In this document: positions 1 to 64,000 of the stretch, one piece after another
Position numbering within the stretch: the stretch's first letter is position 1
How the letters are laid out: each line of letters opens with the position of its first letter
Assembly (NCBI GenBank): GCA_003864495.1
Contig: ML133420.1
Span: 4,488,340 to 4,552,339, forward strand
Reading direction: 5' to 3'
Source of the DNA: Nemopilema nomurai
Lineage: Eukaryota > Cnidaria > Scyphozoa > Rhizostomeae > Rhizostomatidae
Length of the DNA: 64,000 bases
Notes under the pieces: generated by a model
Told to the model about the DNA's origin: nothing
What the model saw: the letters and a program-made list of their open reading frames with translations, nothing else
The model's database searches: none
Position numbers and translations under genes: made by a program

Positions 1-645
1 TGAAATGCCCTACAAGGTTAAGCAAGAAGCCTCTCGGTCTTCAGAACGATAAACGATAGGGCCTAATGAAAGGGGCGTTTATCGAAAAGGGCACCAATGA
101 GGATATGGCGACCCATTCGAAAACGAAGAGGACTTACCACAACCAGCAGTGCACTTGGGAAATAAAAACACACAGCAAATGGAAATAATCGATTCAGAAA
201 TGAACTAAAATAGCATAATGACACAAATCGTCTTCAATTCAAAATAACTTTTCAAAAACGTCACAACGTTTGACAGGGAAAAAATTAAAAAGAGATGTTT
301 GACATTTAGTATGTTCTTCAACAAGAAGTCAGCTAGACAGCCAATACAAAGAGCAGCACTAAAATGTGCTTTTGTATGAAAGCCAGGTCAAGCGACCTTT
401 GAAAAACATTCGCAGAAGTTAGTATGGAACTGCAAGACGATGACATTGAAGACTTGCTCAATAATTAAAATACTCTAGTCATTTGAAAATACTACAAGCA
501 GTAGACATAACAATGCTTGAAAGTAACTATCAATGGCAGCACTATTGATTATCGCATGGGTATCAAACTCTAGTTGGTGCTAAGAACAATCACCAATTTG
601 ATTTTAGGTGATTAATATCTCTGCTAAACACTCTGAAATTCGTAC

Positions 646-3600
646 CTGTGTATCCACCAAACACAAACATGCTGTTCGCAAACACAACTGCAGAGTGGTG
701 ATATCTTGGAGCTGGCGGTGATCCTGTTGTCACAACACGCCCCCAAGAGCAGTCTTTTAGATCAAATCTGAGCAGGTCATTCAACATTCTCTTCCTTAAA
801 GTAAGAAAAGCTAAGAAATGGGATAAATTTGATAACGATTTGGCTTAGTCTTTCATGAAGATTTGGGCGCTACCCTCCATGTCTTAAGTCTAGGTTTACA
901 ATTTGGAGAAAAGGTTGTTACAAAAAGCTATGTTTTGGGATTAGACAGGGCTCCTCTAAAGAGAGGGGCATAAATGGAAAAGATTGAAACTACCCATACA
1001 AACATCTAATCAGAGATACAAATGTTGGAAGGGATTAAAGTTAAGGTCATACTATCAGATACACTTTAACTTTCTTCATAAACGTATAGAACAGTAATTC
1101 ACTTTTGCATGTTTGCAATTTTAACAGTTTCCACATGGGCAGTGAAATGAATTGTAGACAATTCATTTCAATTTATTTCAATCATGTTCATCCAATTACT
1201 AGACATTCTATTGGTTCCAACAGTGACCTTGATAGAAACCTATCTCACTATTTAATGTATTTGAAACATGTAAAATCATGACCAGCAACAGATTGCTAAA
1301 ATGAATTGGCTGGGGCAAAACCAAGAGGACTTAATGTTTTCAAGCCTTTACTTACCCATTATCTCCACCAAAGATATACAATGCATCACCCCAGGCAACC
1401 AATGTATGCTTGCTTCTCCTACAAAAAGAAAAACAAATTTCTATTGTTGGCATTGACAAACTGTCGGAAATTTTGCATAGAGACTTTGGTTCTTCATTTC
1501 CATACAGCTTGAGTAGGATGGTTTCAACATTCAAGAGGTCAGTTTTTGTATTCAAAAGGAAGAATTTGCCTTAAAAATTTTAATGCATTAACAGCTTTAC
1601 TTTCACAACAGTTTTTATTGAGAGAAGGAGGGTAGATGGGCTACATGTTGCATCTCAATAAGCCTGTTTGTTAGTGAGATCACTCCTTAAGAGTCAATCC
1701 CTTCCTTCCTTTTTATGTCTGCAATAAATCCAAAATTTTGGGGTAGGACAGCATATTAACTAGTGTTGTTAACACTATTGGAGGATATATTTGGTGCTTT
1801 AGTGCTTTAAAGGTTGGATGCCTTTCCTGCAATTTACCAGACTTTGAGCACACAAAATAATGATTGCAGGTTGGCTTCTGGGCTTGGTGCTTAAGGCAGC
1901 CTTGGTTGTTTGATTGCATGCGCATGCATCGGCACACGCATGGCGCCAATAATGCGAATGATTTATTGCATGCATGAGATGTATACTTGACTTGACCGTT
2001 GCTTTCGACCTTCATAAAATTAAAAACAACAAATAAGAAATTTTGTTTTTCATTAGCTGAGCAACATCGGCAAATTTTTTTAAGTAGTGTCTATTGTGGC
2101 TTCCTATTTTGATATATGATGTGTTGATCGAGTTGCCAAAATTAGGCTAATTGCTTTGCTATGTTTGAATTCTCCCAGAAACATGGTGGCTGTCAGCTTT
2201 TGTTCCAATTTCTGCCTTCTGGTTTAGGTTAATTAATGGTGAATACAAAAGGTTTGCTTAGAAAGGAAATTATTCAAGATGTTTGTAGAGGCCTATTATC
2301 GTGGAAACACTGTCCAGTCTTGTGGCTAAAAATACTTGAATTCAAATGCGAAGAACTCCCCAATCATTGCCTCTGTGCAGAGATTATTAGAGATTGAAGC
2401 AGTTTTTTAAAAAACCCATTCTTTTTTTAACTTCGCTTTATTTCTTAACATTGATGAATCTTTGTCAAGAAAATGTCATCTCAGGTCAACAGTGACAAAA
2501 AGCCAAAAATTCAGGCAAAAAATCTTTAGCGCCTTTTTTACACTTTCATAAAGCATCACAGGATCTAAAAGGTGAAGAAAATTTGCCGGAGAAACAACAA
2601 ATTTTCACCCTTTGCTATCCGGAAACAAATTTTGTACCGTCACAGTACCATTTTGAAGGGGACAGTGTAAAGAGGGTCTGAAATAGCCAGATATGTAAGA
2701 GTGTGAGCTGCACGCATGAAAGAAATAATGCATGTGGTTTAGCACACACATGGTGATTTCTATGTGACAAAGACTGTCCTTAAGGAGATATTTATTGTAT
2801 TGAACATTGCAGCACACACATTGCAGCATTTTAAATGTATTTGATGTATCATAAATTTGATTTGAACCACTTTAATTCCATGCTCTCACACACTTTTATT
2901 GTGCTCCTTTGCAAAAGTTGGCCATTCTACTTTACTTGTTACAAAACAATATAACCATTATGATTTTTCCAACTGAGCAAATTGGCAAGCTTTATTCTGG
3001 TCTTAGTATTAATTACCATCAGAAAGATACTTCTTATGAGACATGTGGAGGAATTTGAAAGTTTTACTTTATTTGAAATATAGAATTTCATATTAAAAAG
3101 ATTTCTTGTTATCAAGTAAACTTGAATTGCATGCTTTGCACTGATGATGTGAGTTGCATATTATGCACATCAATTCTAAATGTGAAATCTACAAAACATG
3201 CAACCCCTTTTTACATATATACTTCAAAGAATTTTCAAACCAGTTTATGTATTGTAAAAATTGACCAACAAGCCAGTTAACTGCCTATACAGACCAACAA
3301 GATTCTGACAGCAAAGCCTGTTGATGATACATTGATACCTCCTTCAGTTAAATTGAGAGTCACTACACTTGATTGATGTAGACATTAGCATTTACATTAA
3401 TTGTCCACATTTATGATTACCAAAGTATAAATCAAACAAATATTTACTTTAGTTTATATTACCAACATTGTTTAGGCTTCCGTTAATTTTTATCATTACA
3501 AAGCCAGAATTGAGAAGAGCGAGCATAGAAAAAAATGAATGTCTCCATACCGGTATCCATGCACTCACATTTAGACCAAGCCGTAAAGCTTTCTAATTTG

Positions 3601-4012
3601 CTAATTTCTAGATAGCAGAAGTATTGCATGAAAGCAAAGAGGATAAAAATGCTCTCGACTCTTTACTTGGGTGCTCTTATAAATGCGGCCAATCAAATAA
3701 ACACTCTTATAAGGCTTTCCTTGTTGTGTTTGTTGGCTTTAGCATCCTTCCTCGACATTTCTAAATTGCAATTCCAAACTTAACTTACTTGTATTTCTAA
3801 AGAAAGCAAACTGCTTTAGATCTACATTGTTTTTGCTCAATAACAATAACAAACAAACGGGAGTACCTTGAACCAACGAACTCGTCGCATTCTGGCAGCT
3901 TCACCCAGTGGTGGACAGTTTCCGCAGGGCCTAGGTCTAGAGTGAGGTTTTCAAATGACTCTAAAAACGGATTCTCATCGAATTCTAGTATTGGTCTATT
4001 TATTTTCGCCAT
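646..4012 (-). CDS. LZTR1: LZTR1 (kelch/BTB adaptor), first three coding exons, 5' part only
   Basis: Exons read on the minus strand are 4012-3867, 1418-1356 and 794-646. Splice phases match throughout: exon 1 ends with two bases of a codon, exon 2 supplies the third, and exon 3 ends in phase 1 before GTACG. The start ATG at 4012 encodes MAKINRP. The protein runs through [18 protein letters not shown], then [44 protein letters not shown] and MFVFGGYTG. These are the N-terminal region and first kelch blades of leucine-zipper-like transcriptional regulator 1. In other animals LZTR1 is a CUL3 substrate adaptor that ubiquitinates RAS-family GTPases such as RIT1. The remaining kelch repeats and the two BTB-BACK modules must lie left of the window; I found no fourth exon in bases 1-645. 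Intron 1 is about 2.4 kb. Family assignment is firm; exon ends are hand-placed. Confidence 0.9.
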
Positions 4013-4029
4013 TCTGTATTTGGACAAAA

Positions 4030-7000
4030 AAAATTTCCTCCATTCCCATTTGATGTTCGATTCACATTTTTCACATGTCTACCAAAACGAGGCAGCGAAG
4101 CAAATCATGGCAACTGGAAAAGAGACTTTTGCTGAGGGAGAAAGGCGCAAAGAAATTTCCATTAATGCTTGGGAACCAGGAAAGGTGTTTTGATTTCAAA
4201 AGGTTTTCTATGAAAACATCTGTAAAAGACGTACAAGTACCAGGATTTGTCTTTTATGTTCTCGGAACGCACACAGCGGCAACAACAAGAACAACAGCAA
4301 CTGAGTAAAAGTGAATCACGGATTTCGGCAAGCAAGCATAAAATTGCCCAGTTAACCTGCATCATGGCATCTTTCTGTAATTGCGAGAAGCAAATAAATA
4401 GGAAAAATCGTTGGTGAATTTTAAAAGCTGAAAAAATTGTAGGTAGCCAGGGTATGGCATCTTTCAGGGGTCTTGCGATCCCTCGAAATAAAATCCGTCA
4501 ATAGTTTTTGAAGCAATGCTACAGTGTCGGAAATTCTTGAAAGCGTCGAAACTCAAATCGTGAGACCGTTATTTGAAATGGTTACTGAATGTGGTAAATG
4601 CTCATGGGACCCACGGTGCCCCCCCATTACCCTCAAAGAATTGACTAGTTTTCGAAAATGATGTTGAGGAATGGTTCTGTTTTTAGCCACTCCCATAAAT
4701 GTAGCCCTGACTACACCCCTGAAACCACAAAAGCGCACGAGAAGTGCCAGATGCAAGAGGCAATCTAAGATTCTACAAGCGACCAAATTGGCTGAAGGGC
4801 TGGCGAGACGACCATGGCTATTGCCAGCAATACCAAGACTGATGACCTATCGCAAAATCTCCTTTTGGACCAATTTGATATTTCCAGTTTTGTGACTTGA
4901 GTGTAAAAAGATACCATAAAATAGCTGAAAAACTTCCCTTTCTGTATAAAATAACGATAGGTTATTTAAGGCTAGGGGTTGGGTTTTTGGGTTGTAAGTT
5001 GGTTGCGTGTTGTTTAAAATTGTTGGTAGAATGAAGAGAGAATTCTTGAGCACACACCGAACTTTTGCAGGCGACGTCATCACTGAAGAAAGCAGAAACC
5101 AGCGATAACTTTGCTGAACGGTAGACCAGAACAAAGCTCGCGCGAAAAATAAAACAAAGAAACAAATCTCTGAGTAAAGAATATATCGATGGGAGATTAT
5201 CTACGCGCAAGGCGGGCTTTTGTTTTGTTGTCCAGAAGGCCTCTACTGTTCAGAGAGAAAACCCTATTGTTAGGCTCAATTTTCAAAATATTTTAGGATA
5301 CAATTCACGACATTGGTTGTGGTTGAGCGTACATGGCCGCCAGTTCCCGCTACATGGAGTTTCGCTTTAGGGGAGTGCTTCTGTTCGCTGCTCTGAAGTT
5401 CAGCAACAAGGTCTGGAGATTCGATTATCGCGCATAATCTGCCGCACAGACTATTATCCAAGGAAAATCCAACCAAGTCATTTTGAAGGTATGATCCTTC
5501 GCATTTTTGAGTATGATAAAATGAAGGTTGTTATTCAGAATCTATTCGTGTTTGTTGGCCAGCAACATTCGAGTTTTAGGCATACATTTGCAGCACGGAT
5601 TCCAGTTGGGTTGCATAAAAGATTTGTGAGATGCAGGTGCTTGACCGATAACGACCTGCCACAAGGCCTAAACCAAACCTTTCCTTGCTTAGCATTTGGT
5701 CCGTCAACAAGTCTGTCCTCGCATAAAATAGACGCCTGTATTTAATTTCAAAACAACTTATTTAAAAGACGGGGAGGGAGGGGAGCAAGCCTTCACACTC
5801 TTCACTCTACCGAAACACACTCTTCCTTCACTTACAAGATTTTCTGAAAACCGAAATTGCACATATGTGCTTTATCATTTTTTGTTTTTTACGCAAAAAG
5901 TTAAAACGTCAAAGTGCAATTAGAAGTTGCAGTCAAGCTTATGTCTTCGAATAACCAAAATTTCATCAGAATACGTCGAACAGATTTACTTGAAACTGCT
6001 AAGGCCGGGAACCCCATACTGCCTGGGAAGGACGTTGCCAGAGTTGAAGGAATACTTGCTATTGAAGAAACAAGTTTGTTGACGTTTTTCCGTTGTCTCG
6101 TATTAAAGACATGGTTTATATACCAGCAAATTAACGCCGTCGAGTCACAAAGGCGTTTTTCGTTGTCGCCAAGTAAACATCCAAGCGAGCGATTGAAATC
6201 CAAGGTCTCAAAAGGCAATTGTCTTTAACCGTTAGCACTTCCTGTTAGGTCCCAAGGCCACCGGTTTCAAGAATATTATTATTATTGCTGACCGACATTA
6301 GCAGTCAAGTTGATAAGTGTGCACTTTGCGTCGGGTGAAAGGTTGAGCCTTCAATTGGCTTGATTAGGTAAGCGGATCGATGCCAAACCCCTGCTGCCAT
6401 CATTGAGTTTCAAACAAGATTTCCCATTCAAGCCATTAACCAAATACGCCATTTTCACAACAGACAATCGGGCGTTTCAAAACGAGGCCTTATCGCAAGG
6501 CATTTTGCTGTGACTGATCTTGGTATAATTTGCCTTTCTCCACCCGGCTGTTGAAAATGCGTCGCAACAAGGAGGAACTGGTGGGTATTTGTCTAATTAC
6601 GAATGCGTTGCTGCTCACGTAACTAGGCATCCGATCATTTATGGACTTTACCATGAGCAACGACAACAACACGAGCAGCTGATGTCGCAAAAGTACACTT
6701 TTGCAAGGGTCCCTCTCGTGCGCACGTGGTCACAGTATTCCCAAGACGCCAATATCATAAGACTGAAACCAAACCAAGGTTATGAGCCAACAGCAGGCAA
6801 CAACATTACGTCAGACCTTTTTCACAGGAGATTAAACGGATAAAACTTCGCAAGAATGTATGACGATACAAACGCCATACCAGCTTTTGGTCCCCTATTG
6901 TTATCAGTCTATGAATGAATATCAAAATCTAAATTAGAAGCATCTTTTCACGGCTAGTGTGTAGTGTTGGTTGTAGTTCGAGAATGCTTTCCTTAGACTC

Positions 7001-10000
7001 AAGACCTATATCCTTGCCAAGCAACTGGAATCGTCCACTCTATTAAAATAACAGCATCAACAGCAACAACATCAATATTAACAGGCAAGGGTAAAGTGCT
7101 TCGTAATAGTGCCAGAATGAAATGAGCTTTGGCGAATCAGGTTCATTTCCCATTCACGAAATGCCATGCTAAACCCGTCACGTCTAAGCAAAATGACACG
7201 TCTAGTGCAAAATCTAGACAGAGGTCTAGACCGCTACCTCTAAAGGTTGCAGCTCCAAGACCTAAGGCCCAAAGCTTAGAATAGCATTTGGGCAGCAATA
7301 GCACCGAAAGGGAAAATCATGGTCAGGTAAGCCTCGTACTTCATGCCTCGTGCTTCATGCGTTCATGGACAGATTTCGGCTTTCAATCGGGTTGGGGATT
7401 TGGCTGCTGATTTGCAAATCAAGCTGTTTAAACGGCGTAGCTGCGGAGCCCCTTCACATATAATCCAATTCAAGCTCGTGGTCAATGGAAACAAAAGCTC
7501 ATTTGGCGATGCAATCTTTGCAGCTTAATCCCAATACTGATTCACTTACAAAAATTCCATTTATGTCGATTTATTACTTTGGCTGATTCATATTTTAGTG
7601 GGAGCTGTCAACTGCAAAAGTACCAATTATAGAAGAAATTTCTTTACCTGTATATCCTCTCCTTCTCAAGGTTCTCTCTGCAAAAACCAAATCTAGCATT
7701 TGATTGCATGTGATGCATTTTGATTGTGAAGGGTAGACTTCTCGTTGTTAGAGGTCACATCGCCCAAGTCTGTCTTTCGGTTTGATTTTATTGATTTGTT
7801 TTCTGGTTGCGACCAGTGACTAATCAGTAATACGAACAAACTGCAACCAAAATGTCCCCTTTATTTTCACAACCCGTTAGACATCAACATGCACACGCCT
7901 AACAAGCACCAATTTCCGCATCAATGATGTTTCCATAAATCTTGTTTAATTTCCTTCGTTGACTTCCGCTCCGAAGGTCTGGACGACTGACGTCACTATA
8001 TCATGGAATAATGGGAACGAGGCTACGCATTATTAAACGTTCGCTGCGAAAATAGCCACGACTCTCTGCAGGTACAAGAAAGGCCATTGAGCAATAAAAT
8101 GAAGCTATCATTTATCTCTTTGATCCTTAATTATTCAACAGTGTTGCCAATCCTAAAAAAGTAATCCTTGGCAAACTAGTACGGCAGGTGCTGTCTGGGC
8201 CGCTCCAAAACAAACGCTAGTCGCGACTTGGAAATTTATCCATGCAATTTATCTCATTGCCAGCTCCGTCGCGATAACAGTTTCTTTGAGATGCGTAGTC
8301 CCATTTCACGAAACAGGATCAGCTGCAAGGCAAAGTAAGCTGACGTAAATTGCATCCGGGAGTTTTTCGATCACTGACTACGTACCAAACTGGATTGCGT
8401 GTATCTTGAGATTACAGTTGTCGACTTCGTGTTAATTTGCAAGGGAAATCACCATTTGCAGAGGTAGGAAAAGAGTTTGTCTTTGAAGATATGACGCCAA
8501 GTAGTAGGTAACGCAAGAAGCTGATTAATCACGGAAGCATAAGTCAATCATGTGCTTGCTTAATACGAATTCAAATGCTAAAAGCATACTTAGCCCATTG
8601 AATCTAAAGGTTTTTTGATTTGAGGTGGCAATTTGTTTTGCGTTGATTGGAGACCATAGATGGAAAAACCTTCAACGAGTCGGATGAAGCGTATCAAATC
8701 AAATGACCTCGTAACTAAATAGCCTCACAGAATTGAATCAGACAGATTGTGGCACTGCAAATTGTGTTGATTGTTTCATACTGAAGAGCACTGTCGTGGA
8801 GGTCAGCATGCTGCAAGGCCATCGCAATAGAGAATCGTCAACAAAGGTATCACAAACAAAGAGATAATTCCTGCATCGAGCATGGTTGAGGCTTACTCAA
8901 TTTTCACGGAATGACAAGCTATAGATAATCTCAATCTCCTAGGTCTTTTACTCTCAGTTCTAGAGTTCCATGTTGTTTATTGGGTCTTGCCACTTTCCAG
9001 CAGATGGTCGCTTCCTTTAAATCCACGTACGGCAGTGACAGAGATGCAAGCATTAAAGAAGAAAGGGTTCAGAGGTCGTTTATCTACCACAACACGGGAA
9101 TGTAGAGCCCCCTTACAATTTATGCTCCTCCTTTGCTAAGTGATCTAGTCATCGCGAAGGTGATCCATTAGGGGGGGGGGGGGGGGGGGATTCATTGCGT
9201 TGCAATATTTGAGCGGCGGTACCTATTTTAAACGGGAGTCAAATGTGTTGCAAAGAAATACTAGTCAGCTTCATGTGTTCAAGGTTGACGAAGCGAGTCG
9301 AATAGTCAACTGTCATTGAAGTTTGCTACATTCGCTGACCCGGCCTCATCTTGAGCCCGATGCAAATAGGCTTTTAGTAAACAACATCAGTTTTCTATCA
9401 AGAAGATCTGATAGGGCAATGTGGTGTCGTAAGTCCTTAACAGGGACGGCAGCCCGTAAATAACCCATTTAAACGGTAAATGGTCACTTCAGCAATTCAC
9501 CTTTGATGAATTAGCACTGGTGGTTCATTCCACATTGAATTGTGCGCGTTGGTGATTACATTTTCCCGTGTTATCTCGAATGGCGCGCTCACCACAAAAC
9601 AGCGTGCAATATCGCTTGCGTCCATTCCTATTGAGAAATCTAACGAGTGCCGCCATTTTTCTTTGCAGTTCACCTCTCGTCCGAATGCCAAAGTAAGCTT
9701 CTGTCCAACACAGTGCTGACCAAATCGCGGCTGCCTGAAGGTAAGCAACTTGCATCAGTTTTGATCTGCAACATAATTGAAGCACGAAGTAATCAGCATT
9801 ATGCTCTCATTATCCTTCTGCTGGTGTCTGCATTTTTAATTTCGTAATTTCATTATTCCTTTTGTTAACACAGAGGGATTTGTATTGTTTGAGAGCTGAA
9901 AGTGGACTTAGTTGGAGATGCTGTTTTTATTACGCTTTGGCCGTTTTATATTCCAGTCCTAAGGTTGTCAGCTTAATGTCTACATTGTGCAAAGGACATA

Positions 10001-10990
10001 GTTTGAAGAACGTAATTGTATTGAAATTAAACAGATTCGTAACTGTTTACAGCATTTTTAATAATCGACAGGCCTCTCTTTATTTGAAGTGATTTTCAAC
10101 AGGAGAAGCAACCATCCTTGAAAGCACGAAGCTTGGTGTCGAAATATTAAGCCAGCTTCTCTTTCTTTTTGATATTTTAATTGTTTGTTGATCTTAAAAG
10201 AAATGACGAATGCAGAAGCTGCCTAATTTGTTTTTCGTTTTTGTTCGTATTTTGAAGATTGATGTGAAATGGAAATGATTTCAGCTAAATTGAAAAGAAA
10301 TGCAAATAACAATCAAAACAAAAATCATGGAACAGTTGCTTATAATTTAATCGGATTATTGAATCGCATATTTCATGTGGCTATTGTTGGATGAAAGAAA
10401 ATTGTGATGGAAGTCTGGAATACAGGTCTGCCGAGCCAGTAAGCGGGTAGTGCACTTTAGCACCTGCGCTCGTAGTTTCGTACCTCCTCGCCTAGATAAT
10501 CAAATGAAAAAGGAATGTTTCTTTTGCAAGACATCGAAACATCAAATATTTAGTGTAGCTTCTTTCGGCTTTAACTTGATGCATAATCAATAATTGAAGA
10601 AGCGGTTTCCATTCAACCGTGGACGATCAAGCCTTCCTTGTAATGCCGCGAATCATTGCATTAAAATTGCAAGCCTCTTTTCTGAGATCAAAGTCCAAGA
10701 TTGTTCCTTGAACCGTGAAGCTCTCCATGAAATTCTCCATTTTGCACAGAACCGAGGTTTTCGCTGGTATCAATGTTGATTAGTGGTTGGCTAATGTGGA
10801 GAGTTCATTTCCATGGCGGATGTGGTGTCCTTTATTTACTGTATTCTTCTGATCACTTTGCCACTTCAAGCAACTTCTTCCCAAAAGAGACTGGCTTTAA
10901 AAACAAATCGGGTCGGTAGGCCCGTAGGACGGTAGGTTCGTAGGTCGGTAGGTAAATCTTCAAAATGTGTTATTTAAGGTATGCGTAAAT
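4030..10990. other. Intergenic stretch without a recognisable gene
   Basis: Several open frames of 60-105 codons occur here, including overlapping ones on both strands at 5.90-6.23 kb, but none shows a known domain, a convincing signal peptide or coherent splice sites. The stretch contains a G19 homopolymer at 9171-9189 and a small CGGTAGG-type repeat at about 10,912-10,952. The last few hundred bases probably hold the promoter or 5' UTR of the coiled-coil gene that follows; a pyrimidine-rich acceptor ends at 11035. Confidence 0.5.
9171..9189. repeat. Poly(G) tract, G19
   Basis: Nineteen consecutive G residues on the plus strand. Such a tract can form a G-quadruplex and is also a common place for sequencing or assembly error. 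Confidence 0.95.
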
Positions 10991-11039
10991 TTGTTTTTTG
11001 CAAACATTTGTGATGTTTATCTCTTTTTATTCCAGAAAA

Positions 11040-14000
11040 ATGGCGTCACCAATAGGAGGCTTGGTCTCTGGCACGAGCGAAGAGAGATCGTTCAGCGTGA
11101 ATGCCAACCAGTGGTTGGTTGTGATGAAGTCCATGCAAACGTTGGATGAGACCCTCGACGAACTGGAAGGAAAGCTACAGGCGCAAAATGCCAACCTACC
11201 TGGGAAAATTAAAGAGCTCTTCAGGAAGGATAAGAGCAGCTTCGATGAATCATGGGAAGGATTAAAAGCTAATTGGGTGTCAAAGTGTCGTGAGATCAGC
11301 TCGCTTAAGAAGTCGATAAATAGAATCGCTGATGAGAAGACACGACTACGCGACGAGAACCAAGGATTGGAGAAATCCATTGCCAGATTGCAAGGGCAGT
11401 TTAGCCAGGCGGTCCAATCCAGCTTAACTGAAATACAGTCATTGACATCGGCAAACTCTGACCTGGCAGACCAGCTGCAGAAGATGAACGGATGGAAAAG
11501 TGAGGCAAATAATGTTAGAGACAATATCCGTGGGAGGTTAAACCAAATGCGCAAAAGGCTGCAAGGCATCTCAACTGATGGCAGAGTGTCACAAGCTATT
11601 GAGACTGTGACGAAAGACGAATTGGTGCAGATTGACAAACTGCTTTCCTCTCTTAAGCTGGATGATATTTTATCAAAAGATATTATGGAAACTGCTCAGA
11701 AATTGGGGAACAGCATCGAAAATAAGAGAATGGAAACTCTAGAGAGTCATTTGCAAGAGTTAGAGAAGGAGCTAATGGAGAAGAATAATCGAATAAAGTC
11801 CCTGGAGAAGCAAAGCGAAAATTTGCTGAAAGGAAACAGCGTGGTTGTGAGTGACGTGAACGAGGAAGAAAGGAACTGGCTTGAGCATATGAAGAGGTCG
11901 ATGATGCCTGGAAAAGGGTCGCAAGACGACTGCCTGGAGACACTGGAAATCGCCTATCTAGCCAAGGGTATCAAGACTGCCAAGCATTTGTTTCTCAATG
12001 CAAAGGAAAGTCTCGCAGAGGTATACCAACGCACCGTCACAAGCGAAGATGAATTGCACGAGGTGAAGGACACTGCTGATGAAATGCATGGGAGGCTTAA
12101 GGCTGCAAAGCAAAAAATGGAGAGTGCGGAGGCGGAAAATGAGTATTTGCGAAGAAAGCTAGAGCAAGAGGAGAGCAAAATGAAGATTACACGAGACGAG
12201 GTGGTATCACTTCAGGGCAGGGTGCACATGCTAACACAGGAGAAGGAGGGACTCGAGTTGCAGATTGGAGACATGAGGGGCGGGAAGGAGGACTTCAAGG
12301 AGTTTTGTTCAAATTTAAGCACAGAAAATGAAAAGCTTTTCGGGGAAATATCGAGAATACAAATAGAAAGGGATTCGATCTTTGATAAACAGCAGGAAAC
12401 TGGAAGAAAGCTGGCAAACTCTTTAAAAGACCTTGAAGTTATCGAGGAAAAATGCGATATGATGGAAAGACAACATGTGAAGTTGAAAAGAGAGTTCCAG
12501 GAAAAAAGTAGAGAACTTGAACATTGTTCTAAGGAAAATGAAGAACTGAAGACACTTCTTCACCAGAAGGAAGACTCGTTTAGTGAATGCAAAAATGAGT
12601 TTAGAAATATTGACATTGTAAACAAAGATTTAGAGGATCAGATTTTCCAGTTGACGAATGACAATCAGAAGTTGAGAAATGAAATGGGAAAAATGAAATC
12701 GAGCAAAAAACAGCTGGAAGCAGAGTTGAAAGAAAAGAAAATTAGAATTGAACATCTTCTTGAAGCAGAGAGGAAGATAGAAGAAAAGTTGAAAGACATC
12801 ATGAAAGATGGACGAGGTGGAGAAAAGAAGTCATGCACATTGCAAGCAGAATTCGACGTAAATGAGGAATTCCTGGAAAAATCTCTTCGTCGAGCATCGC
12901 AATTGGATGGCATTGTGCGGCAGGTCTTGAAGCAACTCAAGGAATGGTCATTTGATATCGTGAACGAAGAAAACCGTCTAGAGGCAGCCACAATGCTCGA
13001 CGAATTGATAAAAAAGGATTTCACTTCGGAGGAAGAAGTCAAGTTGGCAGAACTAGAGTCCATTTTTGATTTTCTGGCAAAAATTAAAAAGTCAACAAGA
13101 CAAAATTTTCAGGAAACCAATAAACTTGTCACTGAAATTTTTTGGTTGGTAATGAAGACGGAAGTTGGCTCAGAAAAAGCAGACATGGACAAGAATATGA
13201 CTAAAAACCAACTGGCAATGTTGAAGCAGACCAAGATTTGGCTTTCCTGGATCTTGAAGGATTACAGAAAGATTTGTGAAGCACCAACACAAAGCGACCA
13301 CGATGAGAAATTTAGAAACTTAAAGGAAGTAATTCTCAAGTATGTAATTGCATCGACGAAGCAATTGGAAGCCATGTTTGACAGTGTGTCCGAAAAGGAT
13401 TGCGTCATTATGTTGTTGCCTAGTTGCAGTGAGCCAATTGAAGCGGAGAAACCCAATGAAGACTTACTCCATTATGTGCGTGAAACATTTAGGGCAAATC
13501 AAATGGCCTTGGAAGCAGCGGTAGGGACGTTAGAGTTAGTGAAGATAAGAGGAGAGGCTGATATAATTTCCAAAAGTGAAATCGAGGCTAAGATAAAGGA
13601 CACACAACACAGGGGACTATGCGAAATCCTGAAGCGCATGAACCAATCAGTAGACGCATTGACAACGAGGCTGCAAAATCTGATCACAAATGCAGAGCTC
13701 CTTAGAACTCCGTCAACAAGCAGTTTTGAGAATGCTGAAGGGCTGAAGGAAGGGGATGAAAATGGAACGACGAACTTGCAGATGAAGGCATTGAAACAGT
13801 TGGTTAGTAAGCGGAACAGTGAATTGGAGACGCTGCGAGAGAATCTTGAGTTTATAACAATGGAAAAACAGCAGCTGATCTCAGAACTGCAAGAAAAGGA
13901 TTTCGACTTGGGAAAACTCCAGGGTGAGGTGAGAGAAAGCATTTCCTCATTTTCAGTATATTCTGCTATTGGCTACACATACACTCGGCCGCATAGAGGC

Positions 14001-15798
14001 AAATATTAAAACAGTTTGGCTGAAGAGCAATACATCAACTTTTGCAGTTTTAAGTTTTGTTTTGTGCTTTTGCTTTTTCATTTTACTTATTAAATAATTT
14101 TTGGGCGTAGAGTCCCAAGCCGTCCAAGAAGAAATGTTTTCCCCTGGACGTAGATCCAACTTCACTTTGATTTATGTTCAAGTTGAATTTTGGCGATAAC
14201 CAGAATTGAAACATTTTCTGTCTTTGCATCTTTTTGCACTACTTGATCATTGTCTTCTTTTAAAGGTGCAAAGACTTGATAAGTCCAGCTCACTTTTGGA
14301 AGGGCAGCTTTTGACGATGAGGACGGACTATGAAAAGTCATCGGGAGAATTAGCACAAAGGGAAAAAGAGCTAGAGATGCTAAAAGAGAAACTGAAGGCA
14401 CGGGAAGATCGAGAAGGCGATGCCGGAGAGCTTAGCAGCACGGAGAGTGCGCGATGCGAGATCGAACGCAAGGAGTCGGAGCTGCGGAGGCTGCGCTCAA
14501 GCCTGGAAGACATTCGGAACGTCCATTGCACCAATGAGGACCGGATCAAGGCGCTGCAGAACAAAATCGAAGGAGTGACCCAGTTCCTGTCGACAAGAGA
14601 GGAACCCATACCAGAGGAGGAGCCTGGGTCCGAGGAGACGCCAGGTAGCAAAAAGGAGCAGTTGCTCGTGGTGAGAGAGATCGAGTTGAAGACATCGCAG
14701 GCGCAGTTTTGTGACGCAAAGGACTTGAGGGGGCGGGGAGAGGACAAAGATGTCTCCAGAAAGCTGCAGAGTAAAGAGAAGGAAAACAATTATTTGCAGT
14801 CAGTTGTGCGAGAATTGAAAATGGAGTTGATGTCGGTGCAGAAAAGTCTTTCGCACGAAGATAAATGGCGGTCAAAGTTCAACAACATGATCGACGGCAA
14901 GCAGTATTCAAGGGCTTCGGCTAGTCATGCTCCTTCCCAGCTGCCTTCTTATGAGAATGAAAAGATGCGGCGTCGCAATGTCGAATATCAGCAAATCAGA
15001 CGAACATACCGTGGGGAATCGGACCAGATGACGGCGAGTAGCGAGGAGAGGCCGCTCGTCTCCGTCAACTCTCCGAAGCATTTTGGATATCCTCAAATGA
15101 TGCTACACGAACAATACCCGCACGACTGTGAAATCTGTGCCATGGAGTCGGTGTCGGGCGCATCAACGTACTTGTGCTCGGATGAAGAGTGCGACTGCAA
15201 TTACGCGTCGTGCGAAATGTCGGACACGTCTTTTGCATCCGACGACGAATACGAGCGGAGTGGAATGGTCTCGCCTGGATTCAAAGGAGTTTTTTCAAAA
15301 GAAGCCAGAAACGTTTCACTACAGGAAGCAACATTCGCCATAAAGAATCAGCATGAGATGAATGCTAGACGAGGGGATGCCTCACCATTGCTCTTCCACA
15401 ATCCAGCTTCATCTCCAAGGCATACCAGCAAAGGCAACTACTCTTTTGATTATGACCGGCCAGTTGCTAAGTACACTGTCACCAACTTAACAAGATCCAA
15501 TTCAGCTCGTTCTGCGTCACGTCCGTCATCCTCTTCTTCCAATCATTTCACTGACAGGAGGTTCAGTTTGGAAAGGAGGTCCCTTGAGAGGCGGCCACGT
15601 TCAGATGGATCCTCATTCTACCCACGAGAACACCTTTCGCCTCAGCACGACCCCCCGGCTTTCAAGTCGTCACATTCTCAGCAGTCGTCAGATGAGTGCT
15701 CTAGCTTAAGTTCGGGAAGTGGGCCTTGCTCCGGAGCAGACTGTCAACATGACTGCAAGAAGCGCAGGTCGAGCAGATTAAAGGGCAAGCTGGTTTGA
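11040..15798 (+). CDS. Large coiled-coil protein with Ser-rich, Cys-containing tail; unrecognised
   Basis: Two coding exons, 11040-13928 and 14266-15798, join in phase 0 at a GAG|GTGAGA donor and a TTTTAAAG|GTG acceptor, giving 1,473 residues. The start is the ATG five bases after an acceptor (TTTTATTCCAG), so at least one upstream non-coding exon is likely. Residues 1-40 are non-coiled. About 40-620 is heptad-rich, Lys/Glu-rich coiled coil with recurrent LE, EK and RE patterns. About 620-900 looks helical but less repetitive and may be globular. Coiled coil resumes until about residue 1150. The tail is Ser/Arg-rich and includes a cysteine cluster (HDCEICAMES, CSDEECDCNYASC) and ends in basic KKRRSSRLKGKLV. 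The architecture suggests a cytoskeletal, centrosomal or Golgi scaffold, but I recognise no family and assign no function. Long open frames on the opposite strand here are shadows of this gene. Confidence 0.85.
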
Positions 15799-15897
15799 TA
15801 CAGCCTTTGGTAAGAGTCCTCGTAGTACCACCTCGCATGATGTTTCGCTTGAAGCAGTTTGTTTGTGGGTAGCCCATCAACAGACACGAAGAGCAGA

Positions 15898-16038
15898 GCC
15901 AGCACATAGCAGACACATAGCGAGCACATGGCAGACACATAGCGAGCACATAGCAGACACATAGCGAGCACATAGCAGACACAGCGAGCACATAGCAGAC
16001 ACAGCGAGCACATAGCAGACATCTGGCAAGCACATAGC
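15898..16038. repeat. Minisatellite, AGCACATAGCAGACACAT-type units
   Basis: Tandem imperfect copies of AGCACATAGC and AGACACATAGCG-like half-units begin about 100 bp after the stop of the coiled-coil gene, probably in its 3' UTR. Unit lengths vary between about 18 and 23 bp. The open frames across the repeat on the minus strand are cysteine-rich by-products of the repeat, not genes. Confidence 0.8.
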
Positions 16039-16039
16039 A

Positions 16040-18380
16040 AACCCGCAATGAACGTTTGCAATCAGTCAATAGCAAAATCGATATCTATCTCTAGATTTTT
16101 TGTCACCAATCAACGATTGCTACATTTAGGTGAATATGATTTCGTACAAATTATTACCATGCGCAAGGCGATTGTAAGAGTAAAATGTGTTTTATCTGTT
16201 GAAAAGATTTTGCATTTGAAATTAATTTATTTCACTCTTAAGTGTAATGCATTAAAGCCATGTTCTTCTCGTGATTCGAGAGTGAGCAAGTTTTGTCAGT
16301 TTACTGTCATTTTCGCCTCCCCCTATCCTGTCAATTTCACGCAATTGTCATATCTGGCAGAAATGAGCTTTTCTCGCGCATAGAAGATTGGAACAAAGTG
16401 GTTGTGGCTTTCTTCTAGCAATTCTCATGGGATGCGCAATCTCCACCTACCGCACAGTTATGAACTAGCAGGAGGGTGCATGATAATTTTTGCTTTTCCA
16501 GTTACTGAGGGGTGGAAGCAACATTTTTTCAAGTCAAGGTGCTCCAAAAGGTCGAGGGAAGACCTACAAAACCAACTTTTTTCAGACCTGTTGCTCAGCA
16601 AATGATTTTTAGGGCCATCAACTTTAAGGCGATGAAGCAGCCTCTGCAGCTGGACTCGAAGTTCAATCATCATAATTATTATTTCTGATTGATATATAGA
16701 GGAAGTTGAGAATTGTCAAAGTTACGCAAAAGGATTATCCATAATGAATTAATTTTGAAACAGGCCACCTAAACACTGAAAACTGAAAGGCGAGTTAGTT
16801 TTAGAGAGAGGAATAGTTGTATAAAAGCAAGGAATAATTTTAGAGAGAGGAATAAAGGCAAGGTTAATTCCTAAAGGGTCGTTCTTCATTCATTCGTTAA
16901 ATCTTTTCTTCGTCTTTCCTTAACTTGCGAATTCAGATAACGAATTCCCCTTGTGTATTGCCATCAAGATTTTATGAAGTAATCACACTGCAAATCTCCT
17001 AAGAAACCAGCTTCAAGAAGAACAAGGGCACTTAATGTCCTCAAATATGTGGAAAGGCTCACATTGCTAACTTAAGAAAGGTTTGTAATAGTATTGCATC
17101 AACACTTAATTGTTTTGCATCAACACGTATTAGGCACATTAATCACCAGAGCTTATCAGGTTCAATAGCAATCTATCTACCAAACGAAGGAAGCGTTCCT
17201 CGGGTTTGCCTTTCTCTTCTCCTTATCAGATTATTAACTCTAAATGGCCAAGAAAGGTGAATGGTGTCTTGGAATACCAAAACTATACGTTGAAGCAGAA
17301 AGTGCCAATACAGTGTGTTTGGTCTTTGGAAATAGAATCTCCACAATCAATATAATGCAATGCTAAGTGACATCAAGTATATCAAGCGATTTTGCGAGTT
17401 GATGAGGGATATGAATATTGAAGACTTGTGCTGAATGAATGAGAAGGGAGAAAGTAGCGTGAATAAAGTTGGCATAGATTAAAACAAGTAAGACACTACA
17501 CGCTCAATGCAATACAACACGCAAAAGCTGCTGAGTCAGGTAAATATTTGGTCAATTATTCTCTCGGTAAACGAGAATCACTTTAGCTTGGCAACAGAAA
17601 CAGGTTCTTATAAAGATTATTGCAAGAGATTGAAATACTTTCGCAAACTTTGACGTAAATGTTAGCTCCTGCCAACAGGTGCAATTTTAAAAGTAGAAAA
17701 CCATTTTAAACGAAAAACAAAATTAAATTATGTAGTATTCTTGGTTAATAGAAATTATGCTAAACAATTTGCATTTGGTTGTCTTGGAAGCATTTGGGCA
17801 TTAACTCAAGTTAATCTTGACTCCGTGTGTCAATGTGTATTGGGGGTCTATAACATTATATTACATAATTCATATGAGAAACGAATGGATTCGTTCAGCA
17901 AGTCTCGTGCTCTGTAAATCGCAAGGTTTTGCTTTGTAAAAATTTCGGTGAATGAGTGAAGTCGAAAACTTTTGCTTCTGTTGCAAAAATTTTTACACCT
18001 GTCTATATTGCCCCATTGTCACAATGCTACTGCCTATGATCTATTTACTTGAAACCTTTGTCATGGAACTGTTTTACAGGGCCAACCAGACAACTGAATT
18101 ACTAACGCATGCCTGGAAGGTATAACTGCTTTGCATTTTTCTTTGTGAAAGGTAGTTGTACCTAAGTGGACACCTCGGTTATTCGAAGTCAACATTGGCC
18201 ACTGAGGCCAGTGTAAAAGAAAAATGATTAACCTCTTTCTAGAAACTGTGGAAACTTATCAAGAGCAACGGTCATAAAGCTACTGTCAAAAAGACATGCA
18301 CACAGGATGCTTTTTATAAAACTATCGCCACAAAACTATTGCTGCAGAACAGTTTGGTTCTCTCCTTGCATTTAGGAAGG
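16040..18380. other. Intergenic, no gene seen
   Basis: AT-rich sequence between the convergent coiled-coil and PH-domain genes. An imperfect duplication of TTTTAGAGAGAGGAATA flanks a TATAAAAG motif at about 16,799-16,854. Short open frames at 16.0-16.7 kb have no recognisable features. Confidence 0.5.
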
Positions 18381-18385
18381 AAAGG

Positions 18386-18393
18386 TATAAAAG
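18386..18393 (+). promoter_or_regulatory. TATA-box-like motif TATAAAAG
   Basis: GGTATAAAAGGG matches a strong TATA box. It lies 105 bp before an ATG at 18498 that opens a 56-codon frame antisense to the 3' end of the PH-domain gene. Whether it drives transcription is unknown. Confidence 0.35.
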
Positions 18394-18505
18394 GGTGAAT
18401 AGGTTTCATTCCAAGTTCGCCGCAATATAAATTGTTCACTTTCAATCGCAAGGATTTGAGATTTCATCAGCATTAAAAAGCCTTCAAAATCTTGAAAATG
18501 AGTCG

Positions 18506-19687
18506 TCATTTCTTGATTGTTTCCAACTGGAATTTTTCTACCAGATTCTTCCTGTGCCTCCTCTCCCTTCTAGTTGCGGGCGGGGCCGAGTTCTCCCTCC
18601 TGGTTACCGTATTTTTTCGCATCACCTCGAGTGAAGTCCAACTATGCGACTTGACATTATCCGGGTAGATTCGGTACGCCCTGTCAACATGCCGGGACGA
18701 TGCTTCGTCTAGGTCCAGTGTGCCAGGGATCAGCGTCGCCTCTCTGCCGGCACTATCCTTCCTTTGAATCGATTTCCTATTGTGTTCCCGTTCCATGTCC
18801 GTCGCACAAACGTTGATGGAAACAGTCTTCTTTTTCCCTTGGCTGCTGTTGCTTCCCGTACTCGTCGTTCTAGCTATACTCATATTCCCATTGTAACCGC
18901 TTCGAGCCTCCTTCCCAGGGTTTTCCAGTTGCTCAGCGTCATCTAAATCTTCAATTTCAAGATCGTTGTCTGCAAAAGATAACTTTCTCCCTCTAGTCTC
19001 AAACAGCGCTGGAGCCTTTTCTTCCCGAATGGCTGATTTGTTAGTAAGCAACAGCGAATCATTGTCCTGATGCAGGCGTACTGCGTGGGAGGAATGGCTC
19101 AATGCTCCTTCGTCCTCCGATTCCGATAAATTCTCAGAGGTTTGCGCACAGCGTCCATTTAGGTGTCCATTTTGTCGGGCAGAATGTTGCCCCCTGAGGG
19201 AATGATTGTCACGGGACGCCTTCGACGGTAGTCGGTCTTCCTTCCTTGCTAGTTTCCCTCTGCAGTATCGGGTAGGAACGAATTTCGGCGGTGGCTCTGG
19301 AGGTTTTCTCGCAACGGCAAGGCGCAAAGTGCATACCCAACGATACCGTTGAAAGTTTGTCTCACACTTGAATTGGTAGTTTAACTTCCCCATTTTCAAG
19401 TAAAACGGAAACCGGTAACACGTTTTTCGCATATATCCCACGGTTGCGTCCGGCGTTAGTTCCAACATCGTGCAGTTGTTCTCAATGATTTTTCCAGTCT
19501 GGGGATCTTTTCTGTTAAAAATCAAATATGTATCGCAAAGAACCGCATAATATTCGGTCCAAACGCGCGAAGCTTCTTTCTTCAGCAGCACTTCCCGATA
19601 GTAGATCTTTTCCGGATGTGGAACCGAGCTTGGAATTTGAAATTCCATTGAGAAAACGGGGGTATTTAAGCAGCCTGGCTGCTCCAC
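18506..19687 (-). CDS. PH-domain protein, 393 residues
   Basis: Single uninterrupted frame from ATG 19687 to TGA 18506. Residues about 27-128 form a pleckstrin-homology domain: YYREVLLKKE at strand 1, WTEYYAVLCDTYLIF at strands 2-3, YRFPFYLKMGKLNYQF in the later strands, and RYRWVCTLRLAVAR as the C-terminal helix with its invariant Trp. The remaining ~260 residues are low-complexity and charged, with Ser/Thr-rich stretches (STGSNSSQGKKK) and acidic segments (LEIEDLDDAEQLE), and look disordered. A PH domain suggests phosphoinositide or protein binding at membranes and a signalling-adaptor role; I cannot name the family more closely. The true start could be the second Met (residue 14), and an upstream exon is possible. 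Confidence 0.75.
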   Translation of the reverse strand: MEQPGCLNTPVFSMEFQIPSSVPHPEKIYYREVLLKKEASRVWTEYYAVLCDTYLIFNRKDPQTGKIIENNCTMLELTPDATVGYMRKTCYRFPFYLKMGKLNYQFKCETNFQRYRWVCTLRLAVARKPPEPPPKFVPTRYCRGKLARKEDRLPSKASRDNHSLRGQHSARQNGHLNGRCAQTSENLSESEDEGALSHSSHAVRLHQDNDSLLLTNKSAIREEKAPALFETRGRKLSFADNDLEIEDLDDAEQLENPGKEARSGYNGNMSIARTTSTGSNSSQGKKKTVSINVCATDMEREHNRKSIQRKDSAGREATLIPGTLDLDEASSRHVDRAYRIYPDNVKSHSWTSLEVMRKNTVTRRENSAPPATRRERRHRKNLVEKFQLETIKK

Positions 19688-19699
19688 ACATGCGAATGT

Positions 19700-21118
19700 C
19701 TTGTCCTGCCTTGTGATCCAGCCTGGGGTTCATTACCGGTTTTCATGGCTGCTTGACAACAAAGTGCAAGAAGACATCATTTTGGCAAAGCTAAATTGCG
19801 GTGCCCCTCAGTGCACATCCAGAATGCGTTGTATCACGTCATGTGAACCGTCTCCTTCTGCTATTCATATGGGCCTAAATGATTTGCCTTCCCTCGTTCA
19901 CGTATAGCAACAGGCTTGTTAATTCGTGGTTTCCAATTTGCGATTCATTTGAAGGATACGAGCCATTGGTTCTTCGATTACAAACGATCAGAAGTTGTGT
20001 AGATAATCCAACTTATCCAAATAACTTTAGCGTTCAGCGTCAACAAAACATCGGCGCTTACCCACAGCTCAGACTAGTCAATTCTAGGGAAACTTGAAGT
20101 TGTGTGTGTATTGACAAAAACCAGTTAAGGTGAATTAAATCCCGAAGGTTTGCAATTAAACTTGAAATGGCAGCGGGTAGTCGCATTGAAGACTTGTTTC
20201 CGTTCATTGGAGGCGATTGCTTGGGTTGGTAGCCTGTCATGACGCCGACAGCCAAAACGAGGCTCGGCAGCACTGGGTCGTTCTTTCTGCCTGCTACCGG
20301 GACCGAAGTCGAACAAGACAGATTTTGGTACACTCCATTTTTGGAACTCTAGTTGTGGTCAGTCATTGTCGCGCGATGAGGAAGAGTCCACAGACAGCCG
20401 CGACAGAAGTAAGCCTCGAATACCCGGTTTCATCAAAAAGGGTAAATAAAGAATTTGAGCATTTGTGTTTCAATGGATGATCAGTACCTATGTTTCAACT
20501 TTCAAAGACTATAGGTTGCCACAAAAAGGGTCATCAGCCATAAAGCACTTGAACGCACCATGATGCGCCTGATGTGAGGCCTCCAGTGAACAATGCCCCG
20601 ATTCAGAAATGAAAGCAGGCGAACAGCCTCCGCTGACGCTAATTTGTGCGCATCTTTTGGCATCACGACGCAGCTCGCAGGGCACGGGTGGCAGTATTGC
20701 TTGCGGGGCAGTTCCCACAACTGTTATTGCCAGTCTTTTGCGGACAAACCTGAATTAGACAGTCGCATTAATAATGCACTCGTGAAAACACACCAAGAAC
20801 CAGTTATTGTTTTAGCTAAGAAACCTTGACGAGGCCACAAGAGGTCTCAACGTGACGGCGTCACAAATATCCATTCTTAGAATTTTTCAATTTGGAAAAC
20901 ATTATCTATGAAAATTCCGTTGGATTAGGCAAAATTATCAAGGTCAATTGTGCACTGGTTTGTGACCCGGACGAAGAAAGACGCTGTTATAAATCGGTCC
21001 TGAAGAATGAGATAATGTTTTCCATTATCTCGTCTGGCTACCGAAAAGTACAAAAATGTGAATATCTAAAACCAATGTGTATAATTAGAGGACGCTACCC
21101 AAGTCCACAAGCCTTTTA
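19700..21118. other. Intergenic, no gene seen
   Basis: Only short overlapping open frames on both strands without domains, signal peptides or coherent splice signals. The stretch may include upstream exons or the promoter of the PH-domain gene. Confidence 0.45.
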
Positions 21119-22439
21119 AGTCGCTCTTAGTTGGACGTTTCCAAACAGAACGCTTCGAAACTAATCAATGGGACGTTTCCAAACAGAACGCTTCCAAACT
21201 TATCAATGGGACGTTTCCAAACAGAATGCTTCCAAACTAATCGTTCTTAATTGGACGTTTCCAAACAGAACGCTTCCAAACTAATCGATGGGACGTTTCT
21301 AAACAGAACGCTTCCAAACTAATCGTTCTTAATTGGACGTTTCCAAACAGAATGCTTCCAAACTAATCGTTTCTTAATTGGACGTTTCCAAACAGAATGC
21401 TTCCAAACTAATCGCTTCTTAATTGGACGTTTCCAAACAGAATGCTTCCAAACTAATCGCTTCTTAGTTGAACGTTTCCAAACAACGCTTCCAAACTAAT
21501 CGCTTCTTAATTGGACGTTTCCAAACAGAACGCTTCCAAACTCATCGCTTCTTAATTGGACGTTTCCAAACAGAATGCTTCCAAACTAAACTTCTTAGTT
21601 GAACGTTTCCAAACAACGCTTCCAAACTAATCGCTTCTTAATTGGACGTTTCCAAACAGAATGCTTCCAAACTAATCGTTCTTAATTGGACGTTTCCAAA
21701 CAGAATGCTTCCAAGCTAATCGCTTCTTAGTTGAACGTTTCCAAACAGAATGCTTCCAAACTAATCGTTCTTAATTGGACATTTCCAAACAGAATGCTTC
21801 CAAACTAATCGCTTCTTAGTTGAACGTTTCCAAACAGAACGCTTCCAAACTAATCGCTTCTTAGTTGAACGTTTCCAAACAGAACGCTTCCAAACTAATC
21901 GCTTCTTAATTGGACGTTTCCAAATAGAATGCTTCCAAACTTATCGCTTCTTAGTTGAACGTTTCCAAACAGAACGCTTCCAAACTAATCGCTTCTTAAT
22001 TGGACGTTTCCAAACAGAATGCTTCCAAACTAATCGCTTCTTAGTTGAACGTTTCCAAACAACGCTTCCAAACTAATCGCTTCTTAGTTGAACGTTTCCA
22101 AACAGAACGCTTCCAAACTAATCGCTTCTTAGTGAAACGTTTCCAAAAAGAACGCTTCCAAACTAATCGCTTCTTAGTTGAACGTTTCTAAACAGAACGC
22201 ATCCAAACTAATAAATGGAACGTTCGCAAACAGAACGCTTCCAAACTAATCGCTTCTAAGTCTAAGGTTCCCAAACAGAACGCTTCTAAACTAATCAATG
22301 GGACATTTCTAAAGAGAACGCTTCCAAACTAATCGTTCTTAATTGGACGTTTCGAAACAGAATGCTTCCAAACTAATCGCTTCTTAGTTGAACGTTTCCA
22401 AACAGAATGCTTCCAAACTAATCGTTCTTAATTGGACGT
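21119..22439. repeat. Satellite array, left block, ~44-45 bp monomers
   Basis: About 30 tandem monomers with core ACGTTTCCAAACAGAA, YGCTTCCAAACTAATCG and a variable linker (TTCTTAGTTGA or TTCTTAATTGG; rarely AATGG). Monomers of 44 and 45 bp alternate. The array is cut at 22439 by the BEL/Pao element and continues directly after it. Confidence 0.97.
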
Positions 22440-22864
22440 TGTTAAAAAGGTTTCCAAGCTTGCTGTTGTATGTTAATTCGCTGTTTGTATAGTAATCAAC
22501 GCTTATATTGCACTCAGATATTGGCTTTTGCACATGCACTTGCATTTAAATTCTTAGCATTTTTAGGGAGAAAAGATTTTCCTCCCTATTGTATTCACTT
22601 AAATATATAACTCGTTATTATAATTTAGGAGCAGAGTGACGGAAGGAGCGTAGGAGATGAGTGAAGTATGAAAGAAGAAAAAGAGCGAAAACGAAGAGAA
22701 AAATAAGCGGATTGAAAGTGTTATCGAGAGAACGTTAAGGAGGCCTTCGCAACGCATCGCAGTTGTTTTAAGATTTATTTATAACCAGTTTGTTATTCAA
22801 GGTTTATTCCTTTTCTTATTGTTGAACTCACCGCCGAAAGGGCAAATTGCTGCCTTTTCGAACA
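22440..22864 (+). repeat. 5' LTR of the BEL/Pao element
   Basis: 425 bp, TGTT...AACA ends. It differs from the 3' LTR at two sites (AACGTTAAGG versus AACGTTTAGG, and CTCACCGCC versus CTCAGCGCC). Confidence 0.95.
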
Positions 22865-22882
22865 TGGTCCACCGAGCCGGAT
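22865..22882 (+). promoter_or_regulatory. Primer-binding site of the BEL/Pao element
   Basis: TGGTCCACCGAGCCGGAT directly abuts the 5' LTR. Its complement ends in CCA and looks like the 3' end of a tRNA, most like tRNA-Tyr from memory (CCGGCT T-stem); the tRNA identity is tentative. Confidence 0.7.
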
Positions 22883-22913
22883 TGAAGATCGATACATTGT
22901 AATAGTTCTTAGC

Positions 22914-24072
22914 ATGGATCTTGCCCAGCAGAAAAGAATTCGGGCTGGAGTGCGGGCTTCAGTGTCAAGATTGATTACGAAGATTGAACGATGCTTGTTG
23001 GCATACAGTGACGACACAGACAGGAAGACCTTGCGGCAGTTGAAAGGACAACTTGAGGAGAAAGAAAAGTTTTTGAAGAAACTTGACCAAGATATTTTGG
23101 TTCACGTTAGCAAAGATGAGGGGAGCGAGGATGCTTGTGAAAATGAAATTGAGGATGCAGCCAAATTCAATGAAAGAATAGGCCTTCTTAGTCTGACTAT
23201 TTCGGATCAACTTGAGCAGACGGCAAATAATCTGACTAGTCCAGTAACACCAAGCAGCATATCAACGGAATCAAGTGAATCGTCAGCAAGAAAAGCGAGA
23301 GTAAAGCTACCACAGCTCGAGGTTAAGAAGTTTGGCGGCAAGGCCGAGGAATGGACAGAATTTTGGGACAACTTCGAAAGCAGTGTGCACGAAAACGATG
23401 AGCTTACGGCTGTGGATAAATTTTCGTACTTAAAGTCCTTGTTGCTTGAACCGGCCAGGTCTGTAATTTCTGGATTCAAGTTAACAGCGGAAAATTACCA
23501 ATCAGCGATTGATCTTCTTCGTCAACGATACGCAAAACCTGCGGTTATAAAGCGTGCCCATTTGAACAAGTTACTCACTACAGAGAAAATTCACAACGAA
23601 AACAACGTGCCGCGACTTCGTGCCCTTTACGACTTGATCGAGACCAACATTCGCGGGCTTGATGCCTTGGGAATTGATGAGGATGCGTACTGTTCAGTTG
23701 TTGTGCCTGTTTTAATGGAAAAACTGCCTCAGGATTTCAGATTAAACATGATTAGAGGAGCAGCGAGTCCTTCATCTTATGAAGATTGGAGCGTTAGAAA
23801 ACTTGTTGGACGCGTTCAGGAGGGAGCTGGATATAAGAGAAGTTCAGCAACCGATGCTTAGGGCGGCAGGAGGATCGACGGAACACGGGATTGCTAAATC
23901 AAGTTCAACGAGAGAGCCAGCAAGATCTGCAAGTGCCTTGATGACGAGCGACAGGAAGCCAAGATGCGCCTTTTGCAATGATTTTCACAAAGAAGAGGAC
24001 TGTAAGAAGGTTTTAGATTTGAACGCTCGTAAGAATGTTTTGAGAAAATACGCTAGGTGTTTCTGTGTTTAA
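22914..24072 (+). pseudogene. BEL/Pao gag region, frameshifted
   Basis: ATG 22914 opens a 315-codon frame with the family's N-terminal signature (RIRAGVRASVSRLITKIE) and a capsid-like segment (KFGGKAEEWTEFWDNFESSV). An apparent extra base at about 23793 throws the frame off: ORF 1 ends at 23861, while the natural continuation (LLDAFRRELDIRE) is in the neighbouring frame. That frame carries the first zinc knuckle (CAFCNDFHKEEDC) and then stops at 24072, where a base seems to be missing at about 24063 within the next knuckle. These look like random damage, because neither site resembles a classical slippery sequence, but programmed shifting is not excluded. Confidence 0.85.
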
Positions 24073-27000
24073 AGAAAGGGCACAGGGTAGCTAATTGTCA
24101 CTCTACGCAGTTGTGTAAGCATTGCATGGGCACTCACCATTGTACTATCTGTCCTAGAGTTATAGGTTGTGCGAATCCCAGCGCTTGTGTAGGCACGATA
24201 GGAACTAGTAACGGAGTCGTATTGCAAACAGCCCAAGCGATTTTGAGTGGAGAAGGAGAGAAGAAAATGAGAGTTAGAGTTTTGTTTGATACTGGCTCAC
24301 ATCGTTCATTTGTTACTTCTAGTCTTGTTGACAGGTTGAAGTTGAAGGTAGTTGCAAATGAAAGCATTGGAATAAGGGCATTTGGTGCAAGCACTCCTGA
24401 GACAAAAGTAAGGCAAATTGTTGAAGTTTCATTGATGCCTATTGCTAATGATGCAAGTAAACAGGAAAGTATCACTCTTCGCTGTATTGTTGTAGATGAA
24501 ATTTCAGAGATAAGTAATGAAAGGATTGATCTTGTCAAGAATGATTATAGTCATCTCAGAAATATATGGTTTTCTGATGTTTGCAAGAGTGATGATACCC
24601 TGCAGGTTCAAGTGCTGGTTGGTGCAGACCAACTTTGGTCAATTCAAGAGGACCAAACAATACGAGGGGGGCCTAATGAACCAGTAGCTCTTAGGACTAA
24701 ATTAGGCTGGGTGATGTCAGGGCCTCTCAAAGGTAAGCGTATTAATGATAATGATGTCAGTGTCAATCATGTGTCAGTTATTGAGTCTGACAGCCGTGGT
24801 GTTTCCATCAATGATTGTGTGGAAAAAATTTGGGATTTAGATAGTGTAGGAATCCGTGAGTGCAACGAAATTCAGGAGGAAGTATTAGATGATGTGAGGT
24901 TTGATGGAAACAGATACAGTACAAAGTTGCCTTGGAAAGTCAATCATGATCCCTTACCTTCTAATTATAGCACAAGCCTTGCCAGGCTCAAAACACAAGT
25001 CAGGAAATTGAAAGGTCAGCCAGAGGTGATGAAAGAGTATGACAACATAATATCTGAGCAGTTGAAAGAAGGAATCATTGAAAGGGTCACAAATTTGGAT
25101 TCAGGTAAGAATGTTCATTATTTGCCCCACCAAGCAGTCATTAGAAATGAAGCAGAAACCACCAATGAAGCACAAATATTGGTTGAACCCTCTGATAGGG
25201 ATGTGTTGCGATTTCTTTGGGTAGAAGACATAAATGCATATGCAACATAATATCTGAGCAGTTGAAAGAAGGAATCATTGAAAGGGTCACAAATTTGGAT
25301 TCAGGTAAGAATGTTCATTATTTGCCCCACCAAGCAGTCATTAGAAATGAAGCAGAAACCACAAATGAAGCACAAATATTGGTTGAACCCTCTGATAGGG
25401 ATGTGTTGCGATTTCTTTGGGTAGAAGACATAAATGCAAGTGAATTGTCAGTCATAGAATACAGATATCGCACTCTTGTTTTTGGGGTAAACTCGTCTCC
25501 TTTTCTTCTTAATGCCATTCTCAGACATCACATTAGAATGTATGAAAAGCAAGACCCTGAATTTGTTAAGAATTTGTGCGAAAATTTTTATTGTGATGAC
25601 CTGGTGACAGGATGTGATGATTTTGAAGAAGCCTCGCAGTTATACCAGAAGGCCAAATCACGACTTTTAGAAGGGGGTTTTCAGCTCAGAAAATGGAAAA
25701 CCAATGAACCAGAATTACAGGCAGTAATTAGGGAGTCTGAAAAGGGAAACCAGGTGAATGAAAACAGTTGTGTTGAACAAACTTATGCTAAAGAGAAGCT
25801 TGGCCTAGAAGTAACAGCCACTGGGAAAACCAAGGTCTTAGGGATTGATTGGGATGTTGAGAAGGATAAGTTTGAGTTTCAGCTAGACAGAATGATAGCA
25901 GATCTTCAGGACAAGGCAGCGACAAAAAGGAGTATCTTAAGTGCTTTAGCTAAGCTTTTTGATCCTCTGGGATTAGTGAGCCCATTGACAGTTAAGGCTA
26001 AATCTGTTTTTCAAGAATTGTGTGCCATGAAAATTGATTGGGATGATGACTTACCCTCTACAGCTAAGAAGAAAGTGTCATCTTGGATATCAGGTTTAAA
26101 GCATTTTCCCAAGATTTCCGTACCAAGATGCTTATATGGAGCTGATTCCAAGGAAATTAAGAGTTGCTACTTGCATGGCTTTGGAGATGCCAGTTTGTCT
26201 GCTTATTGTGCCACAATATATATGGTATATGAAACTCCAAATGGTGTATGTTCCCAGCTTGTTTGTGCTAAGACTAGGATTGCACCATTGAAAGGCCACA
26301 GTATCCCAAGGCTTGAATTGCTTTCAGCTAGAATTTTAGCAAATCTGATGAAGACAGTGTATGATTCTCTTAGTTCTCAGGTACATATTGATGGTGTACG
26401 CTTCTGGTTGGATAGCAAAACGTCCTTATTTTGGATTCTGAATTCTGGGGAGTGGAAACAATTTGTGAGGCATCGTGTTAATGAAATTTTGACCAGCACA
26501 AATAAGGTTGATTGGGGTCATTGTCCGGGGGTGGAAAACCCTGCAGATATTGGATCCAGGGGGGTTTCACCTGAGTCCTTGCAGACAAGTGAATTGTGGT
26601 GGCATGGTCCAAAATGGCTCAGGTTAGGGACAGCTCATTGGCCAAAAGGTATCATTTTAGAAAATTCGGAAGAGATTCAATCTGAATGCAGGAAGACAAC
26701 AGCAGCACACATTGTCACAATTGCAGAAAAAACACCTGTTATTGATGTTCACAGATTCAGCTCTCTACATCGGCTTCTAAAGGTTACAGCATGGGTTCTG
26801 AGGTTTAAGAACAATATGATTGCTAAGAGGAGAAATGAAACTGTTAATCGTGAGAATGATTTGAGCATAGATGAATTGAACGAAGCAGAACGATACTGGA
26901 TTTTAGAAAGCCAGAAACAATTATTGGAGAGCAAGATGGTTGAAAAGGTAGGACAACAACTTGGTTTGTTCAAGGAAAATGGTATTGTTAAATGCAAAGG

Positions 27001-28312
27001 TCGAATGGAAAATGCAGATTTGGAAATGAATGCCAAATTTCCCATTTTGTTGCCATCGGAACATCATTTCACATGGCTTGTTACTGATTATTGTCATTAC
27101 ATTGCCGGTCACAATAAAGTTAGACAGACACTGAGTGAACTAAGAAGCAGATTTTGGGTAGTGCATGGAAGACAGTATGTCAAAAAAGTTATACAAAAAT
27201 GCAACGTTTGTCGAAGACATGAAGGTAAACCCTATTCACCACCTACTACTGCACCATTACCTGAACATCGTGTGCAGGAGGCACCACCCTTTAGTAATTG
27301 TGGACTAGATTTCGCAGGGCCACTGTATTACAAATCTGAATCAGGTGAAATGAGGAAGTCATATTTTGTATTGTTCACTTGTTGTACATCACGAGCGGTG
27401 CATTTAGAACTGGTAAAAGATTTATCAGCACCTACATTCATCAGAAGTCTTCGTAAATTTACAGCTAGAAGAGGAGCACCTGCTTTAATAATTTCTGATA
27501 ATGCTAAGACTTTCAAGGCTACTAAAAGGTTCATGGAAAGTCTTCATAATGATATAACGGTAAAGAATTTCTTGCTCATTCGTAGAATAAGATGGCATTT
27601 CAACCTGGAACTCAGCCCTTGGCAAGGAGGTATGTTTGAACGACTCATTGGTAGCACCAAGAGGTGCTTACGAAAGGCCTTGGGCAGTGCCAGATTGACA
27701 TATGATGAATTGTCTACAATTCTTATAGAAGTTGAAGCAATTCTAAATGCCAGGCCACTAACGTATTTATATGATGAGTTAGGTGAAGAGCCACTAACTC
27801 CTGACCATCTGATTTTTGGAAGGAAATTGTTTTCTTTTGTTGACGGATTACCTGATGGTAAGGTTGACGACATTCCCTGTGATAAACGATTTTTTTATTT
27901 GACACAGAAATTATCTCACTTTTGGAGTAGGTGGCACAAGGAGTATTTGACAGAGCTTAGGGAATCACACAGACATGTTAGAGCAGGAGATAACATGCTA
28001 AATAAAGGAGACTTGGTTTTGGTGCAAGAAGATAAAATAAAACGTGGTATGTGGAAAATGGCAAAGGTGGTAGATTTGCTTCCAGGAAAAGATGGAGTTG
28101 TTCGGGGGGCCAAGGTTTGTGGCAATGTTAAGGGTAAGCCTGTTTATTTTAATCGACCGATACAAAAATTGTATCCATTGGAGTTATCTATTCCTGTAAA
28201 CGTAGAATCGCAGAATGAGTTGGATTCTGGAGAGAGAGGGAGGAAACGCCCGCGGCGGTCGGCTGCAATTGACTCCATGTGGCGCACGCGCACTATGCTT
28301 GACTCAGGGTGA
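24057..28312 (+). pseudogene. BEL/Pao pol region: protease, RT, RNase H, integrase; interrupted
   Basis: The frame 24057-25250 holds two more CxxC knuckles and an aspartic protease with active-site LFDTGS near 24290. It is closed by a TAA created at the junction of a 200-bp-offset tandem duplication (25043-25238 repeated at 25243-25438). A second frame, 25217-28312, resumes in the duplicate. It contains RT motif C as FYCDDLVTG, RNase H acidic residues (GFGDAS, PRLELLSAR, WLDSKTS), an HHCC zinc finger, and the integrase catalytic triad in GLDFAGPL, ISDNAKTF and GGMFERLIG. It ends with the family's C-terminal segment (TPDHLIFGRK through RGMWKMAKVV). Between QAVIRNEAETT and NEAQILVEPSDRDVL the palm segment expected to hold RT motif A, with a catalytic Asp, is absent in both copies of the duplication. 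Confidence 0.9.
25043..25438 (+). repeat. Tandem duplication inside pol, 200-bp offset
   Basis: 196 bp starting CAACATAATATC and ending CATAAATGCA occur twice, at 25043-25238 and 25243-25438, separated by TATG. One mismatch was seen (ACCACCAATG versus ACCACAAATG). The duplication introduces the stop at 25248-25250. Confidence 0.95.
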
Positions 28313-28326
28313 GTCAAGGAGAGGGG

Positions 28327-28751
28327 TGTTAAAAAGGTTTCCAAGCTTGCTGTTGTATGTTAATTCGCTGTTTGTATAGTAATCAACGCTTATATTGCAC
28401 TCAGATATTGGCTTTTGCACATGCACTTGCATTTAAATTCTTAGCATTTTTAGGGAGAAAAGATTTTCCTCCCTATTGTATTCACTTAAATATATAACTC
28501 GTTATTATAATTTAGGAGCAGAGTGACGGAAGGAGCGTAGGAGATGAGTGAAGTATGAAAGAAGAAAAAGAGCGAAAACGAAGAGAAAAATAAGCGGATT
28601 GAAAGTGTTATCGAGAGAACGTTTAGGAGGCCTTCGCAACGCATCGCAGTTGTTTTAAGATTTATTTATAACCAGTTTGTTATTCAAGGTTTATTCCTTT
28701 TCTTATTGTTGAACTCAGCGCCGAAAGGGCAAATTGCTGCCTTTTCGAACA
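28327..28751 (+). repeat. 3' LTR of the BEL/Pao element
   Basis: 425 bp, preceded by the purine-rich AAGGAGAGGGG at about 28316-28326 (polypurine tract) and followed by the target duplication GACGT. Confidence 0.95.
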
Positions 28752-29234
28752 GACGTTTCGAAACAGAATGCTTCCAAACTAATCGCTTCTTAGTTGAACG
28801 TTTCCAAACAGAATGCTTCCAAACTAATCGTTCTTAATTGGACGTTTCGAAACAGAATGCTTCCAAACTAATCGCTTCTTAGTTGAACGTTTCCAAACAG
28901 AATGCTTCCAAACTAATCGTTCTTAATTGGACATTTCCAAACCGAACGCATCCAAACTAATAAATGGAACGTTCGCAAACAGAACGCTTCCAAACTAATC
29001 GCTTCCAAGTCTAAGGTTCCCAAACAGAACGCTTCTAAACTAATCAATGGGACATTTCTAAAGAGAACGCTTCCAAACTAATCGTTCTTAATTGGACGTT
29101 TCCAAACAGAATGCTTCCAAACTAATCGTTTCTTAGTGGAACGTTTCCAAATAGAACGCTTCCAAACTAATCGTTCTTAATTGGACGTTTCGAAACAGAA
29201 TGCTTCCAAACTAATCGCTTCTTAGTTGAACGTT
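28752..29234. repeat. Satellite array, middle block
   Basis: About 11 monomers of the same 44-45 bp satellite, including the marker variants CCAAGTCTAAGG and CAATGGGACATTTC that recur in the other blocks. Bounded left by the BEL/Pao element and right by the miniature LTR element. Confidence 0.95.
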
Positions 29235-29677
29235 TAGTGTAACGAGTATTGTGCCTTGTTGTGTGCGATTCGTTCACTAATAAAACCATCCATCGACTAT
29301 CGTGTCATTTCCAAACCCAGCGAGTCTTATTTTACGTGCAGAGAACACGGAGCCAGAGAGAGAGACAGTGTGTTGCTTGATTGTAACTGAACTCTGAACT
29401 GAACTGAACTTACATAAAAATTAACATGCTTATATACAGAAATGAATATCTAAAATTAGCACGAATGATGTAAGGAAAACAAAGGATAGGAAGGGCGAGT
29501 GAAGGTGATGAGTAAATTGAATAGCGTGCAAAGATTGAGTAAACAATAGGGATTAGCGAATACGTGATATGAGAGTGACGTAGAGGATGCCTGTGCTGCG
29601 ATGTGAGAATGTGGGAAAATGATGGAATGAATAAGAAGGAAAAATTGATGTAAACAGGCCTAAATAGAGTCACTACA
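29235..29677 (-). repeat. 3' LTR of the miniature element
   Basis: 443 bp, one base shorter than its partner (GCGTGCAAAG versus GCGTGGCAAAG). Confidence 0.88.
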
Positions 29678-30279
29678 TAGCTCCCTTCCTAGAAGGCAAG
29701 CGATAGCGAAGGATTCGATAAGTGTTAGTATGTGTCTAGCTGTGAATAATTAAAACGATAGAAATATACGTATGAAAATTACTTAAATGTTCGAATGTCT
29801 AATTTGTTCGTTGACTTGCTTTCGTGTACCATGTGAGGGTCTGCAAGCAGCGATGAAAATTGCCTTGAATTTGCGACGTAGTCCGATGTTGAGCAAGGTT
29901 TTGTGAATAGGTTTACCAGGAACCTGCGATGAGCGATTTGCCGAGGTTTTGTGAGTTGGATGACCAGGAACCGGGATGCGGGGGCACTGCAGTGAGTCGA
30001 GTGCGTTGATGCCAAGGTTTTATGAGTAGGGTAACCAAGAACCTGCGAAGAGCGTGAGACACTGCCGAGCACCGGAGAGTGCCGTGGAGCTGCCGAGGAT
30101 GAGTTGTGCGGGCGAATAGAGACACTTGTGTCCGAGTGCTGTGTTGTCTAGCTGAGCTCGAGTGTATGACAATCCAGTTGAGTGAGTGAAGCTGACAAAT
30201 TCGATTAAGTTGAGTGGGGTTGAAAATAACGTCGAAGGATGTGGTCTTGGCCATGTCGGTCACGTCGTGGTCACCATTT

Positions 30280-30723
30280 TAGTGTAACGAGTATTGTGCC
30301 TTGTTGTGTGCGATTCGTTCACTAATAAAACCATCCATCGACTATCGTGTCATTTCCAAACCCAGCGAGTCTTATTTTACGTGCAGAGAACACGGAGCCA
30401 GAGAGAGAGACAGTGTGTTGCTTGATTGTAACTGAACTCTGAACTGAACTGAACTTACATAAAAATTAACATGCTTATATACAGAAATGAATATCTAAAA
30501 TTAGCACGAATGATGTAAGGAAAACAAAGGATAGGAAGGGCGAGTGAAGGTGATGAGTAAATTGAATAGCGTGGCAAAGATTGAGTAAACAATAGGGATT
30601 AGCGAATACGTGATATGAGAGTGACGTAGAGGATGCCTGTGCTGCGATGTGAGAATGTGGGAAAATGATGGAATGAATGAGAAGGAAAAATTGATGTAAA
30701 CAGGCCTAAATAGAGTCACTACA
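30280..30723 (-). repeat. 5' LTR of the miniature element
   Basis: 444 bp; adjoining the putative primer-binding site at about 30258-30276 on the minus strand. The exact boundary is uncertain by about 3 bp because the flanking bases TTT are shared. Confidence 0.88.
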
Positions 30724-33470
30724 AACGTTTCCAAACAGAATGCTTCCAAACTAATCGTTCTTAATTGGACGTTTCGAAACAGAACGCTTCTAAACTAATC
30801 AATGGGACATTTCTAAAGAGAACGCTTCCAAACTAATCGTTCTTAATTGGACGTTTCGAAACAGAATGCTTCCAAACTAATCGCTTCTTAGTTGAACGTT
30901 TCCAAACAGAATGCTTCCAAACTAATCGTTCTTAATTGGACGTTTCGAAACAGAATGCTTCCAAACTAATCGCTTCTTAGTTGAACGTTTCCAAACAGAA
31001 TGCTTCCAAACTAATCGTTCTTAATTGGACGTTTCGAAACAGAATGCTTCCAAACTAATCGCTTCTTAGTTGAACGTTTCCAAACAGAATGCTTCCAAAC
31101 TAATCGTTCTTAATTGGACATTTCCAAACAGAATGCTTCCAAGCTAATCGCTTCTTAATTGGACATTTCCAAACAGAATGCTTCCAAACTAATCGCTTCT
31201 TAGTTGAACGTTTCCAAACAGAATGCTTCCAAACTAATCGTTCTTAATTGGACGTTTCGAAACAGAACGCTTCTAAACTAATCAATGGGACATTTCTAAA
31301 GAGAACGCTTCCAAACTAATCGTTCTTAATTGGACGTTTCCAAACAGAATGCTTCCAAACTAAACGTTTCTTAGTGGAACGTTTCCAAAAAGAACGCTTC
31401 CAAACTAATCGTTCTTAATTGGACGTTTCGAAACAGAATGCTTCCAAACTAATCGCTTCTTAGTTGAACGTTTCCAAAAAGAACGCTTCCAAACTAATCG
31501 CTTCTTAGTTGAACGTTTCTAAACAGAACGCATCCAAACTAATAAATGGAACGTTCGCAAACAGAACGCTTCCAAACTAATCGCTTCCAAGTCTAAGGTT
31601 CCCAAACAGAACGCTTCTAAACTAATCAATGGGACATTTCTAAAGAGAACGCTTCCAAACTAATCGTTCTTAATTGGACGTTTCCAAACAGAATGCTTCC
31701 AAACTAATCGTTTCTTAGTGGAACGCTTCCAAATAGAACGCTTCCAAACTAATCGTTCTTAATTGGACGTTTCGAAACAGAATGCTTCCAAACTAATCGC
31801 TTCTTAGTTGAACGTTTCCAAACAGAATGCTTCCAAACTAATCGTTCTTAATTGGTAGTTTCGAAACAGAACGCTTCTAAACTAATCAATGGGACATTTC
31901 TAAAGAGAACGCTTCCAAACTAATCGTTCTTAATTGGACGTTTCGAAACAGAATGCTTCCAAACTAATCGCTTCTTAGTTGAACGTTTCCAAACAGAATG
32001 CTTCCAAACTAATCGTTCTTAATTGGACGTTTCGAAACAGAATGCTTCCAAACTAATCGCTTCTTAGTTGAACGTTTCCAAACAGAATGCTTCCAAACTA
32101 ATCGTTCTTAATTGGACGTTTCGAAACAGAATGCTTCCAAACTAATCGCTTCTTAGTTGAACGTTTCCAAACAGAATGCTTCCAAACTAATCGTTCTTAA
32201 TTGGACATTTCCAAACAGAATGCTTCCAAGCTAATCGCTTCTTAATTGGACATTTCCAAACAGAATGCTTCCAAACTAATCGCTTCTTAGTTGAACGTTT
32301 CCAAACAGAATGCTTCCAAACTAATCGTTCTTAATTGGACGTTTCGAAACAGAACGCTTCTAAACTAATCAATGGACATTTCTAAAGAGAACGCTTCCAA
32401 ACTAATCGTTCTTAATTGGACGTTTCGAAACAGAATGCTTCCAAACTAATCGCTTCTTAGTTGAACGTTTCCAAACAGAATGCTTCCAAACTAATCGTTC
32501 TTAATTGGACGTTTCGAAACAGAATGCTTCCAAACTAATCGCTTCTTAGTTGAACGTTTCCAAACAGAATGCTTCCAAACTAATCGTTCTTAATTGGACG
32601 TTTCGAAACAGAATGCTTCCAAACTAATCGCTTCTTAGTTGAACGTTTCCAAACAGAATGCTTCCAAACTAATCGTTCTTAATTGGACATTTCCAAACAG
32701 AATGCTTCCAAGCTAATCGCTTCTTAATTGGACATTTCCAAACAGAATGCTTCCAAACTAATCGCTTCTTAGTTGAACGTTTCCAAACAGAATGCTTCCA
32801 AGCTAATCGTTCTTAATTGGACGTTTCGAAACAGAATGCTTCCAAACTAATCGCTTCTTAGTTGAACGTTTCCAAACAGAATGCTTCCAAACTAATCGTT
32901 CTTAATTGGACGTTTCGAAACAGAACGCTTCTAAACTAATCAATGGGACATTTCTAAAGAGAACGCTTCCAAACTAATCGTTCTTAATTGGACGTTTCGA
33001 AACAGAATGCTTCCAAACTAATCGCTTCTTAGTTGAACGTTTCCAAACAGAATGCTTCCAAACTAATCGTTCTTAATTGGACGTTTCGAAACAGAATGCT
33101 TCCAAACTAATCGCTTCTTAGTTGAACGTTTCCAAACAGAATGCTTCCAAACTAATCGTTCTTAATTGGACGTTTCGAAACAGAATGCTTCCAAACTAAT
33201 CGTTCTTAATTGGACGTTTCCAAACAGAACGCTTCCAAACTAATCGCTTCTTAGTTGAACGTTTCCAAACAGAACGCTTCCAAACTAATCGCTTTGAAGT
33301 ATAAGGTTTCCAAACAGAATGCTTCCAAACTAATTGCTTCTGAATGGAACGTTCCCAAACAGAACGCTTCCAAGCTAATCGTTCTTAATTGGAAGTTTCT
33401 TAACAGAATGCTTCCAAACTAATCGCTTCTTAGTGGAACGTTTCAAAACAGGGTACTTCAAAACAGTACG
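30724..33470. repeat. Satellite array, right block with higher-order repeats
   Basis: About 60 monomers of 44-45 bp, mostly alternating in 89-bp dimers (one monomer with TTTCGAAAC and linker TTCTTAGTTGA, the other with TTTCCAAAC and linker TTCTTAATTGG). The marker AATGGGACATTTC recurs at about 30801, 31283, 31628, 31888, 32371 (one G lost) and 32939. The 30801-31283 and 31888-32371 intervals are both about 482 bp and read alike, indicating an 11-monomer higher-order unit. Monomers degenerate toward 33.47 kb. Confidence 0.95.
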
Positions 33471-33479
33471 CATCCAAAC

Positions 33480-34740
33480 AAAACCTTCAGTTAACCTCCA
33501 CTTTAAAACAAAGTTCGGCTCTGGCCGTTTACAACGGGCCGGGAAAGCGTGGGTAGCAGTTCTCAATGGAACGGTCTCAAAAGTTTTCTGTAATCGCAAA
33601 GCCTCTTTTTACAAGTGTTCCATTTGACTCAAGGCAATGACAATCTTACAGCACTACCTGTATACCTGTCAGAGGGCATCCTGAAGATACCGTCTGCATT
33701 GCAAACTAGTTGAAATTTCACTGTACAGCATACATTATCAAATTCAAATTTAGATCCACATCCACACGACTGGTGTCAAATAAACTGTTATGACCAGTTG
33801 GTGCAAAGTGCCCAACGGGAGTGGAGTCGCAAGCTTTAATGACCTAGAAAGAAAACCCTATCAGCCCCCCCCCCCCTGCTGAAAAGACAGAAATGCGTAG
33901 CATGTTGATCAAGGGATAGGTTGACACAGAAGTCAAAGAGAGGTGACAAAAGTTGAACAAAACCAATAAACATAAAAAATACAACAGTACGACTCGTTAC
34001 AAGAACAAAACTACACACAATTAAAACGTATATACAAAAATTTCCCCAAAAAAGTATTCAAGAGCAGGGAATGAAAATTTACCATCCAGTAAAAACAAAT
34101 ATATCTTTCATAATTTCAAGACGTAGTAAAACGTTTTATTAAATTTTAGGGGGAAGAAGAGGCGTGGCTCAATAATTTTTGTTGCCTTTACGGCCTAGTT
34201 CCGGTAAATGGTCAATGACAACACAACACAATGCAACCCAAACATTTCAAAACGCTTTCTCATTAAGAAACACATCGCGTTCAACGATTCGCGTTCAGCG
34301 TTGAAGGGGAATCAAGGGGTACTATATAGGATAACGAGACGATCCTACCGATAAATGAATCTACACTGAATACTTCGGTCGAGAATGTCGCATACGAAAG
34401 ACACGACTAATTCAAAATGAGCTGATAAGCTAGGGGACACCCCCGATAGTTGTGTTTCTTTCTGTCACATAAGAACACAACGAGCGGAATACAGGTACAT
34501 GTGTGTTTTAAAGGGAAAATGTCAGTTAACAAACCTGTTAATTGATACCTGGTGTCTACTTGAAGATATAACGAGGAAACGCAATCAACAGGCAATATAC
34601 CACCATTTTACAAGCCTCGCAGGGCATTCGCCAACATCCAATACATCGCAGGGCATTTTATAAGATGCACTGCCTCGCAGGGAATTTCTACTTAAAAGAT
34701 ACTATATCGCTAGCGCCGTTAAAATCGCCAGACCCTCTTT
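33480..34740. other. Between satellite and LRWD1 3' end; no gene seen
   Basis: Unique sequence with a C-rich run (CCCCCCCCCC) near 33,866-33,877 and short meaningless open frames. Part of it may be the LRWD1 3' UTR, whose stop codon is at 34751. Confidence 0.5.
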
Positions 34741-34750
34741 CATTGGCAAA

Positions 34751-37700
34751 TCACGAGCTAGGAGCTTGATCTCGTTTCCAAATTGCCACAACGTTCGTGT
34801 CGGACACCGCAACAATGAACTTCATTTGTTGGCCCGCGCACACGTGGTTAAATAGCTTTCCGAGCGGGTTCGAGCATCGTAGGCACTAGAAGGAACAGGT
34901 GACAGATCAAGGGTTAACAAAGAGGTAGTTAAAAATGGGAGAAGTCTACTATTTGGGTACCTATCCAAGTCTTAAGATCCGTATAATCATCCATTGCATA
35001 TTGTAAATGAGAAAACAGAACAAAACAAAGAAACAAAAAAGTGACGAAGTGGAATAAACTTCAATGTTGATGAAAGAAGAAAAGCCGAGGACCAAAGTGC
35101 AAACTCACTAAAGTAAAGGCCAAACACTCACCTTTGAATGTCTCAGCTCGAGGGGGCCTTTCCGGTCTCTCTCCTCCGGGTCGGGCAGTTGCTTGTGAAT
35201 CTTGGACAAATCGTAGAGCCACACGAAGCCCTCGTCATCGCCGGCCAAGAGCATGTTGGCATCTACAACAACAACAGCATTGTCCAGAGAACAGGAATAA
35301 ACGTGGTTCCATTTCGATTCAATCCAATGTGCTTTGAAGTGAGAGGTCAATGGCGAAATCGGCTCATTCGAAGAGCATCTCTGCATAAGCGAGCCTTGAT
35401 TGCAATAGAAACTACTACATTTAAGTGAAAAAGGTACACACGGGGTCCACAAATAGGTACACAACTCACTTGAAATGAAGTTAAACTTCAAAAAAGGCGT
35501 GTCTGTGACTCTCCATGGGAGAACGTGGGAAATGATCACGTCATTCTGGAAAAAGAAAGACATTGAGCTGTGGCATTTTAGGGTGCGTTGCATTCAAGTG
35601 CAAAACAATGTATTAATAATGTCGTCGATAGTATCCAACCGTAAGACGGTGGTAAACATATGGGTGCTAAAAGATTCGAATAACACTTATCTGTACTCTG
35701 CAAAGCGGCGGATGACAAATTGTGAACAATAGTTCACATCATTTCTTGAATAAACAAGTAAAACAAGCCCTTGCATCTGCCGTGGAATGATTTACAGCCT
35801 GCATAGCGTCAGGGAAGGAATAAATTCAATCGAAACCAACCAACCTGAGTAAATTCGGAGACTGAATACCAAAGTTGACATTGGCCCTCCTCAATGCGCT
35901 TCGTGGCTGGAAATGCAAAGATCCTCCCACAATCAGAAACTTAACGCAAACTGGTTTCAGGGTGATAGAAAGTAACAGGTTTGGCAAGAGGGGAGAAACG
36001 AGACTTTCGAAAGAAGGGGTGAGAAACGAGATATTCCGATTCTTCGAAATACTGATGCAATGGAAATTGTGTTCCCACCTACGATGTTGTTTGAAATGCA
36101 GCTCACAGAGTCAGCCGGCAGACGCCGCTCTCCAGGGAAAATGAATTTGAAAACGGCAGACCTAGAAACAAAAAATCTAACTGTACAATCTATAAGTGTA
36201 GATAAAGAAACGGGTTGACATTTAAGTTGCGAATCAACCATAACATAACAGTTCGCTTCATATTGACGCCAGAGAGAGGCTGGCGCCAGAGAGAGAGGCT
36301 GGCAACATAGCATTAGTGCGGAAATTTTGAAGAGCAAGAAGGCAAACCTCGTCTGGTGCTCATCGACATTGTCGATATTCCACACGTAACAGCCGTCATC
36401 GCAAGAGCCCACCAAGGTCTTTCCGTTGGGAATAACCACAATCTGACGCACGATGTTGCTTGCTTTCAAGGTCAACAGTTTCCTGTTTATGCAAGACAGT
36501 AAATAAGTCAAAGGGAATGATAGAGAATGTCTTTTCGGCTGATAGGTTCTCTAACATCAATGCAGGCAGGACTTAGCCACTCGATTGTTGGCCAAAAATC
36601 AATTCGATTAATTAACTCTCAGTTCGCTCTCGGAATGGCAACCAGTGCGACTAGGCTAACAGAATTTAGCTTCCTTCTCTGAAGCTTGTTCATCAGTTTT
36701 CACCCTTCTAACGCCATTGCTGTTGGATAACCGACCTTTACATTAACGAACAATTCGTAATTTTGGGAGCGATCGTTGTTTCGGTGACCAATCCTTAAAT
36801 TGGGTACAGGTGCTTAACTTGACCAACATTCCATAGAAAACCGATCCTTGGTTTTATGACCGATCTTTTCTGTGATTTTCGATCCTGAGTTTTATGTCTG
36901 ATCCTTACATTGCCAATTCATAATTTTATGAGCTATTCTTAATTTAAAGGCCGGTCCTTAAATTGATGACCCATCCTTAAAATGATGACCCATCCTTAAA
37001 ATGATGACCCATCCTTAAATTGATGACCCATCCTCAAGCTAAAGACCGATTACTTAAATTCATGACAGAATTTTACTTTGACGACCGTTCCTTGCTTTGG
37101 CGACCGATCATTGGTTTTAAAGAAATATTTCAATAAGGATAACTTGTTAATCGATGTTTGAACTATGATTGGCAGATTCATCCACTTACCGGACTGCACG
37201 TGCAGGTGAACTCGGGATATTTATATCCCACAGGATAATTGTTTTGTCCTCAGAGCCACCTATGGGGCGACGAAAGAATGCAATCTCGAAGGAACAGTGG
37301 CAGTTTACAGTATAAAAGTGCTGATATGGCTGTTCTGACATCTGCAAAATTCATCATCCATGTATTATTCAAGAGAAAGCCTTCAGAAATCAAGCTTATG
37401 GCGTGAGCCGAAACAAAATAGATTTTGATTAAATATTGTGACGCTTTTATCAAAATGGTGTGATTGCAAGATGGATATTCAAGCACAAAGTTTGCAAAAG
37501 ATCGCGTGACGACTTACTGAAGAGCCACGTTGGGTTATTGGGATGAAAGACGAGAGCATCGATTGCCTTTTTATGGTGGGATACCTCCTGGTAGCAGATC
37601 AGGTGTTGCGGATCGATGAGCTTTATGTCTCCATGAAGCCCTAAAATAAATACTAAAACGGTCAGCAAAAACTTCATTGGGTGCAAATACAACTTGAAAT

Positions 37701-40700
37701 TTCGATTTCTGAGGTAAGTAAATTAACATTTTGGAACTTCTGGTAAGTTTCGGTTGAGGAAATGGCTGTTTCAAACGAAAACGGGTCATGTTTTAGAAAT
37801 CGTATCGGATTGCTTAAATAGTAGAGAAAGTAGCAATGCATAATAAGCGAATATTCATACGGTTGGCCAGATTACGTTATGATGATGATCGTAGCATTGA
37901 AGAGAGGAAACCGACCTGCGACGGCAAGCATGCTAGCTTTGACTGACTTCCCAGTTACCACGTCGTTCTTCTCAATGACTGTCCAAGCCAAACAGTAAAA
38001 CGCCTGTAGTAAAAATAGTGAAAAGGGCCAAAATGCACGGTTTTTTGCGGTACCAAAAAAGAATAGAGAGTGTCAGTAGGTGGGTGAGTGAATGCTGCAA
38101 GGATAGACTTTAAAGGCATTGAGTCATGCTAAATAGCGGTTTTCCACGGGCTGTTGTCTGTTTTCATGTAATAAATCGGCTTTCATGCGATCAGACATCA
38201 ACTGCGTGGTTAAAACATCATGTGAGCAGTTTGCTTGACAGCTAATCAGATTAACGGAGCTATCATAATGACTCAGCAATTTTCGCAATTTGGGTATACG
38301 CTTTCCATTTATCATGACTCACTGCCTTTAAATGCTCGTTAAAGGATGAATTCAAACTTAGTAAAAGGTTTTGGCCCTTTCAAGCTATTGAGAGAAAATG
38401 TTTAAAACGATATATATACGAAAAAAAGGAAACAAGGTAAATCGAACCTCCTGGGGCTGTTTGTATTTCTTCAAAACTCGACCTGTGTTGCAATCAACAA
38501 AGCAAACAGAATCCCCACCACATGTTGCGCAAATCTCAGTTGTCTCACCTTCAAAAGGAATGATTTCATATCATAAACTCATCAAGTATCGTTCGCACCA
38601 AATTGCCTAATCACTATTATAGTAAGGCTCTGCATTACAACAAAACTGTTTTATGTAATATGTATCATGTAATTAGAAGTTTTACTTATCTTACTAACTA
38701 ATCTTACTAACTAATCTTACTAACTAATCTTACTAACTAATCTTACTAACTAATCTTACTAACTAATCTTACTAACTAATCTTACTAACTAATCTTACTA
38801 ACTAATCTTACTAACTAATCTTACTAACTAATCTTATTAACTAATCTTACTAACTAATATTACTAACTAATATTACTAACTAATCTTACTAACTAATCTT
38901 ACTAACTAATCTTACTAACTAATCTTACTATCTAATCTTACTAACTAATCTTACTAACTTATCTTACTAACTAATCTTACCAACTAATCTTACTAACTAA
39001 TATTACTAACTAATCTTACTAAATAATCTTACTAACTAATTTTACTAACTAATCTTACTAACTAATCTTACTAACTAATCTTACTAACTAATCTTACTAA
39101 CTAATCTTACTAACTAATCTTACTCACTTATCTACTAACTAATATTACTAACTAATCTTACTAACTAATCTTACTAACTAATATTACTAACTAATATTAC
39201 TTACTAATCTTACTAACTAATCTTACTAACTAATCTTACTAACTAATCTTACTATCTAATCTTATTAATTAATCTTACTAACTTATCTTACTAACTAATC
39301 TTACTAACTAATCTTACTAACTAATATTACTAACTAATATTACTAACTAATCTTACTAACTAATCTTACTAACTAATCTTACTAACTAATTTTACTAACT
39401 AATATTACTAACTAATCTTACTAGCTAATCTTACTAACTAATCTTACTAACTAATCTTACTAACTAATCTTACTAACTAATCTTACTAAGTAATCTTACT
39501 GATCAGAGCCAGACAAGCTCCAAACGAATGATCTGCAAGAAGCACTTTGAATGACAAGCATTCCGATTAAATGATTGGTGCAATACTGTTTGCAATAAAA
39601 AATCATGCTTGTACCTGGATTGTTGACATCTGGCTCAAACTCACACATCCAGACTTTGGTGTCCCAGTCCTTTGGGTCATTGTTGAAAGAATGGGTTTGC
39701 AAGAGGTAGGTTAGCACATACCTTGGCCCATCATTGCAGTCAACAGTCTGAAATTGGAAAACAACCATCAACAAACAAATATGGAAATAATAAAGTAACA
39801 AAATTACTGCTATTTAGAGGTAATGATTCGCGACGCAAGCGGGTCATGGCATACCAAGACTTTGGTACCTGGTCAACTTGGCACTCAGCATTTCGCCTTT
39901 TCTTCTCCCTCAGTTTATCTTTTTCCAAGTTTTGCCTTTTTCCTTGTAGACTATTTCCACCATTTTCTATATGGACATAAATAAAATTTATTCACTTAAT
40001 CTACCAATTTAGTTTCTCTTTATAAAAAAAACCATGTATTCAAATCAATAAAAGAAACTGATAACATATCTCTAACATATATCTAGCTTGTTAGCAATGC
40101 ACTCCCGCTTGAAGTGATAACCAATAAGATTGCTGCAAACATAAAGTGAGATTGGCAATAAGGGAAATCAATTCTCAAAAACAGTCAATTTGAAAAAATT
40201 TGCATACTGATAAGAAATCCGGTTTCAGCTAAATTTTCCAAACCTCTTTAATTGATATTCTGCATTTCCTATACTCTACACTGCATCATACAAAAAACTA
40301 TGATTCACAAAATTTTTAACCTCAAACTTTATTCATGTTATTGATTATAATATACTTTGATTCAAACGGGTCATGTGTTTCACAAACTCCCACCACCCAG
40401 CTTCTTGGCCAATAAGCTCACCATTAACAAAATTGAAGATGGTGCCTAGAATGTGTCTACCTTTATTTCCGTGAGCAGAGTCCTGCTGCTTTCTTATGAT
40501 GTCTTGCAGTTCAGCTTGTATAAGACTTTCAAGCTACAAATGAAGCATAAAATCCTACTTCAGAGTTTCAAGAGCCTTGCAATTTCTTTCACTGCAAGAG
40601 AGAAATAACAAATGGGTTTAGCACATTAAATTTCTGATGATAATGATGAACTTTACCTTGAAATCCCTATAGCTCTTCAGAACCTCAGGACCACATGTAA

Positions 40701-43700
40701 TCTTCTTCTGCAAAAAGACACATAAATGTTAGACAAAGACGGGACAAGGAAAAATATTTACAAATAGTGAAGTAATGGTAGGCCCAATTAACCTAGCAGG
40801 GACAAGAATGTTGTACCGAAGTCTTATTGAGTATGATGTGGAGCTCAAAGTTAAGTTTAATGTGGAGCTTAAAGTGAAGTATGATGTGAATGATTAAGAT
40901 TCGAATTAGCAAACCTTCACTGCTGCCAAAACTGCTACCTCTGCTTCTTTGACTTCTGCTGCATCACTCACATTCACATGCATGTACATCTTTTTAAGTT
41001 CAACAGACCTCAGTGCTTCTTTCATCTGTGTCAAACAAAGTGACTTGATTCATTCAATGTGACTGGAAATTAAATTTATTCAACATAGTCGAGTAAAAGG
41101 AGTAGCCATCAATATGTGGTGCAAAATACAATTGATGATTGATTGTGGCATAACAAACCTTGCTTGCAAGCATAGCATCCAGTCTGCCCACTGCTTCTCG
41201 CATCAAACCAATGTCCTGATAAAGTAAAATTTGGTCATGTTGCAAAATGTACAGCTTTTGGTAAATTAATAGTTTTTCTGAAAGTTTGAACGCACAGAAG
41301 TGGCATGCTTAAGCACATTAGTGCAGCAAAAGAAATTATATGACTTTAAAATGTTCACAATGGATCTTTCTGCTAAAACGAAAACATTTCAAATAGATGG
41401 TTTTGAGTAGGATAATTCATCAAGATCAGTGGCGCAGCATGAGTGCTGAACTTGGGCATGTAATATGTAAAACATGATTATATTGGAATAAATGCAATCT
41501 TAATTTTAGCTTCTTTGGAACACACAGGGCAAATCTACATAATCTTTATCAAAAATTTTGATTTTAAAATGCCCAGTTATTTGCACTCTAATTATAATCG
41601 TCTCTTTGGCATTGAAAAACTTTGATATGGTGCGGTCCACCTAGAACATATCCCTGGTCCACCTAGCCACCTAGTGACAAGATATGTTGAGGGCCGAAGT
41701 ATATGTTGAGGGGTCTCTGCATTTCAGACTTTCACATGCCACAATTTGATAGCAATGTGTTTAATAGTATTAATCAAAAGGCATGTTAGCACTGGAGATG
41801 AATGCCATTGATTGCCGAAACTTGTTTAAAACACCATAACATATTTGTTACCAGAAATGTTACAAAATTTGAAGATTTGTCCTGGTTTTTAAAGCTTGCA
41901 GTACAAGCATAGCATACATAGACTCTATGCCACTGATCAAGATGACATCATTTCTCCATGGCATAAAAGCAAAACATAAATAAGGATAACCACGCATTAA
42001 TACTTATGGGGCTCTAAAATCTGTACCAATAAAAATAAGTAGGATACAGACATTAACTCATCATCTGTCTTAAGCATAAAAGTTAAGTTACACTTGAAGA
42101 TAAACATAAAATTGTCAAATAAACAAGTTATCAAAGATGTGAAACCTGTCTACTTAAATGCCACAAATCATACTTAAGCTTGACAGTAGTTATCACAAAA
42201 AACATAAAAAAATTGACAATCATATGAAGAGCAAAGAGGATATGCTGAAGTTCATTCTACATTGACAAAATCAAATAGTGACACAAAAAGCCAAAGTTTG
42301 CTTGACATGATAATTTTCATGATGATCAGTTCATATGATTGCAAAATAAATTACCTTTCCATCAAGTGTTTTTAACTTTGGCAAGGTTGAGACCAGTTTG
42401 TATCTATCAGATACCTAACAATTCAAACAAGTACTAAATAGGATACAACTGTAATGATGAAACAAGTAATAAAGGGAGACTAAAATTATCTGAAATTAAT
42501 AAGTTGACATCTTGGTTAACCACCAGTTTATCTCCAGAACCTCAGAAAATTCAAATGGATAGCTAAACATTTGTGGTATAAAAAGGGACAACCAAAATAC
42601 AAGTCCTGCATTTAATTTGATCATAAGGCAACTCTCTCCAATATTAAAAATATGCTCCTACATATACACAGTGGAAAACAACCGAAATATGTATCTCAGA
42701 AATATGTATCTCAGAAATATGCACAGCTCTGCACTTTAAATCAAGCACTTAATGATAGATGTAAGGAAGCAGTCTCCATCCAAATTTGCAACTTTTTTAT
42801 TGGCAAGCATTCTTACAAAAAAATCTGAAATGCAACAAACCTGTATTTGGTCATTCCCAGAAATTTCAAGATGTTCCAGATCAGTGAAGAATATCAATTC
42901 ATTAATAGACTCCAGCTTGTTATGAGCAAGGTTGATTTTCATCACATTTTTGCAGGCTGTTGCAAGTGGTAATGTTAACAGGCTATTGCCACTCAAGTCA
43001 ATCTCCTTTAAGTTACCCAGTGCAGAAAAGAAATCATTTGAAAGATTGTTGATACCACAATTCATCAAACTGAAACCGAAGATGCAGATAAGAGGATATG
43101 ATCAAGTAAATGAACTAGGCATCTGAAGTATTAACCACATACATTGTGAGCAATTTATAGGAGTATCCTTTTACTTTTGTCAAAATTGATTCCAATTCAA
43201 AGATCCTTGTTCAAGACTGGTAAACTTTGAAACTGCATGAAAAGCACAAAAATGTCTTGCATTCTTAAAGAACTATTGAACATAGTTCCTTGAGAGTTAA
43301 GTGATGAGCACAGTTAAGTGCATAGATAGACACATTTATGTCGGTCAGTTTAGTCCCCTTATTAGGGAATAAACTTGCTCCATTCTTCCACCCAAAAAGG
43401 CTGTGGCATAGATAGCTGGTAAAGACAGCAATTATTCTTTTTAATCTATAATTATTTTGTCTAGTGCATTCTATAAAAGTTGGTAACAGTGGTGTCTTTA
43501 GGAAAGGGCTCGAATAGAAAAGAATGATTTGTAAAAGACAACTAGGCATAGTAGATACTACCAGTGGGAATTCATTTCTTCTAATTCGGGTCAAAGATTT
43601 TATTTACCTGGAATACTTCAATGTAATCTTAATAGGCAGGATCTAGTACATAGTGATAAATGCAAGAATCATAAATATCCCAAAGATTCACAATTTGCAT

Positions 43701-43962
43701 AAGTCAGTATAAGGGTTGGGCTACATGTAAGAACAACCAACGTGACTGTTGTTTACCACATGCACACCGGTGCAGATGCAGACGAATTGAGCCGAGCCTT
43801 TGACGTATTGCCTGGGTATTTGCTTTCTAACTTAACAGAAGATCAAACACAATAAAAGCCATACTTGATCCTTCCTTGTGATTCATAATCATTGCGATCG
43901 CAGCGGGCTAAAGCATCCTCCGGGCCAAATTGTCCCTTGGAGTCCCGTACATCCATCTCCAT
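34751..43962 (-). CDS. LRWD1: LRWD1/ORCA, complete 19-exon gene, 637 residues
   Basis: Coding exons on the minus strand: 43962-43865, 43069-42841, 42414-42355, 41215-41159, 41025-40915, 40707-40657, 40533-40461, 39966-39869, 39747-39615, 38548-38448, 38003-37916, 37640-37518, 37259-37190, 36482-36348, 36161-36079, 35906-35845, 35545-35470, 35262-35132, 34885-34751. Lengths sum to 1,914 bp and every junction keeps phase with GT-AG signals. Exon 2 holds leucine-rich repeats (LGNLKEIDLSGNSLL, KINLAHNKLESI, LEHLEISGN). The middle is charged linker. The C-terminal half is a WD40 propeller (VWMCEFEPD, CATCGGDSVCFVDCNTG, LAVAGLHGDIKL, TIILWDI, LLAGDDEGFVWLYDL, and a terminal VSDTNVVAIWK). The human protein is of similar length (about 650) and layout. 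LRWD1 binds the origin recognition complex and repressive histone marks in heterochromatin. The start is the first ATG after an in-frame TAG. Confidence 0.93.
36950..37040. repeat. 20-bp minisatellite in an LRWD1 intron
   Basis: About four to five copies of CTTAAAATGATGACCCATCC with minor variation, in the intron between the exons ending at 37190 and starting at 36482. Confidence 0.85.
38686..39500. repeat. 13-bp minisatellite (TAATCTTACTAAC)n in an LRWD1 intron
   Basis: Roughly 62 copies of a 13-bp unit fill most of the intron between the exons 39747-39615 and 38548-38448. Variants are mainly single substitutions (TAATATTACTAAC, TTATCTTACTAAC). On the transcribed strand each unit reads GTTAGTAAGATTA, which contains a GTAAG donor-like string. 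Confidence 0.97.
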
Positions 43963-44099
43963 CTTTTCTCCAGGACCTTGGGTCTACTTGTTTTCACGTG
44001 CTCGATTCTCAGCGCTCCTCCATAGCCTTGGCCTTGATTGTCCGCAATCACGTTGGCTGAAAGGGCTTCCATAAAAATGACTTCTTGCAATTAAAACAG

Positions 44100-46430
44100 A
44101 TTCATCACTGTTAATTAAACAAATAAGCTCAAACCAATTAAGAATTATAAGGTACTGTATTAACCTCGCAAATGAAATACTTGGAGCAAACTGTTTTTTG
44201 GTATTTGGCTGTTCAAATGGAAATAATCACGGAAATGTTACCATAGCAACGTAATTAAACTTATAGAGCTAGCTCCATGAAGCCAGGCACGAAGACAGGG
44301 GAATTTGCCCCTCTTTGTAAGCCCAAAAACTTACAAGAAATAAAAAGTTGATGCAAGGAAACCAGTAGCAAGTGGGCTGTAGCTTTTCAATCTGTTTTTT
44401 AATTTTTCTTACAAGCTAAGATTGCTTTTTGTCTGGTTTTAATTTCAAAATAAGAAACACAACTTTGTCTGTTTGTGGGCTGCAAATTGCAAGTTTTAGG
44501 ATGAAAGAAAAAATATCTGTCTTTTGAGATAAAAATCGGCCGTGTGCGATAACCCTGCCATTCAAATTGAAAGCCACTAGGAGCTGCAAAAAGACTTCCA
44601 TCTACATCTACATCCAAACGAAGCGTCATTTTTGCGCTAAACTTTTCCCCAAGATTAACTGGATGCTATACTTTGTTGCCAACATTGTTTTAGGGGGCAG
44701 AGGGGGGATTAACAGCTAGTGACGCGTCAAAGAAAATAAAAATTCAACAACCAGAGAAAATACTGAGGTGTTCCAAAGACTTCTGGTAGGCATTGTAGTT
44801 GAAATTCTCAATCGCTGGAATTCTATCAGTTAGCTTTATACCAATGAATCGGATGGAATTGAATAGAATTGGACTGAGATCACATGTTTCTAATTGATTG
44901 CAATCTCGCTGTTTCGATGCGACTGGTCTTTTTGGGAAAATGCAATTTGAGTTGAGCAGAACAATGTAAAAAGACGGAACGCTTGTTTGGGGAGAAAATT
45001 GCTAAGTCTTGTTTCAAGAAAGTTTTAATTAGATTCTCTTTTGCAGGCAATTTTAGCATTCTTTGTAATAGTACGATATTTATACTTCTCTGTAGATTAT
45101 ACTATTCTACTGTTAGTTTTGTGAACATCATGTAATGTGCCTTTGAGCCGCATGGGTAAATACCTTTAATACTATTATTACAGCGGCAGTTCAAATGTGT
45201 CTCCTTTGTTAATCTTTCTGAAAGTTCGCTTGGCATCTTCGACATTTTCTGCAATTCATTCTTCAAAATGTGTGACTCTCTCCATCGACCAACAACACAA
45301 ACGGTATCTTATTTCTAAACTCTACACAAACGTACTACGTACCACATATTTTGTTGCAAAAAGAAACCATGGACAAATCCAGAATTAAATCCTTTTAATT
45401 TTAGTTGTCCTTTAATTTTTTTCAGTTTTTCCTTTTACCTTACGATTGTTATAGTTCTTTTCTTGTAAAACCAGGCTAGCCAATTGCAAATTACCTTACC
45501 TTGTAATAGTAAGATTTGTAATTTAAGTTGAATTGAAAAAAATGTTTCCATTATTGTTATTATTATCATATCTGCTTCGGTTTTTAAAGTCGAGCTTTCC
45601 TTTGAATAACGCAAGGTAGTTGTTGCATGATGGAACATTGCTTAGTTAGATGTGTGAAACATTTGATTTTAAAAAATGAACTGAAATATGAAAACGAGGC
45701 TGTTTAGCTCGAGGCTGTTCAGCCCTAGGTTGAGCCAAGTGGGTCAAGTAGCTCTGAATGTTGACCACGCCATGACACTCTCATAACTGGATCAGTCTTG
45801 TAGAATGCCAAGGCTTGTACTCTTGTTTACCTCTGGCGGCGAACACGTGCAATAAATGATTGATGTAATGTAATTTAAAAACTTAACGAAACTGTTTTAG
45901 TCTGTTCAGGTGCGTCAAAGCCATTGCTGATTGCGCAAAAAGGCTTGCGCTTCATTTTAAATCAATGAAATGAAAAAGCTAATTGTAGAAGAATTCAAAA
46001 TAAATGCAGCTTCAGCCTCTTGCTTTGGTTTAGAATTGAAAAAGAAGAGATCACAGGTGCACGGAATTAAGGAGATCTTTAAATGCGTCTCTTTGCTCGA
46101 AAAGAGCAAAGCAGTTCTTTTGTTGTCTTGCTAAGCAAAATAAACGTCTTTAGGAATTCTTCTCGAGGTCTAGATAATACACATAAGATTCATGCAAGTG
46201 GATTTGCTCTGTCGCTCCACGGGAATAGGTAAACAATGAGCGAATTCAATAGCTTGATAACGATTGGGGAAATTAGAGCGGTTGTGTGTTGATCTGCTGT
46301 AAGGAACACGATCCGCATCGCAGTCAAACACAGCAAATCGCGACACTACCACCGTCGAAGACTATCGCATTCCACACTTGCTTTGGCTAGACGCTACATT
46401 TGCAACCTCAGTGACAGAGTTCAGCAATAA
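44100..46430. other. Intergenic, no gene seen
   Basis: AT-rich sequence upstream of LRWD1 (minus) and of the type II membrane protein gene (plus). No open frame shows a domain. Exon-like donors AATCAAGGTAAGTATG at about 46,446 and CACACAGGGTAAGTTTT at about 46,713 could close non-coding 5' exons of the downstream plus-strand gene. Confidence 0.45.
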
Positions 46431-47462
46431 GCATTATCAATCAAGGTAAGTATGATGGCAGGTGATATCGGCAGTTTAAGCAGTTCGAAACCATTTCGAG
46501 AAATTAGTTGACACTACTCCAGATTGGTGCGTGGCTGATGCTGATCTAGAAGCTTCTTTCTTCAAATAAAAGAGATCCAACGTGGTTGAAGCCAATGAAG
46601 CACCATAGTATCGGTATACATTGCGAGTTTACATTTTCATCCAAAGTCTATTGCATATTTTAGCAACAAAAGTAAGAAGAGCGCAAGACGAACGACGCAA
46701 AGATGACACACAGGGTAAGTTTTAATACTTGCTTCAATTTGTAAAAGTAAACCTCCGACAGGAAGGAGAAAAATGTTGCAAGTTGGCTTCTACGGGGCAT
46801 AATGTAAGGTCATAAGACATTTGATTGCTTGTCATATTGCTACCGGTGCAACAACAAGCCAATATGGACCTGTTAATGAGAGAAAGAGGCAATTTCAATT
46901 TCAGTAAAGGTAGGCACAATGAACAGGTCTCCATTTGCTCGTAAGAGTAGCAAAACAGGGTTGCAAGTCTGCTTTTTCAAGAAGGAGTGACTTGCTTCTA
47001 AAAATGTTTGCCCTTTCTACTCAATACCTTTTTCAGATTAGAATCAAGTACAACATTGCTTTGGTTTCTTTTGCGCGGCCATTTTCTTTTCTTCAACGGT
47101 TGGCCTTGCTACATTGCCCACGGAAGGGTCTTGCATGAATATGACAAGGGATCGAATCGGAAAACATGTTTTGTCTAATTGCCCGAGAGGACATTCATCA
47201 AAAATTCACTAAGCCTCGCTCTGCTAATGGGACCTCCTGCACCCCGCCTTAACGAGCATTGTCAAGGGCACCTGGTCATCTGCAAAGCTCCTATAAAGAG
47301 CAATAGATTAGAGTCCCTTTAATTGAATTTTGCGAGGCCGCTTCATAATGGCTTTCTTTCAGCTTGTTTGTGACTTTTGGCGACTTTGAAAGCGTGCTTG
47401 AAAGTGCCCCGCTTTCCTTGTTGGGTGCAGGTTGTACAGTGGAGCTAAGCACCTTAATCTTC

Positions 47463-49057
47463 ATGTCTATTAAGAAGATGCAAAGAGCCACGAATGAATC
47501 AGTGGGTCTCCAGTTGTTAGCCTTGGACGTCGACGAGACGCCGTTTGCAGTCACTAAGTCATATGAATCTTCGTTTTACCAGAGAGTGACATTCAAAATG
47601 CTGGACAAGGACAAGCGAAGGCGCCTGACGAACTGCGGAGTGTATTTTGCCGTGCTGCTTCTTGGCATTCTGGTTGGCTTGATCCCCTTTCTCGTCCAAT
47701 ACGTCAAAGATGCCCAAGGTAAGAGCCGCCCCTATACTCACTGCCTGCATCGTAAACCATAGGCTTTGCTTTAACCAATCACAGGCATGGGGGACTTGTA
47801 GGGCATTTAATGCATCAAGTGATTTTGTCAATATGTTCTCGTAAAACTGAAGGGTAATGTAATACACACGAGGAAACCGTAGATTCATATTTTTCAAAAA
47901 AAGCAGATGTCGCATTTACAAATTTCTTGGTCGATTCGAGTTCTTTTGAAGAGTAGTAATCTGAAAGCTTTAGATTGATGGGAAAGCACTTTGCAAAGTC
48001 AGGCAAGAAAGCACATGTAGATATAATGGACAAATGCAATAGATTAACGCCTTCTCCTTTAACCAGTGCCAGAAAACCTCCTCGAATTCTGTGAGGAGAT
48101 GCTAACAGTTGCAAGATTAGGTTAGGTATCAGTTATTTTTGCAAGAGGAAGCTTTCGATTCGGTTTAGTTCTCTTTGCGGATTTTGAAAGTGCCAGATTT
48201 TCATTTGAATGTAGCGTTCATTCAGCGTCATATTTCGAAACACTACTCTAAATCGTAACACAAATGGAAGAATATTGAGTCGCCTTTGCCACTGACCAGA
48301 CAATTAACATTTCAAGGAATGCATGAAGGCAAATGAGTAATTTTATTGTCATCTACAGCAGACCGCGAAGTGTTGAGAGATTTCGTCCACCAGAATTTCA
48401 CGAACGCATTGAGGGAGCTGGCTGAGGTACAAAGAAAAGTAAGCCAATACGCGAAAGGTATGTTTATATTTGCATTTGCACCACATCGCAAAAGTGTTGC
48501 CGTTGTCCTAATCCATTATAAAATCAGAACTTAAGCAAGCTTTTCTCTAGCTGTTACAAATCATAGCTGTATGGTTGATTATGATCATCTTCCTTTCGTT
48601 TTTAGAAAATAAACCATCTGCCTTTGCAATTACATCCAGAACAACCAAAACTGTTGTGCGAAGAAGAGGTAGGTTCCACTCAAAATTACCAAAGCGAAAT
48701 GACTTGGTGACTTCGTTAAGATTCCTCTATCTGATTTCAAGAGCGCTAATGTTGTTTCGAGACGTTTGCATTTGTTGCTTTATAGTGTATTATTAACTTG
48801 CAGCTTCTGCATTGGGCAATGACAGTCTCAAGCTACACTGCAATGGAGTTATGACAGTCGAGAAGGTTGCCCTCAACAACGTCCAAGCCTTTTCAGAAAC
48901 CATAAAAAAGTTTGATGATTATTGTAAGACTCACGTCATAGTAGAGAAAAGCACGACAAATTGCGAGGTAAGCATGATCCTCGTCTTGAGCATGAAACTT
49001 GAGTCATTTGAGTTCACAGAAGTAGAATACTCATGTGAGGAGACAATGAGAAATTGA
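47463..49057 (+). CDS. Type II single-pass membrane protein, unrecognised
   Basis: Exons 47463-47718, 48359-48457, 48606-48668 and 48804 onward join with all three introns in phase 1 and good GT-AG signals. The start ATG (MSIKKMQ) follows an acceptor GGGTGCAG at 47430. About 57 residues of cytoplasmic N-terminus end in basic KDKRRRL. They are followed by a hydrophobic segment (CGVYFAVLLLGILVGLIPFL) and an extracellular part with heptad-like ALRELAEVQRKVSQY, a short basic linker (TTKTVVRRR), and a Cys-containing exon (LKLHCNGVM, FDDYCKTHV, STTNCE). A donor GAG|GTAAGC follows 48967, so further exons may exist; if unspliced, the frame closes at 49057. Topology and coiled-coil stalk recall trimeric type II proteins such as collagen-like or TNF-like ligands, but no such head domain is visible. 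Confidence 0.65.
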
Positions 49058-49495
49058 AAGAAAGCGAAAAGACAAAGGGATGACGTAGCTACGAGGCTTG
49101 CTACCAGGAAAATGGTGTAGTGTGCAAATCTATGTTTTTTAATTAAATGTTTAGACAATTTTGGTTGCCTATAGATGTCTCTAGAGACAAGAAACTGTCA
49201 TGCAGTATTTTAAAAACTTAAATTCAAGAAGAAAAGCATTAAGAATGTTTATGGTTGAAACTGATGCAAAGTTTATCAAGTTTTTCAATAGCAATTGACG
49301 CACACATTGCAGTTAGCACAAAAATTGGTCGCAGCTTGAATTAAATAGCATTTCTCTCGTCTGGCTAACTTTTTACCGTTTTAATTCGCTAGGCAGGAGC
49401 AATCTTTCAAAACTTTGTCATGAATTACGCTAATTATTACAATCATATCTATATATAAATGTGAGTTAATAGATAAGAAATCTCTCACACATATG

Positions 49496-51575
49496 ATACA
49501 TTCATTAGTCTGCTCCTTATCTTGTTCTTTGTAATATACACCAGTTCATCGATTCCTCTTCCCCAGTCAATTTGCGTATTGCCCATGTCCTTCTTTTGCT
49601 CTTCGACCACAATGCAATTCGTGTGCTGCAGTTCATTCAAGCAAGGTGCCACTCCAAGGCCACATTCATTGATCTTTTCAAACATGAATTTCTTTAGATT
49701 TTTTGGTGTGTAAATCCTCGTATCGTTTTGACCAGGGCAGTTGCGAGACAGAAGCTCTCCAAACAATGAAGAGTTTGCAGGGGTAGACGTAAGAGGACCA
49801 TCCATTCTACTGCAACACTCTCTGCTGTTATCACCCCCGTGCAGGTGCTCTTCTGCTCTACTTTTTGCTTTGTTTCCGTCAGCTTCAAGGGGTGTAAATG
49901 TTTCGATTCCTCCTGCTATGAAAGAGCCCTCTAGCCACTCGTGACTATCATTGTCTTGGCGTTCTTCTAGGCTATTCCAATTTTCCCTCTCATCAAATAC
50001 TGCATCTTCAGTAGCATTGCAAGTCTTTCTTTCACCCTCCTCAACTGCACAAGTTATAGCCGAAATGGATTCTGGATCTTTAATGTTGCTTAGTGACGAA
50101 TGATTTATGGCATTTTTGGCATTTAATGATTCTTGGTCATACCGTTTATTTGCTCCTGATTGTGCAAATTTTCCTTTTACGTATCTCGGTATCCAAAATA
50201 TTAAACCTGCTATGACTTGAATGCTGAAACAGAAAATTGTTCATTTTGATAAATGTGTAGTATAAAAGACATCTAAAAATTGCTCAAAACTGTAAAATAA
50301 TACTTGTTTTTCAAATAATCTTGAGTTGATTTTTAGACAAAAGTAATCTTTACGTTTCTAATCTAGTCTAATCTAATCTAGAATTGATGAAAAATATAAA
50401 TAATGATCGAAATGAGCTGCTTTACTTATGCGGGTTTACTCGTCTTTTTTTCCTTTGTGAAGTTTTAAACTGATAGTTATCAGCAAAATCAGCTTCGGAA
50501 ATAACCGAGCAGTCATTGTGGTTTGGACGTCAAAAAGATGGAAATGATGGTTTCATTTCTTAGCATTAAACTTCTACCAGGAACAAAGTTATCATGTCTT
50601 CTTTTAGTGTGCGGGAACCCATAAGTTACAATGTCTTACAGTGTTTTTAGTCGACAAATAAGAGCTCTGACCAAGCACGAACTGCAAGCTTTAATCACTG
50701 GTTTGAAATGGAGACAGGCAACGAACACAGCCACGTTGAGGACCAAGGACATCGCATTGAGTTCAAACTGCAAGTATTCTGCAAAATTGGAAATAAATTT
50801 GATACCGTATAATGTCAATGTTTCTGAAACAAGTTGTTCATGATTTTATGAGAGGTGAAGGTTTCTAAAGGAACGACTTTGTTGTGATTCAAGCAGAAGA
50901 TTGAACCAATCTCCAACTGGGCTTGACATGTCTTGATTTCTAAATTTGATGCAACGAATACCACTTAAAATGGTTCACGTTATCAAAAAAGAAACTTACT
51001 TATTACTTTTGAGCAAGAGGTCGCTGCCGACAGTTCTAAATACGGAAGCCATTCCTTGATGCCGGAAAGTGACTCCGCATCAACAACAGGTGATTTCGCC
51101 AAGTCCACAAGCATCAATCTGTTTTCCTTGCCAAAATTCAATCCAAGCAATCGATCGAGTGCAGCTGCTTCTTCGACCAACTCCCCGCCACTGGTAAGTT
51201 CGAATTCAACCAAACCACCACCATTTGCTGTGAATAACAAAATCAAGCTTCTGTTTTATCTCGCTTCATTTTAGCTATTTGAGTACTTTCAAAACATCAT
51301 TTGGAGTTTTGTCATCATGAATCAAGAATAACTCCTTTCAGCCTATGAGCATTTCAAGCATCATCTTTGCATAGACATCCGAATTGCGACATAAAATACA
51401 TGTCATAATTGCTTCAAGCTCGACATAATACTTGTTACTCACCCAAACTGCCGTTACCCTTTGACCAAACTGCAACATCCAATTTCTTATCTTCATGAAC
51501 CCTCCATGCAAGCGGAATTGAAAGAATTAAAGGAATAAAAGTCAAACCAAGACGAAGCTGCTCAAGTGCTACCAT
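49496..51575 (-). CDS. Predicted signal-peptide membrane protein with acidic tail, unrecognised
   Basis: Three exons on the minus strand. Exon 1, 51575-51443, starts MVALEQLRLG and has a hydrophobic leader (LTFIPLILSIPLAW). Exon 2, about 51230 to 51000, encodes ANGGGLVEFELTSGG, LDRLLGLNFGKENRLMLVDL and IKEWLPYLELSA. Exon 3, from about 50230 to a stop near 49496, opens with a hydrophobic run (IQVIAGLIFWIP) followed by basic RYVKGK and then about 230 polar, acidic residues including paired cysteines (RECCSRMDG). The exon 1-2 join is phase 1. The exon 2-3 join is ambiguous: the best donor (AA|GTAAGT) would need a different acceptor (CATAGCAG) from the pyrimidine-rich one (TTTCAG). The overall plan is a type I membrane protein with short ectodomain and long cytoplasmic tail. 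No family recognised. Confidence 0.5.
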
Positions 51576-52399
51576 CTTTAAACAAAAAAATCTAACGGCA
51601 ACAGAATGCCCCGACAAACCAGACCAATGAACAAAAAAAGTTAACAACCTACCCCGCAAAATCAAAACTAAAATGTGGCAGAAAGCTATAGAATTCGGAA
51701 AATTGCTCGCTAGATGAAGGAATTCGAAAAAGGTTCGAAACGTCGTATCAACGGACAAGCGAAATATCATTTCGAATCTCTAAGCAGTTTGCAACCTTTT
51801 TCTCTGAAAATGGCTTTGTACAATTCTTTTGAATATGGGATTCTTGTTAGATGATTACAACAGGGCATGCCAACGCTTCACATTTTCTCTTCATTGAATC
51901 AGAAAGAGGGCTCTCAAAGATAAATTTGGCACAAAGATGAGATCTTAAATGACTCATCCTCCTTGATTTTGAGTATAAATAGGTCTCCTGGGCTGCTCTG
52001 AGATAACACAAATGCTACACCTAAATGGCTTCGGAAACATAAATATTCAAATGACACCAGAACAAGGAAATGCAAACAAACATTCATACGTGAAAAAATT
52101 TAAAATGAGTTTTACAATAAGATAATTGAAAACGTAGGCTGATCATCGCACATACATTATTTTGTTTACCCAGCTAAATTTATGGCAGCTTTCGCTAATA
52201 AGGACCTGTTCAAAAGGAAAAAATAATTCTAATGTACAATATCTGTAATACTCCATACATTTATATAATGTCCCTTTATTAATATTTCAGACATATAAAA
52301 TCAATAAAAGATAAAGTCTGAGTTAAAATTTGAAATTGTGGCTGTTTGTCCGAAATTTGTCGATAACTCTACTGTTTGTTCTTAAGTCTCTTTTAAAAA

Positions 52400-52960
52400 T
52401 TTCGTAAAATACCTTTGACTAAGCCAATACCGTTAGAGAGTTCCAAATTAGGGCTGCTCTGCGATTGGTAGTGTTTCGTCCTATATTTGATTTTGGTCTT
52501 GTAAGTTTTACGTTTAAATTGTTCTTTGTTCTTGTATATGATGAACTTTCAACTAGATTTATCATTGCAGCAGTTACTTCAACATTTAAGGTTTTCATGT
52601 GTCAGTAGTGCAATGTTATGTTTATAAATGTACGAGATTTGTTTCCATTTACTTTCTCTGTAATTTCTTCCTTTGGAGTGTCTCTTGGTTACTTGTAAAT
52701 TAGCTTAGCTGCTCTTCGGTGAACGTTTTGAAGTGGCTCTAGTGATGGACCCGTCCCCAAGACGGCAATCCCTAATAAACTACTAGGCAGTGCTCCTTGG
52801 AAGTAGATCTTTTCAAGTACCGAGAGCGACATTGCACGCAGTTATTTTAGTTGACTGACTTTCCTTCCCAGACATGCTGCAGCGTTATCAATCTGAACAT
52901 TCCACTTGAGTTGTTTATCGATTGTGAGGAACTTTGTTTCGTAGACTACTTTTATTTGTT
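52400..52960 (-). pseudogene. Decayed non-LTR retrotransposon reverse transcriptase, 3' tail
   Basis: Minus-strand translation gives pieces typical of the C-terminal end of LINE-type reverse transcriptases: TIDKQLKWNVQIDNAAACLG, then SLEPLQNVHRRAAKLIYK followed by a stop, then SSSYTRTKNNLNVKLTRPKS and NIGRNTTNRRAALIWNSL. Frames change and stops interrupt, so it is an old 5'-truncated fossil. No poly(A) tail or target duplication was identified. Confidence 0.75.
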
Positions 52961-55700
52961 CCTTCCCCATTTTAACTTACATTAATAGTTCGACGAATGT
53001 TTTCCTATTTGACGGTAATTCTATTGGCATTTCTCAGTCAGCGTGCCGTGATAAACAAAAGCAACTAGTCGGTCATATTCCAGTTTAGAATTCTCAACTG
53101 ATGAACTCTTTTCTTAAAGCTGCAAATTCAAACACAGTCATGGCTGTTGTTACTGGGAAAAATGCGAGAAATTGGTTTAGTTATACCTGTAAAGTTCAAT
53201 GTCTATACATTAAACAAGAACCATGGAAAGATATTGGTAAACTTTCAGAAGAACAAAACCTTCTGGATCACGCTGTACATAAAAGATCTCGTATATCTGG
53301 GTCGGACTTTCTTAATGAACACTTAATTAATTACTATCAAAAGTATAAGCATTGTGGTAATTCAATAAAATTCTAAAGGCAACCTCAAGATTCGAGAATA
53401 AACAAATCGAATTGAGGGGCTTATTCGATGGGGCGCTAATTGACAATGTGTAGTTCTAGGGTGGGGACTTATTCGAAAATAAAGAGGCTTTTTCGATGAG
53501 AGGCGTGGTAATTCAGGGATTTACGTAATCTGAATGAAGATGTTTTTGGGTCATTGGGCTACATCGGTTGCAGCTTTCAAAGAGCACTATGTTACCGTTT
53601 ATAAACAATAAACGATGAAAGTACCTGGCATTTACACCCATACTTTTCAAGCGAATATGATATAGTTTGAGCCAAAGAGTGTCTAATAGAATGAAAGTCA
53701 ATGATGTAGAAGGAATTAAGCCTTAAGGTATAAACTCAATAATTCCTTTTGATCTTTACCCATATTTATTATCACTCTACGGGAGCCTCCCTAGTTATTT
53801 ATCTAGCTCTACACCACTGCTGTTGGATGAAAAAGAGTTTTTAGGACACAGATGAATGACAGGAATGACACCTTCTCTAGTGACAGATTCATTTTGAACT
53901 CCTGAAGTTTCCATATTTTCAATTTTAAAAGCATACACTTAGCATTCAAATAAAACACTTTGCTACAATATAGTATGAAAGCGATGTCCTAGCTTTGCAT
54001 GGCTGAAGACCTGAGCGTGTTTATCCATTGGTGTTTGCGTTTCTGCGCAAAATTCTTAACGGATTTAAGCAAAATATGAAATTCGGATGACTCTGGGGAG
54101 TTATTCTCAATTAGGAAAAGTTTTATTATATCGAGTTTGAAAGTTAGCTTAGTTTTAGAGAAAATGATAAGCGATTTGTTGCATTATCTTCTTTTGGGAC
54201 CAATTTCCCATTCAGGCGAATGTATTGACCGATGACCTAAAGGCAGTCTCCCATAGATGCTGGTGAAAAAACAGTGCTCTCATATTCAACAGAAACATCC
54301 AGGAAATTTACGGAGATGTTTTGCTCTATCACTATTGTGAATTTTATCGGTGGACGTTTCGAATTGAGTATTTGTGGCGATAGTCCAACTTCAGCTCCGA
54401 ATCGAAAATGACGAATGTTGTCCAAATAATGGAAATAAACCGCAGGGTCATGACCGAGAGAGCAGGCCGAAGACACCCTAAAATCAAACCTATGCAGCCA
54501 TTTTAAAACGAGGCTTAGCCAATAGGAAAACATGCATTAAACGAGGTAATATATCACAGTTCATCAATTTTTTGAACCTGTTGCCTAACATTCTCTATGA
54601 AGGACTCAGCGATCTTTTTGAAACACCATGGTATAATGAAAAACTTGGAAAAGAAGAAATTTGTATTGAAAGAAGAAATACATCCTTGACATATGCAAAT
54701 GTGAATATTGTCAGCCTTTGCATATAGGATCACATGTTTGCATGTTTATTGATTGCATCCTTTGATTGTAAAAGTGTAAAATTCGTGTACAATTCTTACT
54801 GTCTGTTAAGTAAAGTCGATTTTTGTGACATCGAGCCGGTTGCATTGCTTTGATACGTGAGATAAGAGCGTCAAGCGAGTTAGTGGGAATGTAAACAAAA
54901 GTTAGGAGAAAAGGAACATGCTGGCAGGTCGAACGAGTCCTTCAAATGCATCGGAAAATGCTTGCTTGCCTGTTGACTCAGCTGATTCAGAGGTGTCACA
55001 TTTGAGCAAATGACGGTAAACATGGATTTCAACACACGTGCAATTGATACGATTTTATTTCCTCTTTTCATTGTTCCTGTACCAAAGACCTGGACTTGAA
55101 ATTTATCTGTTTCCTCTGTAAGTCAGTTTGCTTTTCCGCATATTTTGTTACTAAAGTCACTTTGTATTTTGCAAGTCTATAGTGTTTTGAGATGCGTAGG
55201 TCAATTAGAATAGATCCAGCTAAACAATGGTGATTGAATTGATGTAAATTTTTACATTTGCCACTAAGATGAACAGTAAACTAAAGGAAGATTTCGCTTG
55301 CAAGCACGTGGAGAAAGTCAATGCTGTAGTTAAAAATGGAAGCCGAAAACTACACAAATACTCCTCTAATGAAAGTTAAGATTAGTAGTTCTTTGTCAAG
55401 CTTTTTCCTATCCTGATAAGCCAGGTGAAAGATAAGATTGACGATTACTTTTTAAGACCATCTTACTGCTTTTGTTAAGGCGTGTCTCATTGAGTTGTGC
55501 ATCTATACACACCAGAAAAGGAATTTGAGGCATTCTTTCATTGTCTTAGGTTCTAGTATTGCAACCTTCCATTAGGCCTAAAACTTGGCTCATTTCCCCA
55601 GAAACGCAGCTAATCTGTTAGGTTACTCGTGATTGCTTGTTGTGCGTTTGTTAATGGTCGACTAAGAAAAGTTCCCCTAACAGAATTGTGAGAAATTCAC
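52961..55700. other. Intergenic, no gene seen
   Basis: A 91-codon open frame at 53101-53376 (plus) and a 98-codon frame at 54237-54533 (minus) show no recognisable domain. The stretch upstream of 55,760 presumably includes the promoter and 5' UTR exon of insulin-like gene 1; an acceptor CTCAACAG ends at 55759. Confidence 0.4.
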
Positions 55701-55774
55701 ATTAGCTTTAACTTTTAAAAAGACTATAAGTGCTATTGGATACTTTTCTTCCTCAACAGGTATCAAACCTTGCG

Positions 55775-56356
55775 ATGACAGAGTCTTACAACGCCTGCAT
55801 TTTATTTGCGATAACTCTTGTTTCAAGCGCGTCACTGTGTGTTTCGTTGGTGAAAGGGAACGAAATCAAAGTCGGAGAACGAATGAAGATTTGTGGCATG
55901 GACATCTACTACGCTTTTATTGCTTGCTGTCAGTCGGGGTGCAATGGACGCAGAGCCAAGCGACTGGTTCCGGGTCAGTTTCTTCGCTCTTTAACTTCCT
56001 TTCTTCTTGAGCTCAGTCAAAGTGCTTGTTAGAATCGTCTCTTATTGCTAATCATTATATTTGTTATTCAAATGAGAAGATGGCCTTTTACTCAATTTTT
56101 CGTTTTCACCAAATTCGCCGGATATATGACAAGCACGTGGAAGCTATACGAATAAAAATGTCGAAAGAACTTCTTCATTTTAGAGAGAAATGATGTAAAG
56201 AGAACTCCGGTAATATGGAGAAAAAGTGCCGTGACATTTCTCTCAAGCAGCTCAAGGCGCAAAAGACATCTTCGCACATGGTACAGCAATGCAAGTGAAG
56301 AATGCTGCAACGAAACATGCACCTTCGAAGAAATAGCAGAATACCGATGCCATTGA
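55775..56356 (+). CDS. Insulin-like peptide 1, two exons, 123-residue precursor
   Basis: Exon 1 (55775-55973) encodes a signal peptide (ACILFAITLVSSASLCVSL) and a B chain with MKICGMDIYYAFIACCQSGC, then basic GRRAKR. A GTCAGT donor in phase 1 leads to exon 2 (56184-56356; acceptor TTCATTTTAG), with connecting peptide, an RRKR processing site and an A chain ending SEECCNETCTFEEIAEYRCH before TGA. The CCxxxC core, the LCG-like start of the B chain and the phase-1 intron in the connecting peptide are hallmarks of insulin-superfamily genes. Differences from vertebrate insulin: CC instead of a single second B-chain Cys, a further Cys three residues later, and nine instead of eight residues before the last A-chain Cys. 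Secreted hormone by homology; receptor unknown. The gene converges on insulin-like gene 2. Confidence 0.85.
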
Positions 56357-56421
56357 GCACTCTGTATACGCATTACACTTGCATTTATACCTCTGTATAC
56401 GCATTACACTTGCATTTATAC
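56357..56421. repeat. 31-bp direct duplication after insulin-like gene 1
   Basis: CTCTGTATACGCATTACACT plus TGCATTTATAC occurs twice in tandem directly after the stop codon, probably in the 3' UTR. Confidence 0.9.
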
Positions 56422-56769
56422 CAGACGCGTGTTATTATTTAGCGAAGCATACGCCGCGAAATTAATGGCAATCAAATTCAATACGCAACATGTTTCTACC
56501 TTAAGCATTTTTATCTTAAAGAGATGTATTACCTTCTTCTTCTTCAAAACATTTCTTACCACTGCCAATTTGTTTGGCATAAAAGATTATTTTAATTATA
56601 CCCGAAACAGTCCTTGGGTCAACAACATGGGGAATTCATGCCTCTCATTCGGCATGAAATCCCGATAGGAAGCACTCTTTCAATAATTTTCACAGCCAAA
56701 TAGATTTAGTTTTTATTATTTTAGGACTGGTAGGCAATGTAAAATAGTCATTAAAATTATGTCAAAAAG

Positions 56770-58554
56770 CTAGTCATGACAGTACTCTCTCAGTTCTTCT
56801 AAAACGCATCCTTCGTAGCAACATTCATGGATTGCCGTTGTACATTTCTCTTCTTCAACGTTTGGCTTTTTTGTGCCCCTGCGATGCCTTTTCAGCCCCG
56901 TAGCAATGAATGTAGTCGCCTTCGCACGGGTTATGAAGTGCTTCACTGTTTCTGAAAAAGCCACAATCACAGAAACTCTCTTACAGTAACAAAAAGAATA
57001 GTGCATAATGATATGCTAGGCGTTCATCTATTTCATAATTTATAATCATGATTGGAAGCTGATAATTCTAAAAAGCTCTATTAATATCAAATAGAGCGGA
57101 CAATCTAGAGATGATTTCCGTATGGTATCAGAATAAGTTCAATAATTTTTACAGGAAGCCAAGGTTTTGAAAACAAGATGTATAATGCAGAGATTTTAAT
57201 CAACATATGTTTATTTAATTATCTTACCATTAAACTTAAAACCCAAATTTTAAAAAAGAGCTTGGAAAAACTATAAAATAGTCTAGATGCTTGAAACAAT
57301 TACTGCTTGAAAAGCAGCTTTTGCTGTTATGCTAACGATCATTTGCGCAGGCGCTGTAGAAAGCTGTTCAATAGCTCTGATCAATAACTCACAAAGCATA
57401 GGTTTAATTTGCAGATCTTGAGGCTGTTTGCTTCATGGACGATCGGTAATGCAAAAATTGGCGAGGTCAATTGTTTCTTTTATAAGCCAGAAGTAGGCTT
57501 TTTGGAAATATCGATATCACGTGCTCAGCGGATTCGTCACCAACTCTATTGGTTTGAACTGCTTTTGGCAGACCATAAAGCAACAAGACAACAAAAACAA
57601 CTTCAGGAGTAAAAATCTTAGGTATCCAAGCATGTCTGGGTAGAAGGAAAACATTTTGCTGTCAGTGCAACTAAAATTGCAATCAGAAAACTCATTATTT
57701 CTAGCAGTTTGGTATTGGCTAGCCTGGTTTCACAAGATAAAAACTATAACAACCGTAAGGGAAGTATATCAGATAATAATAATGATGGCGAGGATAATGA
57801 CGATAATGATAGTGGATGGATCAAGGCAAGGATAGAGCGAAAAGATAGTTTTAAATCCATGCGTGGTAAAAAGAAGAAACTGTAAAGCCTATCATTTGTG
57901 AATGAACAAAACGTACACAAAAGGGAAACACAATCCGCACTGGCAGCTAGATTGTGTCCATACAAACCCCCCAGAACTAGAAGGACTGACATTAGAACTC
58001 ATTATAAAGAAAGGAACATCTGGCAATTCTAGGAGGTCACAGAGCTGAAAAGGCCTGTCTTGATGTGAAACTGGGGCTCAAATAGCCCCTCATGGCAAAA
58101 ACCCAAAAGGACTTTATCCTATAGAGAAAATATTCAAAGTTTTGAAATTTGAGATGTTGGTAGATTGTGCCGTGTTGAAGTGCCAAGTGATCATTGCATC
58201 GCCCTATCGCGCTCATAGTGACTCCTAGAGCTTCGTAAAATGATCAAATCACTGCTAAACACTTGACTGTATCTTTTCTCAGGGAAAATTAAAATTTGTA
58301 ATGGTAGATATGCGATCACCTTCAATGCGCGTCTTTCGGGAAAACAATGAGTGTGAGTAATGAAACTATGAAACATTGAGTGAGTTACCTCGTCTTTGGC
58401 TCAAGGCTTCGCATTTCTTCTGGTTGGCACAGCAGTAATCAATAGCGCTCTCGATTTCACCCATACCACAAAGCTTCATCAATTCAGCTTGCAATAGTGG
58501 CATGGTTACCACGTAAATTGACGAGATCAATAAGGCATAATGTAGATTTCGCAT
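56770..58554 (-). CDS. Insulin-like peptide 2, two exons, 115-residue precursor with 9 mature cysteines
   Basis: Exon 1 (58554-58389) encodes a signal peptide (YALLISSIYVVTMPLLQA) and a B chain LMKLCGMGEIESAIDYCC followed by ANQKKC and QRRG. The donor is CGAG|GTAACT in phase 1. Exon 2 (56951-56770; acceptor TGGCTTTTTCAG) encodes a connecting peptide rich in KR and RR (LKRHRRGTKK) and an A chain EKCTTAIHECCYEGC followed by VLEELREYCHD. Here the A-chain core is canonical CC-x3-C-x8-C, unlike genes 1 and 3, and there is an additional Cys upstream of the CC pair. With four B-chain and five A-chain cysteines the total is odd, so one may be free or pair between molecules. The intron is about 1.4 kb. 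Tandem neighbour of gene 3: both exons 2 are exactly 182 bp and begin with the same AAACA. Confidence 0.85.
57010..58380. other. Intron of insulin-like gene 2
   Basis: AT-rich, with short open frames on both strands (for example 57409-57612 and 57744-57992) that show no domains. The frame at 57409 is not an insulin chain despite a few cysteines. Confidence 0.5.
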
Positions 58555-59104
58555 CCTAACTTAATAAAATCTCTTAAAATCTAGCACCGTTGAATCCGGT
58601 TTGAATCTCTGTGTGCAGCGAATCTTTGGCTACCAATCCATTGATCTGAATCTAAAAATGTTACTGCTCTACTTATGAAGTTAGGCTACTTATAAAGTAA
58701 AGTTTCAGGGGGTTTATTTTGGTGTTGAAAAAGTACTTAGGTGTTCAATGATATTTGTCGTATTGATAGAAAAATTTGAGGAGGATAATGACGACATTAG
58801 TTGCAAAGCAGCATTAAGTCGTTAATTTCAACGTGAAAGGTAGAATTTTGTATAAAAAGCGATTTAATATTTTCTTTCTCTGGGGGAGAAATGTATTTCA
58901 GGTCCTGTGATAACAATTTTTCTTCACTGCCTGTGCAAATAAAAGTTGACAGCCCTTCTTCGGCTTGCTCTCTTGAGGGTTTGGAGGAGATGTTTTGAAA
59001 AGTGCAGTGATTTGGCATGATCTACGTCACAACGTCCTGAATGTGTCCATTCAATTCAGCGAGGCAATTTCAATGATAACACCGAAATGCTAGTGGCAGC
59101 AACA

Positions 59105-59651
59105 AATGGCTGGTGCCTAATGGCTGGTGCCTAATGGCTGGTGCCTAATGGCTGGTGCCTAATGGCTGGTGCCTAATGGCTGGTGCCTAATGGCTGGTGC
59201 CTAATTGCTGGTGCCTAATTGCTGGTGCCTAATGGCTGGTGCCTAATGGCTGGTGCCTAATGGCTGGTGCCTAATGGCTGGTGCCTAATGGCTGGTGCCT
59301 AATGGCTGGTGCCTACTGGCTGGTGCCTAATGGCTGGTGCCTAATGGCTGGTGCCTAATGGCTGGTGCCTAATGGCTGGTGCCTAATGGCTGGTGCCTAA
59401 TGGCTGGTGCCTAATGGCTGGTGCCTAATGGCTGGTGCCTAATGGCTGGTGCCTAATGGCTGGTGCCTAATGGCTGGTGCCTAATGGCTGGTGCCTAATG
59501 GCTGGTGCCTAATGGCTGGTGCCTAATGGCTGGTGCCTAATGGCTGGTGCCTAATGGCTGGTGCCTAATGGCTGGTGCCTAATGGCTGGTGCCTAATGGC
59601 TGGTGCCTAATGGCTGGTGCCTAATGGCTGGTGCCTAATGGCTGGTGCCTA
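59105..59651. repeat. 14-bp minisatellite (TGGCTGGTGCCTAA)n
   Basis: About 39 nearly perfect copies between insulin-like genes 2 and 3. The few variants seen are TTGCTGG (twice) and CTACTGG (once), so the array is very homogeneous. Confidence 0.98.
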
Positions 59652-59877
59652 TCACATACTTCGGAGGAGAAAGAAGCCTTTTTCCCCGCACCCAGCTAAA
59701 GCTGTTTACGAACCCGGAAGAATGGCATGGCTTCTTCTGTATTGGCAACTGGCAGACACAGTCCCATTGAAGACCTTTTTGTTTCTCACAATGTACAGGA
59801 GCATAACGCTACCAGTGGTGTGTTAGTAGCATTTTCAATAGTATATTCAGTTACAAGATCTTCCCTAGCTTGGCTTT

Positions 59878-59946
59878 AAAAATCAATCAATCATTACAGT
59901 CAATCAACCATTACATTACAATCAATCAATCAATCAATCAAGCATT

Positions 59947-59986
<40 letters not shown>

Positions 59987-59992
59987 CAAATT
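59878..59992. repeat. (ATCA)n microsatellite
   Basis: Interrupted runs of AATC/ATCA tetranucleotides, longest at about 59,948-59,984. Confidence 0.9.
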
Positions 59993-60327
59993 ATACAATG
60001 ATAGCTTACATAACGTGTTGCCTATTCCCTTGCTAATTTCTACGAAGACATCATACCACTTCAAGGGTTGATCTTGTGCCTCTTTCTGGCAAACAGCTTG
60101 CTGGTAATAAGAATGTTTCCCACAGAAAACAAATATTAATTGCATTTCCTAAATGCCTTTCAAATACATAGACATTCTACAGAAAGAGCTTATTGCGGAT
60201 AAGTATTCCCTTATTCCATACGCGAATCTTGATTAATGTTACATTAGCACCTGTTAACAAGGCTTGTCTATTCATTCTACGTTACAAATCGATGATCAAC
60301 ATGGACGGACTGTTCTAATCGCAAAAG

Positions 60328-61252
60328 CTAATGACATGGGTATTCCCTAACTTCTTCCAGCGTGCAAGTCTCTAGACAGCATTCTTCGTTGGGTTCTTGG
60401 TGAGGAAACAAAGACCTTTTCCCTCGCTTCGAGTCTGGTTTTCTCTTAAGAAACAATGTTGCTTCTCTTCTTTTCAAAACTCTCGCAGGAACTGCAAGCC
60501 CCGTTGTTTCTGTAGATTAAACAGTAGGTCACGGGCGATTAGAAAACGAAAGGTAGATGTTTAGCCACGATGCCAAAGCACAGTTGCTAAACCGATTGCA
60601 TTGCTGAAAGAAATGGTTTTCAAACCAGAAAGCGATCGAAAAAGAAAGTAACCTGACATAGTAAAAGCAGAAATTCTTAAGAACTACACTGTTAGTGCAA
60701 AATATGAGAAAATACAACAGAGTCAACTTATCTCATCCAACATGCCCTTTTGTTGAAAGCTTACTCCTACAATTGATGCTTGTAGACAGAATTTTCTAGT
60801 ATTGAACTTACAGAAGAAAAAGTTCAATACCAACTTTGATGCATAGATTCAACTGTTCTTCTTAAGGATAAAAAGCAGTCTAATAGCACATTGGAAGTGA
60901 TGTGTCTGATTGATTAGAAGAACTACTTGCTTTTAAGCAAATAACTAATATTCGCCAATTTCTGATACTGGCTACGATCTGCCAATATGTAAAGCCTCAC
61001 TGCTGTCAATAAGTTAGGTACAGGACCAAGAGAAAACACATTAGGCCTACCTGCTAAACCTTGCCAAGACCTCTTAAGGTGGCCATCTTTGCATGCCGCA
61101 TCGTCAAAGCAACAGAGCCAATAATGATAGATGAAGTCTAGGCCACATAGCCTTTTTGCATGGCTTGGTTTGATCTCAGCACTATGCGCAAATGAACCAT
61201 TAATCAAAATGCAGCTTGCCATCGCAGCAAGAAACAGGCACGCATTGACCAT
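60328..61252 (-). CDS. Insulin-like peptide 3, two exons, 127-residue precursor
   Basis: Exon 1 (61252-61051) gives a signal peptide (ACLFLAAMASCILINGSFAHS) and B chain AKRLCGLDFIYHYWLCC followed by FDDAAC and HLKRS. The donor is GCAG|GTAGGC in phase 1. Exon 2 (60509-60328; acceptor TTTAATCTACAG) gives a connecting peptide with several dibasic sites (LKRRE, LKRK, SKRGKR) and an A chain NEECCLETCTLEEVREYPCH before TAG. B-chain cysteine spacing (C-x10-CC-x5-C) and the A-chain CC-x3-C-x9-C resemble gene 1 rather than its tandem neighbour gene 2, although the 182-bp second exon and AAACA start match gene 2. Secreted, processed peptide hormone by homology. Exon 1 alone continues open to 60923, but that extension is intron. 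Confidence 0.87.
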
Positions 61253-61483
61253 TGCAATTTATGGATCTAGACCTTGAATGGAAGCGCCATGTACTGTTGC
61301 TCCTTCGCAAAGACCGGTTGTTGTATTAAAGACGTTGTTTTTATCGATGGAAATCAAATCACTCTACGGTCACAAATTTCCTTTTTATATCCAACCCAGC
61401 AGGCAATTTTGAGCCTTGTTGGAGAAACGCTGGAGGCTATGTGCTGCCAGTCCCTAAGATGCAGGCTCTGAGGGGTCTTTTCA

Positions 61484-61572
61484 CCTCCGCCGCGTCTTGT
61501 AGTGCGTCTTCCTGTACGTCTTGCAGCGCGTCTTCCTGTACGTCTTGTAGTGCGTTTTGGAGCGCATCTCCT
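61484..61572. repeat. ~29-bp degenerate repeat, GCGTCTTCCTGTACGTCTTG units
   Basis: Three tandem copies with partial units at each end, upstream of insulin-like gene 3. Confidence 0.85.
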
Positions 61573-61633
61573 TACTTATAAGGACCGGGTGCCTATCACC
61601 TGTATTGTAGTTTCTTGCCCATCAACAAAGGCA

Positions 61634-61820
61634 TGTTAGCAGACAGAAGTGCGTGAGAACAACAATGTATATAAAAGCAGCAGTGATCATAGCAGAACGA
61701 CACTTAACAAATATTGAAACGTTCTGCATTTGTTTCCGTACGTCAGCAGATTATTTTCTAGCCAGCATTATTCACAATAAACTGTGATCGTTCGATTCAT
61801 GTTTGCTGTCCATCACAACA
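61634..61820 (+). mobile_element. Possible solo LTR or LTR fragment
   Basis: The segment starts TGTTAGCAG and ends CACAACA, with a strong TATATAAAAG at about 61,669 and an AATAAA at about 61,776, the arrangement of an LTR promoter plus polyadenylation signal. No flanking target duplication is evident and no partner LTR is in the window, so it could instead be a host core promoter. Confidence 0.35.
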
Positions 61821-61829
61821 CTTGTGCTT

Positions 61830-63660
61830 GATCTTCTACCTACTTCCGTATCCCACTCGAAATTTCTTTTCCATTTAGACTTCTGATGTGTCAATAGAAA
61901 TAAGCGGAGGTTGATGTGTCAATAGAAATTTATAGATGCCATTTTGCAATTAAAAGCTAGCAAATAAGGAAAATTTCAATTTCAGATAATCACTCAAGGT
62001 AAACAAGAGCTGCCACTTTGCACATGTCACATTGGCGTGCTACATAGTTCACAACATTTTCATTGAAACGGGGAAGATAAAATAGGAATTAATCAATATT
62101 CATGAATAATTAATTTGGCCATTCGTCTTCAGAAATACAGTCTTAAATTCATGGGGAAAAGATGCCAGACCCCGAGACATCAACAGTCTTTATGATTGGA
62201 ACGTGAAAATCTTTGTCATACTGTTTTGCTTGCAGAGATAATTTTTCACAGAAAACTGATATTTGTTGTGGTAGAGCTTAGCAATAGGGCAGATTTTGTC
62301 ATTGCACGTGGCCGAGATTAACTGTGAAAACAAAAAGCATATGCTTTATGGATATGTTGGACTTTTGAATAAAGAGAACAAACGAAATGCCCCCACAGAT
62401 AGATATGTAAAGTCATTCTAGGCATTGTACAAGCTTTTGTAAACTTGAATCATATCTTGCCCAAACACTGAAAAGTACTTTTTGACTTTGATTCTCTTTC
62501 CATCAAAATAATGGAAAAGTTACCATAGATAGTGCGTGCAGTGCACCTAAAAATTGAAAGCACCTTCACTGTAATAGGTTAATCTTATTAGTGAACATCG
62601 CGAGGACCTTGAGATGGTCTTGGAGACAACTAGCAAATATCCTTCAGAGTTGCATTTCGAAGGTCTTGTTTGCAGCCATTACTCAAAAATACTGAGATAG
62701 CAAGTCAGTACGACGGCCGAAGCAAGGGCATCTTCATATTTAATTTACCTTCAGCAGTTTCCTTTAATATCTCTCGTTGATAAAGAAAGGTGACATTTCT
62801 TGTTTTCGAATGAAGCATATAGTGTCAAGTTTCATTATTTTCAGTGCACTTTCAGTTGAAAGGATTTCAGTCAACTTAAATTGACTTGCTTCTTTTACGC
62901 AATGATTCAAAGTGTAGGGCTTAAGCTTTCCCAAGAAAGACAGGAGCTACTCCTTATCCTCTTAATCATGATAGGCAGGAAACTTCTTTAGTTTCTAGGA
63001 TAGAGTTTGTCTTTCATTTTTCAGAACCAAATCATGAAATTATTGCCTCAACGCGTAGATCCAAGGAGCTAAATTTGCAAGAATTTTTAGCGATAATGGC
63101 TTACTCAATTTCAATAGTTGGTAAGCGATAATTGGTAAGCGATAATTGGTAAGACGACATTTGACTGGGGAATGCAACATTGTGCTGCCTTCATCTGCAT
63201 TTTCTCGAAGATCACTCGAAATGTCCATCGCAACCTGCCCGCAGAAAGCTGGATAAACAAATGACGAAAAAGTGCACACGTGCTTCTCCGACGTCAAGTA
63301 TCAATTTGCTTTTGTTTGATTCCATTAGCTAGTGATCTGCTTGGCCAGTATGCCCCTGATTTTCAATTGATAATTTTATGCTTTGACGCAAACTCACAAT
63401 GATTGTTGTGTCGCACGATGTTCAGGGTGAAGTAAATAAAAAGTGAATGGTTGGATTAATGTGATGATTCCATTGGATAAAGTGGATTGGTAATTGAAAA
63501 GGGGACTGCATTAAACTGATTTAATCACTATGGGCTGATTAAGTGATCGAGTCTGAATGTCGACAGGAGAGAGGAATCGAGTAGCACTATCAATCGCCAT
63601 CTCAACACGTGAAACGTTTTCCTTCTTAATTGTTTGTAAATACAGCTACAACCGTTACCA
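61830..63660. other. Intergenic, no gene seen
   Basis: Short open frames without domains. Small direct duplications GATGTGTCAATAGAAAT (about 61,885 and 61,912) and GGTAAGCGATAATT (about 63,119-63,148). Confidence 0.45.
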
Positions 63661-63696
63661 TTAAGCTCTCCAAGGATCAGCCAAGCTTCCATTTAG

Positions 63697-63884
63697 GTCT
63701 TATCATTTGACTACGCCATGCCCCTGCTTCAATTCGGATTGCTCGCATCCTCGCCTCCAAGTCAAAGGTCCTTTGGCAAGAAAACGATGTCATTTCTTCT
63801 CGGTTATGTTTTCGTGTTGCGCCAACCCAGATAGCTGTTTACCAAAGGCAGATAAGAGTATGATGAAAAGGAGCAACACTAAAC
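63697..63884 (+). CDS. Possible exon of a fourth insulin-like (B-chain-like) peptide, weak
   Basis: A short open segment between a plausible acceptor (TTCCATTTAG) and a donor AAAC|GTAAGG in phase 1, the same phase as the three insulin-like genes. It encodes ARKRCHFFSVMFSCCANPDSC followed by MMKRSNTKR, a basic site, a Cys, a CC pair, CC-x5-C and further basic residues. This resembles the B-chain exons of genes 2 and 3 (CCANQKKC, CCFDDAAC). Against it: the Gly after the first Cys is missing, the spacing is C-x8-CC, extra cysteines (PCPCFNSDC) lie upstream, and no signal peptide is attached. Any A-chain exon would be beyond the right edge. Confidence 0.25.
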
Positions 63885-64000
63885 GTAAGGGATTGCTTTT
63901 CAACTGCAAAATTAAAGAACAGCTACAAAGTAGCTTTCAATCTGAAAAGTTTGCCGTCTTTTTGCTTTAGTCTAAATTGTGGCTCCGGAAGGCTGGTGAT

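Follow-up and report, generated by a model that had tools for sequence, protein, structure and literature searches.

Three two-exon genes and their relatives in the genome

The window, that is, the whole 64,000-nucleotide stretch of Nemopilema nomurai DNA analysed here, contains three two-exon insulin-like genes at 55775-61252, and all three gene models proposed for this region in the preliminary description translated as predicted. Their features, together with a candidate exon of a fourth gene, are as follows:

Gene 1: 55775-55973 joined to 56184-56356, plus strand, 123 aa
55775-55973, plus strand: gene 1 exon 1, encoding signal peptide plus B chain (ICG-x9-CC-x3-C), with a phase-1 donor
56184-56356, plus strand: gene 1 exon 2, remaining C-peptide and A chain including the stop
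56210-56242, plus strand: gene 1 C-peptide element VIWRKSAVTFL, resembling a gamma-carboxylase recognition site
56297-56353, plus strand: gene 1 A-chain core EECCNETCTFEEIAEYRCH, bearing E-x3-E-x-C
Gene 2: 58554-58389 joined to 56951-56770, minus strand, 115 aa
58389-58554, minus strand: gene 2 exon 1, encoding signal peptide plus B chain (LCG-x10-CC-x5-C), with a phase-1 donor
56770-56951, minus strand: gene 2 exon 2, remaining C-peptide and A chain including the stop
56905-56937, minus strand: gene 2 C-peptide element FITRAKATTFI
56773-56829, minus strand: gene 2 A-chain core HECCYEGCVLEELREYCHD
Gene 3: 61252-61051 joined to 60509-60328, minus strand, 127 aa
61051-61252, minus strand: gene 3 exon 1, encoding signal peptide plus B chain (LCG-x9-CC-x5-C), with a phase-1 donor
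60328-60509, minus strand: gene 3 exon 2, remaining C-peptide and A chain including the stop
60448-60480, minus strand: gene 3 C-peptide element VLKRREATLFL
60331-60387, minus strand: gene 3 A-chain core EECCLETCTLEEVREYPCH
63697-63884, plus strand: candidate exon 1 of a fourth gene, B-like C-x8-CC-x5-C, phase-1 donor

Each intron is bounded by GT and AG and every exon 1 leaves one base over, in agreement with the phase 1 claimed for them. Signal peptides and cleavage sites were judged by eye; the translations run, as expected, from signal peptide through B chain and C-peptide to A chain and have basic sites for cleavage, and the A-chain motif ECC-x3-C occurs in all three exon 2 translations, where it extends to ECC-x3-C-x8/9-C followed by one or two residues and the stop. 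A search for tRNA genes with the bacterial code detected none.

The gene family is larger than the cluster of three described at first: all three genes were upheld, while a fourth cluster member, distant paralogues and a conserved element of the C-peptide had been missed. The A-chain exon of the fourth member lies about 1 kb beyond the end of the window (the equivalent of 64956-65116); its candidate exon 1 is devoid of an in-frame ATG, and the frame that does contain an ATG meets a stop after the acceptor. Two further genes were found on other contigs (C46 and C56), bringing the family to six genes in the genome. B-chain-like frames on contigs C133 and C112 were rejected, as the two 3.2-kb loci, which have 2541 of about 3200 20-mers in common, contained no A-exon-like frame among frames of at least 60 aa. 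Clusters of several insulin genes are ordinary by themselves.

The A chain of gene 2 fits CC-x3-C-x8-C exactly; genes 1, 3, 4 and C46 have the x9 spacing and C56 reads CC-x4-C-x8-C. The B-chain CG with a cysteine at x11 is present in genes 1-3 and C46 (in genes 1 and 3 through the second C of the CC pair), while C56 has CS in place of CG and an x12 spacing. The B chains of genes 1-3 carry two cysteines beyond the usual set. Two additional B-chain cysteines and a conserved A chain are also reported for Oulactis sp. IlO1_i1 and its anthozoan relatives, but in those peptides the pair sits at the B-chain N terminus, whereas here it is on the C-terminal side (CC plus a further C) (PMC8698791). A phase-1 intron in the C-peptide was predicted in all five complete gene models, as in the relaxin/Dilp8-type genes, whose single coding intron has the same phase and place; its conservation is described for both the relaxin/Dilp8 and the Dilp7 types (PMC11863921). 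The second intron of the Dilp7 type (phase 2, between signal peptide and B chain) was absent from all five models, where both parts are encoded in one exon.

Insulin identity and codon-position differences

The Pfam Insulin profile (PF00049) matched genes 1, 2 and 3 at 16.2, 20.5 and 14.6 bits, and the five complete precursors of the genome fell between 14.6 and 20.5 bits, covering 2-80 to 8-81 of the 81 profile positions. The insulin-profile check suggested for the spliced products thus yielded a near-whole-profile match for each, but all of them remained under the gathering cut-off of 23. Insulin was the top family for four of the five precursors and the second for gene 3, where the unrelated DUF6488 scored slightly higher. 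When exon 2 sequences from the six genes and five public relatives were considered, nine of the 11 matched the profile (best E 2.9e-6). A profile made from the A chain alone (10 of the 11 sequences; P0014 was dropped as a near-duplicate of P0015) gave nine PDB matches, the best four being the A chains of Drosophila DILP1, 2, 5, and 5 (E 0.0021-0.12). Factor IX (FIX) Gla domains were reached by this profile at E 2-3.9, ranked under two unrelated proteins. With the profile of the five precursors, 37 PDB matches were obtained, in which Factor X, FIX, prothrombin, and Matrix Gla protein (MGP) were interleaved with DILP and insulin chains; a single spliced precursor as the query gave no PDB match, and the NCBIfam search no relevant one. 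Searches of the own genome with PF00049, PF01353, and PF00594 were also without a match, but the controls likewise went unmatched, so absence is not established by them; the PF00115 search of the own genome gave no match either.

The five public relatives came from 25 candidates of a protein database search, in which exon 2 sequences served as queries because this database apparently consists mostly of uninterrupted frames; none of the six candidates from the search with a spliced precursor scored. P0016 alone among the five exceeded the PF00049 cut-off (28.6 bits), and the gene 2 A-chain stretch ECCYEGCVLEELREYC is identical in P0014 and P0015. An insulin precursor layout is also seen in the published insulin pdam_00006633 of the coral Pocillopora damicornis (PMC10838073). 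In our searches, this protein matched PF00049 at 40 bits (positions 2-81 of 81) and was identical to the C46 paralogue at 21 of 49 aligned positions of the exon 2 part. In contrast to the B chains of the cluster, that of the coral protein is printed with two cysteines (PMC10838073). The jellyfish genome contains insulin-receptor-type exons as well; one of them, when tested, matched the insulin receptor best, and a receptor exon compared with coral alone was identical to it at 76 of 175 positions. The coral insulin match and the latter exon point to the cnidarian affinity of the genes.

Chance was addressed with 200 dinucleotide-preserving shuffles of the window. The A-exon pattern (a dibasic site, 3-30 aa, CC-x3-C-x8/9-C, and a stop within 4 aa) occurs three times in the window and in none of the shuffles; with the dibasic site omitted, it still occurs three times and at least once in seven shuffles (maximum two). 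The looser CC-x3/4-C-x7-10-C has five matches in the window, three of which are genes 1-3. The other two, the CC-motif frames at 22464 and 28351, were discarded, as they are one sequence present twice and adjoin retroelement-like frames. When five paralogues were compared in 10 pairs over 15 codons of the A-chain core, the differences were distributed over the three codon positions as 36, 25, and 82; in the C-peptide element of the six paralogues, the codons for A, F, and L/I gave 9, 0, and 31.

The earlier assignment to the insulin superfamily is supported by the Pfam matches, the other paralogues, the public relatives, the common phase-1 intron, and the receptor exons, and we regard the genes as very probably real, tandemly duplicated paralogues of the cnidarian type. 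By itself, the insulin family so far is an ordinary cnidarian one; its unexpected part is the C-peptide element, not the gene cluster.

A conserved element in the C-peptide

Upstream of the glutamate-rich A chain, the C-peptide carries an element in which a hydrophobic residue is followed, after five residues, by A and, after two more, by F and then L or I. The A-x-x-F-[LI] core is kept in all six genes and five relatives, with A and F invariant in the 11 exon 2 sequences, and it becomes 12 of 12 with the Pocillopora insulin, whose C-peptide carries LMEEKEALSFI ahead of an A chain with EECCIEGCTIGELKEYC; the element goes unremarked in the cited part of that description (PMC10838073). The hydrophobic residue at A-6 is present in 11 of these 12 (P0016 is the exception), and most of the sequences have basic residues nearby.

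A profile built from the C-peptide alone (10 of the 11 sequences) was compared with 177,635 PDB sequences. The top three of its nine matches were MGP (E 2.4e-4, 0.0041, and 0.028; the next match at 0.76), two of them (9l24 and 9wfc) being chains in entries that also contain the gamma-glutamyl carboxylase GGCX. The six own-genome sequences alone also placed MGP at the top two ranks (E 7.3e-4 and 0.012), with an unrelated ribosomal protein (E 0.18) falling between MGP matches, while the reversed C-peptide profile, the control, had no match in the PDB. The score of the own set was equalled by none of 20000 column permutations for either MGP or Factor X, and by 0 and 2 of 20000 target shuffles, respectively. 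The relatives-only set (five of the six available) was weak against Factor X, its score being equalled by 337 column permutations and 447 target shuffles, out of 20000 each. Profiles A5 and A6, as well as the relatives set of the permutation test, did not include P0014, the near-duplicate.

The own-set element also matches, in register, the propeptide of Factor X, and the register of hydrophobic residue, A, and L/I, placed upstream of an E-x3-E-x-C stretch, is common to the propeptide-Gla regions of MGP and Factors X and IX (9l24, 9nub, 9bvl, and 9bvk), proteins that differ in not being insulins and in having a Gla domain that extends past the end point of the A chain. Residues F31 and L41 of FIX bind the carboxylase (PMC12589487); by position count, these would be A-6 and A+4 of the element. 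By its sequence pattern, the element is a putative gamma-carboxylase recognition site N-terminal to glutamates. Most of the A chains carry E-x3-E-x-C, a pattern common to Gla domains (C56 has D for E). Judged from its sequence, the A chain is not a Gla domain, since PF00594 matched one member of the 11, whose 16.5 bits fall short of the cut-off of 27. In open-licence PMC full text, no title or abstract start among the matches listed mentions such an element in non-venom insulins, which lends weak support to its novelty, the literature covered being open-licence and partly confined to the matches listed.

Putative gamma-carboxylation and competing readings

Both GGCX and VKOR are encoded in the jellyfish genome, the latter at two places. 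GGCX exons gave a match to PDB GGCX at E 1.4e-42, which includes the KK pair at 217-218 (13ib numbering), and another at E 7.6e-53 over 434-621, covering the luminal part beyond the linker. We consider it probable, though by no means assured, that the genes encode putative vitamin-K-dependent, gamma-carboxylated insulins, and the same measured preference applies to the whole explanation, insulin identity and carboxylation together. In the proposed course of events, the C-peptide element would dock on the propeptide-binding domain of GGCX in the endoplasmic reticulum, so that the C-peptide would also serve as a carboxylase propeptide. GGCX, with vitamin K recycled by VKOR, would then convert some A-chain glutamates (those of E-x3-E-x-C and the next EE..E) to gamma-carboxyglutamate, and the C-peptide with its docking site would be excised at the basic residues. 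The mature two-chain hormone would thereby gain additional negative groups that bind metal, and its targets would be receptors of the insulin type, candidate genes for which are present in the genome.

The strongest competitor, less probable but to be taken seriously, is that these are ordinary cnidarian insulin-like peptides with unmodified glutamates, in which the element is a segment for helical folding, sorting, or recognition by a convertase, or the C-peptide is perhaps bioactive, the element's likeness to a gamma-carboxylase site being due to chance or convergence. The insulin evidence fits without any modification, the basic residues near the element are as in a convertase-linked segment, and the relatives-only set is weak against Factor X. 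Such motifs can also mislead: recognition-like motifs were part of the reason for annotating periostin as a Gla protein, which then proved to be uncarboxylated (PMC4537219). This explanation has difficulty, however, with the pieces of MGP as the best PDB matches in exact register, with the in-register match of the own set to the Factor X propeptide, with the presence of both enzymes in the genome, and with the adjoining A chain, whose conserved glutamates form a Gla-like pattern.

Carboxylated insulins are known from cone snails, where Con-Ins G1 carries gamma-carboxyglutamate at A4 and B10; it is venom gland specific and its modification was shown experimentally, and the cited part of its description makes no mention of a docking element (PMC6372279). 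That the cluster likewise encodes prey-directed, gamma-carboxylated venom insulins rather than endogenous hormones could draw on this modification and on the sea-anemone insulin-like peptides proposed as venom components (PMC10972341, PMC10971979), but it seems unlikely, as the ECC...EYC core of gene 2 is identical in two public relatives, which better suits a conserved hormone than a fast-evolving toxin, and insulin-receptor-type exons are present in the same genome. Hardly credible is the notion that the three gene models are unexpressed pseudogenes or chance open frames, to which the fourth copy with its apparently disrupted first exon would lend some colour, but against which stand the shuffles, the codon-position differences in A-chain cores and element, and the relatives in other public sequences.

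A further-reaching and improbable proposal is that insulin exon 2 and the propeptide-plus-Gla exon of the clotting factors share a common ancestor instead of being convergent, that vitamin-K-dependent carboxylation first arose as a step by which insulin-like hormones mature, and that cnidarian insulins are still substrates of GGCX. The traits of exon 2 cited for it are the phase-1 intron, the docking-like C-peptide, the C-x4-C loop, and E-x3-E-x-C. The Factor IX intron would fit it in phase and place.

Carboxylation predicts a shift of +44 Da on the named A-chain glutamates. Some animals have GGCX and VKOR although none of their proteins is known to be carboxylated; the Drosophila carboxylase has activity, but a classical Gla protein is not described there according to the cited part of that account (PMC12112360). 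If true, a docking element in cnidarian proinsulins would provide a candidate early substrate for GGCX, connect vitamin K with insulin signalling in a non-venom setting, and give a reason for the conservation of part of a C-peptide.

Gene models and layout of the cluster

The exon coordinates that the preliminary description had proposed for three two-exon genes were all borne out, and each gene contains a GT-AG, phase-1 intron. Gene 1 (+) comes first along the contig (C53), followed by gene 2 (−), gene 3 (−) and a fourth A exon (+).

Insulin-like genes (exon 1 / exon 2) and the fourth member
55775-55973 / 56184-56356, + strand: gene 1, product of 123 aa
58554-58389 / 56951-56770, − strand: gene 2, product of 115 aa
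61252-61051 / 60509-60328, − strand: gene 3, product of 127 aa
63697-63884, window tail: likely first exon of the fourth member, B-like cysteines in a frame that lacks an ATG
C53:4553295-4553455 (L016 3296-3456), + strand: intact A exon of the fourth member, about 1 kb past the window

The ATG-bearing frame of 63697-63884 hits an early stop, and the first exon of the fourth member is apparently disrupted, which may reflect real breakage, an assembly error or a start at another position. Two complete paralogous genes lie outside the cluster, on contigs C46 and C56, and paralogue counts in the genome are lower bounds as only the best candidates were scored. By eye, a plausible acceptor was found 0 to 20 bases upstream of the ATG in all five complete genes, and an extra intron in their 5′ untranslated region is possible.

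Three matches to the A-exon pattern including its dibasic site are present in the window, and none in 200 dinucleotide-preserving shuffles; once the dibasic site is dropped from the pattern, 7 of the 200 shuffles contain one or two matches. In the products of genes 1-3 the B chain has four cysteines (C, CC, C) and the A chain another four, with a ninth upstream of the A chain in gene 2; the B chains of the C46 and C56 paralogues have two. Some anthozoan insulin-like peptides also carry an extra B-chain cysteine pair, but its placement differs from that in genes 1-3, the anthozoan pair being reported on the N-terminal side (PMC8698791).

Thirty-nine near-perfect copies of the 14-base unit AATGGCTGGTGCCT lie between genes 2 and 3 (59105-59651), and a perfect two-copy 31-base repeat (56360-56422) starts three bases past the gene 1 stop codon. 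Elsewhere in the window, open frames that look retroelement-like by eye (22914-28312) are flanked by 45-base tandem arrays, and a 200-base stretch is tandemly duplicated at 25038-25438.

45-base tandem arrays
21211-22440
28752-29235
30725-33451

Insulin family membership and relatives

The five complete precursors (genes 1-3, C46 and C56) matched the Pfam Insulin model, PF00049, nearly end to end, as the first match for four of them and the second for gene 3; the profile search that the preliminary description had proposed thus gave nearly full-length matches, but with scores (14.6-20.5 bits) under the cut-off of 23. A profile of exon 2, searched against 5.8 billion sequences, retrieved five proteins from 25 candidates (E 6.2e-12 to 1.7e-3). 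All five match PF00049, P0016 alone exceeding the cut-off (28.6 bits), and the gene 2 stretch ECCYEGCVLEELREYC is unchanged in P0014 and P0015; a published coral (Pocillopora) insulin scores 40 bits (PMC10838073). Given the PF00049 matches and the exon-2 relatives, we regard the cluster as a real insulin-like gene cluster, whose genes had been correctly read as insulin-superfamily paralogues.

For a PH-domain protein encoded at 18506-19687 (−), 11 of 2213 candidates reached E ≤ 1; these relatives, P0004 among them, are 42-79% identical to it. The contig with P0015, a gene 2 relative, and the longest contig of P0004 both measure 3,076,886 bases; this equal size is the sole basis hinting that the two contigs are one and that linkage of the PH-domain gene with gene 2 is conserved.

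Resemblance of the C-peptide element and the A chain

The C-peptide contains an element, A-x-x-F-[LI], whose A and F are invariant in all 11 exon-2 sequences and which is also present in the published coral insulin (PMC10838073). The sixth residue before its A is hydrophobic in 11 of 12 sequences (P0016 is the exception). The full pattern arose in 0.05-1.1% of residue shuffles of each C-peptide, the sequences being related and hence not independent.

A profile of the five whole precursors gave 37 matches among 177,635 PDB sequences, with Factor X at the top (E 6.3e-4) and Drosophila insulin-like peptides DILP1 and DILP5, insulin, Factor IX, prothrombin and Matrix Gla protein (MGP) among the others; here the A-chain stretch was aligned with a Gla-domain stretch. 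With the C-peptide only (10 of 11 sequences), MGP took ranks 1-3 of nine, two of the three chains coming from PDB entries that also hold gamma-carboxylase (GGCX), and rank 4 was unrelated (E 0.76). The six own-genome C-peptides placed MGP at ranks 1, 2 and 4 of eight (E 7.3e-4, 0.012 and 0.2), with a ribosomal protein third (E 0.18), and the reversed C-peptide profile, used as a control, had no match in PDB. The A-chain-only profile (10 of 11) placed DILP1, 2, 5 and 5 at ranks 1-4 of nine matches, followed by two unrelated proteins and then Factor IX Gla domains (E 2-3.9). These separate matches argue that, at the level of sequence, the element is carboxylase-site-like and the A chain insulin-like.

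The resemblance was also scored without gaps, with columns permuted or the target shuffled 20000 times each, in the own set and in a relatives set (P0012, P0013, P0015, P0016 and Pocillopora).

Trials reaching the real score, out of 20000
Own set, column permutations: MGP 0, Factor X 0
Own set, target shuffles: MGP 0, Factor X 2
Relatives set, column permutations: MGP 0, Factor X 337
Relatives set, target shuffles: MGP 0, Factor X 447

The A chain carries E-x3-E-x-C, the Gla-domain signature, in 11 of 12 sequences (C56 has D), and the C-x4-C spacing is common to the insulin A6-A11 loop and the Gla loop. The exon-2 sequences do not qualify as Gla domains under PF00594.

Carboxylation machinery and predicted processing

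Two GGCX exons in the genome match the HTTM family. In one GGCX exon aligned with PDB GGCX (E 1.4e-42), a KK pair corresponds to 217-218 in chain 13ib numbering, where K217 is assigned to substrate binding and K218 to catalysis (PMC12589487); a further exon (E 7.6e-53) covers 434-621, beyond M401, a residue of the linker that leads to the propeptide-binding domain (PMC12589487). VKOR was found at two places, on C106 and C162, which share one three-piece match pattern and represent either duplicated genes or a single gene in two haplotypes. On C22 (3153190-3178376), two sets of receptor L-domain exons share a strand and are separated by about 20 kb. The one exon tested matched insulin receptor best (E 9.3e-26; erbB receptors from 1.2e-20) and shared 76 of 175 positions with the coral insulin receptor; the two sets are perhaps two insulin-receptor-type genes pairing with the expanded ligand set.

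The reading that accounts for all the pieces is that the C-peptide element would dock on the carboxylase, at whose binding groove Factor IX F31 and L41 lie (PMC12589487), that A-chain glutamates would then be carboxylated, and that the C-peptide would finally be excised; the sequence is what was observed, from which we infer docking and modification. For periostin, inference of Gla from the motif failed (PMC4537219); its motif residues lie mostly within a fold, whereas here the motif precedes the candidate glutamates and sits in a linker that can be removed, a position like that in propeptides. Con-Ins G1 shows that insulins can be carboxylated (PMC6372279). With its C-peptide element, the cluster would encode a predicted vitamin-K-dependent insulin.
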